A DNA stretch of 64,000 nt, taken from contig JACRCQ010000042.1 of assembly GCA_016218915.1 (NCBI GenBank), positions 62,001 to 126,000 on the forward strand, given 5' to 3'. The stretch comes from Deltaproteobacteria bacterium. Lineage in GTDB: Bacteria; Myxococcota_A; Polyangia; Polyangiales; Polyangiaceae. Below, piece after piece: positions 1 to 64,000 of this stretch (position 1 is the stretch's first letter; each line of letters begins with the position of its first letter). The notes under the pieces were generated by a model that saw only the letters and a program-made list of their open reading frames with translations, did not search any database and was not told where the DNA came from. The position numbers and the translations under genes were made by a program.

Positions 1-50
1 CGCCCGACATCGACGCGGTCATCCACAACACACGAACGCGCACACAATGA
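1..50 (+). CDS. C-terminal tail of a gene upstream of hipA, probably the HipB antitoxin (partial)
   Basis: An open frame enters from the left edge and ends at a TGA (48-50) that overlaps the hipA start codon as ATGA. The visible tail is about 15 residues and ends in a Thr/Arg-rich stretch. HipB, an XRE-type antitoxin and autorepressor, usually lies directly upstream of hipA with such an overlap, so the identity is inferred from position only. The visible tail is too short to show a DNA-binding domain. Confidence 0.45.
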   Translation, partial: PDIDAVIHNTRTRTQ

Positions 51-1354
51 AGAAGGAGCTGATCACTCTCCTGGGCAACAACGAGGTCGGCGTGGTTCGA
101 CGAGACTCGCGCGGACGCCTGGCGTTCGAGTATGCGGACAACTGGCAACGTTCTGGCAATGCGTACCCGCTATCGATCTCCATGCCGCTGGCGGCCACGC
201 AACACCCGCACGCGAAGATCGAGCCGTTCCTTTGGAACCTGCTCCCCGACAACAAGGTCATCCTCGACCGTTGGGGAAGCCGGTTCCACGTTTCGCCCGG
301 CAACGCATTTGCGTTGATGGGCGCTGTCGGTGAGGACTGCGCTGGCGCCGTGCGGTTCGTGCACCCAGATCGACTTGGCGACGTGCCCCGCGAGGGCGAC
401 GGAAACGTGGAGTGGCTTGACGAAGCTGCAGTCGAAGCACGACTGCAAGCGCTGCGGGAGGACATATCCGCGTGGAGGCGCATGGGAGACTCCGGTCAAT
501 TCAGCTTGGCCGGTGCTCAACCCAAGACCGCCTTGCTGTTCGATGGACAGCGATGGGGACTCCCATCCGGCAGAATGCCCACGACGCACATCCTCAAGCC
601 AGCGATGGCCGGCTTGGATGGCCATGCCGAGAACGAGCATTTCTGCCTCAGCCTGGCGAGAAGCCTGCAACTGGTCGCTGCGATAACCAGCGTGGCCCGG
701 TTTGGATCCGAGGTTGCCCTGGTCGTCGAGCGCTACGACAGGCTCAAGATCCATACGGACATCCAACGTGTTCATCAGGAGGACTTCTGCCAGGCACTCG
801 CCGTCCCACCGACCACGAAGTACGAGAACGAGGGAGGGCCGGGCGCGGTGGCCATCGCGAACGTGCTGCGCGAAAACAGTGGTTCCGCAGACGCGGACAT
901 CCGCTCGCTCGTGGACGCGCTCGCCTACAATTGGCTCATCGCGGGGACGGACGCCCATGGCAAGAACTACTCGGTGCTGATCGGCGCCAGCGGCAGGGTG
1001 CGCCTCGCGCCGTTGTACGACGTGGCAAGCGCCCTGCCCTACGACGACATGTACTTCCCGAAGCTCAAGCTGGCCATGAAGATCGGTGGGGAGTACCGGC
1101 TGCGGAGCGTAGGTTTGCACCAGTGGAGAACGCTTGCCAGACAACTCAAGCTCGACCAGGACGAGATCGTAGGCCGCGTTGGTCGGCTTGCTGCAGCCAT
1201 GCCGGACTTGGCGCTGCAGTGCCTCGAACGCTGCACCCAGCAGAAGCTCAACCACCCCTTGCTTCCTCGACTGGCTGATCGCATCTGCCAGAGGGCTCGC
1301 GAGTGCGCCCGTATTCTGACGACGAGCAGTTCGGGAGGCGATAGCGGCGGGTAG
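47..1354 (+). CDS. hipA: HipA-family serine/threonine kinase toxin
   Basis: 435 residues, the normal length for HipA. HipA toxins phosphorylate translation factors such as aminoacyl-tRNA synthetases and are neutralised by HipB. The N-terminal HipA domain (about 1-110) is followed by the kinase-like HipA_C domain: the FSLAGAQPK loop near residue 150, the LVVERYDR strand near 227, the catalytic GTDAHGKN motif near 300 and the LYDVAS metal-binding motif near 325. The ATG overlaps the stop of the upstream gene, indicating translational coupling. The pair sits beside a truncated integrase and a tRNA gene, so it is probably cargo of an old integrated element. The start follows from the ATGA overlap. 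Confidence 0.9.
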   Translation: MKKELITLLGNNEVGVVRRDSRGRLAFEYADNWQRSGNAYPLSISMPLAATQHPHAKIEPFLWNLLPDNKVILDRWGSRFHVSPGNAFALMGAVGEDCAGAVRFVHPDRLGDVPREGDGNVEWLDEAAVEARLQALREDISAWRRMGDSGQFSLAGAQPKTALLFDGQRWGLPSGRMPTTHILKPAMAGLDGHAENEHFCLSLARSLQLVAAITSVARFGSEVALVVERYDRLKIHTDIQRVHQEDFCQALAVPPTTKYENEGGPGAVAIANVLRENSGSADADIRSLVDALAYNWLIAGTDAHGKNYSVLIGASGRVRLAPLYDVASALPYDDMYFPKLKLAMKIGGEYRLRSVGLHQWRTLARQLKLDQDEIVGRVGRLAAAMPDLALQCLERCTQQKLNHPLLPRLADRICQRARECARILTTSSSGGDSGG

Positions 1355-1690
1355 CCGCCCGCGAGGCGGCCCCGCTCGCGCACCTGCAACTGCAGGTGCC
1401 ATCGAACTTGCCGCAGGTGCAGGTTGACCTGTCGCACTTGCGCGAGCGGCTGCAGCAACCCTGCCCGGATTCGCGGATACTGTCGCTGTGCATGCCGGTG
1501 CCGCAGTCGCGGTGACCGCCGGTGCCGTGCGCGTGGAAGCCAACTCACCTGCCGCACTTGCGGGTGCGGCTGCAGGACCTCTTCCGGCCGTTGCAATTGC
1601 AGGCGCGGTGGATACCGGTGCGGCAGCCGCCGTGCAGTCCTTGCCGCAGTCCTTGCCGCAGTCCGTGTGGAAGTCCGTATCGAGTTCAAC
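1355..1690. repeat. Low-complexity stretch of TGC/GCA-rich cryptic repeats
   Basis: No convincing gene lies between hipA and the integrase remnant. The DNA is dense in CTGCA and TTGCCGCAG words. A near-perfect inverted repeat is at 1380-1399 (two 9-base arms, 2-base gap), and 12-bp units containing CAGTCCTTGCCG repeat in tandem around 1634-1666. Several overlapping reading frames exist, one of them cysteine-rich, but their composition simply mirrors the repeats. It may be decayed element DNA. Confidence 0.5.
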
Positions 1691-2000
1691 TCAATAACAA
1701 CAATGGATCCAGGATTGGTACAGGTCGCGGCTTGATGGACTCGTCGTCCTTGCAGCTTCGCTTGCGCTTCGCCCTGTTGTCGATCGAGTAGTCGGCCAGC
1801 TCACCGAACGTCTTGTCGATCCGGGTTTCGGCACGCGGCCCGAGCCTCACCTCCTCTACGCGAGCATTGAACCGATGCTCTTCGCTCCTGGCGGTCTTGT
1901 AGCTGTCGAACACCATCGACTTGCGCTTGCCGTGCTCGTCGATGGGTTGGATGCGCCACTTGCTTCTGTCAGCACCCCTGCTTTTCAGAGCGGGTCGCAC
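1686..2000 (-). pseudogene. Truncated tyrosine integrase (N-terminal part only)
   Basis: A 104-residue frame starting at a GTG. Residues about 12-90 match the N-terminal arm and SAM-like core-binding region of phage/ICE tyrosine recombinases: a KWRIQPIDEHGKRKS arm strand, then the TFGELADYSIDNRAKRKRS helix region and KDDESI. Homology stops near base 1740 and the frame ends, so the catalytic domain (R-H-R-Y residues) is missing. It lies just downstream of the initiator tRNA gene and on the same strand, the usual place for the integrase of a tRNA-targeted element. It cannot be an active recombinase. Confidence 0.7.
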
Positions 2001-2090
2001 TCACGCGACACGCGCGGCAGCGGCGAGTGATCTCGCAGCGGCAGCAATCCTCATGCCGAAGGTGCGTGGCCCCACCGTGGCCCCAGAACG

Positions 2091-2127
2091 CAAAAAACGC
2101 GGGTCCCGTTTCATCGGAATCCCGCGT
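2091..2127 (-). terminator. Rho-independent terminator of the initiator tRNA gene
   Basis: Read on the minus strand, a 7-bp GC stem (arms 2121-2127 and 2097-2103) is followed by six T residues (complement of 2092-2097). It begins about 10 bases after the CCA end of the tRNA. Confidence 0.7.
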
Positions 2128-2136
2128 CATTCTGCT

Positions 2137-2213
<77 letters not shown>

Positions 2214-2338
2214 TCAACGAGGGCGCACTCTAGCCGACATCTTCCCCCTGTCAAGCGTTCCCACCAAAGATCGCTCACCTCCCCCTGCCCGCTCCACCAT
2301 CCGCTCCCACACCGCCCCGTCCACACTATGCTTGCCCC

Positions 2339-3976
2339 ATGCCCTCCGAGTGGCCCCCTCGCTCCAGCTTGCCCTCTGACCCAGGAGCTGACGCCGCCCT
2401 GCACCCAGACCCTGACTTCAATTCCCTCCCTGAGCTGCTTCGCGCCGTCTTCGATTGCGCTTCCTACGGCATCTACTACGCCACCCGCCAAGGCATCATC
2501 CAGCTCTGCAACGACGCCTTCGTGCGCCTCACCGGCCTGCGTCGCGAAGAGCTCGTCGGAAAACCCTACCACCGGCTCACCACCCCGGAGTTCGTCGACG
2601 AAGAGCAGCAAGCGGTCGCCCATGTCCTCTCCTCCGGCCTGCCATCCGAGTTCGACAAGGACCTCGCTCGCGAAGACGGCTTCCGCATCCCGGTGCGCGT
2701 CAGCGTCGCTCCCTTGCGCAACCGCTCCGGTACCATCGTCGGAACGATCTCCATCGTGCGCGATACCGTGGCCGAGCAGGAATCCGCTCGCGCCCTCAAG
2801 GAGAGCGAAGAGCGCTACCGCGCCGCGTTCCGCAACAACCCTGACGCCATCTTCGTGGTCGAGCGGGACGGCCTGATCGTCGACGCCAACCCTGCTGCCA
2901 CCACGCTCACCGGCTTGCCGCGCGAGCAGCTCCTCAAGCAGCCGCTCATTGATCTCGTCCCGGAAACCGAGGTCGCAAGCCAGCGCGATTCTGGAGTGGA
3001 TCTACAGCGAACCGGCGAGACGTACCGTCCGCAGGCGCGCTTCTCCAAGGTCGACGGCGGCGAGGTCACCACCGAGGTGCACGGCACAGCGCTCGGCCAG
3101 GACCTGTGGCAAGTGCTCGCGCGCGACATCACAGCCCGCGTCGAAGCTGAGAGCAAGCTTCTCGCGCTCAAGGAGCTGCTCGAGGAGCGCGTCGCCGCAC
3201 GCACGCGCGAGCTCGAGGAGGCCAACGCTGCCCTCGCCCATGCGAGCAAGATGAAGGACCAGTTCCTTGCGAACATGAGCCACGAGCTTCGCACGCCGCT
3301 CAACTCGATCCTCGGCCTGTCCGATGCGCTGCTCGAAGGGGTCTACGGCGCGCTCGACGAGTCGCAGCAGCCGATCGTCGCGACCATGCGGGACTCCGGC
3401 AAACACTTGCTCGAGCTGATCAACGACATCCTGGATCTGTCCAAGATCGACGCTGGACGTCTTGAGCTCGACTACCGCTCCATCTCCGTGTCCGAGGTGT
3501 GCCAGGCGAGCCTGCGCATGATCCGTCCCTTGGCCGTGGCGAAGCGCATCGGCACCTGGATGCGCACGGATCCGAAGTTCCAGGTGGTGGTCGCTGACGA
3601 GCGTCGCCTCAAGCAGATGCTGGTGAACCTGCTTTCGAACGCTGTGAAGTTCACGCCGAGCGGGGGCACGGCCGGAGTGGAAGCCTGGGCGCAGGGCGAT
3701 GAGGCGTACTTCTCGATCACGGACACGGGCATCGGCATTTCGGCCGTGGACGTCTGCCGAATCTTCGAGCCGTTCACGCAGATCGACAGCTCGCTCGCGC
3801 GTCAGCACGAGGGCACAGGCCTTGGACTTGCCCTGGTGCGAAGGCTCGCAGAGCTTCACAACGGGCGGGTGGATGTGGATTCCGAGCCCGGCCGAGGGAG
3901 TCGGTTCACGATCGTGCTACCGCGCTGCGCGCCGCCTGAACGCGATTCGATCCCAACGCCTGAGGGAGCACCCTGA
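2339..3976 (+). CDS. PAS-PAS sensor histidine kinase
   Basis: 545 residues, soluble, no membrane segment. Two PAS domains (about 30-145 and 150-275) precede a coiled coil (about 275-305). The HisKA domain has the phospho-acceptor His at about residue 315 in MSHELRTPLN. The HATPase domain carries the N box (LLSNAVKFTP), G1 (DTGIGIS), F box (FEPFTQID) and G2 (GTGLGLALV). All catalytic boxes look intact, so it should autophosphorylate. Its stop overlaps the next gene's start as TGATG; the partner is a receiver-kinase hybrid, so a phosphorelay between the two is likely. The PAS ligand cannot be read from sequence. Confidence 0.92.
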   Translation: MPSEWPPRSSLPSDPGADAALHPDPDFNSLPELLRAVFDCASYGIYYATRQGIIQLCNDAFVRLTGLRREELVGKPYHRLTTPEFVDEEQQAVAHVLSSGLPSEFDKDLAREDGFRIPVRVSVAPLRNRSGTIVGTISIVRDTVAEQESARALKESEERYRAAFRNNPDAIFVVERDGLIVDANPAATTLTGLPREQLLKQPLIDLVPETEVASQRDSGVDLQRTGETYRPQARFSKVDGGEVTTEVHGTALGQDLWQVLARDITARVEAESKLLALKELLEERVAARTRELEEANAALAHASKMKDQFLANMSHELRTPLNSILGLSDALLEGVYGALDESQQPIVATMRDSGKHLLELINDILDLSKIDAGRLELDYRSISVSEVCQASLRMIRPLAVAKRIGTWMRTDPKFQVVVADERRLKQMLVNLLSNAVKFTPSGGTAGVEAWAQGDEAYFSITDTGIGISAVDVCRIFEPFTQIDSSLARQHEGTGLGLALVRRLAELHNGRVDVDSEPGRGSRFTIVLPRCAPPERDSIPTPEGAP

Positions 3977-5094
3977 TGGCTGACCCGACCCCACGCCCCA
4001 ACCTGCTCATCGTGGACGATGACCCGACCGCGCGTCAGGTGGCCCAGGCGATCCTGTCGATCGACAACTACGACTTCCGTCAGGCAGTCGGGGGAGAAGC
4101 CGCGCTCGACGAGATCGCAAAGCAGGAGCCCGACCTGGTGCTGCTCGACGTGATGATGCCTGGGATCGACGGGTTCGAGGTGTGTCACAGGATCAGGAGC
4201 CGTCCCACGCGCGCCTATGTGCCGGTGATGCTCCTGACCGCGCTCGACAGCGCCACGGACCTTGCGCGCGGGCTGAACGCAGGGGCGGACGACTTCATTT
4301 CCAAGCCAGCGCCGCGGATCGAGCTGCGCGCGCGGGTGCGGTCGCTTTTACGGATCCGGCGCCAGCACCTGGAGCTGGTGGAGCAGGGGTCACGTCTGGA
4401 GCTGTGGGCCAAGCAGCGCGAGGATCTGGTGCGCATGGTGGTGCACGACCTGCGATCACCGGTGACCGCGATTCAGCTGGGGGCATCGACGCTGCTCGGG
4501 CCTGAGCACAAGATCGGGCCAGCGGTGCGTCGGGACCTGGAGATGATCCGCGAGGAGGCGCGTCGGGTGGGACGCTACCTCGAGGAGATGCTGCTGTTGG
4601 CGCGTCAGGAAGAGGGCAAGCTGAGCCTTTCGTTCGAGACCGTGGACCTGACCCCGATCACGCAGGAGACGCTGGCGTCGTTGCGTCACGTGGCAGGGGC
4701 GCGCGGGGTGCGGCTCAAGGAAGTACTTCCGCAAGCGCCTGCGGAAGTGCACGGAGACCCGGCGTTGCTCAGGCGGGTGGTGGACAACCTGGTGACCAAC
4801 GCGATCAAGTTCAGCCCAGCGAACGGGACGGTGGAGGTGCACATCGCTCGTCACAAGGATCATGCGGTGCTCGAGGTGCTGGACGAGGGGCCTGGAGTGC
4901 CGGAGCAGGCGCGGTCGCGGATCTTCGAGAAGTACGAGATCGTGAAGGTGCGCGAGGCAGGCGGGCCGCAGACCGGGCTGGGGCTGGCGTTCTGCCGCAT
5001 GGTGGTCGAAGCGCACGGCGGGACGGTGAGCTGTCACGGGCGCAAGGGGCCTGGGAGCAGGTTCATCGTCACCCTTCCCGCGGGCGCGCCCTAA
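3976..5094 (+). CDS. Receiver-histidine kinase hybrid
   Basis: 372 residues. The N-terminal receiver (about 5-125) has the acidic VDDD pocket, phospho-acceptor Asp58 in LLDVMMPGIDG, a Thr near 87 and a Lys in SKPAP. A short helix leads to HisKA with His157 in VHDLRSP and an HATPase domain with N box (NLVTNAIKFSP), DEGPGVP and GLGLAF. This is the reverse of the usual kinase-then-receiver order, which suggests that receiver phosphorylation controls the attached kinase. It is translationally coupled to the upstream PAS kinase. No DNA-binding output domain is present, so the final target lies elsewhere. Confidence 0.9.
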   Translation: MADPTPRPNLLIVDDDPTARQVAQAILSIDNYDFRQAVGGEAALDEIAKQEPDLVLLDVMMPGIDGFEVCHRIRSRPTRAYVPVMLLTALDSATDLARGLNAGADDFISKPAPRIELRARVRSLLRIRRQHLELVEQGSRLELWAKQREDLVRMVVHDLRSPVTAIQLGASTLLGPEHKIGPAVRRDLEMIREEARRVGRYLEEMLLLARQEEGKLSLSFETVDLTPITQETLASLRHVAGARGVRLKEVLPQAPAEVHGDPALLRRVVDNLVTNAIKFSPANGTVEVHIARHKDHAVLEVLDEGPGVPEQARSRIFEKYEIVKVREAGGPQTGLGLAFCRMVVEAHGGTVSCHGRKGPGSRFIVTLPAGAP

Positions 5095-5097
5095 TGC

Positions 5098-5628
5098 AGG
5101 AGCAGAGAGTTCACTGGGAGACGGGAGATCTGGAGGCCGGAGGGGATTGGGCTCTCACTTCGCTCCGTGAGCGTGCGGGAGACCCTGGGGGGCCAGCGTG
5201 CAGGGCACGGATACGATTGGGGAGCGGCGCATGTCGCGCGTTCGAAGCACGCCTTGGCGTGTCAGCGTAGACAATCATGTTCGAGCGCCCGCGTGGCGAC
5301 GATTCGGGATTGGGGAAGGCCGAGGGTCAAGGGCCAAGGGCTGAGGGCCAAGGGCCAAGGGCCAAGGGCCAAGGGTCAAGGGCCAAGGGCCGAGGGTTGA
5401 GGGCCGAGGGCCGAGGGTCAAGGGCCGAGGGTTGAGGGCCAAGGGTTGAGGGCCAAGGGCCAAGGCTGAGGGCCGAGGGCAGAGGGTTGAGGACCCGCGT
5501 GCGGGGAGCCCCAAAAGTCTCCCGCAAGGCCCGCGTCGCCACACGAGCTACAAAATTCACTCCGGCCTCCCGCTCTCCCATCTCCCAGTGAACTCTCTGC
5601 CCCTGCAAGGTAGCCCCCCAGGGTGCGG
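5098..5628. repeat. Intergenic element 1: inverted-repeat ends around a heptamer-like tandem repeat core
   Basis: The left end (about 5098-5170) and right end (about 5540-5628) are inverted copies of one another. They share a word like CAGAGAGTTCACTGGGAGA and the following GAGAGCGGGAGGCC block with few mismatches. The core (about 5325-5500) is many tandem copies of a roughly 7-base AGGGCCA/AGGGTTG/AGGGCCG unit. Two related copies lie at about 8470-8540 and 12478-13078. No gene is visible inside; open frames here are repeat translations. Confidence 0.75.
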
Positions 5629-5904
5629 GTGAGGACCCCCTTCTCTTGCCCGAAATGGCGTGCTAGAAGCTCACCCGCGGCGCGTTTGCTCGTGCCGCAA
5701 GGTGGAGCGCACCGCTCTACCGACCCGCCAGCGCTGCCAGCTCCGACCCCCGGAACCGTGCACGGCGAGTGCGAGTCGCAACACGGGTGCGAACTGTCGT
5801 CATGCAAGTTATCGGTCCATGTCCTGCGTACTGAGCAGCGTCTTGTAGCAGCTCAAGCTCCACCCGCAGTACCGACGTGGCAAAGCCTTCTGGAGGACCG
5901 AGTC
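5629..5904 (+). other. Leader region of the following GTPase gene
   Basis: About 275 bases between repeat element 1 and the start codon. The downstream frame stays open through it, but composition and the strong ribosome site at 5892-5897 place the real start at 5905. No promoter stands out clearly and no RNA gene was recognised. Confidence 0.35.
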
Positions 5905-7224
5905 ATGAGTGAGAAGCGAGTACTGATCCTGGGCGCCGCGGGGCGTGACTTCCACAACTTCCTGGTCGCGATGCGCGACAACCCGGCCTACCGGGTCGTT
6001 GCGTTCACCGCCACGCAGATCCCCGACATTGCCGGGCGCAAGATGCCTGCCGCAATGGCGGGCAGCCGCTACCCCGACGGGATCCCCATCGAGGTCGAAG
6101 ACAAGATGGAGGAGATCATCCGCGACCAGAAGGTCGACGAGGTGGTCTTTGCCTACTCTGACGTCCCCCACGAGTACGTCATGCACATCGCCAGCCGCGC
6201 GCTGGCTGCCGGCGCTTCGTTCCGTCTCATGGGCCCGGACGAGACCATGATCAAGGCCAAGGTGCCTGTGATCAGCGTGTGCGCCGTGCGCACCGGCTGC
6301 GGCAAGAGCCAGACCTCGCGTCGCGTGGTGCGCATCCTTCGCGCCAAGGGCAAGCGCGTGGTGGCGATCCGTCACCCGATGCCCTACGGCGACCTCGTCG
6401 CCCAGTCCGTGCAGCGCTTTGCGACCATGGCCGACATGGACACGCACAAGTGCACGATCGAGGAGCGCGAGGAGTACGAGCCGCACGTGGAAGCGGGCGC
6501 GGTGATCTACTCGGGCGTGGACTACGCCAAGATCCTCGAGGCTGCGCAGAAGGAAGCCGACGTGATCCTGTGGGACGGCGGCAACAACGACTTCACGTTC
6601 TACAAGTCGGACCTGGAGATCGCCGTGGTCGACCCGCTGCGTGCGGGCCACGAGCTGACCTATCACCCGGGCGAGACCGTGCTGCGTCGCGCCAACGTGG
6701 TCATCGTCAACAAGATCAAGCAGGCCACGCCGGCTGCGGTCGACCAGATCATGACCAACATCGCCAAGGCCAATCCCAAGGCGACGGTCATCAAGGCTGC
6801 GTCGCCGATCACGGTGGCGGATCCGGCTGCGGTCAAGGGCAAGCGCGTGATCGTGATCGAGGACGGCCCCACGCTCACGCACGGCGGCATGGCGATCGGC
6901 GCAGGCTGGGTCGTGGCGCAGGAGCTGGGCTGCACCGTGGTGTCGCCGCGCAAGTACGCTGTGGGCACGATCAAGTCGACGTACGAGAAGTACAGCCAGA
7001 CCGAGAACATCCTGCCTGCGATGGGCTACTCGGACGCGCAGATCGCGGACCTCAAGGCCACGATCGCGAAGGTGTGCGAGAGCGAGAAGGTCGACGCGGT
7101 GCTCTCTGCGACGCCGATCGATCTTGCGAAGCTGATCTCGGTGCCGGTGCCGATGATCCGTGCGACCTACGAGCTTGAGGAGATCGGCTCGCCGAACCTC
7201 GACGAGGTCCTGGCGAAATTCTAG
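5905..7224 (+). CDS. Cyclic 2,3-diphosphoglycerate synthase-like P-loop GTPase
   Basis: 439 residues. The start is the ATG at 5905 behind a strong GGAGGA site; the frame is open further upstream but does not look coding there. An N-terminal Rossmann-like part (VLILGAAGRDFHN, about 5-115) is followed by a P-loop NTPase domain with GCGKS at 131-135 and a WDGGNND motif near 213. This matches the family named after archaeal cyclic 2,3-diphosphoglycerate synthetase, which joins the phosphates of 2,3-DPG using ATP. Bacterial members are poorly characterised. Only 15 bases separate it from the ornithine aminotransferase gene, so the two are probably co-transcribed and may share a role in stress or amino-acid metabolism. 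Confidence 0.8.
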   Translation: MSEKRVLILGAAGRDFHNFLVAMRDNPAYRVVAFTATQIPDIAGRKMPAAMAGSRYPDGIPIEVEDKMEEIIRDQKVDEVVFAYSDVPHEYVMHIASRALAAGASFRLMGPDETMIKAKVPVISVCAVRTGCGKSQTSRRVVRILRAKGKRVVAIRHPMPYGDLVAQSVQRFATMADMDTHKCTIEEREEYEPHVEAGAVIYSGVDYAKILEAAQKEADVILWDGGNNDFTFYKSDLEIAVVDPLRAGHELTYHPGETVLRRANVVIVNKIKQATPAAVDQIMTNIAKANPKATVIKAASPITVADPAAVKGKRVIVIEDGPTLTHGGMAIGAGWVVAQELGCTVVSPRKYAVGTIKSTYEKYSQTENILPAMGYSDAQIADLKATIAKVCESEKVDAVLSATPIDLAKLISVPVPMIRATYELEEIGSPNLDEVLAKF

Positions 7225-7239
7225 GGGAGGAGTCGGACC

Positions 7240-8466
7240 ATGGCTTCAAAGACGCAGGAAGTGATCGATCGCGCCGAAAAGTGGGGCGCGCACAACTACC
7301 ATCCGCTTCCGGTCGTGCTCACCAAGGCCGAAGGGCCCTTCGTGTGGGACATCGAGGGCAAGCGCTACCTGGACATGCTGTCGTGCTACTCGGCGCTGAG
7401 CCACGGCCACCGCAATCCGCGGATCATCGCCGCGATGGAACGATCGCTCAAGACGATCACGCTCACGTCGCGCGCGTTCTACAACGAGCCCTACGCCGAG
7501 TTCTGCGAGAAGCTGGCGCGACTGGCCGGGCTCGACATGGTGCTCCCGATGAACTCGGGCGCCGAGGCGGTCGAGACCGCGATCAAGATCGCGCGCGCCT
7601 GGGGCTACCGGGTCAAGAAGGTCAGGAGCAACGCAGCGCACATCATCACGGCTGCGGGGAACTTCCATGGACGCACGATCTCGATCGTGACCTTCTCGAC
7701 CGAGGAAGGGTACAGGGCTCCGTTCGGGCCGTTCACGCCCGGGTTCAGCACGATCCCCTACGGCGATCTGGATGCGCTCGAAAAGGCGATCACGCCTGAC
7801 ACCGTCGCGTTCCTGGTCGAGCCGATCCAGGGCGAAGGCGGGATCATCGTGCCGCCGGCCGGGTACTTGAAGAAGGTGGTGGAGCTGTGCCGCAAGCACA
7901 ACGTGCTCGCCATCTTCGACGAGGTCCAGACCGGGCTGGCGCGCACAGGCAGGATGTTCGCGTTCGAGCATGAAGACGCCAAGCCGGATCTGCTGATCCT
8001 GGGCAAGGCGCTCGGAGGCGGGATCATGCCGGTCAGCGCAACGGTGGGCACCCGCGCGGTGATGGAAGTGCTGCAACCTGGAGAGCACGGCAGCACGTTC
8101 GGCGGAATGCCGCTGTCGATGGTGGTCGGGATCGAAGCACTCGACGTGCTGATCGACGAGAAGCTCAGCGAACGCGCTGCGCGACTCGGCGAGATGGCGA
8201 TGGGCAGGCTGCGCGACGCGAAGCTTCCGGGCGTGCGCGAAGTGCGCGGCAAGGGCCTGCTGATCGGCATCCAGTACGAAGAGTACATGGGCGGCGCCCA
8301 CACCGTGGGAGAGGCCCTGATCCGGCGCGGCGTGCTCGCCAAGGACACGCGCGTGGACACGCTTCGTCTGGCCCCGTCGCTCACGATCGAAGAGAAGGAC
8401 CTGCACGAGGGCCTCGCAGCGGTCGAGGAAGCCACGCGCGAGGTCTCAGCGGCGCGCAAGCACTGA
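7240..8466 (+). CDS. rocD: Ornithine aminotransferase (ornithine--oxo-acid transaminase)
   Basis: 408 residues, normal length. It transfers the delta-amino group of ornithine to 2-oxoglutarate, giving glutamate semialdehyde for proline and glutamate metabolism; PLP-dependent, fold type I. The N-terminal WGAHNYHPLPVV signature is typical of ornithine aminotransferases rather than acetylornithine enzymes. The cofactor Asp-Glu motif FDEVQTGLARTG and the Schiff-base Lys256 in LILGKALGGG are present. A GGGGAGGAG ribosome site precedes the ATG. It follows the GTPase gene closely and ends at repeat element 2, convergent with the HD-GYP gene. Confidence 0.92.
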   Translation: MASKTQEVIDRAEKWGAHNYHPLPVVLTKAEGPFVWDIEGKRYLDMLSCYSALSHGHRNPRIIAAMERSLKTITLTSRAFYNEPYAEFCEKLARLAGLDMVLPMNSGAEAVETAIKIARAWGYRVKKVRSNAAHIITAAGNFHGRTISIVTFSTEEGYRAPFGPFTPGFSTIPYGDLDALEKAITPDTVAFLVEPIQGEGGIIVPPAGYLKKVVELCRKHNVLAIFDEVQTGLARTGRMFAFEHEDAKPDLLILGKALGGGIMPVSATVGTRAVMEVLQPGEHGSTFGGMPLSMVVGIEALDVLIDEKLSERAARLGEMAMGRLRDAKLPGVREVRGKGLLIGIQYEEYMGGAHTVGEALIRRGVLAKDTRVDTLRLAPSLTIEEKDLHEGLAAVEEATREVSAARKH

Positions 8467-8469
8467 CGC

Positions 8470-8540
8470 CTCCCCTGCCCCCGATCTCCCCTTCTCCCTG
8501 TGAGCATCTCTGCCCTGAAAGGTAGCCCCCTAGGGTTTCC
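8470..8540. repeat. Intergenic element 2: solitary half copy of the inverted-repeat element
   Basis: Read on the minus strand it carries CCCTAGGGGGCTACCTTTC followed by a diverged GGGCAGAG...GGGAGA block, matching the outer end of elements 1 and 3. There is no second arm or tandem core. It fills the gap between the convergent rocD and HD-GYP genes. Confidence 0.65.
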
Positions 8541-8550
8541 CGGGAGAGGG

Positions 8551-9621
8551 TTATCCGTCCGCGTACTGCTCGCGGATCTTCAGCACCTCGGGCATGGACT
8601 CCAGGAACATGTCGAGCGGCGGCGCGTCGAAATGAGTCCCCCGCCCGGCTCGCAGGATCGTCAGCGACTCCTCGATCGACATCGCTGCCTTGTACACGCG
8701 CCGCGAGGTGAGCGCGTCGAACACGTCCGCGATCGCCGCGATTCTTCCTTCGATCGGGATCTCCACGCCTTTGATCCCGCGCGGGTAGCCTGACCCGTCC
8801 ACCTTCTCGTGGTGCGTCCACGCGATCACCGCGGCCATGCTCAGCAGCTCTGACTCGGACCCGGTCAGGATGCGGTACCCGATCTCGGAATGCTGCTTCA
8901 TGATCCCGAACTCTTCGGGCGTGAGGCGTCCCGGCTTGAGCAGGATCTGATCCGGAGTGCCGATCTTGCCCACGTCGTGCATGGAGCTCGCAATGCGCAC
9001 CAGCTCTGCGCGCTCGCTGGGCATGCCGAGACGCGCGCACAGCAGGCCGCAATAGCGACTCATGCGCTCGATGTGCTGGGCGGTCTCGTTGTCCCGGAAC
9101 TCCGCAGCCTTGGATAGCCGTTGAATCGTCTCCTCTTGCGAGGACCGGACTTCGCGTTCCGCGCGCTGCAGCCGCTCGATCGCGTCCTGCAGCGCCGTGG
9201 TGCGCTCTCGCACCATCAGCTCGAGGCGTTCACGGTGGCCGCGATTCTCGATCTCGAGGGTGCGACGCCGCAAGGCGTTGGTGATGTTGATCAGCACCTC
9301 GTTGGCTTCGAACGGCTTGAGGATGTAGCCGTAGGCGCCGATGTCGATCGCTGTGCGGGCGATGCCAGGGTCATCCAGCCCGGTAACCATGATGACCGCG
9401 ACGTCAGGATAGTGGGCAAGCACCTGGCGTACGAAATCGAGACCTGAAACGCCGGGCATGTTGACGTCCGAGAGCACGAGCTGGAAGTCGCCGCCAGCGA
9501 GCAGGGGCAAGGCAGCTTCAGCGCTCGACGCGACGGTGCACGCGTAGCTCTCGCGCGTGAGAAGGCGTGCGAGAGTTCTGCGCACCGGCTCTTCGTCGTC
9601 GACGATCAGGACTCGATCCAT
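8551..9621 (-). CDS. Response regulator with HD-GYP c-di-GMP phosphodiesterase domain
   Basis: 356 residues from the ATG at 9621, which begins MDRVLIVDDEE as a receiver should; the frame stays open to 9699. Receiver about 1-120 with phospho-acceptor Asp52 in LSDVNMPG and Lys in LKPFEAN. A coiled coil (about 125-185) joins it to an HD-GYP domain with the HDVGKIG metal motif and DGSGYPRG loop. HD-GYP enzymes hydrolyse cyclic di-GMP to GMP, so this protein likely converts a phosphorelay signal into lower c-di-GMP. No cognate kinase is adjacent; the RpfG-like layout is known from many proteobacteria. Confidence 0.9.
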   Translation of the reverse strand: MDRVLIVDDEEPVRRTLARLLTRESYACTVASSAEAALPLLAGGDFQLVLSDVNMPGVSGLDFVRQVLAHYPDVAVIMVTGLDDPGIARTAIDIGAYGYILKPFEANEVLINITNALRRRTLEIENRGHRERLELMVRERTTALQDAIERLQRAEREVRSSQEETIQRLSKAAEFRDNETAQHIERMSRYCGLLCARLGMPSERAELVRIASSMHDVGKIGTPDQILLKPGRLTPEEFGIMKQHSEIGYRILTGSESELLSMAAVIAWTHHEKVDGSGYPRGIKGVEIPIEGRIAAIADVFDALTSRRVYKAAMSIEESLTILRAGRGTHFDAPPLDMFLESMPEVLKIREQYADG

Positions 9622-9800
9622 GGTCAAGCTTTCGAGCACCCCTCGCAGAGCACTTTCGTGCCGGCCCGGCGAGCCGGGTTCGAGGACGGTGGGAAGCATA
9701 ACCCTACCGTACGGTCGCTCCTCAAGACTTCTTAGGGAAGAAGAGCCTGGAAACGGGAGACAGCGGTCGATTGTTGGCTGTGGACGACCGATCGGGCCGT

Positions 9801-10007
9801 TCAGCGGGGCTTGGAGCCGCGGGAATCGTCCTGGGCCGGGTCGGTCACGACCGCGCCGCGCACGATGTCGAGCTTGACCTTGGCGTCTTCGTAGCTGAAG
9901 GCGGACACGCCGTTGTGGGCGAGCGTATCGAGAAGCTCCTGGAGTGCGACCGGTTCGAGGAGCATGCGGTACTTGCCCCCGGCCGGGCGTGCACGCGACG
10001 CGCTCAC
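9801..10007 (-). CDS. Small conserved-looking protein translationally coupled to a roadblock protein
   Basis: 68 residues. It starts with GTG whose last two bases belong to the TGA of the upstream roadblock gene (GTGA overlap), so its translation depends on that gene. The middle is compact and soluble-looking, and the C-terminus is polar (DPAQDDSRGSKPR). I do not recognise the family. The tight coupling suggests it works with, or modulates, the roadblock/LC7 protein. Confidence 0.55.
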   Translation of the reverse strand: MSASRARPAGGKYRMLLEPVALQELLDTLAHNGVSAFSYEDAKVKLDIVRGAVVTDPAQDDSRGSKPR

Positions 10008-10363
10008 GCCAGATCCTCCAGGAGCTTGGGGGCGGCAGTTCGCAGCATGAAGCGTCCTTTGCCCATGTTGCCTGTGGGGCGCATGGTCAGCGCGACGAAG
10101 TAGTCGGCGTTGAGCACGCGGATGAGCGTGACGATCTTGTCTGCCTGGACGGCCATCTCCTTGGTGTTGCCGGCATCGAGCGAGTCGATGGCGCGTCGCA
10201 CGGACTTGATGATCACGCTGAATTCGGCTCCGACCACGTCGATGTCGAACGCGTCACGATCCTTGGCAAAGCTTTCGACAGCGATGCCTTCGAAATCCAT
10301 GAGCAGCGAAGCGATGGCGCCGTCGGTGTTGTCGACGACTTCGCGGAGGGTATCGGCGAACAT
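10004..10363 (-). CDS. Roadblock/LC7-domain protein (MglB-like)
   Basis: 119 residues, one roadblock/LC7 domain. The start (ATG 10363, MFADTLREVV) fits the family; an in-frame upstream ATG at 10387 would add eight residues. The pattern GAIASLLMDFEGIAVESF is the first helix and strands of this fold, and the C-terminal DYFVALTMRPTGNMGKGRF is the strand-loop before the last helix. Members include the MglB GTPase-activating protein, which controls cell polarity in myxobacteria with the Ras-like MglA. No MglA-like GTPase lies nearby, so the partner is unknown. Confidence 0.8.
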   Translation of the reverse strand: MFADTLREVVDNTDGAIASLLMDFEGIAVESFAKDRDAFDIDVVGAEFSVIIKSVRRAIDSLDAGNTKEMAVQADKIVTLIRVLNADYFVALTMRPTGNMGKGRFMLRTAAPKLLEDLA

Positions 10364-10550
10364 GAACCGGAGAGTAGGTGGCCCCAAGGGCCATGGTCAA
10401 GGATTCCGCAGTGTTGCACCCGGCGCCCGGCGGATCCGGCCTTCTGGGGGGGGTGGTTGGCCGAAAGCGGGAAATCCCATAACTCATGCACCCCCTTGCC
10501 GCCGGGACCCGTCCGGGCAATCGTCGGGCCACCCCGGCCTCTGACCGTGC

Positions 10551-10580
10551 TTGACCCTGCTCTACCCGAACGGGTAACTT
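10551..10580 (+). promoter_or_regulatory. Candidate sigma70-type promoter for the aconitase-like gene
   Basis: A TTGACC -35 element (10551-10556) and a TAACTT -10 element (10575-10580) are spaced 18 bases apart. This would give a transcript start near 10587 and a leader of about 110 bases. The rest of the 10364-10696 gap shows nothing else I can name. Confidence 0.4.
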
Positions 10581-10696
10581 CCCGCGCTGCATCTTCAGCG
10601 GGGTGAGAGCTTGGTTGCCTCCCCGCACGACAACAGCGAATTCGGAAGGCTCAATACTGACCCATGCGTGCGCGAGCCGGGGATCCTCCCCGCACG

Positions 10697-12475
10697 ATGC
10701 CCCAGAAAGTTCTCGCCGGTCGGACAGCCGACACGACGCTTCAACACGACCTCGTCCAGGTGAAGGTCGATCAGGTCATCCTCACGCGCGCGCCCGGCCG
10801 GGCCGTCGCCGAAGCGCAGGCGCTGGGGATGAAGAAGTCACCGGTCGAAGTTGCCGTGGCCTACGACGGGATCTGCGTTTCGGACGCAGCTTCGTGCCGT
10901 GCGCTCGCCAATGGCGACCCTTCGGTCATCTCGCCTGACACCCTGTCGCACGGCATCCTCGTCGCGCGACCTGGCGTGGGCTTCCCGGCTCCCGTGCATC
11001 TGGAGCGGTTCGCCTCGCCGGCGCGTCTCGCAGTGACCGACGATCCCCGCATGTGCCTCGTGGGAGGCATCGGCATGCTCACCATGGTGGTGCCGCCGGG
11101 ACAGCTCGGGCAGGCGCTCGCCAACGGCAGCGTGCATCTGCGCCCGCCTCGCAGCGTGCAGATCCTGCTCTCAGGGCGCATCCGTCCGTTCGTGTGCGCG
11201 CGCGACGTCGCGCTCGAGCTGCTTCGACGCGGCGTGGGCGACGTGGTTCGCAAGATCGACGCGCAGTACGGGGCGCCCGTGGTGCTGGAGTTCGCAGGAC
11301 CGAGCGCGCGGCTGCTGTCCGTGCCGGATCGCGCTGTGCTCTGTGCGATCGCTCCTGCTGCGGGTGCTGCTGCAGCGCTGTTCATCAGTGACGAGAAGAG
11401 CGAGGTGTTCCTCAGGGATCAGCGTCGCTCCAAGGCGCATCGCACGCTCGCACCGGATCCGGGAGCTCCTTGCGACGACGTTCTGTCCATCGACCTTTCG
11501 GCCGTGGACCCGTTGCTCATGGACGTGGACGGGCAGATCAAAGCCGTACGCGATCTGGCGGGCAAGCCTGTGCACCAGGTGGTTCTCGGAGGCGACAGCG
11601 GAGCCACCTTGCGGGACATGCTGGCTGCAGCGAGCTTGCTCAAGAGTAAGCGCGTGCCGCCGCGTCTGGATCTGCTCGTGGCGCCGCCGAGCCGTCAGGT
11701 GCTCGAAGTGCTCGCGCACACGGGTGCGCTCGTGGATCTGGTGGCCACCGGCGCACGCATGATCGAGCCGGATCAGCGCGTGGTCAGCGGCGAGATCTAT
11801 CCGCCAGCGATCGATCAGACCTCGCTGCGCACCTTTGACCCTGAGCCCAGGGCCTTTGGACCGCAGCCGTTCATCGTGGCGTCGGCCGAGACCCTCGCCT
11901 ACACGGTCGCCACAGGCCACATCGGCGATCCGAGATCGTTCAAGCGCCCGGTCCGCGTGACCGTGCCGCGCGTGTTCCCCACCGACGACGTCCTGATCGT
12001 GCGTCAGCGAAAGAGTGACGCGGGCGCGCCTCGCAAGGACGGTGCGGCTGTGCTCACGCCGCTGCCTGGCTGGGGAGAAGGGGCGACTCTCGAGCTGATC
12101 GTGGGCGTACCCGCGCGGGTTGCCACGCTCAAGGCACCGGCAGCGCTGCTGCTCAAGACGCTCGATGACGCCAGGCGGATTGCAGCGGATGCGTTGCAGC
12201 TGGCACCGGTGGTGCGCGCAGTGATCGGCCCGTTCCTGCCGAGCGCGATCGCGGCACTGCTTACCGGGCTGGGGATCGCGGCGCTGCGGATCGACGCAGC
12301 GGGGATGAAGGCGATCGAAGGCGACAAGACGATCACATTGCCTGCGGCGACGCAGTGGGGTGCAGACGGCACGGTTGCGGCCACGACTCCTTCAGGCAAG
12401 CTCAAGCTGCTTTGGCTCGCCAAGGGAGTGGAGCGCGGGTGGCTCTCTCAGCGGCCTGCGCGGGCCACGAAGTAG
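10697..12475 (+). CDS. Aconitase-superfamily protein lacking the Fe-S cysteines (probable pseudoenzyme)
   Basis: 592 residues from MPQKVLAGR; an in-frame ATG at 10664 is the alternative start. The layout is that of a full aconitase: N-terminal KVLAGRTADTT, a VHLERFASPAR / GGIGMLTM block like the substrate-binding core, an ISDEKSEVFL block, a GARMIEP block and a C-terminal swivel-like domain ending in an AIEGD segment. In active enzymes the cluster is held by the Cys of GSCTN and the two Cys of EPxCGPC. Here those sites read LGGDSGA and EPDQRVVSG, so all three ligands are lost. It probably does not catalyse dehydration; it may bind a small molecule or RNA. Element 3 follows it directly. Confidence 0.75.
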   Translation: MPQKVLAGRTADTTLQHDLVQVKVDQVILTRAPGRAVAEAQALGMKKSPVEVAVAYDGICVSDAASCRALANGDPSVISPDTLSHGILVARPGVGFPAPVHLERFASPARLAVTDDPRMCLVGGIGMLTMVVPPGQLGQALANGSVHLRPPRSVQILLSGRIRPFVCARDVALELLRRGVGDVVRKIDAQYGAPVVLEFAGPSARLLSVPDRAVLCAIAPAAGAAAALFISDEKSEVFLRDQRRSKAHRTLAPDPGAPCDDVLSIDLSAVDPLLMDVDGQIKAVRDLAGKPVHQVVLGGDSGATLRDMLAAASLLKSKRVPPRLDLLVAPPSRQVLEVLAHTGALVDLVATGARMIEPDQRVVSGEIYPPAIDQTSLRTFDPEPRAFGPQPFIVASAETLAYTVATGHIGDPRSFKRPVRVTVPRVFPTDDVLIVRQRKSDAGAPRKDGAAVLTPLPGWGEGATLELIVGVPARVATLKAPAALLLKTLDDARRIAADALQLAPVVRAVIGPFLPSAIAALLTGLGIAALRIDAAGMKAIEGDKTITLPAATQWGADGTVAATTPSGKLKLLWLAKGVERGWLSQRPARATK

Positions 12476-12477
12476 AA

Positions 12478-13078
12478 CCCTAGGGGGCTCCCTTTCAGGT
12501 GCAGAGGTTTTACTGGGAGACGGGAGAGCGGGAGCCCAGAGGGGATTTAGTGGCTCGCGAAGCGTCAAGCGCCTAGCGGGATACCCACGCGGTGGAGTCC
12601 GCTTGATGTGCTGCTGTTCCCTGCCCGAGGGTGCACGCGAGGAGTGAGCCGCAGGCATCCGCAGAAGGATCAGAGGGTTGGTGTTCGATGGGTTGGTGTT
12701 CGATGGGCTGGGATCGAGCGCCGAGATGCTCAAGCTTCGCGTGGACATTGCTGGCTGATGCTCGTTGGGCTGATGCTCGTTGGGCTGATGCTCGTTGGGC
12801 TGATGCTCGTTGGGCTGATGCTCGATGGGCTGATGCTCGATGGGCTGATGCTCGATGGGCTGATGCTCGTTGGGCTGATGCTCGATGGGCTGGGCTCGAC
12901 GGGCTGATGCTCGTTGGGCTGGTCCTATGGCCTGGTTTTCGATGGGCTGGTGTTTGATGGACTCGGGTATCCCGCGAGGCGCTCGAAGCCGCGCGAGCTA
13001 CAAAATCCCCTCTGGCCTCCCGCTCTCCCATCTCCCAGTAAACTCTCTGCCCGTGGAAGATAGCCCCCTGGAGTGCCC
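12478..13078. repeat. Intergenic element 3: inverted-repeat ends around 15-bp tandem repeats
   Basis: Left arm about 12478-12590 and right arm about 12965-13078 are inverted copies: CCTRGGGGGCT, then CAGAGRKTTTACTGGGAGA, GAGAGCGGGAG, CAGAGGGGATTT, and CTAGCGGGATACCC or its near match. The core (about 12752-12915) holds around eleven units of GGCTGATGCTCGTTG/ATG, flanked by degenerate copies. It lies between convergent genes (aconitase-like and nth). The frames through it are repeat translations. Related to elements 1 and 2. Confidence 0.8.
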
Positions 13079-13767
13079 TCAGGCGGATCGGACTCGCGAG
13101 GGTTTCCTGCCCACGTCCGCAGCGTGATGCGCGTTCGGGCACGCGTCCTGCACAGGGCATCGATCGCACGCTGGCACGCGCGCATCGCAGATCCCGCGTC
13201 CGTGGAAGATCAGCACGTGCGAGACCATGATCCATTCCTCGCGCGGCAGAAGCGCCATCAGATCGCGCTCGATCCCGGGCGGCTCGGTCTCGCGGGTCCA
13301 CCCCAGCCGCTGCGTGACCCGCTGCACGTGCGTGTCCACGGCGATCCCCTGCGCGATGCCGAACGCCTCGCCGAGCACCACGTTCGCCGTCTTGCGCCCT
13401 ACGCCAGGCAGGGTGATCAGCGCCTCTGCGGTGCGCGGAACCTCGCCCTTGAACTCGGAGAGGACCTTACCTGCAAGCGAAATGATGTTCTTGGACTTCT
13501 GACGATACATCCCGATGGAACGGAGCAAAGGCTCGACGTCTTCGGCCGAAGCGGACGCGAGCGCGCGGGCATCGGGGTAGCGCTTCATCAGCGCGGGCAT
13601 CGCACGGTTGACTGCGATGTCGGTGGTCTGGGCGCTGAGCACGACAGCGATGAGCAGCTCCCAGGGGCTGGCATGGTTCAACGCGCAGGTGGCGTCAGGC
13701 CACGCAGCTTTGAGGCGTTCGTAGGTCTTGGGGGCGGAGCGCGCAGCGCGCGTGCGGGGAGGGCTCA

Positions 13768-13768
<1 letters not shown>
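13079..13768 (-). CDS. nth: Endonuclease III (DNA glycosylase/AP lyase)
   Basis: 229 residues. It removes oxidised pyrimidines from DNA in base excision repair. The helix-hairpin-helix motif with catalytic Lys is LPGVGRKTANVV, the catalytic Asp is in VDTHVQRV, and the C-terminal 4Fe-4S ligands follow C-x6-C-x2-C-x5-C (GICDARVPACDRCPVQDAC). The ATG at 13768 shares its A with the TGA of gyrA (TGATG), so translation is coupled to gyrase. The frame is open far upstream inside gyrA, but that part is a shadow of gyrA. Confidence 0.95.
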
Positions 13769-16422
<2,654 letters not shown>

Positions 16423-16716
16423 CGTGCGGCTACTCCCATCGGAGCTGGCAGAGCGCAGCCGATCCATGCATCGGATCAGGGCTGGAGCTGCCGCTGAAAA
16501 GCCTCCAAGGGGTAGTCGAGCCGGGGTGTTGCTGCAATGCTCGCGGCCCCTGGAACGGGAAAGAAATGTGGCGCGCAGACCCCGGGAAAACAAGGGGATC
16601 TACCTGTGAAGGACCCCTTCACCGCCGCGGATGTCCCGCAGCGCCCGCAAGCCCGGTTTCGTGCCCGCTTCAAGCGGTCCGTGGCCCCCAGAACCTGCCG
16701 TGCTAAGCCGCCCCGC
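16423..16716. promoter_or_regulatory. Divergent intergenic region between gyrA and mazG
   Basis: 294 bases that must hold promoters for both directions. Frames from both genes run partly into it but lack protein-like composition. I see no clear operator or terminator. Confidence 0.4.
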
Positions 16717-17574
16717 ATGAATCGCCGTTTCGAACCAGTGCAAGTGCCTGCCCTTTCCGAGCAGGACGGGCGCGCCTTCGCCAGACTCGTGGAAGCGATG
16801 CGCGCCCTGCTGGCGCCCGATGGATGCCCCTGGGACCGGGAGCAGACCTACCTCACCCTACGAAGATACGTGCTCGAAGAAGCCTGCGAAGTGATTGACG
16901 CCATCGACAAGAACGACCGTCAGGCGCTGCGCGAAGAGCTCGGCGACCTCCTGCTGCAGGTCGTCTTCCAGGCTGAGCTTGCACGGGCCGAGGGGCTCTT
17001 CGGTCCTGACGACGTGGTCGAAGGGATCTGCAACAAGCTGGTGCGACGTCATCCCCATGTGTTCGGCGACATGCAGGCGTCCGACGCGGACGAGGTGCAC
17101 CGCAACTGGGAGCGGATCAAGGCCGAGGAGAAGAAGCGCTCCGGCGTGCTCGATGGAATCCCGCTGAGCCTTCCCGCGCTCGTGCGCGCCCAGCGCGTGG
17201 GCGAGAAGGTACATCGCGTGGGCTTCGACTGGCCCGACGCAGCAGGGTCGCGCGCCAAGGTCGACGAGGAGATCGGCGAGCTGGACAGGGCGATCGCCTC
17301 CAACGACCCGCAATCGCGTGAGGAGGAGTTCGGCGACGTGCTCTTCGCGCTGGTCAACCTCGCGCGTCACATCGGCGTGGATGCAGAAGCCGCGCTGCGC
17401 GCCACCACCAACAAGTTCGTTCGCCGGTTCGGGCACGTCGAGCAGCGGGCCAAGGACGACCACGGCGCGCTGATCGGAGCGGATGGCTCGCGGCTTCCGC
17501 TGGAAGTGCTCGATCGGTACTGGGAAGAGGCCAAGACGCAGGAGCGCGGCCAGGGGAATCCAGGGTCGCAATGA
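16717..17574 (+). CDS. mazG: MazG nucleoside triphosphate pyrophosphohydrolase
   Basis: 285 residues from ATG 16717. It hydrolyses (d)NTPs to monophosphate and pyrophosphate, cleaning the nucleotide pool and modulating ppGpp-related responses. Two MazG repeats are visible. The first, after CPWDREQTYLTLRRYVLEE, has the metal-binding EEACE and EELGD motifs and is the likely catalytic copy of the usual layout. The second has KVDEEIGELDRA and EEEFGDVLFALVN. The stop overlaps the rlmN start (ATGA), so the two are translationally coupled. Confidence 0.93.
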   Translation: MNRRFEPVQVPALSEQDGRAFARLVEAMRALLAPDGCPWDREQTYLTLRRYVLEEACEVIDAIDKNDRQALREELGDLLLQVVFQAELARAEGLFGPDDVVEGICNKLVRRHPHVFGDMQASDADEVHRNWERIKAEEKKRSGVLDGIPLSLPALVRAQRVGEKVHRVGFDWPDAAGSRAKVDEEIGELDRAIASNDPQSREEEFGDVLFALVNLARHIGVDAEAALRATTNKFVRRFGHVEQRAKDDHGALIGADGSRLPLEVLDRYWEEAKTQERGQGNPGSQ

Positions 17575-18755
17575 TGACCTCTGCACTTCCCCACCCTGTC
17601 GCGCGCCTGCCCGAAGAATGGCTCGCTTCCCTTTCGCAAATCGGCGAGCGCAAGTTCCGCGCCTCCCAGGTCTTCCGTTGGATCCACCAGCATGGCGTGC
17701 TGGATCCGTCTGCCATGACCGATCTGTCCGTGGCCCTGCGCGCTCACCTGCAGGGCGAAGGGCTGGGCCCGGTCGGGGCGATCGCCCACCAGCACACGGC
17801 GCCGGACGGGACCATCAAGGCCGTGCTTCGATTGGGCGACGATGCCTCGATCGAGACGGTGCTGATCCCGATGCGGCTCGAGTACCACGGCCCTCGGGAC
17901 GCAGAGGACACCGCGGCTCCCGAGCTGGCGTCGATCGGGGATGCAGACCTTGGCGCAATCGATGACGAGCCGGATGAGGAAGACGTGGACGACGGGACGA
18001 TGGAGCGCGTGACCCAGTGCATCTCGTCGCAGGTGGGCTGCGCGATGAAGTGCGCGTTCTGTGCGAGCGGCGTGCCGGGATTGCGGCGTCAGCTCGGCGC
18101 CGAGGAGATCGTGGGGCAGGTGCTGATCGGACGCAGCCTGCTGTCCCCATCGCAGCGGCTGAGGAATCTGGTCTTCATGGGGAGCGGCGAGCCGCTGCAC
18201 AACTACGAGGCGGTCGCGCGTGCAATTCGGCTGCTCACGCACAGGCAGGGGGTGGCGCTGTCCCGACGCAGGATCACGGTGAGCACCGTGGGGCTGACCG
18301 ACGGCATTGCGCGTCTCGGCGAGGACTTCGAAGGAAAGGTGGGGCTGGCAGTGTCGCTCCACGCAGCGGACGATGAGACGCGACAGGCGCTGGTCCCGTC
18401 GAACAAGCGATGGCCGCTCGCGTCGATCGTGAAGGCGCTGGCAGCGTATCCCCTGCCGCCGCGGCGGAGGATCACGATCGAGTACGCGCTGATCGAAGGG
18501 CGCAACGATCGTCTGAGCGATGCGCGCAAGCTTGCGAAGCTGCTCGCCGGGCTGCGGGTGAAGATCAACCTGATCCCGATGAACCCGGTGGATCACGCTG
18601 GATTCATGCCGCCGGCCATGGAGAGGATCCAGCAGTTCCGGATGGCGCTGGTGGATGCGGGGTACACGTGCCTGGTGCGCAAGCGCAGAGGGGATGACAT
18701 CTCGGCGGCGTGCGGGCAGCTCGTGACTCGGCTCGCTCCTCGCGGAAAGCCCTGA
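17571..18755 (+). CDS. rlmN: 23S rRNA (adenine2503-C2)-methyltransferase RlmN
   Basis: 394 residues. A radical SAM enzyme that methylates A2503 of 23S rRNA, and tRNA A37 in some bacteria. The SAM cluster ligands are C157, C161 and C164 (CAMKCAFC), and the mechanistic C-terminal Cys is about residue 381 (SAACGQL). The conserved QCISSQVGC lies just before the cluster. The usual GMGEP motif reads GSGEP. An acidic insertion (about 108-142, rich in Asp/Glu) sits between the N-terminal and barrel domains. It is coupled to mazG by an ATGA overlap; a second ATG lies at 17574. Confidence 0.94.
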   Translation: MMTSALPHPVARLPEEWLASLSQIGERKFRASQVFRWIHQHGVLDPSAMTDLSVALRAHLQGEGLGPVGAIAHQHTAPDGTIKAVLRLGDDASIETVLIPMRLEYHGPRDAEDTAAPELASIGDADLGAIDDEPDEEDVDDGTMERVTQCISSQVGCAMKCAFCASGVPGLRRQLGAEEIVGQVLIGRSLLSPSQRLRNLVFMGSGEPLHNYEAVARAIRLLTHRQGVALSRRRITVSTVGLTDGIARLGEDFEGKVGLAVSLHAADDETRQALVPSNKRWPLASIVKALAAYPLPPRRRITIEYALIEGRNDRLSDARKLAKLLAGLRVKINLIPMNPVDHAGFMPPAMERIQQFRMALVDAGYTCLVRKRRGDDISAACGQLVTRLAPRGKP

Positions 18756-18759
18756 GGGG

Positions 18760-19167
18760 CTACCGCTGTCGTCCTGCCAGCACACCCTGTACGGTGGAGG
18801 CGAGCGTGTCCGGGTCGTACGGCTTCTCGAGCACGCCGACTGCGCCGAGCGCCTGGGTCGCCTGCAGGATCCCGTCCGAGGCGTACCCGGTCACGAGCAT
18901 GACCTTGAGCGCTGGCCACTTCTCGTGCACGCGCTCGAGCACGGTCATCCCGTCCATGTCAGGCATCCGCATGTCGAGGATCACCAGATCGAACTTGCCC
19001 TGGACCTCGTCGATCATGCGAATCGCGTCGCGTCCCTCTGAAACCGGCGTCACGATGTAGCCGAGATCCGCAAGCACAATCTGCGTCATGCGCAGCAGCA
19101 TGGGATCGTCGTCGACGACGAGGATCGATGGTGGCTCGGCACTTGTAGGTTGGCTCGTATGGGTCAT
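18760..19167 (-). CDS. Single-domain response regulator
   Basis: 135 residues from ATG 19167; the frame is open upstream but not protein-like. The receiver fold has an acidic pocket (VVDDDP), phospho-acceptor Asp65 in ILDMRMPD, Thr in LVTGYAS and Lys in EKPYDPD. No output domain follows, so it acts through protein contacts or as a phosphorelay shuttle. It is convergent with rlmN (4 bases apart) and divergent from the Ser/Thr kinase gene, which may share its control region. Confidence 0.88.
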   Translation of the reverse strand: MTHTSQPTSAEPPSILVVDDDPMLLRMTQIVLADLGYIVTPVSEGRDAIRMIDEVQGKFDLVILDMRMPDMDGMTVLERVHEKWPALKVMLVTGYASDGILQATQALGAVGVLEKPYDPDTLASTVQGVLAGRQR

Positions 19168-19344
19168 GAACGGTCCTAGCGGCGCCTTCGACCACCCTTC
19201 CCTCGAAGCACCAGCTTGCCGCAACCTCGTCGCGAGCGCGAGAGAACATTTTTCTCCAGCGCCAATCCCCCTGGTTTTGTGCCCCGAACGGGCTTGATGC
19301 GTCCGAACTGCCCGAAACGGCTCTGCTGTGGTACCGAATAGCAG

Positions 19345-20214
19345 ATGGCTGACGCGGACGACACCAGAACTGGCGAGATGCTCGGAGGCCGATACAAGGT
19401 CGGCGCGCTGGTCGGAAAGGGTGGGCATGGCGAGGTCTACCGCGCCCGCGACACCGTCGATGGCCGAGAAGTTGCCGTCAAATTCCTGGCTGCACACCTG
19501 GCGCAGGACAACGACTATCGCGTGCGTCTCGCGCGTGAAGCGCGCGCCATGTCTTCGCTCAATGGCGTGGGCACGCTCGAGGTGATGGGAATCCTCGGTG
19601 CCGAGGACGGCACGCCGTGCCTGGTGATGGAGCTTCTGGAAGGGTGCGATCTCGCGGAAGCGATCGCATCACGCAACCGGCTTCGGGTCCGGTTCAACCT
19701 CGACGAAGTCGTGACGCTGTTCTCCAAGGTCGTGTCGACCCTGGAAGCGGTGCATGCGCTGGGAATCACGCACCGCGATCTGAAGCCGTCGAACATCTAC
19801 CTCGTGGGCCGCAAGATGCACGATCCGCGCATCATGGACTTTGGCCTCGCGAAAGTCTCCGACATGCAGCAGATCACGGCGGATCGAATGCTGGCCGGCT
19901 CGCCGTCCTATGTCGCGCCCGAGATCTGGATGAGGGGCGCGCGCAATGCGGACCACAGAGCCGACGTCTACTCGCTCGCAGTGGTGATCTTCGAGACGCT
20001 GACCGGAGACGTACCCATCCACCGCAAGAATCTCGGCGAGATGCTCATGGCGGTGACGCGACCTGGCAACATCCCGAGCCTTCAGAAGATCAGGCAGGAT
20101 CTCCCGGCGGACATTGACGACTGGTCGAAGCAGGCGTTCGCGATCAAGCCTGAGGAACGGTTCCAGTCGGTGGTGGGGATGTGGAGAGCGTTCCGGGCGA
20201 TCGTGGGCAAGTGA
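19345..20214 (+). CDS. Cytosolic Ser/Thr protein kinase (Hanks type)
   Basis: 289 residues, a kinase domain only, with no membrane segment or sensor domain. All catalytic elements are present: glycine loop GKGGHGEVYRA, the VAVK lysine, HRDLKPSN, the MDFGLAK metal motif, and VAPEI in the activation segment. Short stand-alone kinases are abundant in myxobacteria. The lack of a sensor suggests control by partner proteins; the divergent receiver protein is one candidate. Start chosen at the first ATG, about 24 residues ahead of the glycine loop. Confidence 0.9.
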   Translation: MADADDTRTGEMLGGRYKVGALVGKGGHGEVYRARDTVDGREVAVKFLAAHLAQDNDYRVRLAREARAMSSLNGVGTLEVMGILGAEDGTPCLVMELLEGCDLAEAIASRNRLRVRFNLDEVVTLFSKVVSTLEAVHALGITHRDLKPSNIYLVGRKMHDPRIMDFGLAKVSDMQQITADRMLAGSPSYVAPEIWMRGARNADHRADVYSLAVVIFETLTGDVPIHRKNLGEMLMAVTRPGNIPSLQKIRQDLPADIDDWSKQAFAIKPEERFQSVVGMWRAFRAIVGK

Positions 20215-20330
20215 ACCGCGTAGACGGAATCCCCTGCGGCTGAGCGCCACGAAGAATGTCCGGACACCGCGAGCCGGATCCCTCCGCCCGTGCATCGTAG
20301 CAGGAGGGTCATTCGCACGGGGACACGGCC

Positions 20331-20774
20331 ATGCAATGCGTCGGCTGCAATGAACACGAGCTCATCGAGGTGTCGGCTGAACACCGGCTTCGCGTCGCAG
20401 GCTTCGCGTTCATCGCACAGATGCCCATGCGTCGTTGCCCGAGGTGCGGGCTCAAGCATCTCGAGGATGCCGAGCTCGAGAAGTTCGAGCACGGCGTCGC
20501 AAGGGCGCTCGCGCTGTCCGCCCACATCAACCACGAAGCGCTCCAGTTCATGCGGGAGGCGATCGGCGCGTCCCGCGTCCAGCTGGCCCACGAGCTGAAC
20601 ACCACCGATGACGGCATCGCTGGCTGGGAGAGCGGCCAGCCGATTCCTGAGCCCATGCTCCATGGCATCACGCGGCTCGTCTTGCACAAGACCGATCGAC
20701 CGAGCGTGCCCCAGGTGAAGATGCGCCCTCTGGCCAAGACGAGGGACAGCGCAGACCGCTGGAAGTGTGCGTGA
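20331..20774 (+). CDS. MqsA/YgiT-type zinc-finger plus XRE HTH regulator (orphan antitoxin-like)
   Basis: 147 residues. Two Cys pairs (CVGC at 3-6 and CPRC near 36) form the zinc-binding N-terminal domain typical of MqsA-type antitoxins. The C-terminal half has a helix-turn-helix like XRE (ASRVQLAHELNTTDDGIAGWESG). In the classic system MqsA binds the MqsR RNase toxin and DNA. No MqsR-like toxin is next to it, so it is probably a stand-alone repressor or a remnant. The last 25 residues are basic. Confidence 0.75.
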   Translation: MQCVGCNEHELIEVSAEHRLRVAGFAFIAQMPMRRCPRCGLKHLEDAELEKFEHGVARALALSAHINHEALQFMREAIGASRVQLAHELNTTDDGIAGWESGQPIPEPMLHGITRLVLHKTDRPSVPQVKMRPLAKTRDSADRWKCA

Positions 20775-20807
20775 GGTTGGCTGCGTGCAGGCGAGCTCGA
20801 GCCGGCG

Positions 20808-21629
20808 CTACCAGATCCACATCATCGAAAGCATGGCGGCCTGACCCCCGAGCATCGCATGCCCGGCCGTGCGCCCTTCCCTGCCCTTCGGCGCATGGGC
20901 GAGGGCCACTGCGCCGCCAATCGCGCTGCCCACCGCAGCTCCCACGATCACGTCCGTGACATGGTGCTTGCCTGCCAGCACGCGCATCAAGCCTGTGGAT
21001 GCAGCAAGCGTGTGCAAGCCGATCGCTGGTCCCACGCACCCGAGCGGGCTGTCGGAGCGGCAGGCATCGAAAGCACCGATCGCTGCGGCGGCGAAGGCTG
21101 CCGATGTGTGGCCGGACCAGAACGAAGCGTTGGCATCAGGCGCGGTGCGAGCCGGATCGTAGGTGGAAGAAGGGAAGGCGAGGAATGGACGGGGCCGCGG
21201 CATGGCGAGCTTGGCAACCTCGGTGATGGCGAAGTTCACGCCGAGCGCTTCTGCGAGAACGAGGGTCGACTCGCCTGTCTCGCCAGCCGTGCCATCGCCC
21301 GAAGCCCAACGCGCTGATGACGGCGCCAGGGCCCCGCCCATCGCGAGCGAGACCGGCATGTAGCTGATCACGTCCCACGTGACGTTGTAGGGACGGGCTC
21401 CGTCGCCCAGGGGGCCGCACGCTTGCTTTGCGCAGCGCGAAGGGGGGCGTTGCTTGTCCACGCCCAGATTCAGGGCGAGAAACAGGGTCCAGGAGCCCCC
21501 TGTCACGACGGCGTCGGTTGCGGGGCTCGTCGTGAACCCGCCTTCTGCTCGCGCCGGCGAAGCTATCACAAGCGCGGCGAAGGCAATCAAGAGGGCCGCA
21601 ACGTCCCGGAGGCGCGACCTCGCCCCCAT
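20808..21629 (-). CDS. PAP2-family membrane-associated phosphatase
   Basis: 273 residues. A signal peptide or anchor (VAALLIAFAALVIASPARA) is followed by the acid-phosphatase motifs in order: KLAMPRPRP (KX6RP-like), WSGHTSAAFAAA (PSGH-like, Pro replaced by Trp) and GLMRVLAGKHHVTDVIVG (SRX5HX3D-like). Family members dephosphorylate lipid phosphates such as undecaprenyl or phosphatidyl phosphate at the membrane. The ATG shares its A with the stop of the upstream glycosyltransferase gene (TGATG), so the two are coupled. A lipid-linked sugar pathway is a reasonable inference. Confidence 0.82.
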   Translation of the reverse strand: MGARSRLRDVAALLIAFAALVIASPARAEGGFTTSPATDAVVTGGSWTLFLALNLGVDKQRPPSRCAKQACGPLGDGARPYNVTWDVISYMPVSLAMGGALAPSSARWASGDGTAGETGESTLVLAEALGVNFAITEVAKLAMPRPRPFLAFPSSTYDPARTAPDANASFWSGHTSAAFAAAAIGAFDACRSDSPLGCVGPAIGLHTLAASTGLMRVLAGKHHVTDVIVGAAVGSAIGGAVALAHAPKGREGRTAGHAMLGGQAAMLSMMWIW

Positions 21630-23275
21630 CACTTCACACGATAGAGCGAGAGCAGCACCGCACCATCGCGTGCCACGACGCCCAGCAACGCAGGCGGCGT
21701 GCCGTTGCGCAGCAGCAGCGCCCGGACCACGGCCTCTCCCCCTGCCCCGCCCGAAACCAGCACCATGTCCGCGTCGCGCGCATTGCCCGCAGCTCTCACC
21801 ACCGTCCTCAACCGGCCGTTGGCGCGAAGCACGTCCCACACGTCTGCCCCGACATCCGGTGCCCAGATCGAGATGCTCGGACGCGCCTGCTCGTCGATCG
21901 ACGGCGCGATCTGCGCCACCATCGCAGCATCGTTCACGGGCAGCGTGCGCGACTCGATCACGCTTCGTGCGCCACCGCTCAACGGTGAGAACGCGGCGGC
22001 GAGCGTGGATGGGCTTCGCACCGACTCGATCGCTGGCACGCAGAGGATCAGCGATGCGCCGCCGACGATCGCTGCGCCACGAAGGCGCGCGGATCGCGAG
22101 GCCAGGAGCTCGGACGCCATCCCGATGCACGCGTCGAGCCCGACCCCGGCCAGCGCTCCCAGCCATGGGAACGCGAGGATCCAGCGCGGAGGATACACGG
22201 CGAGCACATCCGGGCTGATGGCCGGCCAGGCGACGGCGAACACGATCGCCAGGGCGATCAACGCCCCGAGCGACAAGCGCTCCGGCTCGCCTTGCTCCCG
22301 GCGGGCCATCCACCAGCGACGGGCAAGCACCGCGGCCCCAGCGCCAGTCAGCACGACCGTGATCGTCGGTAGCGACAGGACCACGGAGCGCAGCGCAAAT
22401 CCCTTGGGCAGCGGTGGAGCGGCCACGAGCATGCCCGCGTAGTAGGTGGGCACGATCGAGGGTGCGATCGACGTCGTGAAGAGCTGCCGCATCCGAATCC
22501 CGGTCTCGTTCCAGAGCCACGGCGTGCAGAGCAGGAAGACCACCGGAGCGATGACGATCGCAGCGAGCAGCGCTGACGGCACCGTGATCGCACCGTCCTT
22601 GGCTGCCTCGCGCGCTTCGGCTCTCCGCGCCCAGATCGTGTGCGCAATCAGGATGCCGGCGAGCCACAGCACCGACGTCGACAACGCCAGGCTCAGGCCG
22701 AACACCGCGCCAGTCGCGATCGTCCATCCGATCGAGCCGCCGCGCAGCGACCGGAGGTAGAACGCTGCGAGCAGCAGCCAGGCCGTGATGGCCAGCCCGT
22801 CGCCGGTCGCTCCCACCAGCATGTGGAGCGAGCGCGGCACCAGCAGGTAGAAGGCGCAGGCAAAGAGGGCAACGCGACGTCCCCAGGCCTGCACGACGAG
22901 CGCGTAGAGCATCGCCACGCCCAGCGCGTTGAACACGAGGAAGCCGAAGCGAAGGCCGAGCGTGTCCGTCATCCAGGTGTGACGATGCGAAGCGACCTCC
23001 CAGACGTAGCCGGACAGCAGCGCTGGCAGCTGGCACTGAGCCTGCACCGGCGCCAGCATCGGATCGCGCAGCTTGCCTCCGAGCACAGCGCGCCCTTCGT
23101 GCGCCGCGCGATCGATCCACAAGCCGACCGCGCGCGCTGCTCCCGTCCACTTCTGCTCATGGGCGCCGATCGCAGTCAGGCGCGACAGCAGCACCAGCAC
23201 GACCAGCGTGGCCGTGAACAGCCCGAGACCGATCAGGAAGTCAGCCACGCGAGGCGACAGCTTGATGCGTCTCAT
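21629..23275 (-). CDS. Polytopic glycosyltransferase (PMT/ArnT, GT-C type)
   Basis: 548 residues with around ten predicted membrane spans and a soluble C-terminal region. An early loop containing WTGAARAVGLWIDRAAHEG and a later GATGDGLAITAW resemble the GT-C fold (protein mannosyltransferase/ArnT class), which uses polyprenyl-phosphate sugars on the periplasmic side. The expected catalytic Asp in the first loop may be D54; this needs alignment. Start ATG 23275 overlaps the upstream stop (ATGA) and the stop overlaps the PAP2 start, so all three genes form a coupled operon. Substrate unknown. Confidence 0.7.
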   Translation of the reverse strand: MRRIKLSPRVADFLIGLGLFTATLVVLVLLSRLTAIGAHEQKWTGAARAVGLWIDRAAHEGRAVLGGKLRDPMLAPVQAQCQLPALLSGYVWEVASHRHTWMTDTLGLRFGFLVFNALGVAMLYALVVQAWGRRVALFACAFYLLVPRSLHMLVGATGDGLAITAWLLLAAFYLRSLRGGSIGWTIATGAVFGLSLALSTSVLWLAGILIAHTIWARRAEAREAAKDGAITVPSALLAAIVIAPVVFLLCTPWLWNETGIRMRQLFTTSIAPSIVPTYYAGMLVAAPPLPKGFALRSVVLSLPTITVVLTGAGAAVLARRWWMARREQGEPERLSLGALIALAIVFAVAWPAISPDVLAVYPPRWILAFPWLGALAGVGLDACIGMASELLASRSARLRGAAIVGGASLILCVPAIESVRSPSTLAAAFSPLSGGARSVIESRTLPVNDAAMVAQIAPSIDEQARPSISIWAPDVGADVWDVLRANGRLRTVVRAAGNARDADMVLVSGGAGGEAVVRALLLRNGTPPALLGVVARDGAVLLSLYRVK

Positions 23276-24210
23276 CGCACGCTCGCTTCCACGCACACCG
23301 GCGCGAGGTGCTCGGTCAGCTGCTCGACCTCGAGCGTGATCTCCCCGCCCCCGGCCAGCATCGGTGAAGCAAGATCGAAGCTGTCGAAGGTGGAGCTTGC
23401 ATCCACCTCGCGCTCTCCGATCACGGCGGCATTGGCCTTGAAGCGAACCTTGGCGCGCGTGGAGCCAGTGGGAGAGCGAGACGCGATCGCGCCGACTCGC
23501 ACGAACGACCCTGGTGCGACTTTTGGCCAGGACACCTTGACCGCGTTCGTGGTGGGGAACGTCCAGATGCAGCGACGCGACGTGCCGCGCGCATCGTCGA
23601 GGATCACCTGGCCCACGAATCCGCGCGGGTCGTTGCCGCAGGAGAAGCGGCTGCGGGGAGCCCAGGGGAGCGGCAAGCCAGCGGGAAGCTCGACCTCGGC
23701 AGCGGTCGAGTGGTTGCAGGGGGCACCTGCGCCGCCCGCAGGCCCGGAGCTGACCAGCGCATCGCCAGGTTGCAGCTTTGCTACCAGATCGTAGCGAAGC
23801 GGGACCGGTTTGGGGTTGGACAGGTACCGGATGCGGAGCGAGCCGACGCGCGACTGCTGCTTGGTGTCCCAACCGGACAACTCTGGGCTCGAGGAGCCGC
23901 CGAGCGACAGCTCGATGGCGTGCTGGAGCCGGGAAGGCTCGACAAATACCTGGGATTCTCGCGGGAAAGCCTCGCCGAGCAGGCCGAGCACCGGACCAGC
24001 GAACGCAGCGGGGGTAGCCACGACCCCGTCCCCGGGATGCGCCATGGGCGCGACCGCAGCGCGAGCCTGGCTGGACAGGGCTGGACCGAGGGACGGTCGC
24101 AGCGCACCCCAGAGCACGGCGATCAGCTCAGCCAGGGCAACGAGCAGCACACTGAGCAGGGTTGCGGCGCGCGCTCTGCGCACCTGCAAGCTGGTTCCAG
24201 CCTGATTCAT
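23272..24210 (-). CDS. Exported single-anchor protein of the glycosyltransferase operon
   Basis: 312 residues. An N-terminal hydrophobic segment (ATLLSVLLVALAELIAVLWG) anchors or exports it; the rest is a beta-rich extracytoplasmic region with four Cys that could pair. I recognise no family. It is the first gene of the operon with the GT-C enzyme and the PAP2 phosphatase (ATGA overlap), so it may be a substrate, a chaperone or a periplasmic partner of that enzyme. Confidence 0.65.
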   Translation of the reverse strand: MNQAGTSLQVRRARAATLLSVLLVALAELIAVLWGALRPSLGPALSSQARAAVAPMAHPGDGVVATPAAFAGPVLGLLGEAFPRESQVFVEPSRLQHAIELSLGGSSSPELSGWDTKQQSRVGSLRIRYLSNPKPVPLRYDLVAKLQPGDALVSSGPAGGAGAPCNHSTAAEVELPAGLPLPWAPRSRFSCGNDPRGFVGQVILDDARGTSRRCIWTFPTTNAVKVSWPKVAPGSFVRVGAIASRSPTGSTRAKVRFKANAAVIGEREVDASSTFDSFDLASPMLAGGGEITLEVEQLTEHLAPVCVEASVR

Positions 24211-24543
24211 GAGCCGTTGACCACCAGGGCGGCGAGATTAGTACTGATCCGTCCGGATTCGCATCCTCTTCGAACGCCGCTGGGCTCAGCTGGCAGGCCA
24301 CGTCGAAAACCACCCCATCCGGAGCCTATTCGGGGTAGACCCGCTGGATCAACCACGATTCTGCCTGCGAGGCACGGGAAACGATCGCACGACGGCTTCG
24401 TTGGCAGTAGTTTCGAGCGTTCATTCGTCGTGTCAGGAGAGGTGAGGAACAATTACCCAGCCAAGGCACTTGCGGTCCTGGTGGAACTTCGTGGTAGATT
24501 CCCGGCGGATCACAAGGGTTTGGCGCAAAAACGGAGGGTCCTG
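24211..24543. promoter_or_regulatory. Divergent control region of the envelope operon and the receiver-XRE gene
   Basis: 333 bases without a gene. A weak plus-strand candidate has TTGCGG at 24471-24476 and TAGATT at 24496-24501, with a long 19-base spacer. An AAACGGAGGG ribosome site ends it. Nothing else is clear. Confidence 0.35.
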
Positions 24544-25152
24544 GTGCCCATCGAACTGCCGGCTGTGAGAATCCTGATCGTCGATGATGACAAGGCCATC
24601 TGCGACTACATGCAGACGCTCTTGGAGCGCGACGGCTTCCAGGTAAAGACCATCAACGAACCCACCCTGGTGGAGGAAGAGGTACGGCAGGGGCACTACC
24701 ACCTCATCATCCTCGACCTGATGATGCCGAACATCGACGGCATCGAGCTGCTGGGGCGCATCCGGAAGATCGACAGCGACATCGCGGTCGTAATCTTCAC
24801 CGGCTATCCGAATCTGGAGACCGCCGTAGCCTCCATGAAGCTCGACGCGGTCGACTACGTGAAGAAGCCCTTCAACGTGGATGAGTTCCGCGAGGTGCTC
24901 GCCCGCGTGATGCGCAAGAAGGGGCTGAGCCGCACGCCGGAAGAGCAGCTGCACAAGGTGATCGGCGAGAGCATCCGCAACCTCCGCAAGGAGAAGGAGC
25001 TCACGCTCAAGCAGATGTCGCGTCGCACCGGGCTGAGCGTGTCGCTGCTCTCGCAGATCGAACGCGCCGAGTCCTCGGCGTCGCTGTCGTCGCTCTACAA
25101 GATCGCCGCAGCGCTCGACGTCAGAATCCAGAGCTTGTTCGGGGAGTACTGA
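24544..25152 (+). CDS. Response regulator with XRE-type helix-turn-helix output
   Basis: 202 residues from GTG 24544, placed by the GGAGGG site 5 bases upstream; the frame is open to 23710 but that part overlaps another operon. Receiver about 8-125 with Asp58 in ILDLMMPNIDG, Thr in FTGYP and Lys in VKKPFN. The output domain (about 140-200) is an HTH_3/XRE fold: LRKEKELTLKQMSRRTGLS, then SLLSQIERAESSASLSSL, as in phage repressors and antitoxins. Most response regulators use OmpR, NarL or Fis outputs, so this fusion is uncommon. No kinase gene is adjacent. Confidence 0.9.
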   Translation: MPIELPAVRILIVDDDKAICDYMQTLLERDGFQVKTINEPTLVEEEVRQGHYHLIILDLMMPNIDGIELLGRIRKIDSDIAVVIFTGYPNLETAVASMKLDAVDYVKKPFNVDEFREVLARVMRKKGLSRTPEEQLHKVIGESIRNLRKEKELTLKQMSRRTGLSVSLLSQIERAESSASLSSLYKIAAALDVRIQSLFGEY

Positions 25153-25156
25153 AAGA

Positions 25157-25176
25157 GGGCACGGCATGCCGTGCCC
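25157..25176. repeat. 20-bp perfect palindrome, member of a dispersed family
   Basis: GGGCACGGCATGCCGTGCCC lies 4 bases after the receiver-XRE stop and between convergent genes, so it can form a hairpin in either transcript. The same 18-base core recurs twice at 44638-44680 beside the IS200-type transposase. Confidence 0.8.
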
Positions 25177-25225
25177 TTGCCGAACGGTGGGTTCGAAGCG
25201 CGCAACGCGCACATGCGCGCGTTGC

Positions 25226-28200
25226 TCACGCGCTCTTGAGACGGCGCAGGGCGTCGCGTGCGAGCGTCTCGCCGTCGACCCATCCGATCGATCGTGACAG
25301 CGCCTTGGCAAACACCAGCGTCTCGCCTGCACCGGCCAGGTCTCCGAGCTTGACCTGGTAGGCACCGAGGTTGACCGCAATGCGCGCAGCAGCGCTGCGA
25401 TCGCCGGCGACACGAGCCGAAGCGAGCGCACGCTCTGCCTGCGCGGCGGCTGTCTTGAGGTCGCCCTCGCACGACGCGACATAGGCCAGGTTCGCCAGCA
25501 CGCGGGAAGCCGAGGCTTCGTCCGAGCGCGACATCGCGTGATCGAGCGCGCCTCCGAGCACGGCCCGGGCATCGGCGAAGCGGCGCATGCTCGCGCGAAG
25601 CCGCGCCAGGAACGCGGCGGCTTGCGACGTCCGAAGGCTGTCGGACATGCTCAGCCCTTCGTTCTCCTCGAAGATGCGAATGGCGAGCTCGTAGGCCTGC
25701 TCCGCGTGCTGCTCGGCTTCTGCCACGCGCCCAAGCTCTTGCAGGAGCGCAGCGACGTCGGTCTGCACCTCGAAGTGCGCCAGCGGATCGATCTTCCCGG
25801 TGGACGGCTCTGCAGCGCGCAGCAGCGCCTTGAGAGCGATCTCGGGGTCGCCTTGGGCGCGAGCCACGCGGGCGAAGATCCGGGCTCGCAGCCCGCTCGC
25901 CGAGACCGGGCCGATGCGCTCGAGCCGCGCCAGCGCGTCATTGGCGGCCTTGCCGTCCGCGGTCTGCAGCAGCGCCTCCACGTGATCGAGCCCCACCCGA
26001 AGGGCGTTCTGATCATCCTGCGCCGACTGGAATGCGTGGCTTGCGCGCTTGAGCAGTGCAGCCGCGGGGCGCGGCTCTCCGCGCTCGAGCAGATCGCGCG
26101 CAGCATGCTCGAAGTGCTCGGCCGCTGCCCGGTAGTCCCCGCACGCCTCGAACTGGGTCGCGATCACCTCGTAGGGCGCCCGCGCCGGATGCACGGCTGA
26201 CAGCCACTTCGCGATGAACCGATGGATGTCGCGTCGATCCCGCTCCGCCACCAGCTCTGCGATCAGATCCCGCACGCCTTCGTTGCGGAAGACCAGATGC
26301 TCGCCTTCCACACGCCCGAGGTTCGTGACCGCGCACTCTCGCAGCAGCACCGCCCGCTCGATGGACGGCGGCGCGAACTCCTCGAGCAGCGCCATCGGCG
26401 TGCGCACGCCTGCGAGCGCCGCGCACTGCAACCACCTCCGCGCGTCCTTGGGGAGCCGGCGCAGCGCAGTGTCCACCAGCGTGCGCGCGGATTCCTGGGA
26501 CGGCGCGGCGATCGGCTCGCCCTTGCGCTCTGCCGCGCTCACGAGCATGCCCTGCGCACAAAGGTCGAGCATCAGTGGCGAGCCCCGACATGCCTTCACC
26601 GCGGCATCGATCGCCTCCGGCGGGGCATCGAGCCCGGTCAACCGATCCTTGACGAGCGAGCGTGCGTGCTTGTCGTCGAGCGGGCCGATCGGAATGCGGG
26701 TTGCATTCGACGCCTTCCACTCGGGCCATGGCTCGCCGCGCGCAGTCACGATGACCGACACCGGATGACGCTGCGTCGATTCCATCAGGTCGAGCACGAA
26801 CGCGGCTGAGCCGGGATCGAGCGCGTCGGCGTCCTCCACGAACAGCACGCTGGGCACGGTCGCAAGCACGTGGCCGAAGAAGCTCCGCAGCGAGCTCGCT
26901 TCTTCCCGCTCCACGACGTCGAGGCTCACGGCCAGGCTCGAAGCACGCCCGGAGACGCGGTCGAGCAGGCGCTCGACGTCTTCCTCGGACAGTCGGACGC
27001 GCTCGCGAAGGTACTTTGCCACGCGCGCGATGCGCTTGGCGTCGTCACCGCGACGAATCCCGAGCATGTCGCGAGCAGCTTCGGTGAACGGCTCAAGGGG
27101 ACCGTGCAGCGCCCTGCGCCCCTCCACCCGGACCACGCCCACCGGACCGCCCCAGAGCCCGGCGATCACCTCGTCGAGAACCGCGGACTTGCCCATGCCC
27201 GCCTCACTCAACAGGATGATGACCGAGCCGTGGTTGGCTTCTTCGACCGGAGCGAGCGCTGCGGCACGAACCGCTTCGATGATCTCGGCGCGTCCGACGG
27301 CATAGGCGCGACGGGTCATGCCAGAGACGCTCATGTGCAGGGTGGACGGGAGCAGGCGAGAATCGCGTCGCGCACCAGGAGCGATCGATGCCGCCTCGGC
27401 CGAGGACTCCTTGCCGCGGGCCATGACGAGGGCTGCTGCCATCTCCTGGGCAGACTGGAAACGATCCGCAGGCGACTTGCGCAGCGCCTTGAGGATCACC
27501 TCCTCGATGCCGGGATCGATGTTGCGCTGCGGCGCGCGCACGTGCAGGGGCTCGGGCTCCTGCTCGAGGATCATGCGCTCGATGTCGATCGATGCTCCGG
27601 CCTCGAACACCGCAGTGCCGGAGTACTGCTCGTACAGGATCGCTCCCATCGAGTAGACATCGCTTCGCTCGTCCGGATCCTCGTCGCGCAAACGCTCCGG
27701 AGAGCTGTAGACGGGCGTGCCCAGGGTGGTGCCGCCCAAGGTGGGCCGGACCATGGATTCGGCCGCGAGGCTGCCAAGTCCGAAGTCCGCAATCTTGGGT
27801 CGAACCACACCGTCCGGAGTTGCGCCGATCACGATCGACTCCGGGCGAAGGTCGAGGTGCAGCACGCCCTGCTTGTGAGCTGAGGCGAGGCATTCGAGCG
27901 CCTGGATGCCGATGATCGTGACCTGGCCTGGGGGCAGCAGGCCGCGGCCATGCACGATCGCGCACAGATTGCGACCTTCGAAGGCCTCGGTCGCGACGTA
28001 GAGGAACGCGCCGAGCTCCATCTCGTGGCGCCCGGCAGAGAGGGTGCGCAGCACGCTGGTATGGGACAAGGGACGCACCGCGGTCACGCGCGGCACGAAG
28101 TCGTCGGCAAAGGACTGGATGCCTGCCAGATGCGGATGGACCATGCGCACGAGCACCGGCGAGCCGGTCTGCTGATCCACCGCGTGGTAGATGCGCGTCA

Positions 28201-28384
28201 GCGCATCGGCCCCTACCCGCTCCTTGACCTGGAATCGTCCTTCGAGCGTGATCCCCACCAGCAGCGGGGGGTTGACCGAGCGCAAGGGCATCGGGGCGCC
28301 GCAATGCGGGCAGAACCTCGCAATGGCTTCAGAAAGCCCCCCGCAGCTCGGGCATGCGGCGGCTATGGAAGGCACGTCGTTCAC
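25226..28384 (-). CDS. Zinc-ribbon / pseudokinase / AAA ATPase / TPR protein
   Basis: 1052 residues, starting at GTG 28384. Domains in order: zinc ribbon (C11, C14, C25, C28); kinase-like domain (about 48-320); AAA/STAND-like ATPase with Walker A SEAGMGKSAVLDE and Walker B VLFVEDADALD (about 375-620); then helical TPR-like repeats to the end. This is the layout of PknK-type regulators. The kinase domain keeps DFG (200-202) and the HxD Asp178, but the glycine loop reads VGADALTRI, the VAVK Lys is Arg80, and HRDLKPEN reads HLDLRPES. Phosphotransfer is therefore doubtful. It is convergent with the receiver-XRE gene. The ribosome site is weak, so the start is less certain. Confidence 0.8.
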   Translation of the reverse strand: MNDVPSIAAACPSCGGLSEAIARFCPHCGAPMPLRSVNPPLLVGITLEGRFQVKERVGADALTRIYHAVDQQTGSPVLVRMVHPHLAGIQSFADDFVPRVTAVRPLSHTSVLRTLSAGRHEMELGAFLYVATEAFEGRNLCAIVHGRGLLPPGQVTIIGIQALECLASAHKQGVLHLDLRPESIVIGATPDGVVRPKIADFGLGSLAAESMVRPTLGGTTLGTPVYSSPERLRDEDPDERSDVYSMGAILYEQYSGTAVFEAGASIDIERMILEQEPEPLHVRAPQRNIDPGIEEVILKALRKSPADRFQSAQEMAAALVMARGKESSAEAASIAPGARRDSRLLPSTLHMSVSGMTRRAYAVGRAEIIEAVRAAALAPVEEANHGSVIILLSEAGMGKSAVLDEVIAGLWGGPVGVVRVEGRRALHGPLEPFTEAARDMLGIRRGDDAKRIARVAKYLRERVRLSEEDVERLLDRVSGRASSLAVSLDVVEREEASSLRSFFGHVLATVPSVLFVEDADALDPGSAAFVLDLMESTQRHPVSVIVTARGEPWPEWKASNATRIPIGPLDDKHARSLVKDRLTGLDAPPEAIDAAVKACRGSPLMLDLCAQGMLVSAAERKGEPIAAPSQESARTLVDTALRRLPKDARRWLQCAALAGVRTPMALLEEFAPPSIERAVLLRECAVTNLGRVEGEHLVFRNEGVRDLIAELVAERDRRDIHRFIAKWLSAVHPARAPYEVIATQFEACGDYRAAAEHFEHAARDLLERGEPRPAAALLKRASHAFQSAQDDQNALRVGLDHVEALLQTADGKAANDALARLERIGPVSASGLRARIFARVARAQGDPEIALKALLRAAEPSTGKIDPLAHFEVQTDVAALLQELGRVAEAEQHAEQAYELAIRIFEENEGLSMSDSLRTSQAAAFLARLRASMRRFADARAVLGGALDHAMSRSDEASASRVLANLAYVASCEGDLKTAAAQAERALASARVAGDRSAAARIAVNLGAYQVKLGDLAGAGETLVFAKALSRSIGWVDGETLARDALRRLKSA

Positions 28385-28462
28385 ACGCTACCGGAGCGAG
28401 AGCTTAATCCAAGGGCGGAAGGGAGGCGAGGGCAAAGCTCGGCGCAGGAGCGAGCCATCAGC

Positions 28463-29482
28463 TCATCCCTTGCGAAAAGCAGCGACCAGCCTCTCGCAAG
28501 CTGTGTAGGGATCGGTTTCCCGCCTCGACACGCTCCCGATCGCTTCTTCGAGCTGGTTGCCGATGTCGCGCACTGCAGCATCCACCAGCGCGTTGCGCAT
28601 CTCGTTCTCCATCTGCTCACGAAGACGCAGATGCCGTCGCTCCTGGCCGGCCTGCGTGTCCATCACCCACTTGCGATGCTCCTCGAGCCATCGCTCGGTC
28701 TCGTCGATCCCTTGGTTCTGTGTCGCAATGCAGCGCACGATCGGCGGTACCCAGGCTCCTGCCGAATCGACCCCGCCGGTCTCGCGTCGCATCGCAGCGC
28801 CAGAATGGCTTCCCACGCTCGTGAGCTGCCCGCCGCCCACCACCCGTCTGCCCAGCGCAACCATCAGCTCCAGATCCCGCATGGTCGCATCTGCGCCGTC
28901 CCGATCCGCCTTGTTGACCGAGAACACGTCCCCGCACTCCAATATGCCCGCTTTGGCAGCCTGGACGTCATCCCCAAGCCCGGGCGCCGCCACGATCAGC
29001 GTCGAGTGCGCGGTGCGCGTCACTTCCATCTCGTCCTGCCCTACACCCACGGTCTCGACCACCACCACGTCCGCGCCCCAGGCGTCGAGCACGCGCATCA
29101 CGTCGACCGCAGACCGGCTCAAACCTCCGAGCGCGCCGCGCGTCGCCAGCGATCGGATGAATACGTCGGGGTCCTCGAAGTGACGCTGCATCCGGATGCG
29201 GTCGCCCAGGATCGCGCCGCCGGAAAAAGGGCTGGTGGGATCGATCGCGATCACGCCAACGCGCTTGCCTTGCGCGCGCCACAGCTCCACGAGCCGATCC
29301 GTGACCGTGCTCTTGCCAGCGCCCGGATTTCCGGTGACGCCAACGATCCACGCATGGCCTGTGTGCGGAAACAGCTCCTTGAGCAGGTCGAGGTACCCAT
29401 CGACCCGGTCGTCGACCAGGCGACACGCCCTTGCCACGCCTCTCACGTCGCGCTGAAGAACCCGCTGAGCGATCGAATGCAC
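28463..29482 (-). CDS. meaB: MeaB/ArgK-family G3E GTPase
   Basis: 339 residues. MeaB protects adenosylcobalamin-dependent methylmalonyl-CoA mutase and gates cofactor loading. Motifs: Walker A GNPGAGKST (about residue 51), the switch region DPTSPFSGGAILGDR, the ETVGVGQDE switch II, and the NKAD guanine-specificity motif. The C-terminal helices form the dimerisation arm. No mutase subunit lies next to it here. It is probably in one transcript with the basic protein upstream (67-base gap). Confidence 0.92.
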   Translation of the reverse strand: MHSIAQRVLQRDVRGVARACRLVDDRVDGYLDLLKELFPHTGHAWIVGVTGNPGAGKSTVTDRLVELWRAQGKRVGVIAIDPTSPFSGGAILGDRIRMQRHFEDPDVFIRSLATRGALGGLSRSAVDVMRVLDAWGADVVVVETVGVGQDEMEVTRTAHSTLIVAAPGLGDDVQAAKAGILECGDVFSVNKADRDGADATMRDLELMVALGRRVVGGGQLTSVGSHSGAAMRRETGGVDSAGAWVPPIVRCIATQNQGIDETERWLEEHRKWVMDTQAGQERRHLRLREQMENEMRNALVDAAVRDIGNQLEEAIGSVSRRETDPYTACERLVAAFRKG

Positions 29483-29549
29483 GCCTGGTGGCTAATGCTG
29501 GAACGATGGGACGGCAAGGGCACGCTGTCCGCACCCTGGCCAACCCGCG

Positions 29550-30212
29550 TCACCCGGTCGCAGACGGGGGTTCCGGGGGTTTGTTGGGCAGGACCACGAT
29601 GAATCCGTCGGGACCCACGGTCTGCACGAGCTTCTGCACAATCGGTTGGGTGTCCTCGCCAGGGTCGGGCTCGTACACCACCTTGCCGTCCCGCCCCATG
29701 CGCACCTCGACGTCCTCGTCGCTCGCAGGCGACAAGAAGGTGAGCAACTCGGAGTCGTCGGCTTCGGGGGCGAAGCCGAGCTTGGCCCCCCAGAGGATGG
29801 CCTTTCGAATCACTGCCGAAGCGAGGGCGATCGGGACGGATTCGATCGTGGTCTTGGAAAGGTTGGCCAGGTTCTGAAGCAGCTCGCCAATGCGGGCTTC
29901 CTTGAAGGGCACGGTCAGGATCGCATCCTTGAGGCCGAAGCAACCCAGGTCGACCAGGAAGATCACCATGACGAGGGTGTCGGCCGACAGCCTGCGGGTG
30001 ATGGCGACCGGCAGCACGCGCGACGCGCTGGGATCGTTCCAGGTGGATGCGATGAAGCAGGGGCCTTCCGGAAAGGAGGGGGCTTCGCGAACGAGCTTCT
30101 TCATGAACTCGTCGCGCGTCTGCTCGTCGACCGAGCCTCGTGCGTGGCTGCGCTGCACGCTTGCGCGCTTCTTCTTGTGGCGAGCGAGTTTCTTCTGGCG
30201 ATGGTCGGGCAT
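29550..30212 (-). CDS. Uncharacterised protein with basic N-terminus
   Basis: 220 residues from ATG 30212 (MPDHRQKKLARHKKKR); the longer frame to 30383 is rejected as proline/arginine-rich leader. A strongly basic first 20 residues lead to a soluble alpha/beta region with the pattern GPCFIASTWNDPSASRVLPVAITRR cut into two halves and a later LVDLGCFGLKDA. I do not recognise the family. The basic tail could contact nucleic acid. It is divergent from kup and upstream of meaB. Confidence 0.7.
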   Translation of the reverse strand: MPDHRQKKLARHKKKRASVQRSHARGSVDEQTRDEFMKKLVREAPSFPEGPCFIASTWNDPSASRVLPVAITRRLSADTLVMVIFLVDLGCFGLKDAILTVPFKEARIGELLQNLANLSKTTIESVPIALASAVIRKAILWGAKLGFAPEADDSELLTFLSPASDEDVEVRMGRDGKVVYEPDPGEDTQPIVQKLVQTVGPDGFIVVLPNKPPEPPSATG

Positions 30213-30433
30213 GTTGGTGTTGGGGCGGGCGGCGGCGGAATGCCGTGGAGCGGGCCGCCCCGAGCCATAGCGAAACGGGCCGCGACAATCCAGCGTAGGG
30301 GTTGGATATTCGTTCGGGCGGGTGGGGCGAGGGGCCCCAGCGTTGCAGCGCCCGTGCCAGTGTGAGGCTGGACGCTGGCGCATTTGGCTTTCATGATCCG
30401 ACGCGACGGTCTAGAGCAAGCGGCGCGGAACCC

Positions 30434-32338
30434 ATGGACAGCGCCAAAACAGTCGACGCGAAGAAGACCCAGGGGTTCGGCAAGGACCTGGCAAAGCTCG
30501 CCCTGGGTGCGATCGGAGTCGTCTACGGCGACATCGGCACTTCGCCCCTGTACGCGGTCAAGGAGTGCTTCACCGGCGAGCACGGGGTGGCGCCCACCAC
30601 GGCCAACGTCCTGGGGGTCATCTCACTCGTCTTCTGGTCGCTGACCCTCGTCATCGTCGTCAAGTATCTGTCGTTCGTCATCAGCGCGGACCACGACGGC
30701 GAGGGTGGCATTCTTGCGTTGCTGGCTCTTGCGACCAAGAAGCAGCTCGCAGCCAATCCGACGCGCTCCTATGTGGTGCTCGTGATGGTGGGGCTCTTCG
30801 GGTCCGCGCTGTTGTACGGCGACGGCATCATCACGCCCGCGATCTCGGTGCTCAGCGCGGTGGAAGGGCTCGAGGTGGCCACGCCGGTGTTTCAGCCGTT
30901 CATCGTCCCGATCACGGTCGTGATCCTGATCGGCTTGTTCCTGGTCCAGAAGCGCGGGACCGGGGGGATAGGCCTGGTGTTCGGTCCGATGATGGTCATC
31001 TGGTTCGTGTCCATCGCCGCGGTTGCATTGCCATGGATCATCCGAGAGCCGCGCATCTTCCACGCGCTCAACCCGTTGCATGCGTTCGGATTCCTGTTCT
31101 CGCATGGGTTGCACGGCTTGCTCGTGCTCGGTGCCGTGGTTTTGTGCATCACCGGCGGCGAGGCGCTGTACGCTGATCTGGGGCACTTCGGCGCACGACC
31201 GATCCGGTTCGCTTGGTACGTGATCGTCTTCCCCGCGTTGCTTCTCAACTACTTCGGCCAGGGGGCGCTGCTGCTTTCGCGTGGCGTCGAGGCGACCGCG
31301 AACCCGTTCTACGCGCTCGTTCCGTCGACCTTGCTCTACCCGATGGTCGTCATCGCCACGCTCGCGACGGTCATCGCCTCCCAGGCCCTGATCTCCGGTG
31401 CGTTCTCCCTGACCCAGCAGGCCGTACAGCTCGGGTACCTGCCTCGCGTGCGCATCGTGCACACGTCCGGCCAGAAGGAAGGGCAGATCTACATCCCCGA
31501 GGTGCGCTCCATCCTGATGGTGGCGTGCGTGCTGCTCGTGCTCTCGTTCCGGACTTCGTCCAACCTCGCTGCGGCGTACGGCATCGCGGTCACAGGCACG
31601 ATGACGATCACGTCGATCCTGTTCTACACGGCGATGCGCGAGCGATGGGGCAAGGTGCCGACCGCGCTGCTCACCGGCGCGTTCCTGATCTTCGACCTCG
31701 CCTTCTTTGCGGGCAATGCAGGGAAGATCCCCCACGGCGGATGGTTCTCGCTGGCGGTGGCGGCGATGATCTTCGCGGTGATGACCACGTGGCGAACCGG
31801 CAGAATGCTCCTTCGCCAGAGCGTCATGGCTGCCACGCTGCCGCTCGAGATGTTCCTCGACGACGTAGCCCATGTGCACCCGACGAGGGTGCCGGGCACC
31901 GCGGTGTTCATGACCCTGAACCCGAACGTGGCGCCTGCTGCCCTGCTGCACAACTTCAAGCACAACAAGGTCGTGCACGAGCAGGTCGTGCTGCTGACGG
32001 TCACCACCGAGCGCGTTCCGGAAGTCCCGGCCTCCAAGCGTTTGACCATCAAGGACTGGGGCCAGGGCTTCTTCCAGGTCATCGCGCACTACGGGTTCAT
32101 GCAGCGCCCTGACGTCATGATGCTGATGGAGCGGGCGGCATCGGCGGGCGTCAAGACGGGTGACGACACGAGCTACTACTTGAGCCGCGAGACGCTGCGG
32201 GCCACGGGGCGATCCGGGATGAGCGCGTGGAGGACGGCGCTGTTCGCGTTCCTGTCGCGCAACGCGTACTCGGCGACCGACTACTTCGGGATCCCTGCGA
32301 ACCGGGTGGTGGAGCTCGGGATGCAGGTCGAGCTGTAG
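30434..32338 (+). CDS. kup: Kup-type potassium uptake transporter
   Basis: 634 residues, close to E. coli Kup (622). An inner-membrane K+/H+ symporter with twelve membrane spans and a cytoplasmic C-terminal domain. The family signature GDIGTSPLYA is at about residues 33-42, and LLYGDGIITPAISVLSAVEG follows in TM3-4. ATG 30434 is chosen because MDSAKTV begins the cytoplasmic N-terminus; the earlier frame is GC-rich leader. It is convergent with the FHA regulator, 8 bases apart. Confidence 0.95.
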   Translation: MDSAKTVDAKKTQGFGKDLAKLALGAIGVVYGDIGTSPLYAVKECFTGEHGVAPTTANVLGVISLVFWSLTLVIVVKYLSFVISADHDGEGGILALLALATKKQLAANPTRSYVVLVMVGLFGSALLYGDGIITPAISVLSAVEGLEVATPVFQPFIVPITVVILIGLFLVQKRGTGGIGLVFGPMMVIWFVSIAAVALPWIIREPRIFHALNPLHAFGFLFSHGLHGLLVLGAVVLCITGGEALYADLGHFGARPIRFAWYVIVFPALLLNYFGQGALLLSRGVEATANPFYALVPSTLLYPMVVIATLATVIASQALISGAFSLTQQAVQLGYLPRVRIVHTSGQKEGQIYIPEVRSILMVACVLLVLSFRTSSNLAAAYGIAVTGTMTITSILFYTAMRERWGKVPTALLTGAFLIFDLAFFAGNAGKIPHGGWFSLAVAAMIFAVMTTWRTGRMLLRQSVMAATLPLEMFLDDVAHVHPTRVPGTAVFMTLNPNVAPAALLHNFKHNKVVHEQVVLLTVTTERVPEVPASKRLTIKDWGQGFFQVIAHYGFMQRPDVMMLMERAASAGVKTGDDTSYYLSRETLRATGRSGMSAWRTALFAFLSRNAYSATDYFGIPANRVVELGMQVEL

Positions 32339-32346
32339 GGAGCCCC

Positions 32347-33768
32347 TCAGTCCGTGATCGACCCGCCCTTCTTCAGCCCGTAGCGCTGGATCAGGCGGTG
32401 CAGGTACATGCGATCGAGCCCTGCCTTGCGCGACGCCATGCTCACGTTTCCTGCGGACCACTGGAGCAGCGCGGTCAGGTACTCGCGCTCGAACTCGGAG
32501 ATCACCTGATCCTTGGCCTCCTTGAAGGACACCTCGAGATTCACCGCGGTCTGCGCTGGCGGGGCGATGTCCGGGCTCGACGGCTGACGACGCGAAGCTG
32601 GCGGAGCCGTCTCGAGCACCACCGCACGCTCGATGTAGTTCCTCAGCTCGCGCACGTTGCCTGGCCAGTCGTAGCGCGCCATCTCTGCCAGCACCTCGGG
32701 CGTGAAGAGGCTCAAGCGATCGAGCGCATCGAGCTGACGAAGGAAGTGGTGCACCAGGGTGGTGAGATCCTCGAGGTGCTCGCGCAACGGAGGCACGCGC
32801 ACGGTCACGACCGACAGCCGGAAGTACAGGTCCTCACGGAAGCGACCGTGATTGACCTCTCGCTCGAGCCTGCGGTTGGTGGCTGCGATCAGCCGGACGT
32901 CCACCTTGCGCGCGCGGTTCTCCCCTACCCTGCGGATCTCGCGCGATTCGATCGCGCGCAGCAGCTTGGGCTGCATCTCGAGCGGCATCTCCCCGATCTC
33001 GTCGAGGAACACCGTGCCGCCATCGGCTGCCTCGAACGCGCCCTGGCGATCCCGATCCGCGCTCGTGAACGAGCCCCGGATGTGCCCGAACAGCTCGCTC
33101 TCGATCAGACTTGGTGAGACAGCGCCGCAGTCCACGATCACGAAGGGCTTGTCTGCACGCGATCCCCTGCGAACCACCTCGGTGGCGATGATCTCCTTGC
33201 CTGTGCCGCTCTCGCCTTCGATCAGCACGGTCGCATCGGTTCGGGCAACGCGATCGAGCACTCCGAACAAGCGTCGCATGGCGAGCGACGAGCCGATCAG
33301 CGCGCCGAAGCTGGGCCACACCGGTACGTCGGCCTGGCTCACAGACCCTCGCTCCGAGACCCGCACCACAGAATCGCCCAGGCTGATCCGACACTCGGGC
33401 AGCGGCAGGTCAGCGTCGCGCACGCGGACGGCTCCGACCCGCGTGCCGTTCAGAGAGCCGGTATCTGCGATGCGCCAGGTCCCGCCTTCGCGCCACAGGC
33501 GGCAATGGAAGCTCGAGATGTGCTTGTCATCGAGCACCAGGTCATTGCCGGAGTGCGAGCCAATCCTGCACAGGTCGCTGTCCAGGACCACTTCGCGCCC
33601 GGTTTCCTTGCCCCCTTCGCGTTCGACCACGAGCTCGATGCGCGGAATCGGTACGCTGTCGGTGTAACGAGGGATGGTACCTGAGGGGCGACGGGGCGGG
33701 CCCAGGTCCGGAAGCGGGGGGGAGGAAGGAGGGCGAGGGGGCACGGACGACTTCACGTGGGGTTGCAT
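32347..33768 (-). CDS. FHA-domain AAA+ enhancer-binding-type regulator with Fis HTH
   Basis: 473 residues. FHA domain about 45-135 with phosphothreonine-binding residues (RIGS, SSFH, SLNGT). AAA+ domain about 155-385 with Walker A GESGTGKE (185-192) and GGTVFLDE Walker B. C-terminal Fis-type HTH ([19 protein letters not shown]). FHA input suggests control by a Ser/Thr kinase. The sigma54-contact loop, normally GAFTGA, reads GSFTSA (232-237), so transcription activation through sigma54 is uncertain. Start ATG 33768; the frame extends to 33846. A perfect palindrome lies just upstream. Confidence 0.88.
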
Positions 33769-33784
33769 ACCATGGACGCGGGGG

Positions 33785-33802
33785 TGATGCCTGCAGGCAT
33801 CA
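33785..33802. promoter_or_regulatory. 18-bp perfect palindrome upstream of the FHA regulator
   Basis: TGATGCCTGCAGGCATCA sits 16 bases before the FHA regulator's ATG, in the divergent region shared with the small secreted protein. A symmetric site there could be an operator for autoregulation, or a hairpin in the leader RNA. Confidence 0.5.
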
Positions 33803-34067
33803 GGTGCGGTCTCACTGAGCAGCCTGCAAGCGGGCGGAGCAACCAATCAACCTGGGAAATACCGCTGGACTTCCGGGATGCCGCACTGCGCGATCCGTGC
33901 GGAACGACTCTTGTATTGGATGAGACCGTGGACGGGCGCGAGCAAAGTCGATACAGTTACGTGGGGGCTTTTTTCTCTGCAAGCGGTCCGGCTCCTGAGG
34001 CGTTGTCGAGATGAAACATGGTGGCGAGCACGCGAGCGAGAATCACGATGGCCGAAAGGGGTCGGCC

Positions 34068-34538
34068 ATGAGATTCGCTCGTTGGATGCTCCCGGCCCTG
34101 GCAACAGCCGCGATCGCGGCGGGGTGGGCTCGCCCCGCGCTCGCAGATCCGCCGGTTCGCATGGCCCCCCATGATCTCGTTGCACCGGCGAACTTCGTCA
34201 CGCCGTCGCCAGCCATGATGCCGGCCATGGTCGTGACCCTGCACGCGCCCCGAACGGTATCGACGCCTGCGATCGCGGTCCCGGATGCCAACCTCGTGGT
34301 TCCGATCTCCGCCAGCACGACGCCGACCGTGTCTCACCCGATCGAGAACGTGTCAGCCGCCGAGATGATCCAGAGGATCGGCAGCCTCCAGTTCCTGAGC
34401 GCAACGATCATCCCGGCTCGCAAGGAAGTCGTCGTGGTGGGCGATCATACGGCGATCACCCAGATCACGCCGTCGCTCCGAATCGCGCCGACGTTCGTGG
34501 GCAAGACCTATGGCCTGACCGCGATCGCGACGTTCTGA
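34068..34538 (+). CDS. Small secreted protein of unknown function
   Basis: 156 residues from ATG 34068, after an AAAGGGG ribosome site. A clear signal peptide (MRFARWMLPALATAAIAAGW, cleavage near ARPALA-DP) is followed by a Thr/Pro/Val-rich, probably beta-structured region with no Cys. I recognise no domain. It is divergent from the FHA regulator and convergent with the lipoprotein gene at 34546. Confidence 0.65.
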   Translation: MRFARWMLPALATAAIAAGWARPALADPPVRMAPHDLVAPANFVTPSPAMMPAMVVTLHAPRTVSTPAIAVPDANLVVPISASTTPTVSHPIENVSAAEMIQRIGSLQFLSATIIPARKEVVVVGDHTAITQITPSLRIAPTFVGKTYGLTAIATF

Positions 34539-34545
34539 GCCGGGT

Positions 34546-35121
34546 CTATCGGGTCGGTGCTGTTGCGTCACCGGCGTACTTCACCAGCTCGTGCATCGAC
34601 TTCTCGATCGCCTCGAGCCCCTTGGGTGCTTCGTCGCCGAGATAGCAGAACGCTGTCGCCTTGCCGTCGCGTGGAACCACGAAGTGCGTGCGCGAGTCCT
34701 TGTCTCCCCCTTTTCCGGTCCTTGCGCCGGTCAGCTCGGATGAATCCGCGCTGGCGACCGCCTTGCGCATCGCCTCGATCGCGGCAGGTGCGACCGGTCC
34801 CCGATCGCGCCACCTGCCTGGGACCCTGTCGAGCTTCATCCGTCCAGCGTCATCCTTGAGCACATCGAGGTCGTCATAGGTCTCGACATGTCCGTCTTTG
34901 AACAGGCGATAGCCGGTGCCGTGCGATGCAGTGGCGTGAAGCATCTCCGCCTCGATCGGCTCGGCTGGATTGCCTGCCCATGGGGGAGCGGGCGGACAGG
35001 CGCTTCGCAGCGCCTGTGGATCGGCGGTGCGCGAAGCAGGGAGGAGATCCTCGGATGGGCTGCATCTGCAGCCCGGGGCAAGGGCGACGAGGATCGAGAG
35101 CGCGGTGAACTGCTTGAGCAT
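34546..35121 (-). CDS. Putative lipoprotein downstream of the presenilin-like gene
   Basis: 191 residues from ATG 35121 (MLKQFTALSILVALAPGC); the open frame to 35271 overlaps the upstream gene. The N-terminus looks like a lipoprotein signal, although Pro at -2 of the lipobox Cys is unusual. The mature part contains RLFKDGHVETYDD and KDSRTHFVVP segments and one more Cys pair. No known family. It follows the presenilin-like gene by 19 bases on the same strand and is probably co-transcribed. Confidence 0.65.
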   Translation of the reverse strand: MLKQFTALSILVALAPGCRCSPSEDLLPASRTADPQALRSACPPAPPWAGNPAEPIEAEMLHATASHGTGYRLFKDGHVETYDDLDVLKDDAGRMKLDRVPGRWRDRGPVAPAAIEAMRKAVASADSSELTGARTGKGGDKDSRTHFVVPRDGKATAFCYLGDEAPKGLEAIEKSMHELVKYAGDATAPTR

Positions 35122-35140
35122 GGGTGTGGATCCAGAATCG

Positions 35141-35974
35141 TCACGGAGAAGCGGAGAGAGTGGGAAGGTAGCGCGAAGCGACGAGCGCTGCGGCGACAAC
35201 CGCAGCTCCGACCATGATGATTGTCGCGGTCTTGCGATCCTTGGGACGAAGCTTGCGAGCGTCGCGCACACCGGCTGCGACAGCGAGCCCGATGGCTGGC
35301 AGCGCTGGGACGCCGGCGTTGAGCCAGGCAGATGCAGCTCCGGCCACAGCGATCCCGGCTGCGATCAGGACAGCAACTCGAATCCAGGGCAACGAATGCC
35401 GCCGCGCAGCGGCGAGCAGCAGCGCGATGAACAGCAGATCTCCAACGCCTATGGTGGGAGCCACGTCGTGCGTGCCCAGGACCGGGAACGACACGACCAT
35501 CACTGCCAAAGCGCGTTCGCTGGCGAGCACTGCGTGAGAAGGGCCACTGGGGTGCAGGACCGAAGTGATGTCCACAATCGAGACCACGACGCAGGCGGGC
35601 AGCAGATGGCCTGGGTGTTCGATGTTTCCTCCGATCAAGTCGCCGAGCACGTGGCCGAACACGATCAAGCATGCCGCCACAGCCACGACGGACCAGGCAC
35701 CGTCGCCTTTGGCATACGCCACGGCAGCGACGAGGGCGGGGGCAGCGACGCCGAGAGCGACTCGGGACCAGCGCGGCAGCTGGCCGCGGGAGAGGATCAC
35801 GAGGGAGAGCAGCGAGGTGAGGGTTGCGCCGGCGAAGGCGATGAGGTCGGCGAGGGACGAGGCGATCCGAATACGGGGAGCGAGCAGCAGGGCAGAGCCG
35901 ATCACGGCTGGGGCGAGCAGGAGGCCGAGGATGGCAACGAGCAGCTTTCGGGGCATGCGGTGGGGCGGGAGCAT
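35141..35974 (-). CDS. Presenilin-like intramembrane aspartyl protease (GxGD family)
   Basis: 277 residues, about nine membrane spans. The presenilin/signal-peptide-peptidase family needs one Asp in TM6, a GxGD Asp in TM7 and a PAL motif in TM9. Here D135 lies in SIVDITSVLHPSGPS, resembling the human presenilin-1 segment YDLVAVLCPKGP; D179 is in TIGVGDLLF; and PALP is at 223-226. The Asp-to-Asp and Asp-to-PAL spacing are 44 residues each, near the archaeal homologue range. A strand-like AVMVVSFPV precedes GxGD as in the family. Presenilins cut membrane proteins within the bilayer. The YD tyrosine is Val. Start may be 35974 or 35956. Divergent from the structured RNA. Confidence 0.75.
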   Translation of the reverse strand: MLPPHRMPRKLLVAILGLLLAPAVIGSALLLAPRIRIASSLADLIAFAGATLTSLLSLVILSRGQLPRWSRVALGVAAPALVAAVAYAKGDGAWSVVAVAACLIVFGHVLGDLIGGNIEHPGHLLPACVVVSIVDITSVLHPSGPSHAVLASERALAVMVVSFPVLGTHDVAPTIGVGDLLFIALLLAAARRHSLPWIRVAVLIAAGIAVAGAASAWLNAGVPALPAIGLAVAAGVRDARKLRPKDRKTATIIMVGAAVVAAALVASRYLPTLSASP

Positions 35975-36013
35975 AGCAGGACGAGACCGGAGGGGCCGGA
36001 CGCCAGAAAGTCT

Positions 36014-36042
36014 TTGCTGAACGGGCGCTCACGTGCCATGAT
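36014..36042 (+). promoter_or_regulatory. Candidate promoter of the structured RNA
   Basis: TTGCTG (36014-36019) and CATGAT (36037-36042) are separated by exactly 17 bases, a sigma70-like pair. It would start RNA near 36047, right where the folded region begins with GGTGCCCGGGAGG. Confidence 0.45.
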
Positions 36043-36046
36043 GACG

Positions 36047-36347
36047 GTGCCCGGGAGGTTTAACCCTGGGATGGTCCTGGCGAGAATGGTCTCGCTCCCG
36101 GGCTAGGACGTGGGCTTCGCGGACTGACCACCGCGGCCCCCACCAAGGAACACCCGCAAAACCTCTCGACAGCAGAATCGTTGAGATCGGCGGGTGCCGG
36201 TTCGCCGGAGGAGGGAAGGCACACATGATAAGTACCTGCAGCCCTAACCCGGAGGTCATGGCATAGCCTTGACGCCGTGCCCCACTCCGGTAGGGGCCGG
36301 GACAGACGAGCCGGGCGTACGGCAATGCGCCCGGCTCGTTCCTTTTT
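36047..36347 (+). ncRNA. Candidate structured RNA (about 300 nt), family unknown
   Basis: No protein frame fits, yet the region folds densely. A closing stem pairs 36047-36054 with 36297-36303 (one bulge). Internal hairpins include GCGAGA/TCTCGC, a GTGGG..CGCGG double stem, CACCCGC/GCGGGTG around TCTCGAC/GTTGAGA, CCGG-TTCG-CCGG, GTCA-GGC-ATA-GCC-TGAC and GCCCC/GGGGC. The segment GCCCGGGAG can also pair perfectly with CTCCCGGGC downstream, giving an alternative fold. A promoter precedes it and a strong terminator ends it. I do not recognise 6S, SRP, RNase P, tmRNA or a known riboswitch. It could be a free RNA, or a leader controlling the FKBP gene about 90 bases on. Confidence 0.6.
36308..36347 (+). 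terminator. Rho-independent terminator after the structured RNA
   Basis: A perfect 10-bp stem (GAGCCGGGCG / CGCCCGGCTC, arms 36308-36317 and 36328-36337) with a 10-base loop, followed by a T-rich tract (TTCCTTTTT). It is the strongest terminator in the window. Confidence 0.85.
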
Positions 36348-36436
36348 GTGATCCCCAATCGACCCGAATCACCAAAGCAGCTCCTGCGGCGAGTTGCAGT
36401 GGCCACGACCCGTGCGGCTCTGCTAATTGCCGGGCC

Positions 36437-36892
36437 ATGTCCACTCTTCATCGCATCTTCCGAAGTTCGATCCTCGCCGCAGCGATGATCGGCGCTGTGG
36501 TCTGTGTGGGCGGCTGCGACAAGAAGGCCGAGCCCGAAGCTGGCCCTCGAAGAGAAGCCCCGGCGAAGGATGAGTTCAAAAGCGAGGATCTCGTCGTGGG
36601 CACGGGCGCAGAAGCCAAGACCGGCTCGACGGTGAAGGTGCACTACGACGGGACCCTCAAGAACGGCACGAAGTTCGACAGCTCGCACGATCGAGGGGAG
36701 CCGTTCGAGTTCACGATCGGAAAGGGTGGCGTGATCATGGGCTGGGACAAGGGAGTCCCGGGCATGAAGGTGGGCGGCAAGCGCAGGCTGACCATTCCGG
36801 CCGAGCTCGGCTACGGCAGCGCGGGGCAGCCGCCGAAGATCCCCGGGGGCGCCACGCTCGTGTTCCTGATCGAGCTGCTCGAAGTGAAGTAG
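36437..36892 (+). CDS. FKBP-type peptidyl-prolyl isomerase lipoprotein
   Basis: 151 residues from ATG 36437. A lipoprotein signal ends at Cys27 (VGGC). A charged linker (about 28-45) leads to one FKBP domain of about 105 residues with VKVHYDGTLKNGTKFDSS, GVIMGWDKGVPGMKVGG, RRLTIPAELGYG and GATLVFLIELLEV, the usual active-site pattern (Tyr, Phe, Asp, Trp and Ile positions kept). It should speed proline isomerisation of exported proteins at the membrane. It lies about 90 bases after a terminator and could be controlled by the structured RNA upstream. Confidence 0.9.
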   Translation: MSTLHRIFRSSILAAAMIGAVVCVGGCDKKAEPEAGPRREAPAKDEFKSEDLVVGTGAEAKTGSTVKVHYDGTLKNGTKFDSSHDRGEPFEFTIGKGGVIMGWDKGVPGMKVGGKRRLTIPAELGYGSAGQPPKIPGGATLVFLIELLEVK

Positions 36893-36963
36893 TACGGGAA
36901 CCTGGCTGCCGGATTGGGTCGAAAACGTCGCCAGTCCGTCGAACCTGTGCCAGATAGACCCGT

Positions 36964-38037
36964 ATGTCAGCAACACCTCTCCCTCCTGAGCCTTGCGACC
37001 GAGCGCGAAGCACGCGTTGGGACAGGCGTTGGAGCGCATGGGCGACGGGGCGAGGTCGAATCGGGGCATTTGCGATCGCCGGGCTTGCCGTGCTGCTGGC
37101 CGCGTCCCTTCCGGTGCGAGCTGATCCGCCGGGCGATGCAGCGCCGAGGCGTCCGGCTGCGTCTGCGGATGGGCCGACGCCGCCTCCTCCGAACCGGGGA
37201 CCACGGCGAGGGGATGAGCAGCCATGCATGACGCGGGACCCTGGGTTTGGCATCTACGACCGGTGGCAGAACGTATCAACCGGCCAGATGATCGCCCCGC
37301 AAAAGGGGGGAATCACCCGGTCGTGCTCCTTTGATCTCGTGGTCCATTTCCATGGCCACGAGCCGGTTCGCAAGGAGTTCGTAAAGACCGCCACTGGGCA
37401 GGTGCTGGTGGGGATCGACATGGGGCTGGGGTCAGGGCCCTATGCGGACGGGTTTGCGGACCCGAGCCGGTTCGAGCGGTTGCTGAGCAGCGTGGAAGCT
37501 GCGATGGCGAAGCGCACGGGCAAGGACCACTGCTCGGTTCGCAAGCTCGCGTTGTCGTCGTGGAGCGCTGGCTACGGGGCGATCTGGCGAATTCTGAGCC
37601 AACCGGCAGGGCGCAAGGTCGACGCAGTGATTCTGCTCGACTCGTTGCACGGGGGCTACACCCAGACCGGCGAGGTCGCAGACACGATGCTCGAGCCTTT
37701 TGTCGCTTTTGCCCGTGCAGCGGCTGCCCGACAGAAGTTCATGTACCTGTCTCACTCCTCGATCCAGCCGCCTGGGTACGCGTCGACGACCGAGGTGGCC
37801 CGGTACCTGATCAAGAAGCTGGGGGGGCGTGAGAAAGCCGCAAAGCGCGACGACGTGCTCGGGCTGGAGATGTACGCCAAATTCGACAAGGGGAACTTCC
37901 ACGTTCGTGGGTATGGCGGGGACGACAAGCCCGACCACTGTGCGCACCTGGGGCTGATGGCGGACGTGATGCGGATGCGCATCGAGCCGAGGTGGCACAC
38001 ACCCAAGGGAAGAGCGCGCAAACCAGGGGAGACCTGA
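36964..38037 (+). CDS. Exported alpha/beta-hydrolase-like protein
   Basis: 357 residues. An internal hydrophobic segment (about 36-50, IAGLAVLLAASLPVRADPP) preceded by a basic N-terminus acts as a signal; the true start may be later than 36964. The mature part has VVHFHGHEP as an oxyanion-strand motif, a nucleophile-elbow-like SSWSAGYG, an Asp in AVILLDSLHGG and a His in PDHCAHLGLM, in the order Ser-Asp-His expected for the fold. Substrate unknown. The next gene starts 38 bases later, so they may share an operon. Confidence 0.65.
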   Translation: MSATPLPPEPCDRARSTRWDRRWSAWATGRGRIGAFAIAGLAVLLAASLPVRADPPGDAAPRRPAASADGPTPPPPNRGPRRGDEQPCMTRDPGFGIYDRWQNVSTGQMIAPQKGGITRSCSFDLVVHFHGHEPVRKEFVKTATGQVLVGIDMGLGSGPYADGFADPSRFERLLSSVEAAMAKRTGKDHCSVRKLALSSWSAGYGAIWRILSQPAGRKVDAVILLDSLHGGYTQTGEVADTMLEPFVAFARAAAARQKFMYLSHSSIQPPGYASTTEVARYLIKKLGGREKAAKRDDVLGLEMYAKFDKGNFHVRGYGGDDKPDHCAHLGLMADVMRMRIEPRWHTPKGRARKPGET

Positions 38038-38075
38038 TTGCACGCAGCCCCGTCTTGGGGCACACTCCGCGCGCG

Positions 38076-38909
38076 ATGATGGGGCCGTTGTTCGAGGGTC
38101 ACGCAGAGCGCGCACGGCGGGGGCAGTGGCAGATCGAGGATCTACCCTGGGATGAGCCGATCCGCTTTTGCGGGACCAGCAAGCGGGACCAGATCCTCTG
38201 CAAGCTCGACACCGTGGATCTCGCGGGCGTGATGTACCACTTGCAGCTGGGCGCGCGCATGAGGATGGGGGATCACCTTCTCCGATCGTGGAACCACGAC
38301 CGCGCGCTGCTCGAGTGCCTCGAGTGGCACGATGGCGACGAGCACAGGCACGTGCGCGTGCTGCGCCGCCTGATCGACGCGCTCCAGAGCAAAGGAGAAA
38401 CCCCTGCGAGAAACGATCGTCCGCTGTCGCCAGACCGGCTCTGGCGTGTTGCGTATTCGTCGCGCGAGCGGCTGAGCGACGACCGCGTGCTGTTGAACAT
38501 GCTGATCGACGAAGCGGTGTCGCGCACGCTGTTCGGGATGGTAGCGGGGAGCAGCGGCATTCCGCTGGTGCGAGCGACGTTCGACGCATGCTCGCAGGAC
38601 GATGTGAGGCACGTGGAGTATCTGACGCTGATGGCGGCGCGCAGGTTCGAGTCGCTGGGGAGCTACGAGCTTGCGTTCCTGCATGGGGCTGCGGTGCTGC
38701 ACACGGCGCGTCTGCAGAGCGCGCTGCGCCCCTACATCGGCTCGTTCGCGGGGGCTTCGCGCCAGAGTGCGGAAGCCGTGGTCACCGCGGTATTCGGCGC
38801 GGCTTCGCGCGTGCTGAGCGACCTCGGTGCCAACTGGAAGCAATCTCCGGTGATGCGCCTGGTGCACTCGGCGGATCGGAGCCCGTGGCTGCTGTGGTTG
38901 CTAAGATAG
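38076..38909 (+). CDS. Ferritin-like-fold candidate protein
   Basis: 277 residues, all-helical. Start ATG 38076 (or 38079); the frame is open into the previous gene. Two helices carry diiron-type pairs: DGDEHRHVRVL (E-x2-H, about residue 88) and CSQDDVRHVEYL (D-x2-H, about 172). These resemble metal-binding helices of ferritin-like oxidases, but further ligands would need alignment. The neighbours are an exported hydrolase upstream and an overlapping thioredoxin-like lipoprotein downstream, so a redox role is possible. Confidence 0.5.
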   Translation: MMGPLFEGHAERARRGQWQIEDLPWDEPIRFCGTSKRDQILCKLDTVDLAGVMYHLQLGARMRMGDHLLRSWNHDRALLECLEWHDGDEHRHVRVLRRLIDALQSKGETPARNDRPLSPDRLWRVAYSSRERLSDDRVLLNMLIDEAVSRTLFGMVAGSSGIPLVRATFDACSQDDVRHVEYLTLMAARRFESLGSYELAFLHGAAVLHTARLQSALRPYIGSFAGASRQSAEAVVTAVFGAASRVLSDLGANWKQSPVMRLVHSADRSPWLLWLLR

Positions 38910-39430
38910 CCGCAGCGGCTGCGTTGGGCTGGGTCCTGGCAGGCTGCGCAACGGCGGGCTCCCCTGCCCCTGCTCCGGCGACATCCGCGAAGCACGCTCT
39001 CCTCGGGCAGCCGATCGACTTCAAGCTCCCGCTGTCGAGCGGCGGGGAGCAACCCGTGCCTGCGCCGGGCTCGCGCGCGACGCTGATCGAGTTCTGGGTG
39101 ACCTACTGCGGGGCATGTGGAAGAAGCCTGCCCCGGATGCAGAAGCTCGCGTCTGGGCTGGAGAAGGACGGGGTGAAGGTGGAGCTTGTTGCGGTGCTCT
39201 ACGACGACGAAGCGCTGGAGAACGTGACGAGCAGGCTCAGGGAATGGGGCGTGGACAGGGAGTTCCTGATCGATCGGGGCGGCCCCACGTGGCGCAGGTT
39301 CCGCATCCACGTGCCTGGTTTCGTCGTGCTCGACAGCCGAGGGGTCGTGCGCTGGGTCGGGGCTGTGCAGGCGCGAGAGGGAGACGCTGCAGCGGCCGCG
39401 CGCGCAGTGGCGAATGGATCGTTGCAGTAG
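38894..39430 (+). CDS. TlpA-like thioredoxin-fold lipoprotein
   Basis: 178 residues from GTG 38894 (GTG 38885 is an alternative), overlapping the end of the ferritin-like gene. A lipoprotein signal ends at Cys18 (VLAGC). The AhpC/TSA-Redoxin-type domain (about 35-170) has the active site YCGAC (C72, C75) after FWVT, and the cis-Pro in HVPGFVVLD. Such proteins reduce periplasmic disulfides, for example in cytochrome maturation. The ATG-free start was chosen because the signal peptide begins directly after it. Confidence 0.85.
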   Translation: MVAKIAAAAALGWVLAGCATAGSPAPAPATSAKHALLGQPIDFKLPLSSGGEQPVPAPGSRATLIEFWVTYCGACGRSLPRMQKLASGLEKDGVKVELVAVLYDDEALENVTSRLREWGVDREFLIDRGGPTWRRFRIHVPGFVVLDSRGVVRWVGAVQAREGDAAAAARAVANGSLQ

Positions 39431-39432
39431 GG

Positions 39433-40623
39433 CTACTTGACCAGATTGAGCGTGTAGCTGCCGGTCTTGCCCGTGGGGGAGAAGACTACGAGGTAGTAGG
39501 TGGCTGCCCCGGACGTCGTATAGGTGAATTCGGTCGGCGTGGTGTTGGTGACCGCGTAGAAGCTCCCGTTGACCTTCTTCCACATCTGCAGCTCGAAGTC
39601 GCTCGAAGAGCTCAGCACCAGGTCGTAGCTGATACCCTTGGAGCTGGCGGTCCAGGTGAACCAGTCCTCGTCGCTGGTCGAAGCCAGCCCGCCGCATGCG
39701 AGCTTGGTGAGCTTGTCCGCTGCTGTGTAGGAGTCGTTCGCCTCGGTCTCCTGGGTCCCGCCCGTGCACGTGGTGCTCGGTGGCGCAGAGCCGCCGGAGC
39801 CGCCGGAGCCTGCTGAGCCACCCGCGCCGCCCGTGCCTCCGCCGCTGCTGCCAGGTCCGCCATTGGCCTGGATCGTGGACTGGATCCAGCTGCTGAGCAG
39901 ATCCACGCGGGCAAACACTGCGCCCCCGCCGCCCCCTGAATTCACCGCAACGATGGTGTACGGCGCGCTGCCAGTCAGCTCCACCGGTCCGCCCGAATCG
40001 CCGGACTGGATGATATCCGACCCCTGGTAGTCATAGGGGTAGCCGATGGATTGACCGCTCGACAGGCTGATCGCCTGACTCATGTACAGCGCTGTCGTCG
40101 AAAGCGACCCGTTGTTGATCCGTCCGATCGCGATCCCCTTGGTGCCATTGGACACGGCCTTGGTCGCAAGGGTCGGGTACTGGCTCAGCGTGATAGGCGT
40201 GTCGAGGATGATCAGCCCAAGGTCGTGGAGGTTCGGGTCCACGGTCTCGGAATCGGTGTTCCAGTCGTAGACGAGGCCCTTGGATGATTGCGCGGTCTGG
40301 CCATTGGCAAAGGGAGCCTTGATCTTCCACTGGCTGATGCCGTGCACGCAGTGGCCGGCGGTGAGCACCACGCGAGGGGCGATCACGCTGCCCGAGCAGT
40401 AGGAGGAGAGCTGGCCTCCCTCGTACATGTCGATCAGCACGGCCTCCGAGTGCGAGGTGGCCTTGCTTCCGTTTACGATCGGGGCCGACTCAGGCGTAGT
40501 GGACGACGGCTCCGGGTCGTATTCGATGCTGCTCGTGGGAGACGCCGCTGTGCATCCGCATGCGAGGGCGAACGCGATGAACGGGACAGCTGCTGCGAAA
40601 TTCTTCGTGAGTGTTGTACGCAT
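39433..40623 (-). CDS. Secreted trypsin-like serine protease with C-terminal PPC-like domain
   Basis: 396 residues from ATG 40623. The signal/lipobox region ends near Cys22-Cys24 (ALACGC). The S1 protease domain (about 49-285) has the His91 (TAGHC), Asp134 (NLHDLGL) and Ser210 (GDSGGP) triad and IVNG at the expected activation site (49-52). A Gly/Ser-rich linker (about 286-312) joins a PPC-like beta-sandwich (about 315-396), often involved in surface or substrate binding. Long polar segments between the signal and IVNG suggest a propeptide. Convergent with the TlpA-like gene. Confidence 0.92.
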   Translation of the reverse strand: MRTTLTKNFAAAVPFIAFALACGCTAASPTSSIEYDPEPSSTTPESAPIVNGSKATSHSEAVLIDMYEGGQLSSYCSGSVIAPRVVLTAGHCVHGISQWKIKAPFANGQTAQSSKGLVYDWNTDSETVDPNLHDLGLIILDTPITLSQYPTLATKAVSNGTKGIAIGRINNGSLSTTALYMSQAISLSSGQSIGYPYDYQGSDIIQSGDSGGPVELTGSAPYTIVAVNSGGGGGAVFARVDLLSSWIQSTIQANGGPGSSGGGTGGAGGSAGSGGSGGSAPPSTTCTGGTQETEANDSYTAADKLTKLACGGLASTSDEDWFTWTASSKGISYDLVLSSSSDFELQMWKKVNGSFYAVTNTTPTEFTYTTSGAATYYLVVFSPTGKTGSYTLNLVK

Positions 40624-40881
40624 CGCCAGACCTTTCGCAAACGTGTCGCCGCCGCCCTCATCAAGAGTCGTGCCGCTGTCGATCGAAATCCGACCGAGCG
40701 CGCCACGAGCGCGCATCGCGCGACGATCGATCTTCCCTCGATCGCGTGCAGTCGCCTGGATCGATGATGACTTGAGGCAGCACATGATGCCTTGAGCCCT
40801 CATGCCGCAACTGCTTGAAACACAAGCCGAAAAGAATGATCCGCCAGCACGGTGACCTCGCGCGATAGGCTGGTGGCACCC

Positions 40882-42306
40882 ATGCGATTCCGACTCTTCC
40901 CTTCCCTTGCGCTCGTCATCGCTTGCTCGATCAGCTGCTCGAGCTCTTCATCGTCGAATCCTTCTGCCAGCACGCCCGGCAACGACGCCGCAGTCGAGCA
41001 GGACGGCGCGCCGGAAGATGCAGCGCTGGATCAGGGCCTGGACGCGACGTCCGGAGAGGACGCGGTCGATGGGGATGGTTCGTCAATCCCGGACGCGACG
41101 CAGGATCAAGCCGTAGAGGACGCCTTGCCTCCGGGCGCCCAGCTCGTGATCGAGAACGTCTTCGTCAGCGGCGCCTGGATGGGCGAGGCCGTCATGGTCG
41201 TCGGTCCTGACGGCACGTCCGTGCTGATCGACACGGCCAGCGGACTCCATGCTGCTGCACTATTCGAGGCGATCGAGCGAAATGTGGGCAAGCGCAGCGT
41301 CGATTGGGTGGTGATAACCCACTATCACGAGGATCACATCGGCGGATTCGACAAGCTTTTCCGGGCGTCGACGGTCAACGGCGACAATCCCGCCGTGATC
41401 CAGCGAGGCGTGGTCACACGCGGAATGGTGGACATCGGCGCGGACAACGTGGGGGCCAACGGCTTCGGGCAGCTGTGCTCCTGGTTGGGCGACGCTGCGC
41501 ATGCGTCGTTGCGACACGATCTGTGCTCAGGGCCTGCGCAGGCTCCGTGCGACGGGAGCACGACGGGAGCTCCCTGGGCAGCAAGCTCGTGCGACGGGCT
41601 GCGCATGGGGGTTCTCGACGATCCGGGCGACGACGGGGCTGGGGCTCTGTCCACGATTCAGCTTGGCGGGGGAGCCTCGATTGTATTCTTCGCTGCCAAT
41701 GCGCATGTCGCATCGGGCGCGGGCGTGGAGAGCGCGGAGCAGTCCGGCGTGGTCGTGGGAGAAGGGGCCAATGGTCCGGAGAACGGCAGGAGCGTTGGAG
41801 CGATCCTGCGTTGGGGCAACTTCTCCTATGTATTTGCTGGGGACATGACGGGAGAGGGGGAATCGGACAACCCGGACATCGAATCGTTCGTGGTGGGCAA
41901 GGCGCCGGGAATCCTCGTGCAGCCGGGTGGCGCTCCGCTCTTCGAGACCGGGATGAGCGACGTGGTGCACGTGAGCCACCACGGATACAACACGAGCACG
42001 AACCAGGCGTGGGTGGACTGGCTCCTTCCGAACGATGGTCAAGCGCGCAACGCGGTCATCGGGGCGAACCACAACTACCTTCTCGCGCCTGCGGCGAAGG
42101 TGCTTGGGAGGCTTGGCCCCCGGGTCGGAGCAGGCTCGATCTGGGTGACCGAACCAGGGACAGGTGGGAGCAGCCATCCGCGTCTGGTCGCCGCAAAGGG
42201 CGCGGTCGTGATCCGCGTGAAGGATGATGGGAACGCCTACTCGGTGGCTCCGCGCACAGGGGGCGTGGAAGGGCCGGCGCAGGAGTTCGTGAGCACGAGC
42301 CCGTGA
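40882..42306 (+). CDS. Metallo-beta-lactamase-fold lipoprotein
   Basis: 474 residues from ATG 40882. A lipoprotein signal ends near Cys19 (SISC), then an Asp/Ala-rich linker (about 25-85). The MBL domain has the zinc motif THYHEDH (H147, H149, D151, H152), a later FAGDMTGEGE Asp and VHVSHHG for the last His. The order and the HVSHHG motif resemble the ComEC/Rec2 C-terminal and related hydrolases. Substrate unknown, possibly nucleic acid or a phosphodiester outside the cell. Divergent from the serine protease. Confidence 0.85.
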   Translation: MRFRLFPSLALVIACSISCSSSSSSNPSASTPGNDAAVEQDGAPEDAALDQGLDATSGEDAVDGDGSSIPDATQDQAVEDALPPGAQLVIENVFVSGAWMGEAVMVVGPDGTSVLIDTASGLHAAALFEAIERNVGKRSVDWVVITHYHEDHIGGFDKLFRASTVNGDNPAVIQRGVVTRGMVDIGADNVGANGFGQLCSWLGDAAHASLRHDLCSGPAQAPCDGSTTGAPWAASSCDGLRMGVLDDPGDDGAGALSTIQLGGGASIVFFAANAHVASGAGVESAEQSGVVVGEGANGPENGRSVGAILRWGNFSYVFAGDMTGEGESDNPDIESFVVGKAPGILVQPGGAPLFETGMSDVVHVSHHGYNTSTNQAWVDWLLPNDGQARNAVIGANHNYLLAPAAKVLGRLGPRVGAGSIWVTEPGTGGSSHPRLVAAKGAVVIRVKDDGNAYSVAPRTGGVEGPAQEFVSTSP

Positions 42307-42337
42307 GGCGCGAGCCCGCAGCCATTGTGGAACGGGA

Positions 42338-42592
42338 CTAGCGCCCGGATTGGTACGGCGCTGAGACTTCGCCGTCGGGCATGGCCTCTGGGGGCGACGA
42401 AGCGGACGGCGCGGGTTGGACGGGAGCCGTCGGCGCAGCCGTTGGGGCCGAATTGTAGGGCACCGCCACGACGCCGCCGCCGCGGGCCGGAGGAGGACCG
42501 CAGCCGATCATGGAGACAAGGCCTGCAGCCGCGGCGATGAGGCGCGGGTAGCAGGGTGCACGGGAGCTGGAGCGAGGACGAGCTGGTCGCAT
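42338..42592 (-). CDS. Small proline/alanine-rich lipoprotein
   Basis: 84 residues. A basic N-terminus, a short hydrophobic stretch and SMIGC form a lipoprotein signal with Cys near residue 31; the rest is Pro/Ala/Ser-rich with no fold signals. It may be a spacer or wall-associated lipoprotein. It is convergent with the MBL gene and divergent from the lipoprotein at 42643. The ORF is short, so it could be spurious. Confidence 0.45.
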   Translation of the reverse strand: MRPARPRSSSRAPCYPRLIAAAAGLVSMIGCGPPPARGGGVVAVPYNSAPTAAPTAPVQPAPSASSPPEAMPDGEVSAPYQSGR

Positions 42593-42642
42593 GCCCGGTC
42601 AGGATAGCAGACGGGGCCGAGTCGAGTAGAATGCGCGCGGCC

Positions 42643-43938
42643 ATGTCGCGATACTCCATTCTGATCGGTCTCGTCGCCTGCTTGCCCTTGCTCGATGGGT
42701 GCGGAGCACCGGCCCAGCTGCCCAGAGCCAGCACGTCCGCAGCGCCGCAGCGATTGTGGGTCGAGCCAGCGCGGGCCTATGGCGATACCGTCTGGTTCCC
42801 GGACGAGATGCTGGTCGTGCAGGATGCGGTGGCATCGGTGCTCGCGCGTCCCCCTTTCGGATACCAGGTGATCCCCAACGCAGAGGTCCGCGCGTTGTGG
42901 GCAGCAACGCAGCAGGGAAGGTTGCCCGGCGTCGCGCTGCGGTGCGAGGCGGCGCCGCCCCCTTCCCTCCTGACCGAAGTGGTCTACCCGGGTGCACGCA
43001 AGGCGGAGGTGGAGACCCGCTGCGACAAGGACGGGTGCCGTCTGGAAGTGCGCATCCAGCAGCCCAATCCCGATGCCGAGCAGGGGCCCACGGAGCTCGC
43101 CCGTTTCGAGCTGCCGCTGGCTCGCGGGCAGACGCCCTCGCAGTGGGCGCAGACGATTGCGTCGACGCCGTGGAAGACGCTGCCACCACCGGATCCGAGT
43201 GGAGGGCTGGGCATCGGCGGGCTGCTCGCGCCAGGAGCCAAACCTGGGGTGTACGTAGTGCTCCACGATCTGACGCAGACCGGCCCCTGGCTGAGCAAGC
43301 TGGAGAGCGCGACGTTCCAGCCGATGGCGGAGTCGATCAAGGCGTGCGCAGCCTCCAAGCGCACGTGGAGGGATTGGTGGGGACAGGAGTTCGTGATCGA
43401 GGTCACGCCTGCGGGCAAGGTGTCGCGGTGCGAGTATCCTCTCGTGGATCACCTTCCTCCGCCTGACTTCGAGTGCACGTGCGGGCTGCTTCGGGCGATG
43501 GAGTTCGGGCTCGCGCAAGCCACGCGGCGAGCGTCGTTCTATCTGGATGTGACCACGCTCTCCGAGCGACATGCACCTGCGCCGACCCTGTACCGAAGCG
43601 CGTATCTGCTGCAGAAGAAGGCGACGGATCGCTCCGCGGTGCTTGGGACCAACGTCGTGGATTCCGCTGCGGTGGCGCTCTGCCTGGAGTCGGTGGATCA
43701 GGTTCTCGGGGAGATGAACATCCCTGTGACGTTCGAGGTGGGCGCAGATGGACGCTCCACGCGCCATGCGGTGCAATGGCCGCAGTTGATCGGCAATGAC
43801 GTGCGCGCGTGCATGGATCGGGAGCTGGCGAAGGCGTGGTTCAACTGCCCGCTGACTGGCCGGGCGCAGGTGACAGCGGTCGTTTCGATCGCGGTGAAGC
43901 CCTATGGAAAGCCGATCAAGGTGGAGAAGGCGCCCTAG
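42643..43938 (+). CDS. Large lipoprotein of unknown function
   Basis: 431 residues from ATG 42643 (ATG 42631 is possible). Lipobox LLDGC near residue 20. The mature part contains several Cys pairs (for example TRCDKDGC and FECTCG) and repeated beta-like segments with conserved aromatics, and a C-terminal part like TonB/energiser-coupled domains (VTAVVSIAVKPYGKPIKV). No family recognised. It is probably monocistronic, with a possible hairpin at its 3' end. Confidence 0.6.
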   Translation: MSRYSILIGLVACLPLLDGCGAPAQLPRASTSAAPQRLWVEPARAYGDTVWFPDEMLVVQDAVASVLARPPFGYQVIPNAEVRALWAATQQGRLPGVALRCEAAPPPSLLTEVVYPGARKAEVETRCDKDGCRLEVRIQQPNPDAEQGPTELARFELPLARGQTPSQWAQTIASTPWKTLPPPDPSGGLGIGGLLAPGAKPGVYVVLHDLTQTGPWLSKLESATFQPMAESIKACAASKRTWRDWWGQEFVIEVTPAGKVSRCEYPLVDHLPPPDFECTCGLLRAMEFGLAQATRRASFYLDVTTLSERHAPAPTLYRSAYLLQKKATDRSAVLGTNVVDSAAVALCLESVDQVLGEMNIPVTFEVGADGRSTRHAVQWPQLIGNDVRACMDRELAKAWFNCPLTGRAQVTAVVSIAVKPYGKPIKVEKAP

Positions 43939-44030
43939 TGCCGTGTGCCCGAAGTACGTAGCGGGACCATTGGCGCCCTCCGCATTCCGCCAAGCGTAGA
44001 GACATGCCGCCGCCGTGTCTCGGTGAGTCT

Positions 44031-44050
44031 CCCCGGGGCAAGCCCCGGGG
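44031..44050. repeat. Left hairpin of the IS200-type element
   Basis: CCCCGGGGCAAGCCCCGGGG, followed by CCTCAGG. It matches the right hairpin at 44599-44618 in the same orientation with only CG/GC swaps, as expected for subterminal hairpins recognised by a single-strand transposase. Confidence 0.65.
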
Positions 44051-44052
44051 CC

Positions 44053-44511
44053 TCAGGTCCTGCGCTTCGCTTTTCCGGAGGGGAAAAGCTCCGCTTGGAC
44101 CCCGAGCGCGGCCTCGTCGTCATGCGACTCGATGTACCGCCTGACGACCTCCGCAGTCACTCGGTCCCCGACGGTCCGCACGAAGTAGCTCGGGCTCCAA
44201 AGCTCGCCTGACCACATGACTCGTTCCAAGTGAGGAAACCTCTCGAACATATGCCGGGCGCTCAGACTCTTCAGCTTGCGCACCGCCGAACCGACCGACT
44301 GCTGCGGCGGGACGGCGATGCAGATGTGAACGTGGTCGACGGCTACCTCCAGCGCCTCGACGTACATGTCGTGGACCTCCGCCGCCCGCCGTAGCAGTCT
44401 CGCGCAATAGGCTCGCTCGCGCGCCCCGCTGAGCGCCCTGCGCCGTCGCTTTGTCGCCCACACGATGTGATAGAGGCATTCCCAGACCGAGTGACTGCTT
44501 CGCCGCAACAT
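44053..44511 (-). mobile_element. tnpA: IS200/IS605-family transposase TnpA (Y1 HUH)
   Basis: 152 residues, full length for TnpA. The HUH metal motif is DHVHICI (H60, H62) and the catalytic Tyr126 is in VVRRYIESHD; LWSPSYF matches the family core. Such enzymes move single-stranded DNA by a tyrosine-mediated cut and paste using hairpin ends. No TnpB partner is present. Inverted hairpins at 44031-44050 and 44599-44618 mark an element of about 590 bp, within an otherwise non-repetitive neighbourhood. Start: the second codon context ATG 44511 fits the normal length. Confidence 0.9.
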
Positions 44512-44598
44512 CTCCTGGTTCTACGCGCTCGGCCGTGGTTTGAGGAGACCTCTCGCTGTCGGCCTCCTCATCTCCGGATTCAGGTTTGTGCCTTATAT

Positions 44599-44618
44599 CC
44601 CCGCGGCAAGCCGCGGGG
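44599..44618. repeat. Right hairpin of the IS200-type element
   Basis: CCCCGCGGCAAGCCGCGGGG followed by CCTTACGG; the CAAG loop and flank match the left hairpin. It probably marks the 5' side of the transposase gene end. Confidence 0.65.
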
Positions 44619-44637
44619 CCTTACGGCACCTGGGTAA

Positions 44638-44705
44638 GGCACGGCATGCCGTGCCCCGGTAAGGCACGGCATGCCGTGCCCCACGCAGGCACGCCGTGGC
44701 GTGCC
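44638..44705. repeat. Three palindromes at 25-bp spacing
   Basis: GGCACGGCATGCCGTGCC at 44638-44655 and 44663-44680, then a variant GGCACGCCGTGGCGTGCC at 44688-44705. The period is 25 bp. The same core occurs at 25157-25176. They resemble REP-type palindromes and lie next to the IS200-type transposase and the aminotransferase 3' end. Confidence 0.75.
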
Positions 44706-44739
44706 GCTGCCAGGACCCATGGGCCCGGCGCATTGCGAC

Positions 44740-45918
44740 TTACTGGCCGCACTCGATCGCGACGCGCGCGACCACCCGTCGGATCGCCTCTGCGAACAGG
44801 TCTTCCTGCGCGATGAGGCTCACCACCAGGTAGCCCTCTTGCTGGAACCCGAAGAACGAGCCGGGGTGCACCACCACGCCGTCCTCCAGCACCAGCCGGA
44901 CTGCCCATTGCTCGTCGGTCATCACGCGCGGCACCCGGAGTACCGCATACCAGCCTGCCGCCACTTCGAGAGCGTTGAGCGCGCTGCCTTGTCCGATGCT
45001 GGACCGGAGCGCGCCGAGGTTGGAGCGGATCCTGGTGCGGAGCTGCTCCTGGATCGGCTTGCGCAACTCGAGAAGGCTGCGGGCCGCATGCTGCACGGGC
45101 GTGCCCACGGACAGGAAGGTATCTGCCAGCATCTCGAGACGCCCCAGTGCCTGACTAGCATCGCTCTCCGGCCCGCCCACGACGATCCATCCAAGCTTCA
45201 TCTGCGGGAGGCACACGCTCTTGGACAGCCCGCCGAGTGAGAATGAAAGCTGGCGCGACTCGGCGGCCACGCAAGCCACGCGCGCAGGGTCATCGACCCA
45301 GACGTAGTCCTCGAAGACCTCGTCGGACACGATGGCGAGGCCACGGGCGCGCGCGATCTCCTCGATCGCTGCCAGCTCTACCCGATGCAGATACGAGCCG
45401 GTCGGGTTGTTCGGGCTCACCACGAACACAGCGCGCGTGCTCTCGCCGACTGCATGGCGAATCGACTCGATATCCACATGCCAGCGTCCGTCGTACAGGA
45501 GCCCATAGCCTTTCAGCTCGACGCATTCGATGCGCGCGAGATCGTCGAACAGCGGGTAGCTCGGTCGCGGCACCAGGATCGAATCGCCAGGGTCGCACAG
45601 GAGCTTGAGGAGCCATGCGTAGGCCTCGCTGGATGACGAGGTCAGCGCGATGCGAGACGGGTCGATGGCGAGCGCCTTGTCGCGGTAGGTGTCTGCGATG
45701 GCCTGGCGCGCGCCCCGATGTCCGAGGGGCGTGGGCTCGTAGGTGAGCGATGGCGGTTGGGCAATCGCAGCGAGAATCTCGGCGTCCGGGTATGGGAGGC
45801 CGATGCTCGTCGGATTGGACTGGGTGAGGTCGAGCAGGGCGCGGTCGCGACGGGCGCGCTGCAGAGCGAGCGAGAAGGCATTGGGCGAAAGGTCCCAGGC
45901 CGTGCGGTTCGAGAACAT
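44740..45918 (-). CDS. PLP-dependent aminotransferase (class I/II)
   Basis: 392 residues from ATG 45918; the longer frame is not protein-like. Fold type I enzyme with the Schiff-base Lys233 (GGLSKSVCLPQMK), NNPTG-like SPNNPTGSYL, the SDEVFEDY Asp and a C-terminal Arg pocket not clearly visible. It transfers amino groups between amino acids and 2-oxo acids; substrate specificity cannot be read. The stop is 34 bases from the palindrome cluster, and the SGNH gene ends 7 bases upstream of the ATG, so the two probably share a transcript. Confidence 0.88.
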   Translation of the reverse strand: MFSNRTAWDLSPNAFSLALQRARRDRALLDLTQSNPTSIGLPYPDAEILAAIAQPPSLTYEPTPLGHRGARQAIADTYRDKALAIDPSRIALTSSSSEAYAWLLKLLCDPGDSILVPRPSYPLFDDLARIECVELKGYGLLYDGRWHVDIESIRHAVGESTRAVFVVSPNNPTGSYLHRVELAAIEEIARARGLAIVSDEVFEDYVWVDDPARVACVAAESRQLSFSLGGLSKSVCLPQMKLGWIVVGGPESDASQALGRLEMLADTFLSVGTPVQHAARSLLELRKPIQEQLRTRIRSNLGALRSSIGQGSALNALEVAAGWYAVLRVPRVMTDEQWAVRLVLEDGVVVHPGSFFGFQQEGYLVVSLIAQEDLFAEAIRRVVARVAIECGQ

Positions 45919-45925
45919 CGGAGGT

Positions 45926-47338
45926 CTATTCTGGCGTGCAGCCGGCATCAGGATGCTTGTGGAGCCAGGCGCCGAAGTCGCGCCAGATCGCGTGGACGAT
46001 CCGGCTTGCCATGTACGACGCTCCCTTTTCGTTGAGGTGATACAGGTCCCACATGTTCCACTTCTTCTTCTGGAAGCGGAGCATCGAGGACTCCCCGCCC
46101 ATGGCCTCCCAGAAGTCCCAGAAGGCACAGCGGTTCTGCTCGGCGATCTCTCGCATCTGCCTGGCGACCTTCACCGTGTTCTTGTCCGAGCGCCCCTCCT
46201 TGAAGGATACCGAATGATCCGGTGGGCTCATGACCAGGAGCGAGACGTCCGCGATGCCTTCGCGATGCATGGCGATGATCTGCCGCATCGCCTCCGGCTG
46301 CGAGGCAGGATGGACCGTGTTGGTCCCAAGCATGTAGATCACCAGGTCGTAGCGTCGGTTCGCGAGCGATTGCGAGGTCGTGAGCCGATCGCCGTGGGCA
46401 AGCGAGTGGGCGCTCACCCCGCCTATGCCGAGGGCATCGACGATGACGGAGGGCTTGCCGCGTTCGAGCGCTGCGCCGAACAGGCGCACCGGGCGCCTGC
46501 CATGGGCCACGAACTCGATCGAGTGCGCGCCGTCGGAAAAGTCCCACCGCATGACGGCTGAGGAGAGATCCGCAGCGTCGGTGTTGACGTCAGCGAGCTT
46601 GCTGCCATCGAGCATCACGGAGAAGACGCCTGCGCCGGGTCGACGCAGGTAGTGCAGCTCGAGATGGCTGGCGGATCGCCCGATCGGAGCGGGGTCGTTG
46701 GCAGTCCGGAGCCAAGCCTTGGCGCCGACTTGCGAGCTCTGCGCAGCGATCCCGCTGAACCCGTAGAGACCGTCGGCAACCTTGCGGGTCGAGATCGCGT
46801 ACTCCTCCCACGCGGTCTGATCCAGACCGTGGACCACGTCCATGTGGAAGTAGTGGCGCCATGGGCGGCCAAAGGCGACGAACCCATGGCCCGCATCGCC
46901 GTACTTGCGCTGGAGCATCCTGCGCATGGTCCCGCTGATCAGATCGAGCGTCATGTTCGAGTCGCCGTAGAAGCCGAGGCGCACGTGATCCCTGGCGGTG
47001 CCGCGGATCACGCGTGCGAGCCGCTCGTAGAAGCGCTTCATCGCTTCGCCCGAGGGGTCGATGAGCGTGGGCACGGCGGTGTCCAGGTGCTCTGGGGGGA
47101 TCTCGGGGGTCTCCAGGACCAGAGGCGAGCATCGGTCCGTGGGGACCGGGGTAGCATCGGTGATGGGTGCAGGGTTCGAGCCGACGGCAGCAGCGGCAGC
47201 CTTTGGGGGAGGCGATGAGATCGCAGGGGCTGCGAGCGCAGGGGAGGTGGGAGGTTGCGCGGGTTGTGCGCAGTGCACAGCGGCTGGCAGCAGCAGGAGT
47301 GCCAGGGCGAGCAGGGCGCGTGAAGACGGGGACGGCAT
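45926..47338 (-). CDS. Exported SGNH/GDSL-family hydrolase-like protein
   Basis: 470 residues from ATG 47338. An N-terminal hydrophobic signal (ALLALALLLLPAAVHC, with a possible lipobox Cys23) is followed by a Pro/Ala-rich spacer (24-65). SGNH motifs: GFYGDSN (Ser127), the Gly block, MLGTNTV (Asn) and WDLYHLNEKG (Asp-x2-His) near 445. Family members are esterases or O-acetyl-modifying enzymes acting on polysaccharide or lipid. The order and spacing support an active enzyme. It is in tandem with the aminotransferase gene. Confidence 0.82.
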   Translation of the reverse strand: MPSPSSRALLALALLLLPAAVHCAQPAQPPTSPALAAPAISSPPPKAAAAAVGSNPAPITDATPVPTDRCSPLVLETPEIPPEHLDTAVPTLIDPSGEAMKRFYERLARVIRGTARDHVRLGFYGDSNMTLDLISGTMRRMLQRKYGDAGHGFVAFGRPWRHYFHMDVVHGLDQTAWEEYAISTRKVADGLYGFSGIAAQSSQVGAKAWLRTANDPAPIGRSASHLELHYLRRPGAGVFSVMLDGSKLADVNTDAADLSSAVMRWDFSDGAHSIEFVAHGRRPVRLFGAALERGKPSVIVDALGIGGVSAHSLAHGDRLTTSQSLANRRYDLVIYMLGTNTVHPASQPEAMRQIIAMHREGIADVSLLVMSPPDHSVSFKEGRSDKNTVKVARQMREIAEQNRCAFWDFWEAMGGESSMLRFQKKKWNMWDLYHLNEKGASYMASRIVHAIWRDFGAWLHKHPDAGCTPE

Positions 47339-47538
47339 CAGGGAGCAGAGGATTCTGACACGCAACCGTGTCCCAGGGAAACTCGTCGGTTGTGCCGCAT
47401 TGGGCCGCATTCCTCGGGAGCGGCACACATCAGGATTCGAAACACACGATAAGACAAGACCCTGTCAATGGCGCGGCTCTTGCTTGGCTGTGCACTGGCT
47501 CAACTCCTCTACTTGCGAGTCGTGACACGGAGGCTTCC

Positions 47539-49278
47539 ATGCGTAGCTCGATCCGGCGGCATCTCCCTGGCCTCGCCCTGGCAGCGCTCGTTGCGTTTGC
47601 GGCGGCATGCAGCTCCTCCAACGACAGCGGCAGCGCCCCGGCTAGCGAGTCGGGCGACCATGGCGGCTCCGGGGGCTACGGCAACACGTCAGGCTCGGGG
47701 GGCAACGGAACCCACGCTGATGGTGGCCTCAGCGCAGGGGCGTCCGGGGCATCGGGCATGGGAGGAGGCACTTCGCAAGGCGGAGCGAGCGCTGGTGGCG
47801 CGGGAGGTGGCTCCGGCGCGGGCGGCGGCTCTGGCGCGTCCGGCGCTGCTGGTGCAGGCGGGATGTACGCGGACGCGGGAGCAGCCGACAGCTGGACTCC
47901 GCCTGAGTTCGACGCGCAGCCGCCGGTGGTCGACGCGGCGCCGGAAGCAGAGGCGGATGCGGACATCTGCGCGCAGCTCGATTCCTCCAAGCCGCAGGTG
48001 ATCTACCAGTCGGCCGACGATTCGAACTCCATGGCGTCGCCGGTGATCGCGCGCAACCTGATCCATCTCTACCAGAAGGTGCCTGCAGCGATCCTGCGGA
48101 CGTACGAGTTCCTGAACTACTACAACATCGCGTACGACTTCGCGCCCCAGGGGCACGTGCGGGTAGTGCCGCAGATGCGGCCAGGCAAGACGGACGGAGA
48201 GTACCTCCTGCAGGTCGGCATCCAGTCGGAGCAGGCACCGTCGCCGCGCAGGACGATGAACCTCACGTTCGTGCTCGACAACACGGGCTCGATGAGCGGC
48301 ACTCCCCTTGCTCTCGAGAAGGCTGCGGTGACCGCGATTGCCGGGTCGATGAAGCCGGGCGACCTGGTCTCCATGGTCGCGTGGAACACGAACCAGTGGG
48401 TGCTGCTCGACAACTACACGGTGACGGGCCCCAACGATCCGCAGGTCATCAGCGCGATCAGCCAGCTGAGCGCGAACGGGAGCACGGATCTGCATGCTGG
48501 GCTGGTCAAAGGCTATGAGCTCGCCAAGAAGTCCTACGACAAGGAGCTGATGAACCGGGTGATCCTGATCAGCGACGGGATGGCGAACGTGGGTGTGGTC
48601 GACGCGGACATGATCGCAGCTGAGAGCCACAACGCCGACGGAGAAGGGATCTATCTGGTCGGCGTAGGCGTGGGAAACGGCATCAACGACACGCTGCTCA
48701 ACACGGTCACCGACAAGGGGCGCGGCGCGTACGTGTACCTCGACAACACGCAGGAAGCGCAGAAGATGTTCGGAGCACGGTTCGACGAGGTGATGGAGGT
48801 CGCAGTGCGCGACATCCGCCTCGAGCTGACCGTGCCCTGGTACTTCACCCTCAAGTCCACGTCAGCCGAGCAGTCATCCACGGATCCGACCAAGGTCGAC
48901 CCGCAATATCTTTCGCCAAGCGACGCGATCGTGCTTCACAACACCTTCCTTCCTTGCTCCTCTTCGCAGTGGAATCCTGCGGACACGATCCAGGCCAAGG
49001 CGACCTACAAGCGTCCGATCACGCAGGTGCCGGGCGAGGACTCGGTGTCGTTCACGATCAACGACCTGCTGAGCGCTGACGCCACGCAGCTCAAGAAGGG
49101 GACCGCGATCGTCGCGTACGCCGAGGCGCTCAAGAAGGTCGAGGGGCTCTCGAGCACTGCGGCAAAGCAAGTGATCGACGACGCCCTGGCAGCCGTGGTG
49201 GCTGCGGATCCGAACCAGACCGATCCGGAGCTGAAGGAGATCCAGCAGCTGCTGACCACGTATCGGACGATGTTCTAG
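47539..49278 (+). CDS. Von Willebrand factor A-domain lipoprotein
   Basis: 579 residues from ATG 47539, behind a GGAGG site. A lipoprotein signal ends near Cys24 (FAAACSSS). A long Gly/Ser/Ala linker (about 30-105) and a Pro/Asp/Ala segment lead to a VWA domain (about 250-440) with the MIDAS DNTGSMSG motif, a Thr near 320 and an Asp near 350, needed for metal binding. The C-terminal third is beta-rich, like the VIT/VWA-associated extensions. Surface adhesion or complex assembly is likely. Divergent from the SGNH gene. Confidence 0.88.
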   Translation: MRSSIRRHLPGLALAALVAFAAACSSSNDSGSAPASESGDHGGSGGYGNTSGSGGNGTHADGGLSAGASGASGMGGGTSQGGASAGGAGGGSGAGGGSGASGAAGAGGMYADAGAADSWTPPEFDAQPPVVDAAPEAEADADICAQLDSSKPQVIYQSADDSNSMASPVIARNLIHLYQKVPAAILRTYEFLNYYNIAYDFAPQGHVRVVPQMRPGKTDGEYLLQVGIQSEQAPSPRRTMNLTFVLDNTGSMSGTPLALEKAAVTAIAGSMKPGDLVSMVAWNTNQWVLLDNYTVTGPNDPQVISAISQLSANGSTDLHAGLVKGYELAKKSYDKELMNRVILISDGMANVGVVDADMIAAESHNADGEGIYLVGVGVGNGINDTLLNTVTDKGRGAYVYLDNTQEAQKMFGARFDEVMEVAVRDIRLELTVPWYFTLKSTSAEQSSTDPTKVDPQYLSPSDAIVLHNTFLPCSSSQWNPADTIQAKATYKRPITQVPGEDSVSFTINDLLSADATQLKKGTAIVAYAEALKKVEGLSSTAAKQVIDDALAAVVAADPNQTDPELKEIQQLLTTYRTMF

Positions 49279-49306
49279 CGTCGGGCTTCGCGCTACATTG
49301 CGCCTG

Positions 49307-49687
49307 ATGTCCGCGAAGAAACCTCTGCCGCAGCCCACCGCAGGGCCGTTCAACAACCCGTTTGCCGCTCTGAAGGATCGCATGGGCGCGCTGCCTGCGG
49401 GATCGACCTCGCAGCCTGCAACGCCCGAAGCAACGCCAGCGCGCACGGTCCCGCGCGCAGTGGTGCGCTACGAACGCAAGGGTCATGGCGGCAAAGAGGT
49501 CACGCTGATCGAGAAGCTCGAGCTGGGCGAGGAAGAGCTGGCGAGGTGGCTGAAGGAGGCCAAGAGTGCGCTCGGGTGCGGGGGCACGGTGGCAGCCGGG
49601 GCGCTCGTGCTGCAAGGCGATCAGCGTGAGCGCGTGAAAGCCTGGCTAGAGGCTCGCGGAATCGCCAAGGTGTCCGTGAGCGGATAG
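49307..49687 (+). CDS. SUI1/eIF1-like translation factor (YciH family)
   Basis: 126 residues from ATG 49307. A disordered N-terminus (about 1-50) leads to the SUI1 fold: the RKGHGGKEVTLIEKLEL strand pair, the ELARWLKEAKSALGCGGT helix and the VLQGDQRERVKAWLEARGI end. Bacterial YciH resembles eIF1 and can alter start-codon selection. Only 28 bases separate it from the VWA lipoprotein gene. The N-terminus is longer than typical YciH and rich in Pro/Thr. Confidence 0.85.
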   Translation: MSAKKPLPQPTAGPFNNPFAALKDRMGALPAGSTSQPATPEATPARTVPRAVVRYERKGHGGKEVTLIEKLELGEEELARWLKEAKSALGCGGTVAAGALVLQGDQRERVKAWLEARGIAKVSVSG

Positions 49688-49856
49688 TGGCTGGCACAGC
49701 CCCTGGTCACCCACATCGGCTCCGTGGCATCGATGCCACGGTGCGTGTGCACGGGCCGACTGTCAGTCTGTTTACACTCCAACGCTTGGCAGCGCATTTC
49801 AGGGGCGATCTCGCGTGGTGGGAATCTGGCAGGCGCTTTGCTTGTTACGGCGCCCG

Positions 49857-50180
49857 ATGGACTGGACCGGACGAACCACCCTGACGAGCGCTGAGGCTTC
49901 GGCCAACGATCCCCAAGCCGAAGCAGACGAACCTGGGTGGCGTTCGACCCTGCTGCCTCCGCCTCCGTCCCCGCGCGAAGACCCGGGCGATGTCGAAGCC
50001 CACTCGCAGGTCGAGGTGCTCTGCCAGATCCAGAAGCAGTCCCCTCTGCCCGACAATGATCGCCTCCCCTACTGGGAAGACACGTGGCGAGGCATTGACG
50101 ACGCGTACGGCGAGGACGAGCGCCCGACGCTGCGTCGCGTGACTCCCGCTCCCCTCACCTGGCGAAGTCGGAGCGCTTGA
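49857..50180 (+). CDS. Short acidic hypothetical protein
   Basis: 107 residues, low hydrophobicity, Pro- and acidic-rich (for example PPPPSPREDPGD and DNDRLPYWEDTWRG). Start at the internal ATG 49857; an open frame from 49815 and an alternative at 49687 (65 residues in another frame) also exist. No family is recognised and the coding case rests on composition. It is convergent with the beta-propeller lipoprotein. Confidence 0.35.
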   Translation: MDWTGRTTLTSAEASANDPQAEADEPGWRSTLLPPPPSPREDPGDVEAHSQVEVLCQIQKQSPLPDNDRLPYWEDTWRGIDDAYGEDERPTLRRVTPAPLTWRSRSA

Positions 50181-50184
50181 GCGT

Positions 50185-51585
50185 CTACTGGCGTGCGATC
50201 TTCATCACGGTTCCGGTGGATGCGCCGAGGCCTTGCGTGACCCAGTAGACGTTCACGGCATCCACTGCGATTCCCCATGGAACGAGCTGCGCCGGAGCAA
50301 GGACGGAGGGCGCTCCGCCGACCGTGTGCACCTGCATGATCGAGCCGTTGTTGTCGTAGACCGCGCCCTTCCAGGTGCCTGCGTTGGACCAGTACACGCG
50401 GTCGCCATCCACAGCGATGCGGACCGGGCACGCCTGCGCTGATGCGAGCTGCACGGGCGCGCTCGCCCCCTTGGTCAGCTTCATCACTGCTCCGTCGGGA
50501 TTGCTGCACACGCCCTGCGAGAAAGAGCCTGCGCTGACCCAGTAGATGGCCATGGGCGTGACCGCGACTGCCTGGGGCGAGCTCTCTCCGGTCACGACCT
50601 GCGTGAGCGCGCCACCAGCCTTGGGAACGGAATCGATCCCATCCGCCACCGTCCAATACACTTTCGTGTCATCCAGAGCGATGCCACGTGGAGATTGCGT
50701 GCCCGAGGCCAGGCTCGACGAGGCACCGCCTGCAGTGGAGACCTTGCGAATCGAACCATCCGCGTTGGTCCAGTACGCAGTGTCAGCATCGAGTGCGATG
50801 CCTGCGGGGCCGACCGCGCTCGCCAGCATCTGAACCGCAGCGCCGTCCTTGCCAGCCAGCATCACAGCGCCGCCGCTCAGGTAGTTGACCCAGAACAGGT
50901 GAGTTGCATCGAGAGCGAGCTCGCCTGGCGAGGGCTGTGCTGTGACGAGCACCTGGTTTGCGCCACCTGCGATTGCAGCGGACCTGAGCTCTCCCTGGTT
51001 TGCCGACGCGCCCTGGTTGCTCCAGTAGACATGGTCTGCGTCGACCGCGATCCCCAAGGGCATGGGTTGCCCGGATGCGAGCGTCACAGGCACAGGGGAT
51101 GGAGTCGCGTCAGGATCCACGCCGCTGTCATCCGGCTCGCTCCCGCCATCACCTGCGCTGCCGGCAAGACCAGCGGAGCCTGCATCACCGCTCGAGCCGC
51201 CTGAGCCGCCGTCGGTGATCGTGCCGCCGTAGCCGCCATTGCCAGCCACGCCGCCTGTTCCACTCACGCCGCCGGTTCCACTCACTCCGCCTGCGCCGCC
51301 GTCCCCGCTCGAGCCGCCTGAGCCACCATCGACGTGCGTGCCGCCATAGCCGGAGCTGCCGCTCACGCCTCCAGAGCCGCCACCGGAATGATCAGGTTGG
51401 GCATCTTGAGCGGCTCCGCCGCTTCCACCACCGATGGCGTGGTCAGGGGCTGCATCTGCGCTGGTGGCGCCGGAGCCACCCTGGCTGAGCGGCGTGCCGA
51501 CTGGCGTGCCATCGCTAGAGCTGCAGGAAAGGAAGACGGCAGTGAGGGAGAAGAGGACAGAGACGAGACCGGCGGTATGACGCAT
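50185..51585 (-). CDS. Beta-propeller lipoprotein with Gly/Ser linker
   Basis: 466 residues from ATG 51585, preceded by a GAGGA site. The lipobox is FLSC near residue 21. A Gly/Ser/Asp linker fills about 45-145. The rest is at least six repeats of a YVTN/SMP-30-like blade with VDADHVYWSN, LDATHLFWVN, LDADTAYWTN, LDDTKVYWT, VTPMAIYWVS, VDGDRVYWSN and VDAVNVYWVT motifs, so a seven-bladed propeller is likely. Such proteins bind ligands or act as scaffolds on the outer membrane. Divergent from the DUF116 gene. Confidence 0.88.
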   Translation of the reverse strand: MRHTAGLVSVLFSLTAVFLSCSSSDGTPVGTPLSQGGSGATSADAAPDHAIGGGSGGAAQDAQPDHSGGGSGGVSGSSGYGGTHVDGGSGGSSGDGGAGGVSGTGGVSGTGGVAGNGGYGGTITDGGSGGSSGDAGSAGLAGSAGDGGSEPDDSGVDPDATPSPVPVTLASGQPMPLGIAVDADHVYWSNQGASANQGELRSAAIAGGANQVLVTAQPSPGELALDATHLFWVNYLSGGAVMLAGKDGAAVQMLASAVGPAGIALDADTAYWTNADGSIRKVSTAGGASSSLASGTQSPRGIALDDTKVYWTVADGIDSVPKAGGALTQVVTGESSPQAVAVTPMAIYWVSAGSFSQGVCSNPDGAVMKLTKGASAPVQLASAQACPVRIAVDGDRVYWSNAGTWKGAVYDNNGSIMQVHTVGGAPSVLAPAQLVPWGIAVDAVNVYWVTQGLGASTGTVMKIARQ

Positions 51586-51687
51586 CGTTTCCTCTGTTCG
51601 GACAAGCCTGGACGATGACGGCGGCCAGGATATCACGGAGGGAATCACCCTGGTCAACGCGAGAGCCATCCGATAGAAACTCGTGCC

Positions 51688-52473
51688 ATGGCGGAGCTGG
51701 CCGTACGGCGCCCTCGCAAGCGACTGTTCATCGGGCTCGCAGTGATGAGCTTGATGGTCGCCGCGATCAGCACGTATGGCGTGTGGGCTGTCACGTCGCC
51801 GGGGCTCGCCCGCATCCACGTCTACCTGCCGATCGTGGTGGGCGCGGCGCTGCTCATGCTGATCGCCGCGCTCGGGCTTGGCATCTTCCTGGTGGTTCTG
51901 GCGATCATCGGAGTGCCATTCCTTCGCATCGCCCAGGGGCTCGCGTGGTGGGCGATCAATCTCCTTTTCCCGGTCATCAACTTGATGGGACGTCTGCTCG
52001 ACATCAATCGTGAGACCATCGAGCACTCGTTCATCGAGGTGTCGAACGCGCTGGTGCGGCGGCGCCGTGTACGAGTGTCGCCGGATCGCCTGCTGATCCT
52101 GACTCCGCACTGCATCCAGCGCGACGTGTGTGCGCACAAGATCACCAAGCGCGCGGAGAACTGCAAGTGCTGCGGCCATTGCCAGGTCGGCGATCTGGTC
52201 GACCTTGCGCGCAAGCGGGGCGTACACCTGGCGATCGTTCCCGGCGGCACGCTGGCTCGTCAGGTGATCAAGAAGCTGCGGCCCAAGGCAGTGCTCGCGG
52301 TTGCATGCGAGCGCGACCTGGTCAGCGGAATCCAGGATGTGTTTCCGATGCCCGTGATCGGCGTGCTCAACGATCGCCCGTTCGGGCCCTGCTGCAACAC
52401 GCGCGTCGACCTGGAGAGGATCGAGGAGGGGCTCGACATGTTCCTGGAGCCTGACGGCGCACGCCCCCAGTGA
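51688..52473 (+). CDS. DUF116-family membrane protein
   Basis: 261 residues with two to three N-terminal membrane spans (about 12-32, 46-76, 86-100) and a cytoplasmic Cys-rich domain: TPHCIQRDVC, CKCCGHCQ, VACERDL and GPCCNTRV. This matches DUF116, whose role is unknown but whose Cys set suggests metal or Fe-S binding. It is probably followed in the same transcript by the VOC gene (33 bases). Confidence 0.88.
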   Translation: MAELAVRRPRKRLFIGLAVMSLMVAAISTYGVWAVTSPGLARIHVYLPIVVGAALLMLIAALGLGIFLVVLAIIGVPFLRIAQGLAWWAINLLFPVINLMGRLLDINRETIEHSFIEVSNALVRRRRVRVSPDRLLILTPHCIQRDVCAHKITKRAENCKCCGHCQVGDLVDLARKRGVHLAIVPGGTLARQVIKKLRPKAVLAVACERDLVSGIQDVFPMPVIGVLNDRPFGPCCNTRVDLERIEEGLDMFLEPDGARPQ

Positions 52474-52506
52474 GGTCGCACGCTACCCTTCGGAAGGACC
52501 CTGCTC

Positions 52507-52911
52507 ATGGCCGACAGACCGGTCGTTCGATTCCTCAGCCTGTTCGTTCCTGACTTGCAGGCGGCGCGCGAGCACTACAGCGATGTGCTCGGCATCGAGC
52601 CTGAAGCCGGCGACGACATCTGTCCTGCGAAGCATCCATTCGCGGCAGCGGGTCCGGTCGTGTTCGATCTGGAGACCATCAAGATCGCGCTCTACCAGTG
52701 CGACATGCGCGGCACCCACCCGGGAGATGTCGGGATCGGCTTGTGCCTGCAGGAGCCGCCAGATGCGCTCGCGAAGCGCGCGGGGGCTGCCGGGGCGAAC
52801 GTGTTCGTTCCTCCGCGCACCCTTCCGGGCGACCCACGAAAGATGGCAGTGTTCATGACCCCGGATCGGCACTTCTTCGAAGTGATGGGGCCGCGTCCGA
52901 GCGACCGCTAG
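52507..52911 (+). CDS. VOC/glyoxalase-fold protein
   Basis: 134 residues with two beta-alpha-beta-beta-beta modules. RFLSLFVPDLQAAREHYSDVLG is the first module's start and HFFEVMGPR the end of the second, with a metal-ligand-like Glu near 127. Members include dioxygenases, glyoxalases and resistance proteins; the substrate cannot be read. Short spacing after the DUF116 gene suggests one operon. Confidence 0.85.
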   Translation: MADRPVVRFLSLFVPDLQAAREHYSDVLGIEPEAGDDICPAKHPFAAAGPVVFDLETIKIALYQCDMRGTHPGDVGIGLCLQEPPDALAKRAGAAGANVFVPPRTLPGDPRKMAVFMTPDRHFFEVMGPRPSDR

Positions 52912-52912
52912 C

Positions 52913-53899
52913 TCAACGGCCGGTCTCGTAGCCGATGTCCTGCAGGATCGCCAGGTCGAGCGGGGTGATCACGCTGCGAGCGCCAGAGGCATCGCTGGCG
53001 TCCATCACGGGACGCTTCCCATCGCTGAGAATCCCGGAAGCAATGTGCTTGCCGTCGGCGGTGAGGGGAACGGGCCCGCCGTACAGGGCGACGGACTTGG
53101 GGCCGGTGAACGCGCCATTCTGCACGAGAGCCTTGTAGGCATCCGAGGTACCGAAGCCGAGCACGTGGCCCAGCTCGTGAAGCGCAACCGACAGGAAGTC
53201 GATCTTCCCTGCCGGGAGATCGTCCGAGGTCTCAGGGGTCGGATCGTAGAACCAGTCTTCGGCCTCGTCGAAGCCGAGCCATCCAGTCCAGGGCTCGAAG
53301 TCCGGCCCTTCGAAGCGCGTCTTGAGGCTGGCGCTGAGCGCCGGGTCCGAGACGCTGCCGATCGCGGCCGACGGCGCAGAGATCGCCAGCGAGCCATGTG
53401 CTCCGTCCATCGTGGCGAAGCCGACGAATACCATCAAATCGTCGATGGGCTTGTCGTAGACGAACACCTGGCCTGCCACGGTCGGCGTCTGGGGATTGCG
53501 GACGAGGATCTCGGTACCAGCGGGGATGTCATCAAACTCGTCGGCAAGCGCAGCGGACCAGAACCCGGCCGCGGCGATCAGCGCATTCTTCTTCTCCTGG
53601 GGAGCGAAGAGGGCCTTGTCGTCGAAGCGATAGTCGAACTCGATCGACAAACCCTTGGGCAGCGAGCCATCTTGGGCTTGGACGTCGGCGACGACGTCCT
53701 GGGGCACGTCGGCCGCGGCATCGGCGCCAGGCTCGGAATCGGGAGACACCTGATCGGGCGATGCAGCGTCCGCAGCGATCGGTTGGACCGGAGCAGCGTC
53801 GTCGCCTCCCGAGCAGGCACCCAGAGCCATGCAGCCGAGCAGGACAGGCACTTTCGCAGGACCGAAGGCACGAAGCCGGGCACAATCCATGCGCGACAT
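52913..53899 (-). CDS. Leishmanolysin-like zinc metalloprotease lipoprotein
   Basis: 328 residues from ATG 53899 (ATG 53890 is close). Lipobox MALGAC near residue 29, then an Asp/Ala-rich linker (about 32-80). The zinc motif is HELGHVLGFG (H241, E242, H245); position 251, where a classic HExxHxxGxxH His would sit, is Thr. A later His285 (ADGKHIASG) and a Met-turn RPVMDAS near 299 fit the leishmanolysin/M8-like metzincins, where the third ligand lies far downstream. So it is probably an active secreted or surface protease. Divergent from the trypsin-like gene. Confidence 0.8.
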   Translation of the reverse strand: MSRMDCARLRAFGPAKVPVLLGCMALGACSGGDDAAPVQPIAADAASPDQVSPDSEPGADAAADVPQDVVADVQAQDGSLPKGLSIEFDYRFDDKALFAPQEKKNALIAAAGFWSAALADEFDDIPAGTEILVRNPQTPTVAGQVFVYDKPIDDLMVFVGFATMDGAHGSLAISAPSAAIGSVSDPALSASLKTRFEGPDFEPWTGWLGFDEAEDWFYDPTPETSDDLPAGKIDFLSVALHELGHVLGFGTSDAYKALVQNGAFTGPKSVALYGGPVPLTADGKHIASGILSDGKRPVMDASDASGARSVITPLDLAILQDIGYETGR

Positions 53900-54018
53900 G
53901 GTACTGCGACACGAGGCGGGTGTCATTGCACATGGTCGCACGTTGCGGGTCCACGCGGTTGCCATGGGTGCTACAATTGCGGGTTCCAAGCCGGCATCGG
54001 CGACTCCGGAGGTGTTCC

Positions 54019-55392
54019 TTGGCGCACAGCGCACGCTTCGCATTGAGCGCGACGATCGCAATGAGCCTCGTCGCGAGCATTTCATGCGGAACCAACGGCC
54101 CGGATCGGCAGCCAGGCGCCGAGCCGGTGATGGTCATCGGCCAGTCGATCGCAGGGGGAGAGCCTGACACGGTCGACAAGTTCGTGGTGGCGATCCTGTC
54201 GACCTCGATCGCGACCTACATCTGCAGCGGCTCGCTCATTGCCCCGAATCTCGTGCTGACCGCGCATCACTGCGTGGCGACGACATCGACGGATCAGGGA
54301 GTGGAGTGCGGATGGACGACGTTCAGCGAGCCCTACTCGCCGGCGAGCCTGTACGTGACGATGTCCACGGACGCGATCGGTGGACCCAAGACCGGGTTCC
54401 GGCCCGTGGCCGAGGTATTCGTGCCACCGGGGAGCGACGAGTTCTGCGGCTATGATGTCGCGTTGATTCGACTGAAGGACAACATCACGTCCGGGGAGAC
54501 GAATCCGATCAATCCGAGGGTCGACCAGGACGTCGTCGACAACGAGGTCTACAAGGCGGTCGGCTACGGCAACGTCAATGACCAGAGCGGCGCTGGCTGG
54601 CGAAGGATGCGAGAAGGGCTGAAGGTGAAGTGCGCACCTGGCAATTGCGGCAGCTACTACATCGACCAGACGAGGGAGTGGGAGGGAGAGACCGGGATCT
54701 GCCACGGCGACTCCGGGGGACCAGCGCTCGACAGCAAGGGGCGCGTGATCGGTGTGGTCTCGAGGGGGAACTCGGGCTGCAGCAAGCCGATCTACGGGGG
54801 CGTGTTCGGGTGGGCCGCGTGGATCAAGTCCGTGGCGGCGGAGGCAGCCAAGGCAGGGGACTACGAGCCGGCACCGTGGGTCAAAGGCGAATCGAGCGAT
54901 CCGGCCGTGGGAATCCTTGGACAGCCAGGTGCGAAGTGCACCAAGGGCGAGGAGTGCAAGAGTGGGACCTGCGCGGCGGAGAACGAGCAGACTTCCTACT
55001 GCTCCATGGTCTGCACCGCGGAGACGAGCTGTCCGGACAAGTGGTTCTGCGACACGGACCAAGGGGTGTGCATCCAGCGCGGAGGCTTTGGCCAGAAGTG
55101 CGAATCACCGGCAGACTGCCGAAACGGGATGTGCGTGGCCGATGCGGCGGGCTCGTACTGCACACAGGCGTGCGGTGATGCTGGGGCCGTGTGCCCTGAG
55201 CCTGCGCTGTGCGCACAGGACAAGGGGTGGTGCTACCTTCCTCCCTCGCCTCCCGTAGTGGTGGATGCGGACTCGTCCGGATGTTCCGTGGGCGGCAGAG
55301 CGAGCGCTCCGTGGTACTTCGCGCTGGCGCTGATCGGCCTTGGAAGGTTGCGGCGCCTGCGGCCCAGGGCGTCGCGGCTCGGATTGCCCTAG
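54019..55392 (+). CDS. Trypsin-like serine protease with MYXO-CTERM-like tail
   Basis: 457 residues. The start is TTG 54019, fixed by a GGAGGT site 5 bases upstream and a signal peptide ([20 protein letters not shown]) that begins there; no ATG fits as well. The S1 domain has His84 (TAHHCV), Asp146 (GYDVALI) and Ser232 (HGDSGGP). A Cys-rich EGF/WAP-like stretch (about 305-420) follows. The C-terminus has SGCSVGG, a hydrophobic span and an Arg-rich end, the MYXO-CTERM sorting layout processed in myxobacteria. The last bases overlap the purF stop on the other strand. Confidence 0.9.
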
Positions 55393-56795
55393 ACGCGGAC
55401 CAGGCGCAGGTGGCGCGGGGGCACGGTGTCATCGACAGCCACCGGGTAGTTGCCTGTGAAGCACGCGCCGCACAGCCCCACCTGACCGTGGCTCGACTCG
55501 TCCTGCACTGCCGCCATCAACCCCTCGTGGGACAGGTACCCCATCGAGTCTGCACCCACGTAGTCGCGGATCTGCTCGACCGTCTGGTTGGCCGCGATGA
55601 GCTCGCGCCGGGTGGGCGTGTCGATCCCGTAGTAGCAGGGCCATGCGGTGGGAGGGCTCGAGATCCGGACGTGCACCTGCTTGGCGCCAGCGTCCCTGAT
55701 CATGGTCACGATCTTGCGCATCGTGGTGCCGCGCACGATCGAGTCGTCGATGACGACCACCCGCTTGCCATCGATCAGGGCTCGTACGGTCGTGAACTTG
55801 AGCTTGACACCAAAGTGGCGGATGGTCTGCTGCGGCTCGATGAAGGTACGTCCGACGTAGTGGCTGCGGATCAATCCCATCTCGAACGGGCGTGCTGCGC
55901 GCTTGGCGTAGCCCATGGCAGAGGGGACGCCGGAGTCGGGCACAGGGATGACGATATCGCACTCGGCGGGGTGCTCCTCGGCGAGGCGGCGACCGAAGGC
56001 CTGGCGGACGTGGTAGACGCTGCGTCCGGCGATCACCGAGTCAGGGCGAGCGAAGTACACATACTCGAACACGCAGAGCTTGCAGTCCTGCTTTGCGAGC
56101 TTGCGGGAGCGAAGGCCCTTGGGACCGATGCACAGCATCTCGCCAGGCTCGATCTCGCGTACGAACCGCGCGCCGATCAGGTTGAAGCTCGTGTCCTCGC
56201 TCGCGATCACGTAGGCGGGCTTGTCCCGTCCGGGCACGCCGATCTCGCCCAGGCAAAGGGGACGGAACCCCCAGGGGTCGCGCACGGCGATCAGCTCCTC
56301 CTCGGTCAGGAAGACCAGCGAGTAGGCGCCCCGGGTCTGCGCAAGCACTTCCGCGATGCGATCGTCGAGCGCCCGCTGCGTGGAGCCGGCGATGAGGTGG
56401 ACGATCACTTCGGTGTCGGAGTTGCTCAGGAAGATCGAGCCGCGCGTTTCGAGCTTCTCCCGCAGGTCGCGCGCGTTGGTCAGGTTGCCGTTGTGCGCCA
56501 CGGCGATCGAGCCGCGCGCGTAGTCCACCGCGAACGGCTGGGCATTCCGAATGTGGCTCCCGCCCGCAGTCGAGTAGCGCACGTGGCCGATCGCCGCTTC
56601 CCCAGGCAGGCGATCGAGGGCACGCTGCGGGAACACGTCGTGCACCAGCCCCATGTCGCGATGTGCGAACAGCTGACGTCCATCGGTCGTGACAATCCCG
56701 GCAGACTCCTGGCCGCGGTGCTGCAGCGCGTGCAGACCGAGGTACGACAGGTTTGCTGCTTCGGGGTGACCCCAGATTCCGAATACGCCGCACAT
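55389..56795 (-). CDS. purF: Amidophosphoribosyltransferase
   Basis: 468 residues, normal length. First committed step of purine synthesis: PRPP plus glutamine gives phosphoribosylamine. The catalytic Cys2 follows the initiator Met (MCGVFG); the glutaminase half has RYSTAGG and NGNLTN, and the PRTase half has [13 protein letters not shown] as PRPP loop. Cysteines [24 protein letters not shown] and CGACF match the 4Fe-4S type. It overlaps the MYXO-CTERM protease gene by the tail (stop codons share bases), so transcription could interfere. Confidence 0.97.
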
Positions 56796-56865
56796 GTGGA
56801 CGACGGCTCTGTAGCGCTAGTGGCGCGCGAATGCCAGCCCGAGCGGTTGGGTGGGGCGAGCGAGG

Positions 56866-57129
56866 CTACTTCTGGTGGAATGCACGGATTTGATCGGGCG
56901 TGAACTCGGTGAGCGGAACGATGCGCGACTTGGACTTCAGCGTGTCAGGTATCAGGTTGCGAACCGCGTTCACGTTGTCAGCGTCCACGATCGCCCAGCC
57001 TCTGTGATCCCCGGCCATGCAGCCGAACTCGTACTTCGCCAGCACGCCCGGCCCCTTGGCCAACGTGTCGTCCAACGCCTGCAGGCACTGCTCCTTCGTG
57101 TGCGGAGATTCGATCAGGTACTTCGACAT
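56866..57129 (-). CDS. Small DUF3303-like alpha/beta protein
   Basis: 87 residues from ATG 57129, with a GGGAGGGAA site; the longer frame is leader. The pattern KYEFGCMAGDHRGWAIVDADN and IPDTLKSKSRIVPLTEFTPDQI resembles the ferredoxin-like DUF3303/muconolactone-type dimeric barrel. A possible small-molecule binding or isomerase role is inferred only. It lies upstream of purF (70-base gap) on the same strand. Confidence 0.7.
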   Translation of the reverse strand: MSKYLIESPHTKEQCLQALDDTLAKGPGVLAKYEFGCMAGDHRGWAIVDADNVNAVRNLIPDTLKSKSRIVPLTEFTPDQIRAFHQK

Positions 57130-57359
57130 GGTGGTTCCCTCCCGTGGGCACCTGGATCGTCGGTGCGACGCCTGCGGTGCCGTGCTCTTCGTCATGGGGC
57201 TGAACGGGGCTCAATCAAGCGACGATCGACGGTGCGGCGGGATGGTGGTGGCAACCGGTCCCGGGTCGCCGGGTACCTCGATCATGCGCTCGGATGCAAT
57301 TGGCTGGCGCAAGCAAGAGGGCGCTGGGAAAGTCCGCTTCAGAACGACCGCGGCTCACG

Positions 57360-57365
57360 TACAAT
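57360..57365 (+). promoter_or_regulatory. Candidate -10 element of the tandem-domain gene
   Basis: TACAAT at 57360-57365 with a weak CTTCAG 17 bases upstream, giving a start about 16 bases before the GGAGG site and ATG at 57387. A short leader with a good -10 is consistent with a real start. Confidence 0.4.
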
Positions 57366-57386
57366 GGCCGTTCGTGGAGGATCCTG

Positions 57387-58838
57387 ATGACCAGCTCGCT
57401 CTTTGCCCAGCTCACAGAACTGCTCGGCCGACGAATCGACGACGCTGAGCTGCTGGCTTTCATTGATCGGCTGGGTTCCAAGCCGCCCAAGAGTGCAACG
57501 GACAACGACTCGACCACGTACGTCATCGCCAAGAAGCACGGGCTCGAGCTCGGCTTCAGCCACATCGTGCACGACCGCTCGAAGTACCCGCCCCGCAAGG
57601 AAGCGCGCCGATGGGTCACGTACTTCACCTGCGCGTGGCTGCGTGACCGCTTCCCCGGACCGCTGCCGGAGGGACTCGACGGGAAGCTCACCCGGGATGA
57701 GCTCGAGCGGCGGTTCGGGGCTCCGATCTGGACGATGTACAGCGACGAGGACGGGTTGCCGGCGCGCGAGCGCTTCCTCGTGGCATCCACGGAGACGTGG
57801 AACCTCACCTGCGAGTGGAGCCGACGCCAGGGCTCGGTGTCGAATCTGCATGTTGCGCTGAACGAAGCGCGGGACCTGGGGTACGACGACCTGGCAGTGG
57901 GCATGTTCGCAGCCTGGGCAGCGCATCGCGTGGGGCTGGGCAAGCGTCACGTCGGGTCCGACGCAGCCAAGGCGCTGATTGAAAAGAAGACGACTGGCAG
58001 GCGGTTCGTGAAGGATGCATGCGGCGGCGTTCTCTGGAGCGACGACATCGCTCCAGAGCTCACGGACTTCGCGTTCCAGTACTGTCATCGTGCGATGGGA
58101 AGCGAGACGTGGAGGCAAGCGGTCGGGGCAGCGGACGGCGTCCGTCTTGGCGAGGACTTCGAGGCGAGCTTCCCGGATTGCTCACCAGACTTCGAGCTGG
58201 TGCCTGACACGTGGGATGCGTGGGAGCGCTTTGCACCGCTGCTCGACGCTCGCTGGGCCGACTTCCAGGCGACGCGATTCCGGGCTCCGCCCCCTGCTGA
58301 GCTCTACGTCCAAGCGCGCAAGGCGCAGGAGAAAGTGATGAAGGCGACAGGGAAGCTGACGCCGCCTCCCCCGGTGCGCGCGTCCGCTCCCTCGGATCTC
58401 ACCGACCGACTCACGGCCTTGATCGGCAAGCCCACGACCGACGCAGCAGTTGCAACGCTCAGCCGCGAGCTCGGTCTGAGGCTGCCCAAGAAGCACGAGG
58501 ACGTAGCGGATCCGGAGCGGGGCTTCTGGATCGACTACCACAAGCAATCCGGCACCAAGAAGTTCGTCGTGCGGGGGATCACCTTCCTTCCGGAGGGGCG
58601 GCACACCGTGCGCTTTGCTGGCGAGCTTCGCTTCGCCGCCTACGCGGGGCCGCTCCCGTGCGGGGTGGCATTGGACGACACCCTCGGCAGCTTGACGGCA
58701 AAGCTAGGAAAGCCCGCGGATGCCGAGGAGGATTATGCGGAGTGGGTGTTCGACAAGGAGCAGCGGCGTCTGCTCATCTGGTTCGAGCAAGGCAAGATCC
58801 GATCTGTGTGCTGGCTGGATGGACGACCGATCGATTGA
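57387..58838 (+). CDS. Tandem-domain cytosolic protein, possibly immunity-type
   Basis: 483 residues from ATG 57387 with a GGAGG site. No signal or membrane span. The N-terminal part (about 1-150) and the C-terminal part (about 335-483) look like diverged copies: each begins with a short helix ending in LGRRIDDAELL or LIGKPTTDAAV, then a Pro-Lys pair, a Phe/Val strand and a GPLPEG or GPLPCG turn with a following helix of the form RRFG or AKLG. The middle is all-helical. The repeat layout resembles polymorphic-toxin immunity proteins, but no toxin is nearby. Function unassigned. Confidence 0.6.
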   Translation: MTSSLFAQLTELLGRRIDDAELLAFIDRLGSKPPKSATDNDSTTYVIAKKHGLELGFSHIVHDRSKYPPRKEARRWVTYFTCAWLRDRFPGPLPEGLDGKLTRDELERRFGAPIWTMYSDEDGLPARERFLVASTETWNLTCEWSRRQGSVSNLHVALNEARDLGYDDLAVGMFAAWAAHRVGLGKRHVGSDAAKALIEKKTTGRRFVKDACGGVLWSDDIAPELTDFAFQYCHRAMGSETWRQAVGAADGVRLGEDFEASFPDCSPDFELVPDTWDAWERFAPLLDARWADFQATRFRAPPPAELYVQARKAQEKVMKATGKLTPPPPVRASAPSDLTDRLTALIGKPTTDAAVATLSRELGLRLPKKHEDVADPERGFWIDYHKQSGTKKFVVRGITFLPEGRHTVRFAGELRFAAYAGPLPCGVALDDTLGSLTAKLGKPADAEEDYAEWVFDKEQRRLLIWFEQGKIRSVCWLDGRPID

Positions 58839-58932
58839 GCATCTTCGTCGTCGACAGCCGGGGCCCGCTCGGTTGGCGGGGGATTGGCTCAGGCCTGATT
58901 CGTGATCGGAGCGTTGGCGCCTCGGTTCGTCC

Positions 58933-59217
58933 ATGCCGGCGGCGCTCGAGGGCACCTGCCGGGCTTGCGGCCCTGGCGATAGCGCTGGCGGCGGCAACGC
59001 AGGTGCCGACAGTGCGCCCGATTCGCCCCTCGAGGCTGCAGCGGATCAGGTCGGCGAAGGCAAGATGGATGCGGGCCTGGAGACGACGGACGATCCGGCA
59101 GCGAATGAGACCAGTGCAGAGGTTGCAGCGGACGGGAATGCCGACGGACTGGCGGATGCGGATGGGCCCGAGGCGCCCACTGCCGACACGCTGCCCAATG
59201 CGCAGACGTGTCCGTGA
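58933..59217 (+). pseudogene. Asp/Ala-rich lipoprotein fragment, possibly decayed
   Basis: 94 residues. The mature-like part is a typical Asp/Ala/Glu linker with TCRACG near the start, but there is no clear signal: a hydrophobic GLAALAIALAA stretch lies in a different frame in the same DNA. This fits a frameshift in a lipoprotein gene. No ribosome site stands out. The case is weak. Confidence 0.35.
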
Positions 59218-59611
59218 GGTGCCTCATCGTCCAGCTCGCCCTCGCAGCATTCCCGCTTGCGCCGAACCAAGGCGGCAGGCCATCCGTGAGCGCACGCATT
59301 GGACCTACGCTATAGTGCAATTGAGGTGATTCAGCATCGCTTCTACGCGTCTATCGCCGACATCGGCCTGCGCCCGACAATGCAATAGAATGTCCGAGGA
59401 CCGCATGGCGCCTGGCTGCTTGACGCCATGCACGAGTGGGGTCCAAGACGCATTGCGTCGCTTCCCGGCAAATGATTGCCCGGCAATTCAAGGGGAATCG
59501 TTGCGGGCAAGCGGGGCGTAGCTCCCCACTGAATTTTTAAGCTGATTTCAGTTCATGCACTTGACGGCGAACCGTGCACGATTAGGTCATCCACGACCAG
59601 GAGGTATTTGG
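59218..59611. other. Leader region of the collagen-like operon
   Basis: About 390 bases without a gene. A stem (59478-59486 with 59501-59508) and a GGGG/CCCC hairpin near 59513-59527 followed by TTTTT are visible, and an AGGAGGT ribosome site precedes 59612. A TTGACG (59561-59566) may be a -35, but no good -10 follows at the right distance. Confidence 0.35.
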
Positions 59612-60106
59612 ATGGGACCCGGAAAATGGATGGCAGGATTCTCGGCTGCCGGGGTTCTGGCGCTTGCCTTACTTGTCCCCGCTTGCGGGGGCGATGATGC
59701 ATCGTCATCTCCGACGCCGGGAGGAGGCAGCGGCGGCCAGGCCGGCGCAGCGGGCGGTGCGGCAGGAGCCGCAGGCAAGGGCGGTGCAGCCGGCAGCGGC
59801 GGCGCGGCAGGAAAGGCAGGGGCAGGTGGAACCGGCGGCAGCGCTGGAAGCGCGGGAGGCGCAGGCAGCGCAGGTACTGCCGGGGCAGCCGGCAACGGCG
59901 GCGCAGCGGGTACCGGCGGCACGGCGGGTGCCGCGGGATCGCCTGTCCCTGGGCATACGGGGATGGATGCCGTCTCAGGCGGCACGGTCATGAAGAGCAC
60001 CAGCTACACGGTGATCCTCACGACCGGAGAGAGTCCCGGAGGCAATGGTGTGATGTCGTCGACAAACTTCAAACTTCGCAGTGGCGTTGTGGGCGCGACC
60101 CAGTAG
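59612..60106 (+). CDS. Gly/Ala-rich lipoprotein of the collagen-like pair
   Basis: 164 residues from ATG 59612 with an AGGAGGT site. Lipobox LVPAC near residue 25. Most of the mature protein is Gly/Ala with runs of GGAAGKG, GTGGTAG and similar, then a short polar end (SYTVILTTGESPGG). It is low-complexity but not a regular collagen repeat. It ends 15 bases before the collagen-like gene, so it is probably co-transcribed and may help anchor or export that protein. Confidence 0.7.
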   Translation: MGPGKWMAGFSAAGVLALALLVPACGGDDASSSPTPGGGSGGQAGAAGGAAGAAGKGGAAGSGGAAGKAGAGGTGGSAGSAGGAGSAGTAGAAGNGGAAGTGGTAGAAGSPVPGHTGMDAVSGGTVMKSTSYTVILTTGESPGGNGVMSSTNFKLRSGVVGATQ

Positions 60107-60121
60107 GTACGAGGTGGAATC

Positions 60122-61210
60122 ATGAAGCGTATTCTTGGCATTCTCGCGGTTTCAATGGCAGTCGGCACGGCCGCGCTCGCAGTGGCTGACACAGCTTCAG
60201 CTGCTGTTCCCAGCGTTCTGACCCAGCAGGGGCGTCTGCTCGACACCCAGGGCAAGCCCGTCACAGGTCAGCAGCAATTCGTGTTCTCTATCTATGATGC
60301 GGCCACCGGCGGGTCGCCCGTGTGGACCGAGACCCAGACGGTCACGCTCGACGACGGGTACTTCTCGGTGAGGCTGGGCGAGAACTCCGCCCTGCCTCTG
60401 ACCGCTTTTCCGGGCGCAACCCGATATCTCGGTGTTGCCGTGGGTGCAGATCCGGAGATGACGCCCCGGCAGACGCTGGCAAGCGTCCCGTACGCGTTGC
60501 TCGCCAACAACGCCGTTGGCGACATCACTCCAACGTCAGTGAAGGTCAATGGAACGACCGTCATCGACGCCAATGGCAACTGGGTGGGTGCGAGCACCGG
60601 CCTCGTGGGCCCGACAGGACCGACCGGGCCTGCGGGCGCGGCCGGCCCTACAGGAGCTGATGGGGCCGTGGGTCCGACCGGGCCTGCGGGCGCTGTGGGC
60701 CCCACAGGGCCTGCGGGAGCGGACGGCGCGATCGGGCCCATGGGTCCTGCGGGCCCTGCTGGGCCTGCTGGTCCTGCAGGCGCTACGGGTCCCGCTGGGC
60801 CCACGGGCGCGTCCGGCGTGATCGCTTCTGCGTCCACCACGGGCTTCGGAGCCAATCCGACCACTACGAACGCATTCATCTCGCCGACGGTCACGGTCAC
60901 CCTGACTGCTGGGGCCAAGGTGTTTGTCGCCGCCGACAAGGCGCTCGGGGCGGGCGCAACGGCAGCGTCCGGGCTGAACCTGTATATTTGCTACCAGTCG
61001 ACCGCAGTGGGCTCCACCATTCAGCTCTGGGGCGGCGGATCGCTCGGACACCAGGTTCCAGCCAATACCCGGATCATGTTCGGACTCAACGCGGACATGT
61101 CGGGGATCGCAGCAGGGACCTACCAGGTCGGATTGTGCGGCAGTGCAGCTGTCCCCGCGAACTGGAACAACAACGAATGGGGCTACGTGTCGGCCCTCGT
61201 GCACAACTGA
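60122..61210 (+). CDS. Exported collagen-like protein with C1q-like head
   Basis: 362 residues. The signal peptide ends near [10 protein letters not shown]. An N-terminal beta region with [12 protein letters not shown] and [12 protein letters not shown] (about 30-160) is followed by 24 unbroken Gly-X-Y triplets with mostly Pro at X (about 160-232), then a C-terminal beta-rich domain (about 233-362). The layout recalls collagen-like surface proteins whose head trimerises the triple helix. Part of an operon with the upstream lipoprotein and probably the gene at 61257. Confidence 0.88.
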
Positions 61211-61256
61211 GCCAGGTTCGCAGCTGACCGCGAGCGCCTTTGGATCCACTCCGCAC

Positions 61257-61697
61257 ATGAAGCAGGAATACCTTGTTCCCAGCGCGGTCCTGATCGGCTG
61301 CATGATGCTTTCCATCGCAGTGTTCCTCGGCCTTCGCGCGCAGAAGCCAGGCGAGACGCAGATATCCCCTCCCGGCCCAGGGGCAACGCCGGCCAAGGCC
61401 GGCCAATCCGAATACGAGCAGCAAGTGCGCGAGCAGCTGAACCGGGAACGCAAGCTCTTCGTGGATCAATGCTGGTCACCGGCGGCCTCGAAGAACCCGG
61501 AGCCAGCTTCCTCGGACCACGTCTTCAATCTGAGCTTCGGGGCGGACGGCAAGGAGAATGGCCGCGGCATCGACGAGATCCGGGGAAAGACACGCTCCGA
61601 CGTGGCGCAATGTCTGCGCTTGCAGCCCATGAAGTTCGTGCTCTCTCCCCCGCCCGGCGTCCTGGTGCAGATGAGTCTCCCTTTGCACTTGCCGTGA
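61257..61697 (+). CDS. Membrane-anchored periplasmic protein of the collagen-like operon
   Basis: 146 residues from ATG 61257. One N-terminal anchor (VPSAVLIGCMMLSIAVFLGL), a short Pro/Gly linker and a mixed region with CWSP and QCLR cysteines; the end is hydrophobic (VLVQMSLPLHLP). The pattern FNLSFGADGKENGRG near 90 is like AgmX/PglI-type C-terminal repeat motifs in myxobacterial envelope proteins. No function can be stated. 46 bases after the collagen-like gene. Confidence 0.6.
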   Translation: MKQEYLVPSAVLIGCMMLSIAVFLGLRAQKPGETQISPPGPGATPAKAGQSEYEQQVREQLNRERKLFVDQCWSPAASKNPEPASSDHVFNLSFGADGKENGRGIDEIRGKTRSDVAQCLRLQPMKFVLSPPPGVLVQMSLPLHLP

Positions 61698-61713
61698 CGC
61701 CTGGCGTCCAACA

Positions 61714-62895
61714 TCAATCCTCGTCGTCCTGATCGAGACGCGTCCATCGTCCCCGACGCTTGACCCCAGCGACGTATCCTCGGCCGGTCAGCTCCTCGAT
61801 CATCGCCCGGCTCTGAGGATCGATCTCCGAGGGTGACTGCCCGGCCAGCGGCGTTCCTGGAAGCGGCACGAACAGGTGCGCGTGGATCCGCGCGTCAAAG
61901 CTCTCCACGAGCCTACGCACCACCTCGCGGGTCTTGGCGCGATCGTCATCGGTCTCACCGGGGAGACCCAAGATGAAGTCGACACGAGGCCGGAAGCCGG
62001 CGTGCGCGATGGCTTCCACGGCAGCCACGGCCTGCTGGACCGTGTGGCCGCGGCGAATGGCCTGGAGCAAGCGCGGGCTGCCTGACTGCATGCCAATGGC
62101 AATGCTCTTGTTGTCGCAATGGTCGCGCACAATCCCGAGCAGCTCCGCAGTGACGGATTCGGGTCTGACCTCGGAAGGGAACGTGCCGAAGAACACACGC
62201 TGCATGCCGCTGGCGCGCGCTGTGACCAGAAGCTCCTCCACGCGCCTGGGATGTGGGGTTCGTCCGTCTGCCGAGCCGTACGCAAATGCGTTGGGCGTGA
62301 CGAATCGCGTATAGGTGTTTCCGGTCTCCACGGCGCGGCGAAGGGCGGGCCCGATCGCAGAAGGCGATCGGTGGCGCATACGCTTGCCAAACAGCGTCGG
62401 CGTCTGGCAGAAGGCGCAGCCCACGGGACAGCCGCGGGAAATCTCGATCGGAGCGAACAGCTTGCCGGTCCTCGGCCAGGGAGGATAGCGATCGAGGTCA
62501 TCCAGGGTCGACTCGCGGATCACACCGCCGGCCGGCACCGTGCCTGCCGCCAGCTCGGCCACAAGCCCCGCGAAGCCTGGACCCGCCTCTCCCACGGCGG
62601 CCCATCGAAATCCCATGTCGAGCACCTGATCGGGCCGCGCGCTGGGATGAGGTCCTCCTGCGATCGCAAACAGCCGGTCCCCTACCCGCTTGCGCAACGT
62701 GCGCATCTCATCGGCGACGGACTCTACTTCGCCGCTGGAGAACGAGTACACCACGAGGTCCGAGGCGTTGAGCTCCGCAATTCCGGGGACAGTCCTGCAA
62801 TCCACGGTACCGGGCCTGAGCTCGGTCTCGAGCACGGCAGCAAGCGCGGGCAGCGAGCAACGGTTGTACCTGGTGACGCGAAGTGCGACGCGCAT
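61714..62895 (-). CDS. Radical SAM protein with B12-binding-like N-terminus
   Basis: 393 residues. An N-terminal Rossmann-like segment (MRVALRVTRYNR to about 140) resembles B12-binding domains, without a clear DxHxxG motif. The radical SAM core has C156-x3-C160-x2-C163 (CPVGCAFC), GPHPSARPD upstream and a GMQSGSPR strand. Members methylate or rearrange unactivated carbons. It is convergent with the gene at 61257, and its ATG is 3 bases after the stop of the next radical SAM gene, so they form a tight operon. Confidence 0.85.
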   Translation of the reverse strand: MRVALRVTRYNRCSLPALAAVLETELRPGTVDCRTVPGIAELNASDLVVYSFSSGEVESVADEMRTLRKRVGDRLFAIAGGPHPSARPDQVLDMGFRWAAVGEAGPGFAGLVAELAAGTVPAGGVIRESTLDDLDRYPPWPRTGKLFAPIEISRGCPVGCAFCQTPTLFGKRMRHRSPSAIGPALRRAVETGNTYTRFVTPNAFAYGSADGRTPHPRRVEELLVTARASGMQRVFFGTFPSEVRPESVTAELLGIVRDHCDNKSIAIGMQSGSPRLLQAIRRGHTVQQAVAAVEAIAHAGFRPRVDFILGLPGETDDDRAKTREVVRRLVESFDARIHAHLFVPLPGTPLAGQSPSEIDPQSRAMIEELTGRGYVAGVKRRGRWTRLDQDDED

Positions 62896-62898
62896 GCC

Positions 62899-64000
62899 CT
62901 ATGGCCCCTTTGCGCACATGGACACGCCGCGGGCGTGCAGCTCGGACCAGAGCCTGTCGAATCGCGCGTGAAAGGCCAGATCCCGGGCGTTGACCTGCAT
63001 CGCATCGTCCAGGGCCCAGCGCTTCACCCCTTCTGCATCCCGCACATCGGCCCTTGCTGCATAGTCGAGCGTGGCCCGAAGGCTCTGCACGGTGTCCCGA
63101 TGCGCGTCTATCAAGAGCTGGTGCACCTGGGCTGCGAGCGTGGAGGTCTCCTCGCCAGCGAAGAGCGCTTCGTGGAGCTGCGACGAGAAGGACAGGCTGA
63201 TCAGCTTGTTGAGCAGGCTGTCGAACGCAAAGGCCCTCTGGTGGAAGGAGACTCGCAAGATACGGAACATCACCTCGGCGCGCTCGTCGCGCATGCGGTA
63301 GCCGTAGCTCCGATAGTCCCCGAGCAGCCTCCCCTCCCCTCGCAAGCGATCGAGCAGACGCGTGCCGGAGTAGATCTCGGTACGGCACACGTTCCACGCC
63401 AGATCGAGGTTCTCCTGGGCGAGATCAAGGGTGAGCGCAATGTCCTGCAGCGAGCAGTCCGGGTCGAAGAGCATGAAGTTGAACGAAGGTCTCACGCCGA
63501 ATTCGCGGCAGAGCGCGATCGCCCGACGGTTGTCCTCGGGCGTGTGAACCCGTCCCAGAAAGCGCAGACGCTCGATCGATGCGCTCTCCACGCCGAGGAA
63601 CATGTGGATCGCGCCCAGGGCACGGGCAGCTCGCAGCACTGCCGGCGTGATGCTCTCTGGTCGCCCCTTGATCCAGAATACGGCGCCGTCGACACCCTTG
63701 CGCGCCAGGGCCTCGCCCAGCGCGCCCATGCGCTCGATTGTCGCCGTTTCGTCGGGCAAGACGAACAGATCGTCTTGCACGAAGAACACCCGCACGCCCT
63801 TGCCGTGGTAGAGCGCTGCGGCTTCATCGGCCGCGGCTTCGGGCTGCCGCAAGCGCAACCCTGGGCCGCCCGCGTCCTTGCCGAACGCACGAATGCTGCA
63901 ATAGGCGCACTCTCCGATGCAGCCCCGCGCGGTCAGCAGGAAGGCGATCGGCACGCCGCCGACGGTCATGGGGACGTCGAGCCGCTTTGGACGAGCGAGC
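62899..64000 (-). CDS. Radical SAM protein, 5' end beyond the window
   Basis: The visible part is 366 residues and continues past the right edge without a stop. The core has CIGECAYC near the start of the visible region, so an upstream B12-binding domain of normal length probably lies outside; the frame begins LARPKRLDVP. Other motifs: FVQDDLFVLP, FLGVESAS and FNFMLFDPDC. It is coupled (3-base gap) to the second radical SAM gene, suggesting consecutive steps in one pathway. Confidence 0.85.
   Translation of the reverse strand, partial: LARPKRLDVPMTVGGVPIAFLLTARGCIGECAYCSIRAFGKDAGGPGLRLRQPEAAADEAAALYHGKGVRVFFVQDDLFVLPDETATIERMGALGEALARKGVDGAVFWIKGRPESITPAVLRAARALGAIHMFLGVESASIERLRFLGRVHTPEDNRRAIALCREFGVRPSFNFMLFDPDCSLQDIALTLDLAQENLDLAWNVCRTEIYSGTRLLDRLRGEGRLLGDYRSYGYRMRDERAEVMFRILRVSFHQRAFAFDSLLNKLISLSFSSQLHEALFAGEETSTLAAQVHQLLIDAHRDTVQSLRATLDYAARADVRDAEGVKRWALDDAMQVNARDLAFHARFDRLWSELHARGVSMCAKGP

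Follow-up and report, generated by a model that had tools for sequence, protein, structure and literature searches.

What does a kinase domain do when it has lost catalytic residues and is joined to an ATPase? This question is raised by a gene of a soil myxobacterium that lies at positions 25226..28384 of the 64,000-nucleotide stretch of DNA analyzed here (the window), has a GTG start, and encodes a protein of 1052 aa that is probably cytoplasmic; the gene and all features of its product are on the minus strand. Pfam searches agree with the architecture that a preliminary description had given for this reading frame, i.e., a zinc ribbon, a kinase fold, an AAA-type ATPase, and TPR repeats. The N-terminal ribbon (residues 10-32, Cys 11, 14, 25, and 28; 28289..28357) matches Zn_ribbon_3 with an e value of 5.4e-4, which is under the Pfam cut-off. 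The kinase domain (residues 51-313; 27446..28234) matches Pkinase (PF00069; e value 2.5e-25, 89.8 bits against a cut-off of 31.7), and the P-loop NTPase domain (residues 363-545; 26750..27298) matches AAA_16 (e value 5.7e-9), both domains being delimited by Pfam and an AF2 model. The arm/TPR superhelix, a putative sensor (residues 704-1052; 25229..26275), is delimited by Pfam, the model, and structure comparison; TPR_12 matches the protein in three stretches, the best of which (961-1019) is exactly at the cut-off with 30.1 bits. The best NCBIfam match, TOMM_kin_cyc, reached 178.6 bits, far below its cut-off of 705.75.

The AF2 model of the kinase domain (pLDDT 87.0, pTM 0.81) has the bilobal protein kinase fold, with PknB and PknA as best matches and a TMt of 0.90 to PknB 6b2p. 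Alignment with PknB of Mycobacterium tuberculosis places Arg80 (28145..28147) on the β3 ATP-binding Lys, bearing out the earlier reading of Arg for the VAVK Lys, and Arg99 (28088..28090) on the αC Glu. The catalytic loop HLDLRPES in place of HRDLKPEN (residues 176-183; 27836..27859), which retains Asp178 and has Ser for Asn183, and the DFG motif (residues 200-202; 27779..27787) are present as described. The glycine loop, which had been called absent, is better regarded as degenerate (GADALT, residues 58-63; 28196..28213): the second and third Gly are replaced by Asp60 and Thr63, but the first, Gly58, is kept. Five orthologous kinase domains are readable, those of the window protein and of genomes G023, G016, G006, and G015, and residues are listed in this order throughout. 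The residues are R, R, R, E, R where the β3 Lys would be, R, A, A, A, A in place of the αC Glu, and D, D, D, T, D in place of the second loop Gly. Thus, two residues of active Hanks-type Ser/Thr kinases, the Lys and the Glu, are found in none of the five domains, and the DFG motif is altered in three. Because a pseudokinase is defined by the loss of at least one of the Lys, the HRD Asp, and the DFG Asp, and the Lys is lost in 5/5, catalytic loss is strongly supported by these residues, and what had been proposed as a probable pseudokinase is treated as a pseudokinase below.

Orthologues of the protein are patchily distributed, being encoded in 6 of 108 Polyangiaceae genomes, and a class-wide search likewise found them, with scores of at least 965 bits, in 6 of 317 genomes, the next matches reaching no more than 326 bits. 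Two further loci in a search of genome contigs match the kinase region only, at 23-27% identity, and were left out of the analysis. Neither a sequencing error nor a pseudogene accounts for the losses, which recur in the three other complete orthologues, all free of internal stops. Nor do they reflect the usual spread among this genome's many kinases. As a control, we picked 90 of its 152 kinase matches (the 30 best rows and 60 later rows, so that the weakest matches are under-sampled); the window protein, with its Pfam score of 89.8 bits, is not among the 150 of 152 matches listed, the lowest of which has 104.4 bits. Two picks (L159 and L193) are the same domain, and the Lys is present in 88 of the 89 distinct domains (89 of 90 picks), the exception being a gap; the 90 picks have the Glu in 88, the HRD Asp in 90, and the DFG Asp in 89 cases.

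Intact relatives with a comparable layout exist. Polyangiaceae encode Zn-ribbon/kinase/Zn-ribbon/ATPase proteins in which an N-terminal Cys ribbon, a kinase domain, and a Walker A motif follow each other in the same order as in the window protein, and one of them is encoded in its own genome (L002; G000:C2:28266-29204). All 24 such loci examined for motifs (L011-L034) have HRDLKPEN, VxxK, and DxG; 23 have the N-terminal ribbon, and 20 have Walker A after the kinase (it is absent from L020, L022, L031, and L033). They differ from the window protein in having a second ribbon after the kinase (23/24) and in that the 20 aligned members (L011, L019, L025, and L032 were omitted) all keep the Lys, Glu, both Asp, and Asn; the four ribbon Cys are invariant across these 20. 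A second group, f5 (from G158, G157, and G155), combines a kinase, a zinc ribbon, an extra stretch, AAA_16, and TPR. These are the closest relatives of the window protein by kinase tree and by ATPase-TPR profile (289-326 bits), but in all three the Lys, Glu, and both Asp are intact, and Pfam, run on one of them, located the second zinc ribbon and inserted stretch. In the tree, the pseudokinases form one clade (support 100/99) that is sister to the intact f5 kinases (100/98).

The NTPase domain has kept its motifs. Alignment of the six orthologues places Walker A at residues 393-400 (SEAGMGKS; 27185..27208), where the window protein alone has Ser for the first Gly and the GKS/GKT core is conserved in 6/6, and Walker B at residues 513-518 (VLFVED; 26831..26848) with Asp518 in 6/6. 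A GxP motif, which we take to be of the STAND type, is found at residues 601-603 (GSP; 26576..26584) in 5/6, the Gly being Arg in G006. The AF2 model of the ATPase-TPR part (pLDDT 87.3) predicts an NBD, a helical lid, a winged helix, and TPR; the predicted winged-helix region, taken from AF2 secondary structure (residues 646-699; 26288..26449), lies inside the range aligned with Apaf-1. Foldseek ranks 6mfv, a STAND-TPR protein, first (e value 1.8e-16), and VIA Z scores are 22.9 to Apaf-1 over 397 residues, 22.0 to the NRC1 NB-ARC, 21.6 to 6mfv over 578 residues, and 21.2 to chain C of 8bob, a complex of the maltose system in which this chain is presumably MalT, although unrelated TPR folds score as high as STAND chains and, therefore, only the matches from the NBD to the winged helix support a STAND assignment. 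With Walker A and B conserved in 6/6 and an NBD, helical domain, winged helix, and sensor repeats in the model, the predicted fold matches STAND switches such as PH0952 and Apaf-1. MalT, PH0952, and Apaf-1 share with the window protein the predicted succession of NBD, helical domain, and winged helix followed by an arm or TPR superhelix, together with Walker A/B and GxP. The effectors differ: those of such STAND proteins are DNA-binding or CARD domains, whereas the window protein has a pseudokinase and a zinc ribbon.

The preliminary description had taken the protein for a scaffold rather than an enzyme. This holds for the kinase part, which looks non-catalytic, but not for the ATPase with its conserved motifs, and a STAND-type ATP/ADP switch with a pseudokinase as effector domain is a better description than a mere scaffold. 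Taken with the predicted fold of NOD, winged helix, and TPR, the features established at the sequence level (the domain order, the loss of Lys, Glu, and second Gly in 5/5, the single clade with intact sisters, and the conserved ATPase motifs) look like a PknK-type STAND kinase turned into an ATP-gated scaffold. We consider it fairly probable that the protein is a STAND switch of the general type of PknK in which the N-terminal effector kinase has become a pseudokinase that, under ATP control, docks on or regulates a partner without phosphorylating it. The kinase domain has lost catalytic residues yet persists, conserved as a module, on an ATP-driven switch that looks intact and has a repeat-type sensor, so the protein probably signals by binding partners rather than by phosphorylating them. 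PknK of M. tuberculosis also carries a kinase effector and a STAND ATPase module in one chain and acts on response regulators (PMC9045387, PMC4381067), two of which it binds and phosphorylates (PMC9045387). PknK, however, is described as active and autophosphorylating, whereas the window protein is without the catalytic Lys and Glu, keeps little of the glycine loop, and carries a zinc ribbon at its N terminus; with these residues missing, the window protein does not fit the description of a PknK orthologue, in which an active kinase is joined to a STAND module. Myxobacterial pseudokinases are already known: 11 of 99 STPKs in Myxococcus xanthus are missing one or more of three catalytic residues (PMC6791715). 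Bacterial pseudokinases are described as largely unexplored experimentally (PMC12599244), and the titles and abstract openings searched describe no bacterial STAND protein with a pseudokinase. Because the sister kinases are intact with a comparable domain order, the ATP switch is apparently intact, and candidate partners adjoin, the protein offers a clean test case of a signaling kinase that loses catalysis and keeps a job, and it allows one to ask if docking of a pseudokinase is a way for STAND switches to signal.

By analogy with MalT and Apaf-1, a ligand or protein sensed by the TPR superhelix would shift the NOD from a closed, ADP-bound to an open, ATP-bound state, and the protein would multimerize; the clustered pseudokinase and zinc-ribbon modules would then dock on a partner and regulate it without phosphorylation. 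The most likely output partners, as inferred from the neighborhood, are a receiver protein with a Cro/C1-type HTH and/or a small intact kinase. The receiver-HTH gene (24544..25152, plus strand) is convergent with the pseudokinase gene at a distance of 73 bp; it adjoins that gene convergently in G000 (the window's genome), G016, G015, and G036 and is 4.8 kb off in G006. The case for its product as a dedicated partner of the pseudokinase is weakened, since it is a core gene present in 98 of 106 family genomes, mostly without the pseudokinase, and must therefore work without it. The small Ser/Thr kinase (289 aa; 19345..20214, plus strand), which adjoins a receiver-domain protein (18760..19497, minus strand), could be bound by the pseudokinase through kinase-kinase interfaces. 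At 394 bits or more it is found in 4 of 106 genomes, all of which carry the pseudokinase; it is near the pseudokinase in three and on another contig, with the regulator, in G023. At that level it is absent from the other two pseudokinase genomes, and the 242-bit match in G036 is like those in three genomes without the pseudokinase. Shared ancestry also explains this link, because the four pseudokinases belong to one clade and the kinase is absent at that level elsewhere. Kinase genes are, moreover, dense (152 matches in 9.2 Mb), and 5 of 20 control neighborhoods contain a kinase-like ORF, so one kinase nearby is expected by chance. A more specific proposal, which we regard as unlikely, is an ATP-gated, NLR-like STAND oligomer whose dead kinase serves as a dock or decoy and controls the receiver-HTH regulator and/or the intact kinase in trans. 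Plant ZAR1 acts together with pseudokinases that are separate from it, e.g., ZED1 (PMC6634424), and the window protein would, if this proposal is true, be a cis-fused bacterial counterpart of ZAR1, a parallel that is our own.

It is unlikely that the domain is instead an active kinase with atypical chemistry, in which Arg80 replaces the Lys and Asp178 and the DFG Asp200 bind Mg-ATP, or which catalyzes a SelO- or SidJ-like transfer. The Asp of HxD is present in 5/5, and new activities are known in other bacterial pseudokinases; however, the DFG position reads DFG, DFG, DCV, GFG, NHV, so that the motif is intact only in the window protein and G023, the Asp being replaced by Gly (G006) or Asn (G015) in two others. 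The catalytic-loop Asn position reads S, S, N, N, C, i.e., the Asn is replaced in three domains including both that keep DFG, and, therefore, no domain has both. The second loop Gly is gone from all five, and a catalytic Lys elsewhere, which the preliminary description had named as a refuting result, is ruled out: alignment of the five domains found no Lys conserved in at least four N-lobes, and the glycine-loop position that is presumably the site of the Lys in WNK kinases reads T/G/G/A/A. DYD bacterial pseudokinases share with the window protein the change of β3 Lys to Arg and the loss of the αC Glu and were modeled with ATP (PMC12599244). They carry a DYD motif and are membrane-associated kinases found in actinobacteria and firmicutes (the same source), whereas DYD is absent from 5/5 in the window clade, whose members read DFG, DCV, GFG, or NHV and are joined to a STAND module; the terms Myxo, AAA, TPR, zinc, PknK, and STAND did not occur in a term search of that source. 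By analogy with these proteins, the pocket of the kinase domain may still bind ATP, and residual or non-phosphotransfer activity is possible because the HxD Asp is kept in 5/5 and DFG in two.

We judge it quite improbable that the kinase domain is a functionless, decaying vestige and that only the ATPase-TPR part matters. The branch leading to the pseudokinase clade is long, with 0.81 changes per column against 0.41 for the sister f5, and the zinc-ribbon Cys are missing from the G006 orthologue. Nevertheless, identity to the window protein is similar in the N-terminal part (54, 39, 33, and 41% in G023, G016, G006, and G015) and the C-terminal part (50, 45, 35, and 40%), so the kinase part has not diverged more quickly than the remainder, and the intact predicted fold and stop-free orthologues also argue against decay. 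So do residues specific to the clade, namely Arg56 in 5/5 and Asp60 and Arg80 in 4/5. In this set of just five sequences, positions 60 and 80 vary jointly (D/R in four and T/E in the remaining one); a salt bridge between Asp60 and Arg80 may hold the glycine loop down on the nucleotide site.

An anti-phage role, as an Avs-like STAND or a kinase defense protein, is very improbable despite the patchy spread, the STAND architecture (Avs3 is at Foldseek rank 17), and PADLOC matches of PD-T4-6-type kinase models (best e value 3.1e-53), since among the 25 of 31 PADLOC matches listed the best stretches all fall within the kinase part (residues 21-364) and the ordinary kinase at 19345 outscores the window protein on the top models, so that the matches look generic, and the neighbors (gyrA, mazG, rlmN, meaB, and kup) are housekeeping genes. 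The window ORF at 13771-16593 encodes GyrA. The gene directly upstream on the same strand is meaB (methylmalonyl-CoA mutase-associated GTPase; 28463..29482, minus strand), which adjoins the pseudokinase gene on the same strand in G000, G023, and G015 and lies 3.9 kb away in G016.

The open reading frame at 25226–28384 on the reverse strand is complete and real, begins with GTG, encodes 1052 aa, and ends 73 bp from the convergent neighboring gene. Its product matches the Pfam models Pkinase (residues 51–313; 89.8 bits against a cut-off of 31.7), AAA_16 (residues 363–545) and, C-terminal to AAA_16, TPR_12, and it carries a zinc ribbon with four conserved Cys that scores under the Pfam cut-off. 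PknB is the closest solved relative by sequence (E 9.1e-36), and an AF2 model of the first 350 residues has a kinase fold (pLDDT 87.0, pTM 0.81) whose closest matches in a structure search are PknB and PknA. The preliminary description had placed Arg at the catalytic Lys, and alignment with PknB bears this out by setting Lys on Arg80; the αC Glu position is Arg99 in the same alignment. HLDLRPES and the retained DFG, also reported there, are both present.

Using a profile of the ATPase-TPR part against 108 genomes of what we take to be the family Polyangiaceae, we found six genomes at 965–1052 bits, with the next family match at 141 bits. A class-wide search of 317 genomes added none to these six; the next matches, at 289–326 bits, came from three genomes of a different family. 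Besides that of the window, complete orthologues are present in G023 (51% identity), G016 (44%), and G006 (35%). The G015 orthologue is split across two contigs, its kinase part ending after 243 residues, and in G036 a contig end cuts off the kinase part, so that five kinase domains and six ATPase parts are readable.

These five kinase domains were placed in one alignment with controls and are given here in the order window, G023, G016, G006, and G015. The Lys position is R, R, R, E, R, the Glu position R, A, A, A, A, the second loop Gly D, D, D, T, D, and the third T, G, G, A, A. The HxD Asp is present in all five, the catalytic-loop Asn position is S, S, N, N, C, and the DFG motif reads DFG, DFG, DCV, GFG, NHV. 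Lys, Glu, and the full metal-binding pair are each found in none of the five, and the losses differ by member: the window protein and G023 have DFG without Asn, G016 and G006 have Asn without DFG, and G015 has neither. Particular to the pseudokinases are Arg56 (5/5; Leu in the 20 active relatives with a zinc ribbon and kinase that were aligned) and the Asp60/Arg80 pair (4/5), which is swapped jointly to Thr/Glu in G006.

As an own-genome control, we picked 90 kinase domains (89 distinct) out of 152 matches; Lys is present in 89 (one gap), Glu in 88, the HxD Asp in 90, and the DFG Asp in 89. Lys, Glu, both Asp, and Asn are all present in the zinc ribbon/kinase relatives (20/20), the kinases from the three other-family genomes (3/3), the orthologues of a small kinase encoded in the window (4/4), and two kinases close to the regulator discussed below in other genomes (L145 and L128). 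One own-genome domain (L238, G000:C31:16001-16669) retains Lys and has GFG for DFG and His for the catalytic-loop Asn, possibly making it a second pseudokinase or an atypical kinase.

A maximum likelihood tree of 80 rows was built from 45 of the 90 own-genome picks, 20 zinc ribbon/kinase relatives, four small-kinase orthologues, L145, L128, the five pseudokinases, the three other-family kinases, and one reference. The pseudokinases form a single clade (100/99) whose sister is the intact other-family kinases (100/98), and both are nested in a group with the zinc ribbon/kinase relatives (98/82). The pseudokinase stem (0.81) and the G006 branch (1.7) are long. On the simplest reading of these sequences, catalysis would have been lost once, ahead of the divergence of the five, with more change following. 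The N-terminal part is conserved about as well as the C-terminal part (identity to the window protein 54 and 50% in G023, 39 and 45% in G016, 33 and 35% in G006, and 41 and 40% in G015, respectively), which argues against the kinase part being a mere vestige. The other-family proteins (L091, L092, and L093; open frames of 1309–1355 aa) each combine an intact kinase, a zinc ribbon, a stretch of ~200 aa, AAA_16, and TPRs. By eye the stretch is cyclase-like; Pfam, run on L091, listed no domain in it.

All six ATPase parts retain the core of Walker A and the Asp of Walker B, and five retain GxP, which we take to be a STAND-type motif; the first Gly of Walker A is Ser in the window protein. An AF2 model of residues 345–1052, built on nine sequences (pLDDT 87.3, pTM 0.80), runs from a P-loop domain through helices and a region resembling a winged helix to an extended superhelix of TPRs. 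Its top Foldseek match is 6mfv (E 1.8e-16), a STAND protein in which TPRs form the sensor, and VIA-align matched it to Apaf-1 (Z 22.9, 397 aligned, rmsd 6.8), the NRC1 NB-ARC (Z 22.0, 300, 3.7), 6mfv (Z 21.6, 578, 9.1), and chain C of 8bob, a maltose-system complex (Z 21.2, 375, 5.1). LGN- and Rap-kind TPR proteins score about as high against the C-terminal part as the STAND chains, as expected for repeats. The predicted fold gives good support to a switch.

The regulator gene (24544–25152, forward strand) encodes a Cro/C1-type HTH and a receiver and is a core gene, present in 98 of 106 family genomes at 66–93% identity outside the own genome. In the window, G016, G015, and G036, this gene and the pseudokinase gene are arranged tail-to-tail; in G006 the two are 4.8 kb apart on the same strand with a subtilase-like gene in between, and in G023 each is at a contig end, which would fit adjacency. 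Around the regulator in 20 genomes without the pseudokinase (9–18 kb), none of 14 other window genes tested was shared except kinase-like ORFs, found in five genomes, which kinase-gene density predicts by chance. In G047, an intact kinase gene (L145, 8662–10368, reverse strand) is tail-to-tail with the regulator, at the place of the pseudokinase in the window. Orthologues of the small intact kinase (19345–20214, forward strand; 289 aa) at 394 bits or more occur in four of 106 genomes, each of which also has the pseudokinase, and are absent at this threshold from the remaining two pseudokinase genomes. In the window, G016, and G015 the small kinase is encoded near the pseudokinase; in G023 its gene neighbors that of the regulator, on a different contig from the pseudokinase gene.

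In STAND proteins, inducer binding drives the change from a closed ADP form to an open ATP form and multimerization, and PknK has been named a STAND kinase (PMC4381067, excerpt); it binds two response regulators, PrrA and MtrA, and phosphorylates them (PMC9045387, excerpt). Following the same logic, the TPR part would sense, the ATPase would gate, and the pseudokinase would provide the output surface. With catalysis lost, this output would have to be docking, that is, recruitment or allosteric setting of a partner that we infer to be the regulator or the small kinase.

STAND kinases are already known, as are myxobacterial pseudokinases (11 of 99 M. xanthus STPKs; PMC6791715, excerpt), and the DYD pseudokinases share the Lys-to-Arg change and Glu loss with the window protein (PMC12599244, excerpt). 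Literature searches returned no bacterial STAND protein with a pseudokinase in titles and abstract openings. As far as these searches show, the fusion of a conserved pseudokinase to a STAND module that appears intact, in proteins whose sisters have intact kinases, is new.

Directly upstream of the pseudokinase gene on the same strand is meaB (28463–29482), likewise in G023 and G015. The gene at 32347–33846 on the reverse strand encodes an FHA and sigma-54 activator protein, possibly another phospho-signaling protein.

Follow-up and report, generated by a model that had tools for sequence, protein, structure and literature searches.

Dual-function small RNAs such as SgrS/SgrT, RNAIII and SR1 are independent transcripts with a small ORF, the peptides of which are conserved and functional. 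The RNA gene described here resembles them in carrying a small ORF on a transcript predicted to be independent, but its peptide drifts freely (pN/pS 1.15) while the Shine-Dalgarno (SD) sequence, the start and the in-frame stop are kept in 106 of 106 loci. It is similar to tmRNA (RF00023) as a structured RNA of ~300 nt with a short reading frame, and differs from it in having no Rfam match and an ORF with its own SD and start codon. 6S RNA is also stand-alone and housekeeping-sized, but the 6S RNA of the window's genome lies elsewhere (the window being the whole stretch of 64,000 nt that was analysed). The leader-peptide attenuators and uORF motifs, for example the ilvB motif (PMC11109978, PMC10272879), share with this locus an SD, a short ORF, alternative stems and a terminator, whereas the present RNA has no fixed downstream gene, no enrichment of codons for a sensed amino acid and a large 5' four-way junction. 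The Pxr sRNA of Myxococcus, which arose within the suborder Cystobacterineae (PMC11928866), is likewise a stand-alone myxobacterial sRNA, but the present RNA occurs in another class.

The RNA gene lies within 36014-36347 of the window on the plus strand, and from its sequence and that of its relatives it almost certainly represents a structured RNA of a new class, independent and single-copy, outside the known families. The sequence-only reading had matched it to no recognised class, and the Rfam covariance search agreed with this. No match for the RNA passed the gathering threshold of Rfam 15 in the window and 18 relative loci, where only tRNAs passed, and at E<=10 the region of the RNA gave chance-level matches only. 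The single Rfam/ARAGORN match in the window was a tRNA-Met(CAT) at 2137-2213 on the minus strand. The known housekeeping RNAs were located separately. The 6S RNA (RF00013), which had been considered as a possible identity, is on contig C72 of this genome and the RNase P RNA (RF00010) on C77, while the RNA described here is on C13. Full-length tmRNAs of relatives such as G001 (C426) and G005 (C67) are on contigs other than those bearing the RNA (C62 and C51, respectively), and the window's own genome gave only partial or weak tmRNA matches, none of them at the RNA locus. The RNA was not mentioned in the literature searched on bacterial ncRNA discovery and myxobacterial sRNAs, of which a part was covered. 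The features of the gene are as follows.

36014..36042, plus strand: promoter, with -35 TTGCTG (36014-36019), a 17-nt spacer and extended -10 TGC-CATGAT (36034-36042); from sequence and relatives
36049..36103, plus strand: 5' four-way junction, with P1 (36049-36055/36097-36103) and P2 (36057-36059/36063-36065)
36067-36071/36075-36079, plus strand: P3, with a conserved UGG loop; covariation
36080-36084/36091-36095, plus strand: P4; covariation
36110..36143, plus strand: P5 hairpin, GUGGG/CCCAC with inner CGCGG/CCGCG; from the minimum free energy (MFE) fold
36151..36196, plus strand: P6, CACCCGC (36151-36157) with GCGGGUG (36190-36196), enclosing an inner hairpin
36197..36208, plus strand: P7 hairpin, CCGG-UUCG-CCGG, adjoining the SD
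36207..36214, plus strand: SD GGAGGAGG, in relatives usually 6-11 nt upstream of the start codon
36225..36266, plus strand: mini-ORF of 13 codons and a stop, MISTCSPNPEVMA; from relatives
36251..36255, plus strand: second GGAGG, within the ORF and 8 nt from its stop (most often 11 nt in relatives)
36285..36290, plus strand: CUCCGG, with the complement CCGGAG both at 36205-36210 (overlapping the SD) and at 36249-36254 (in the ORF)
36305..36347, plus strand: strong intrinsic terminator from the sequence, with stem 36305-36340 and U tract (TTTTT) to 36347

The -35/-10 pair that had been read from the sequence is present with its 17-base spacing, the -10 box CATGAT occupying 36037-36042. A generic promoter scan did not pick up this promoter. 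Of 61 loci, 33 have an extended -10 (TGnYAnnnT) that precedes P3 by a roughly constant distance, as against 3.7 in shuffles, although this and the other shuffle-based counts overstate independence because the compared genomes are related; the extended -10 was not seen in family f5. The start is placed near 36049 from the position of the -10 box and the first conserved helix beginning there, which gives a predicted transcript of ~300 nt. The terminator that had been proposed at the end of the structure was also found, and a strong terminator within 350 nt after the ORF stop occurs in 72 of 106 relatives, as compared with 2 of 101 mononucleotide shuffles. An independent unit with its own promoter and terminator is therefore the most likely arrangement. 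The region 36014-36347 folds more stably than chance (z = -3.2), and so does the presumed transcript 36049-36347 (z = -3.8), with none of 200 shuffles as stable.

P1, P3 and P4 appear in the MFE fold of 36049-36347. The four-way junction, described as P1, 2 nt, P2, P3, P4 and 1 nt, reached a score of 45 or above at 45 of the 75 family loci, as compared with about 1 in 75 for dinucleotide shuffles; a few of these matches are oddly placed and possibly due to chance. The window's own genome is outside the 45, its P2 being reduced to 3 bp and missed by the strict descriptor. In P3 and P4, both partners vary in 10 of 11 pairs, a score that none of 500 shuffles reached, in a sequence-only MAFFT alignment of 24 loci delimited by eye and folding. 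P6 (CACCC/GGGUG) has compensatory changes at all five tested pairs among 74 sequences. In the same sequences 97.9% of the cells of P6 and P7 are paired (0 of 500 shuffles) in an alignment fitted to the covariance model and so biased to structure; sliding it by 1-3 columns leaves only 25-50% paired. All the cells of P7 are paired, with both sides changed in two of its four pairs. Covariation thus supports P3, P4 and P6, and P7 less, and P5-like hairpins were seen in relatives by eye. These compensatory changes and the occurrence of the RNA in relatives strongly support the earlier proposal of a structured RNA of ~300 nt. The long closing stem proposed with it did not hold. Its 5' arm, from 36033 on, includes the -10 box and lies upstream of the likely start, so the stem cannot form in the presumed transcript, and it is missing from a sister species; the closed domain is the smaller four-way junction at 36049-36103. 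A pairing of the P3 loop with ACC of the ORF was considered by eye and dropped.

An order-wide pattern search found the RNA in 13 genomes, all of one family, and the core covariance model R1 then matched 75 of 108 genomes of that family, once in each. Retrained models reached other families and orders, with matches in 170 of 318 genomes and 79 of 152 genera of the class, which we take from the names of the records to be Polyangia of Myxococcota. Named carriers include Sorangium cellulosum So ce26, So0157-2 and So ceGT47, Byssovorax and Labilithrix. Roughly half of the class genomes gave no match, which may reflect absence, divergence or incomplete assemblies. There is one copy per genome throughout the class except in one genome with two; these copies (G104, C337:2859-2945 and C440:6969-7076) may come from a mixed assembly. 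In a sample of 379 genomes from the phylum, 60 of 61 matches belonged to the class and the other was weak. Matches outside the class were set aside as apparent chance, namely those in G409, G416 and G291 from other families of the phylum and L172, L173, L185, L186 and L193 from other records. A credible copy was seen in a single genome from a different class of the phylum (G239 of family f39; L139, C440:28836-28943), while 12 other f39 genomes were without it; this copy may be ancient, or may result from horizontal transfer or misbinning.

The sequence-only reading had seen no plausible protein in this interval. This is correct for ordinary proteins, but the SD and the 13-codon ORF at 36225-36266, the most conserved part, were overlooked. 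In five relatives from a DNA search, the SD and short ORF at constant spacing formed the best-conserved block. All 106 loci have an in-frame start and stop, with lengths of 12-23 codons (13-16 in 89%). The starts are ATG in 102 loci and GTG in four, a count partly selected for because the model that chose the loci includes the SD and early ORF, and the stops, which are outside that model, are TAG in 54, TGA in 33 and TAA in 19. The mini-ORF of family f3 (L157, L147) has a GTG start and a greater length (21-23 codons), with GGAGG still ~11-14 nt before the stop. GGAGG is the most frequent 5-mer in the mini-ORFs, exact in 62% of 92 distinct ORFs against 4.4% of shuffles, and in relatives it most often ends 11 nt before the stop. 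At this distance it forms an SD-like site that precedes the last sense codon by ~8 nt, near the 9-10 nt of the real SD and within normal initiation spacing. Such spacing is right for holding a terminating ribosome; alternatively, the motif may have been retained because it pairs within the RNA or binds a protein.

The strong SD and the strict ORF and stop in all 106 loci would also be expected if the RNA were mainly the mRNA of a functional peptide of 13-16 amino acids, a signal or regulator, with the structure serving as 5' UTR control, and a pattern M-[QH]-S-T-x-G-x-x-x-E-[GV] does recur in several families. The peptides themselves speak against this. The 106 loci hold 89 distinct peptides, and pN/pS is ~1.15 among close pairs (61 non-independent pairs, in which structure can also depress synonymous change). 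Where residues recur, a single codon is favoured contrary to the usage of the genome, AGT making up 77 of 92 Ser codons in the first five codons of the mini-ORFs and 4.3% of Ser codons in neighbouring genes, and in G128 and G164 the GGAGG is kept in a different frame. The pN/pS and the AGT usage argue that the peptide is not what is kept, and we consider the peptide-mRNA explanation unlikely. The constraint is apparently at the nucleotide level, with translation, and not its product, kept by evolution.

A small RNA that acts in trans by base-pairing with mRNAs, or that titrates an RNA-binding protein at GGA motifs, with the mini-ORF incidental or stabilising, would fit a stand-alone gene with its own promoter and terminator, variable neighbours and repeated GGA motifs. 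An incidental ORF would hardly keep its start, stop and length in 106 of 106 diverged loci, and this explanation too appears improbable.

As had been read from the sequence, alternative pairing is possible. CUCCGG at 36285-36290 can pair with CCGGAG at the SD or in the ORF, and it can instead sit in the loop of GCCCC (36279-36283) paired with GGGGC (36293-36297). CUCCGG occurs downstream of the ORF in 23 of 101 relatives against 9.2 in shuffles, a modest excess among related loci, and CCUCC in 38 against 21.9, with no enrichment of CCUCC upstream of the ORF. Good pairing between the 3' half of the ORF and the bases that follow its stop codon is seen in families f5, f10 and f12, with compensatory changes in this stem, for example GAACUC/GAGUUC vs GGACUC/GAGUCC. 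As a universal stem it was rejected, only 14 of 98 loci reaching p<=0.05; it is strong in these three families and a few others.

The alternative pairings, the short ORF and the terminator resemble attenuators, and the earlier reading had hinted at a riboswitch, that is, at a cis-acting leader of a downstream gene. In much of the Polyangiaceae the RNA lies between a gene for a ~180-aa lipoprotein and one for a ~600-aa membrane protein, the latter (c1) being the downstream gene that such a leader would serve. The gene for the secreted lipoprotein (c0, 43-44 members) has the orientation of the RNA and stops shortly before it, at ~250-350 nt upstream of the SD in L089, L076, L097, L088 and ~40 other loci, and c1 (29 members) often follows the RNA. 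In the genus of the window and two others the RNA is between a presenilin-like gene and an FKBP gene, and in other families unrelated genes adjoin it, the downstream gene differing or having the opposite orientation at many loci. A role as leader of the FKBP gene, the presenilin-like gene or any fixed gene was therefore rejected, as the neighbours vary within families and are wholly different between them. A cis-acting leader is thus very improbable, and an independent gene most likely. A chance fold with an accidental terminator, for which the GC-rich genome and the ~one terminator-like site expected per 1.5 kb by chance might speak, can be practically dismissed given the z of -3.8, the covariation and the class-wide single-copy conservation, and it is refuted by the relatives.

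We give about an even chance to the reading that we prefer, in which an independent RNA acts via ribosomes that load on a mini-ORF and pause at its end, the peptide being dispensable. From the unit, the structure, the SD, the ORF and the second GGAGG that the sequence gives, we infer a mechanism in which the mini-ORF is translated, the ribosome pauses at the stop and the pairing changes in response to the ribosome. Ribosomes would start on the mini-ORF and run through its 13-16 codons, and the second GGAGG would pair with 16S rRNA and so hold the ribosome at the stop codon. This loading and parking would set which pairing partner the 3' part of the RNA takes (the SD, the ORF or itself), the 3' part being a CUCCGG-type anti-SD in the window's genome and the stem between the ORF and its downstream sequence in f5, f10 and f12. 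The RNA might then act in trans, or through its stability, as an RNA dependent on translation status. A bolder form, which we put forward only tentatively, is that of a class-wide, housekeeping-like RNA that captures and parks a ribosome, its mini-ORF translated for the act of translation and its built-in SD holding the terminating ribosome.

If true, such ribosome parking would set the RNA apart, among ribosome-interacting RNAs, from tmRNA and from all leaders. As an example of a reading frame in which length, start and stop are retained but apparently not the product, the mini-ORF is unusually clean. The RNA adds a well-supported family to a class of soil bacteria known for huge genomes and secondary metabolites, in which few sRNAs have been described.
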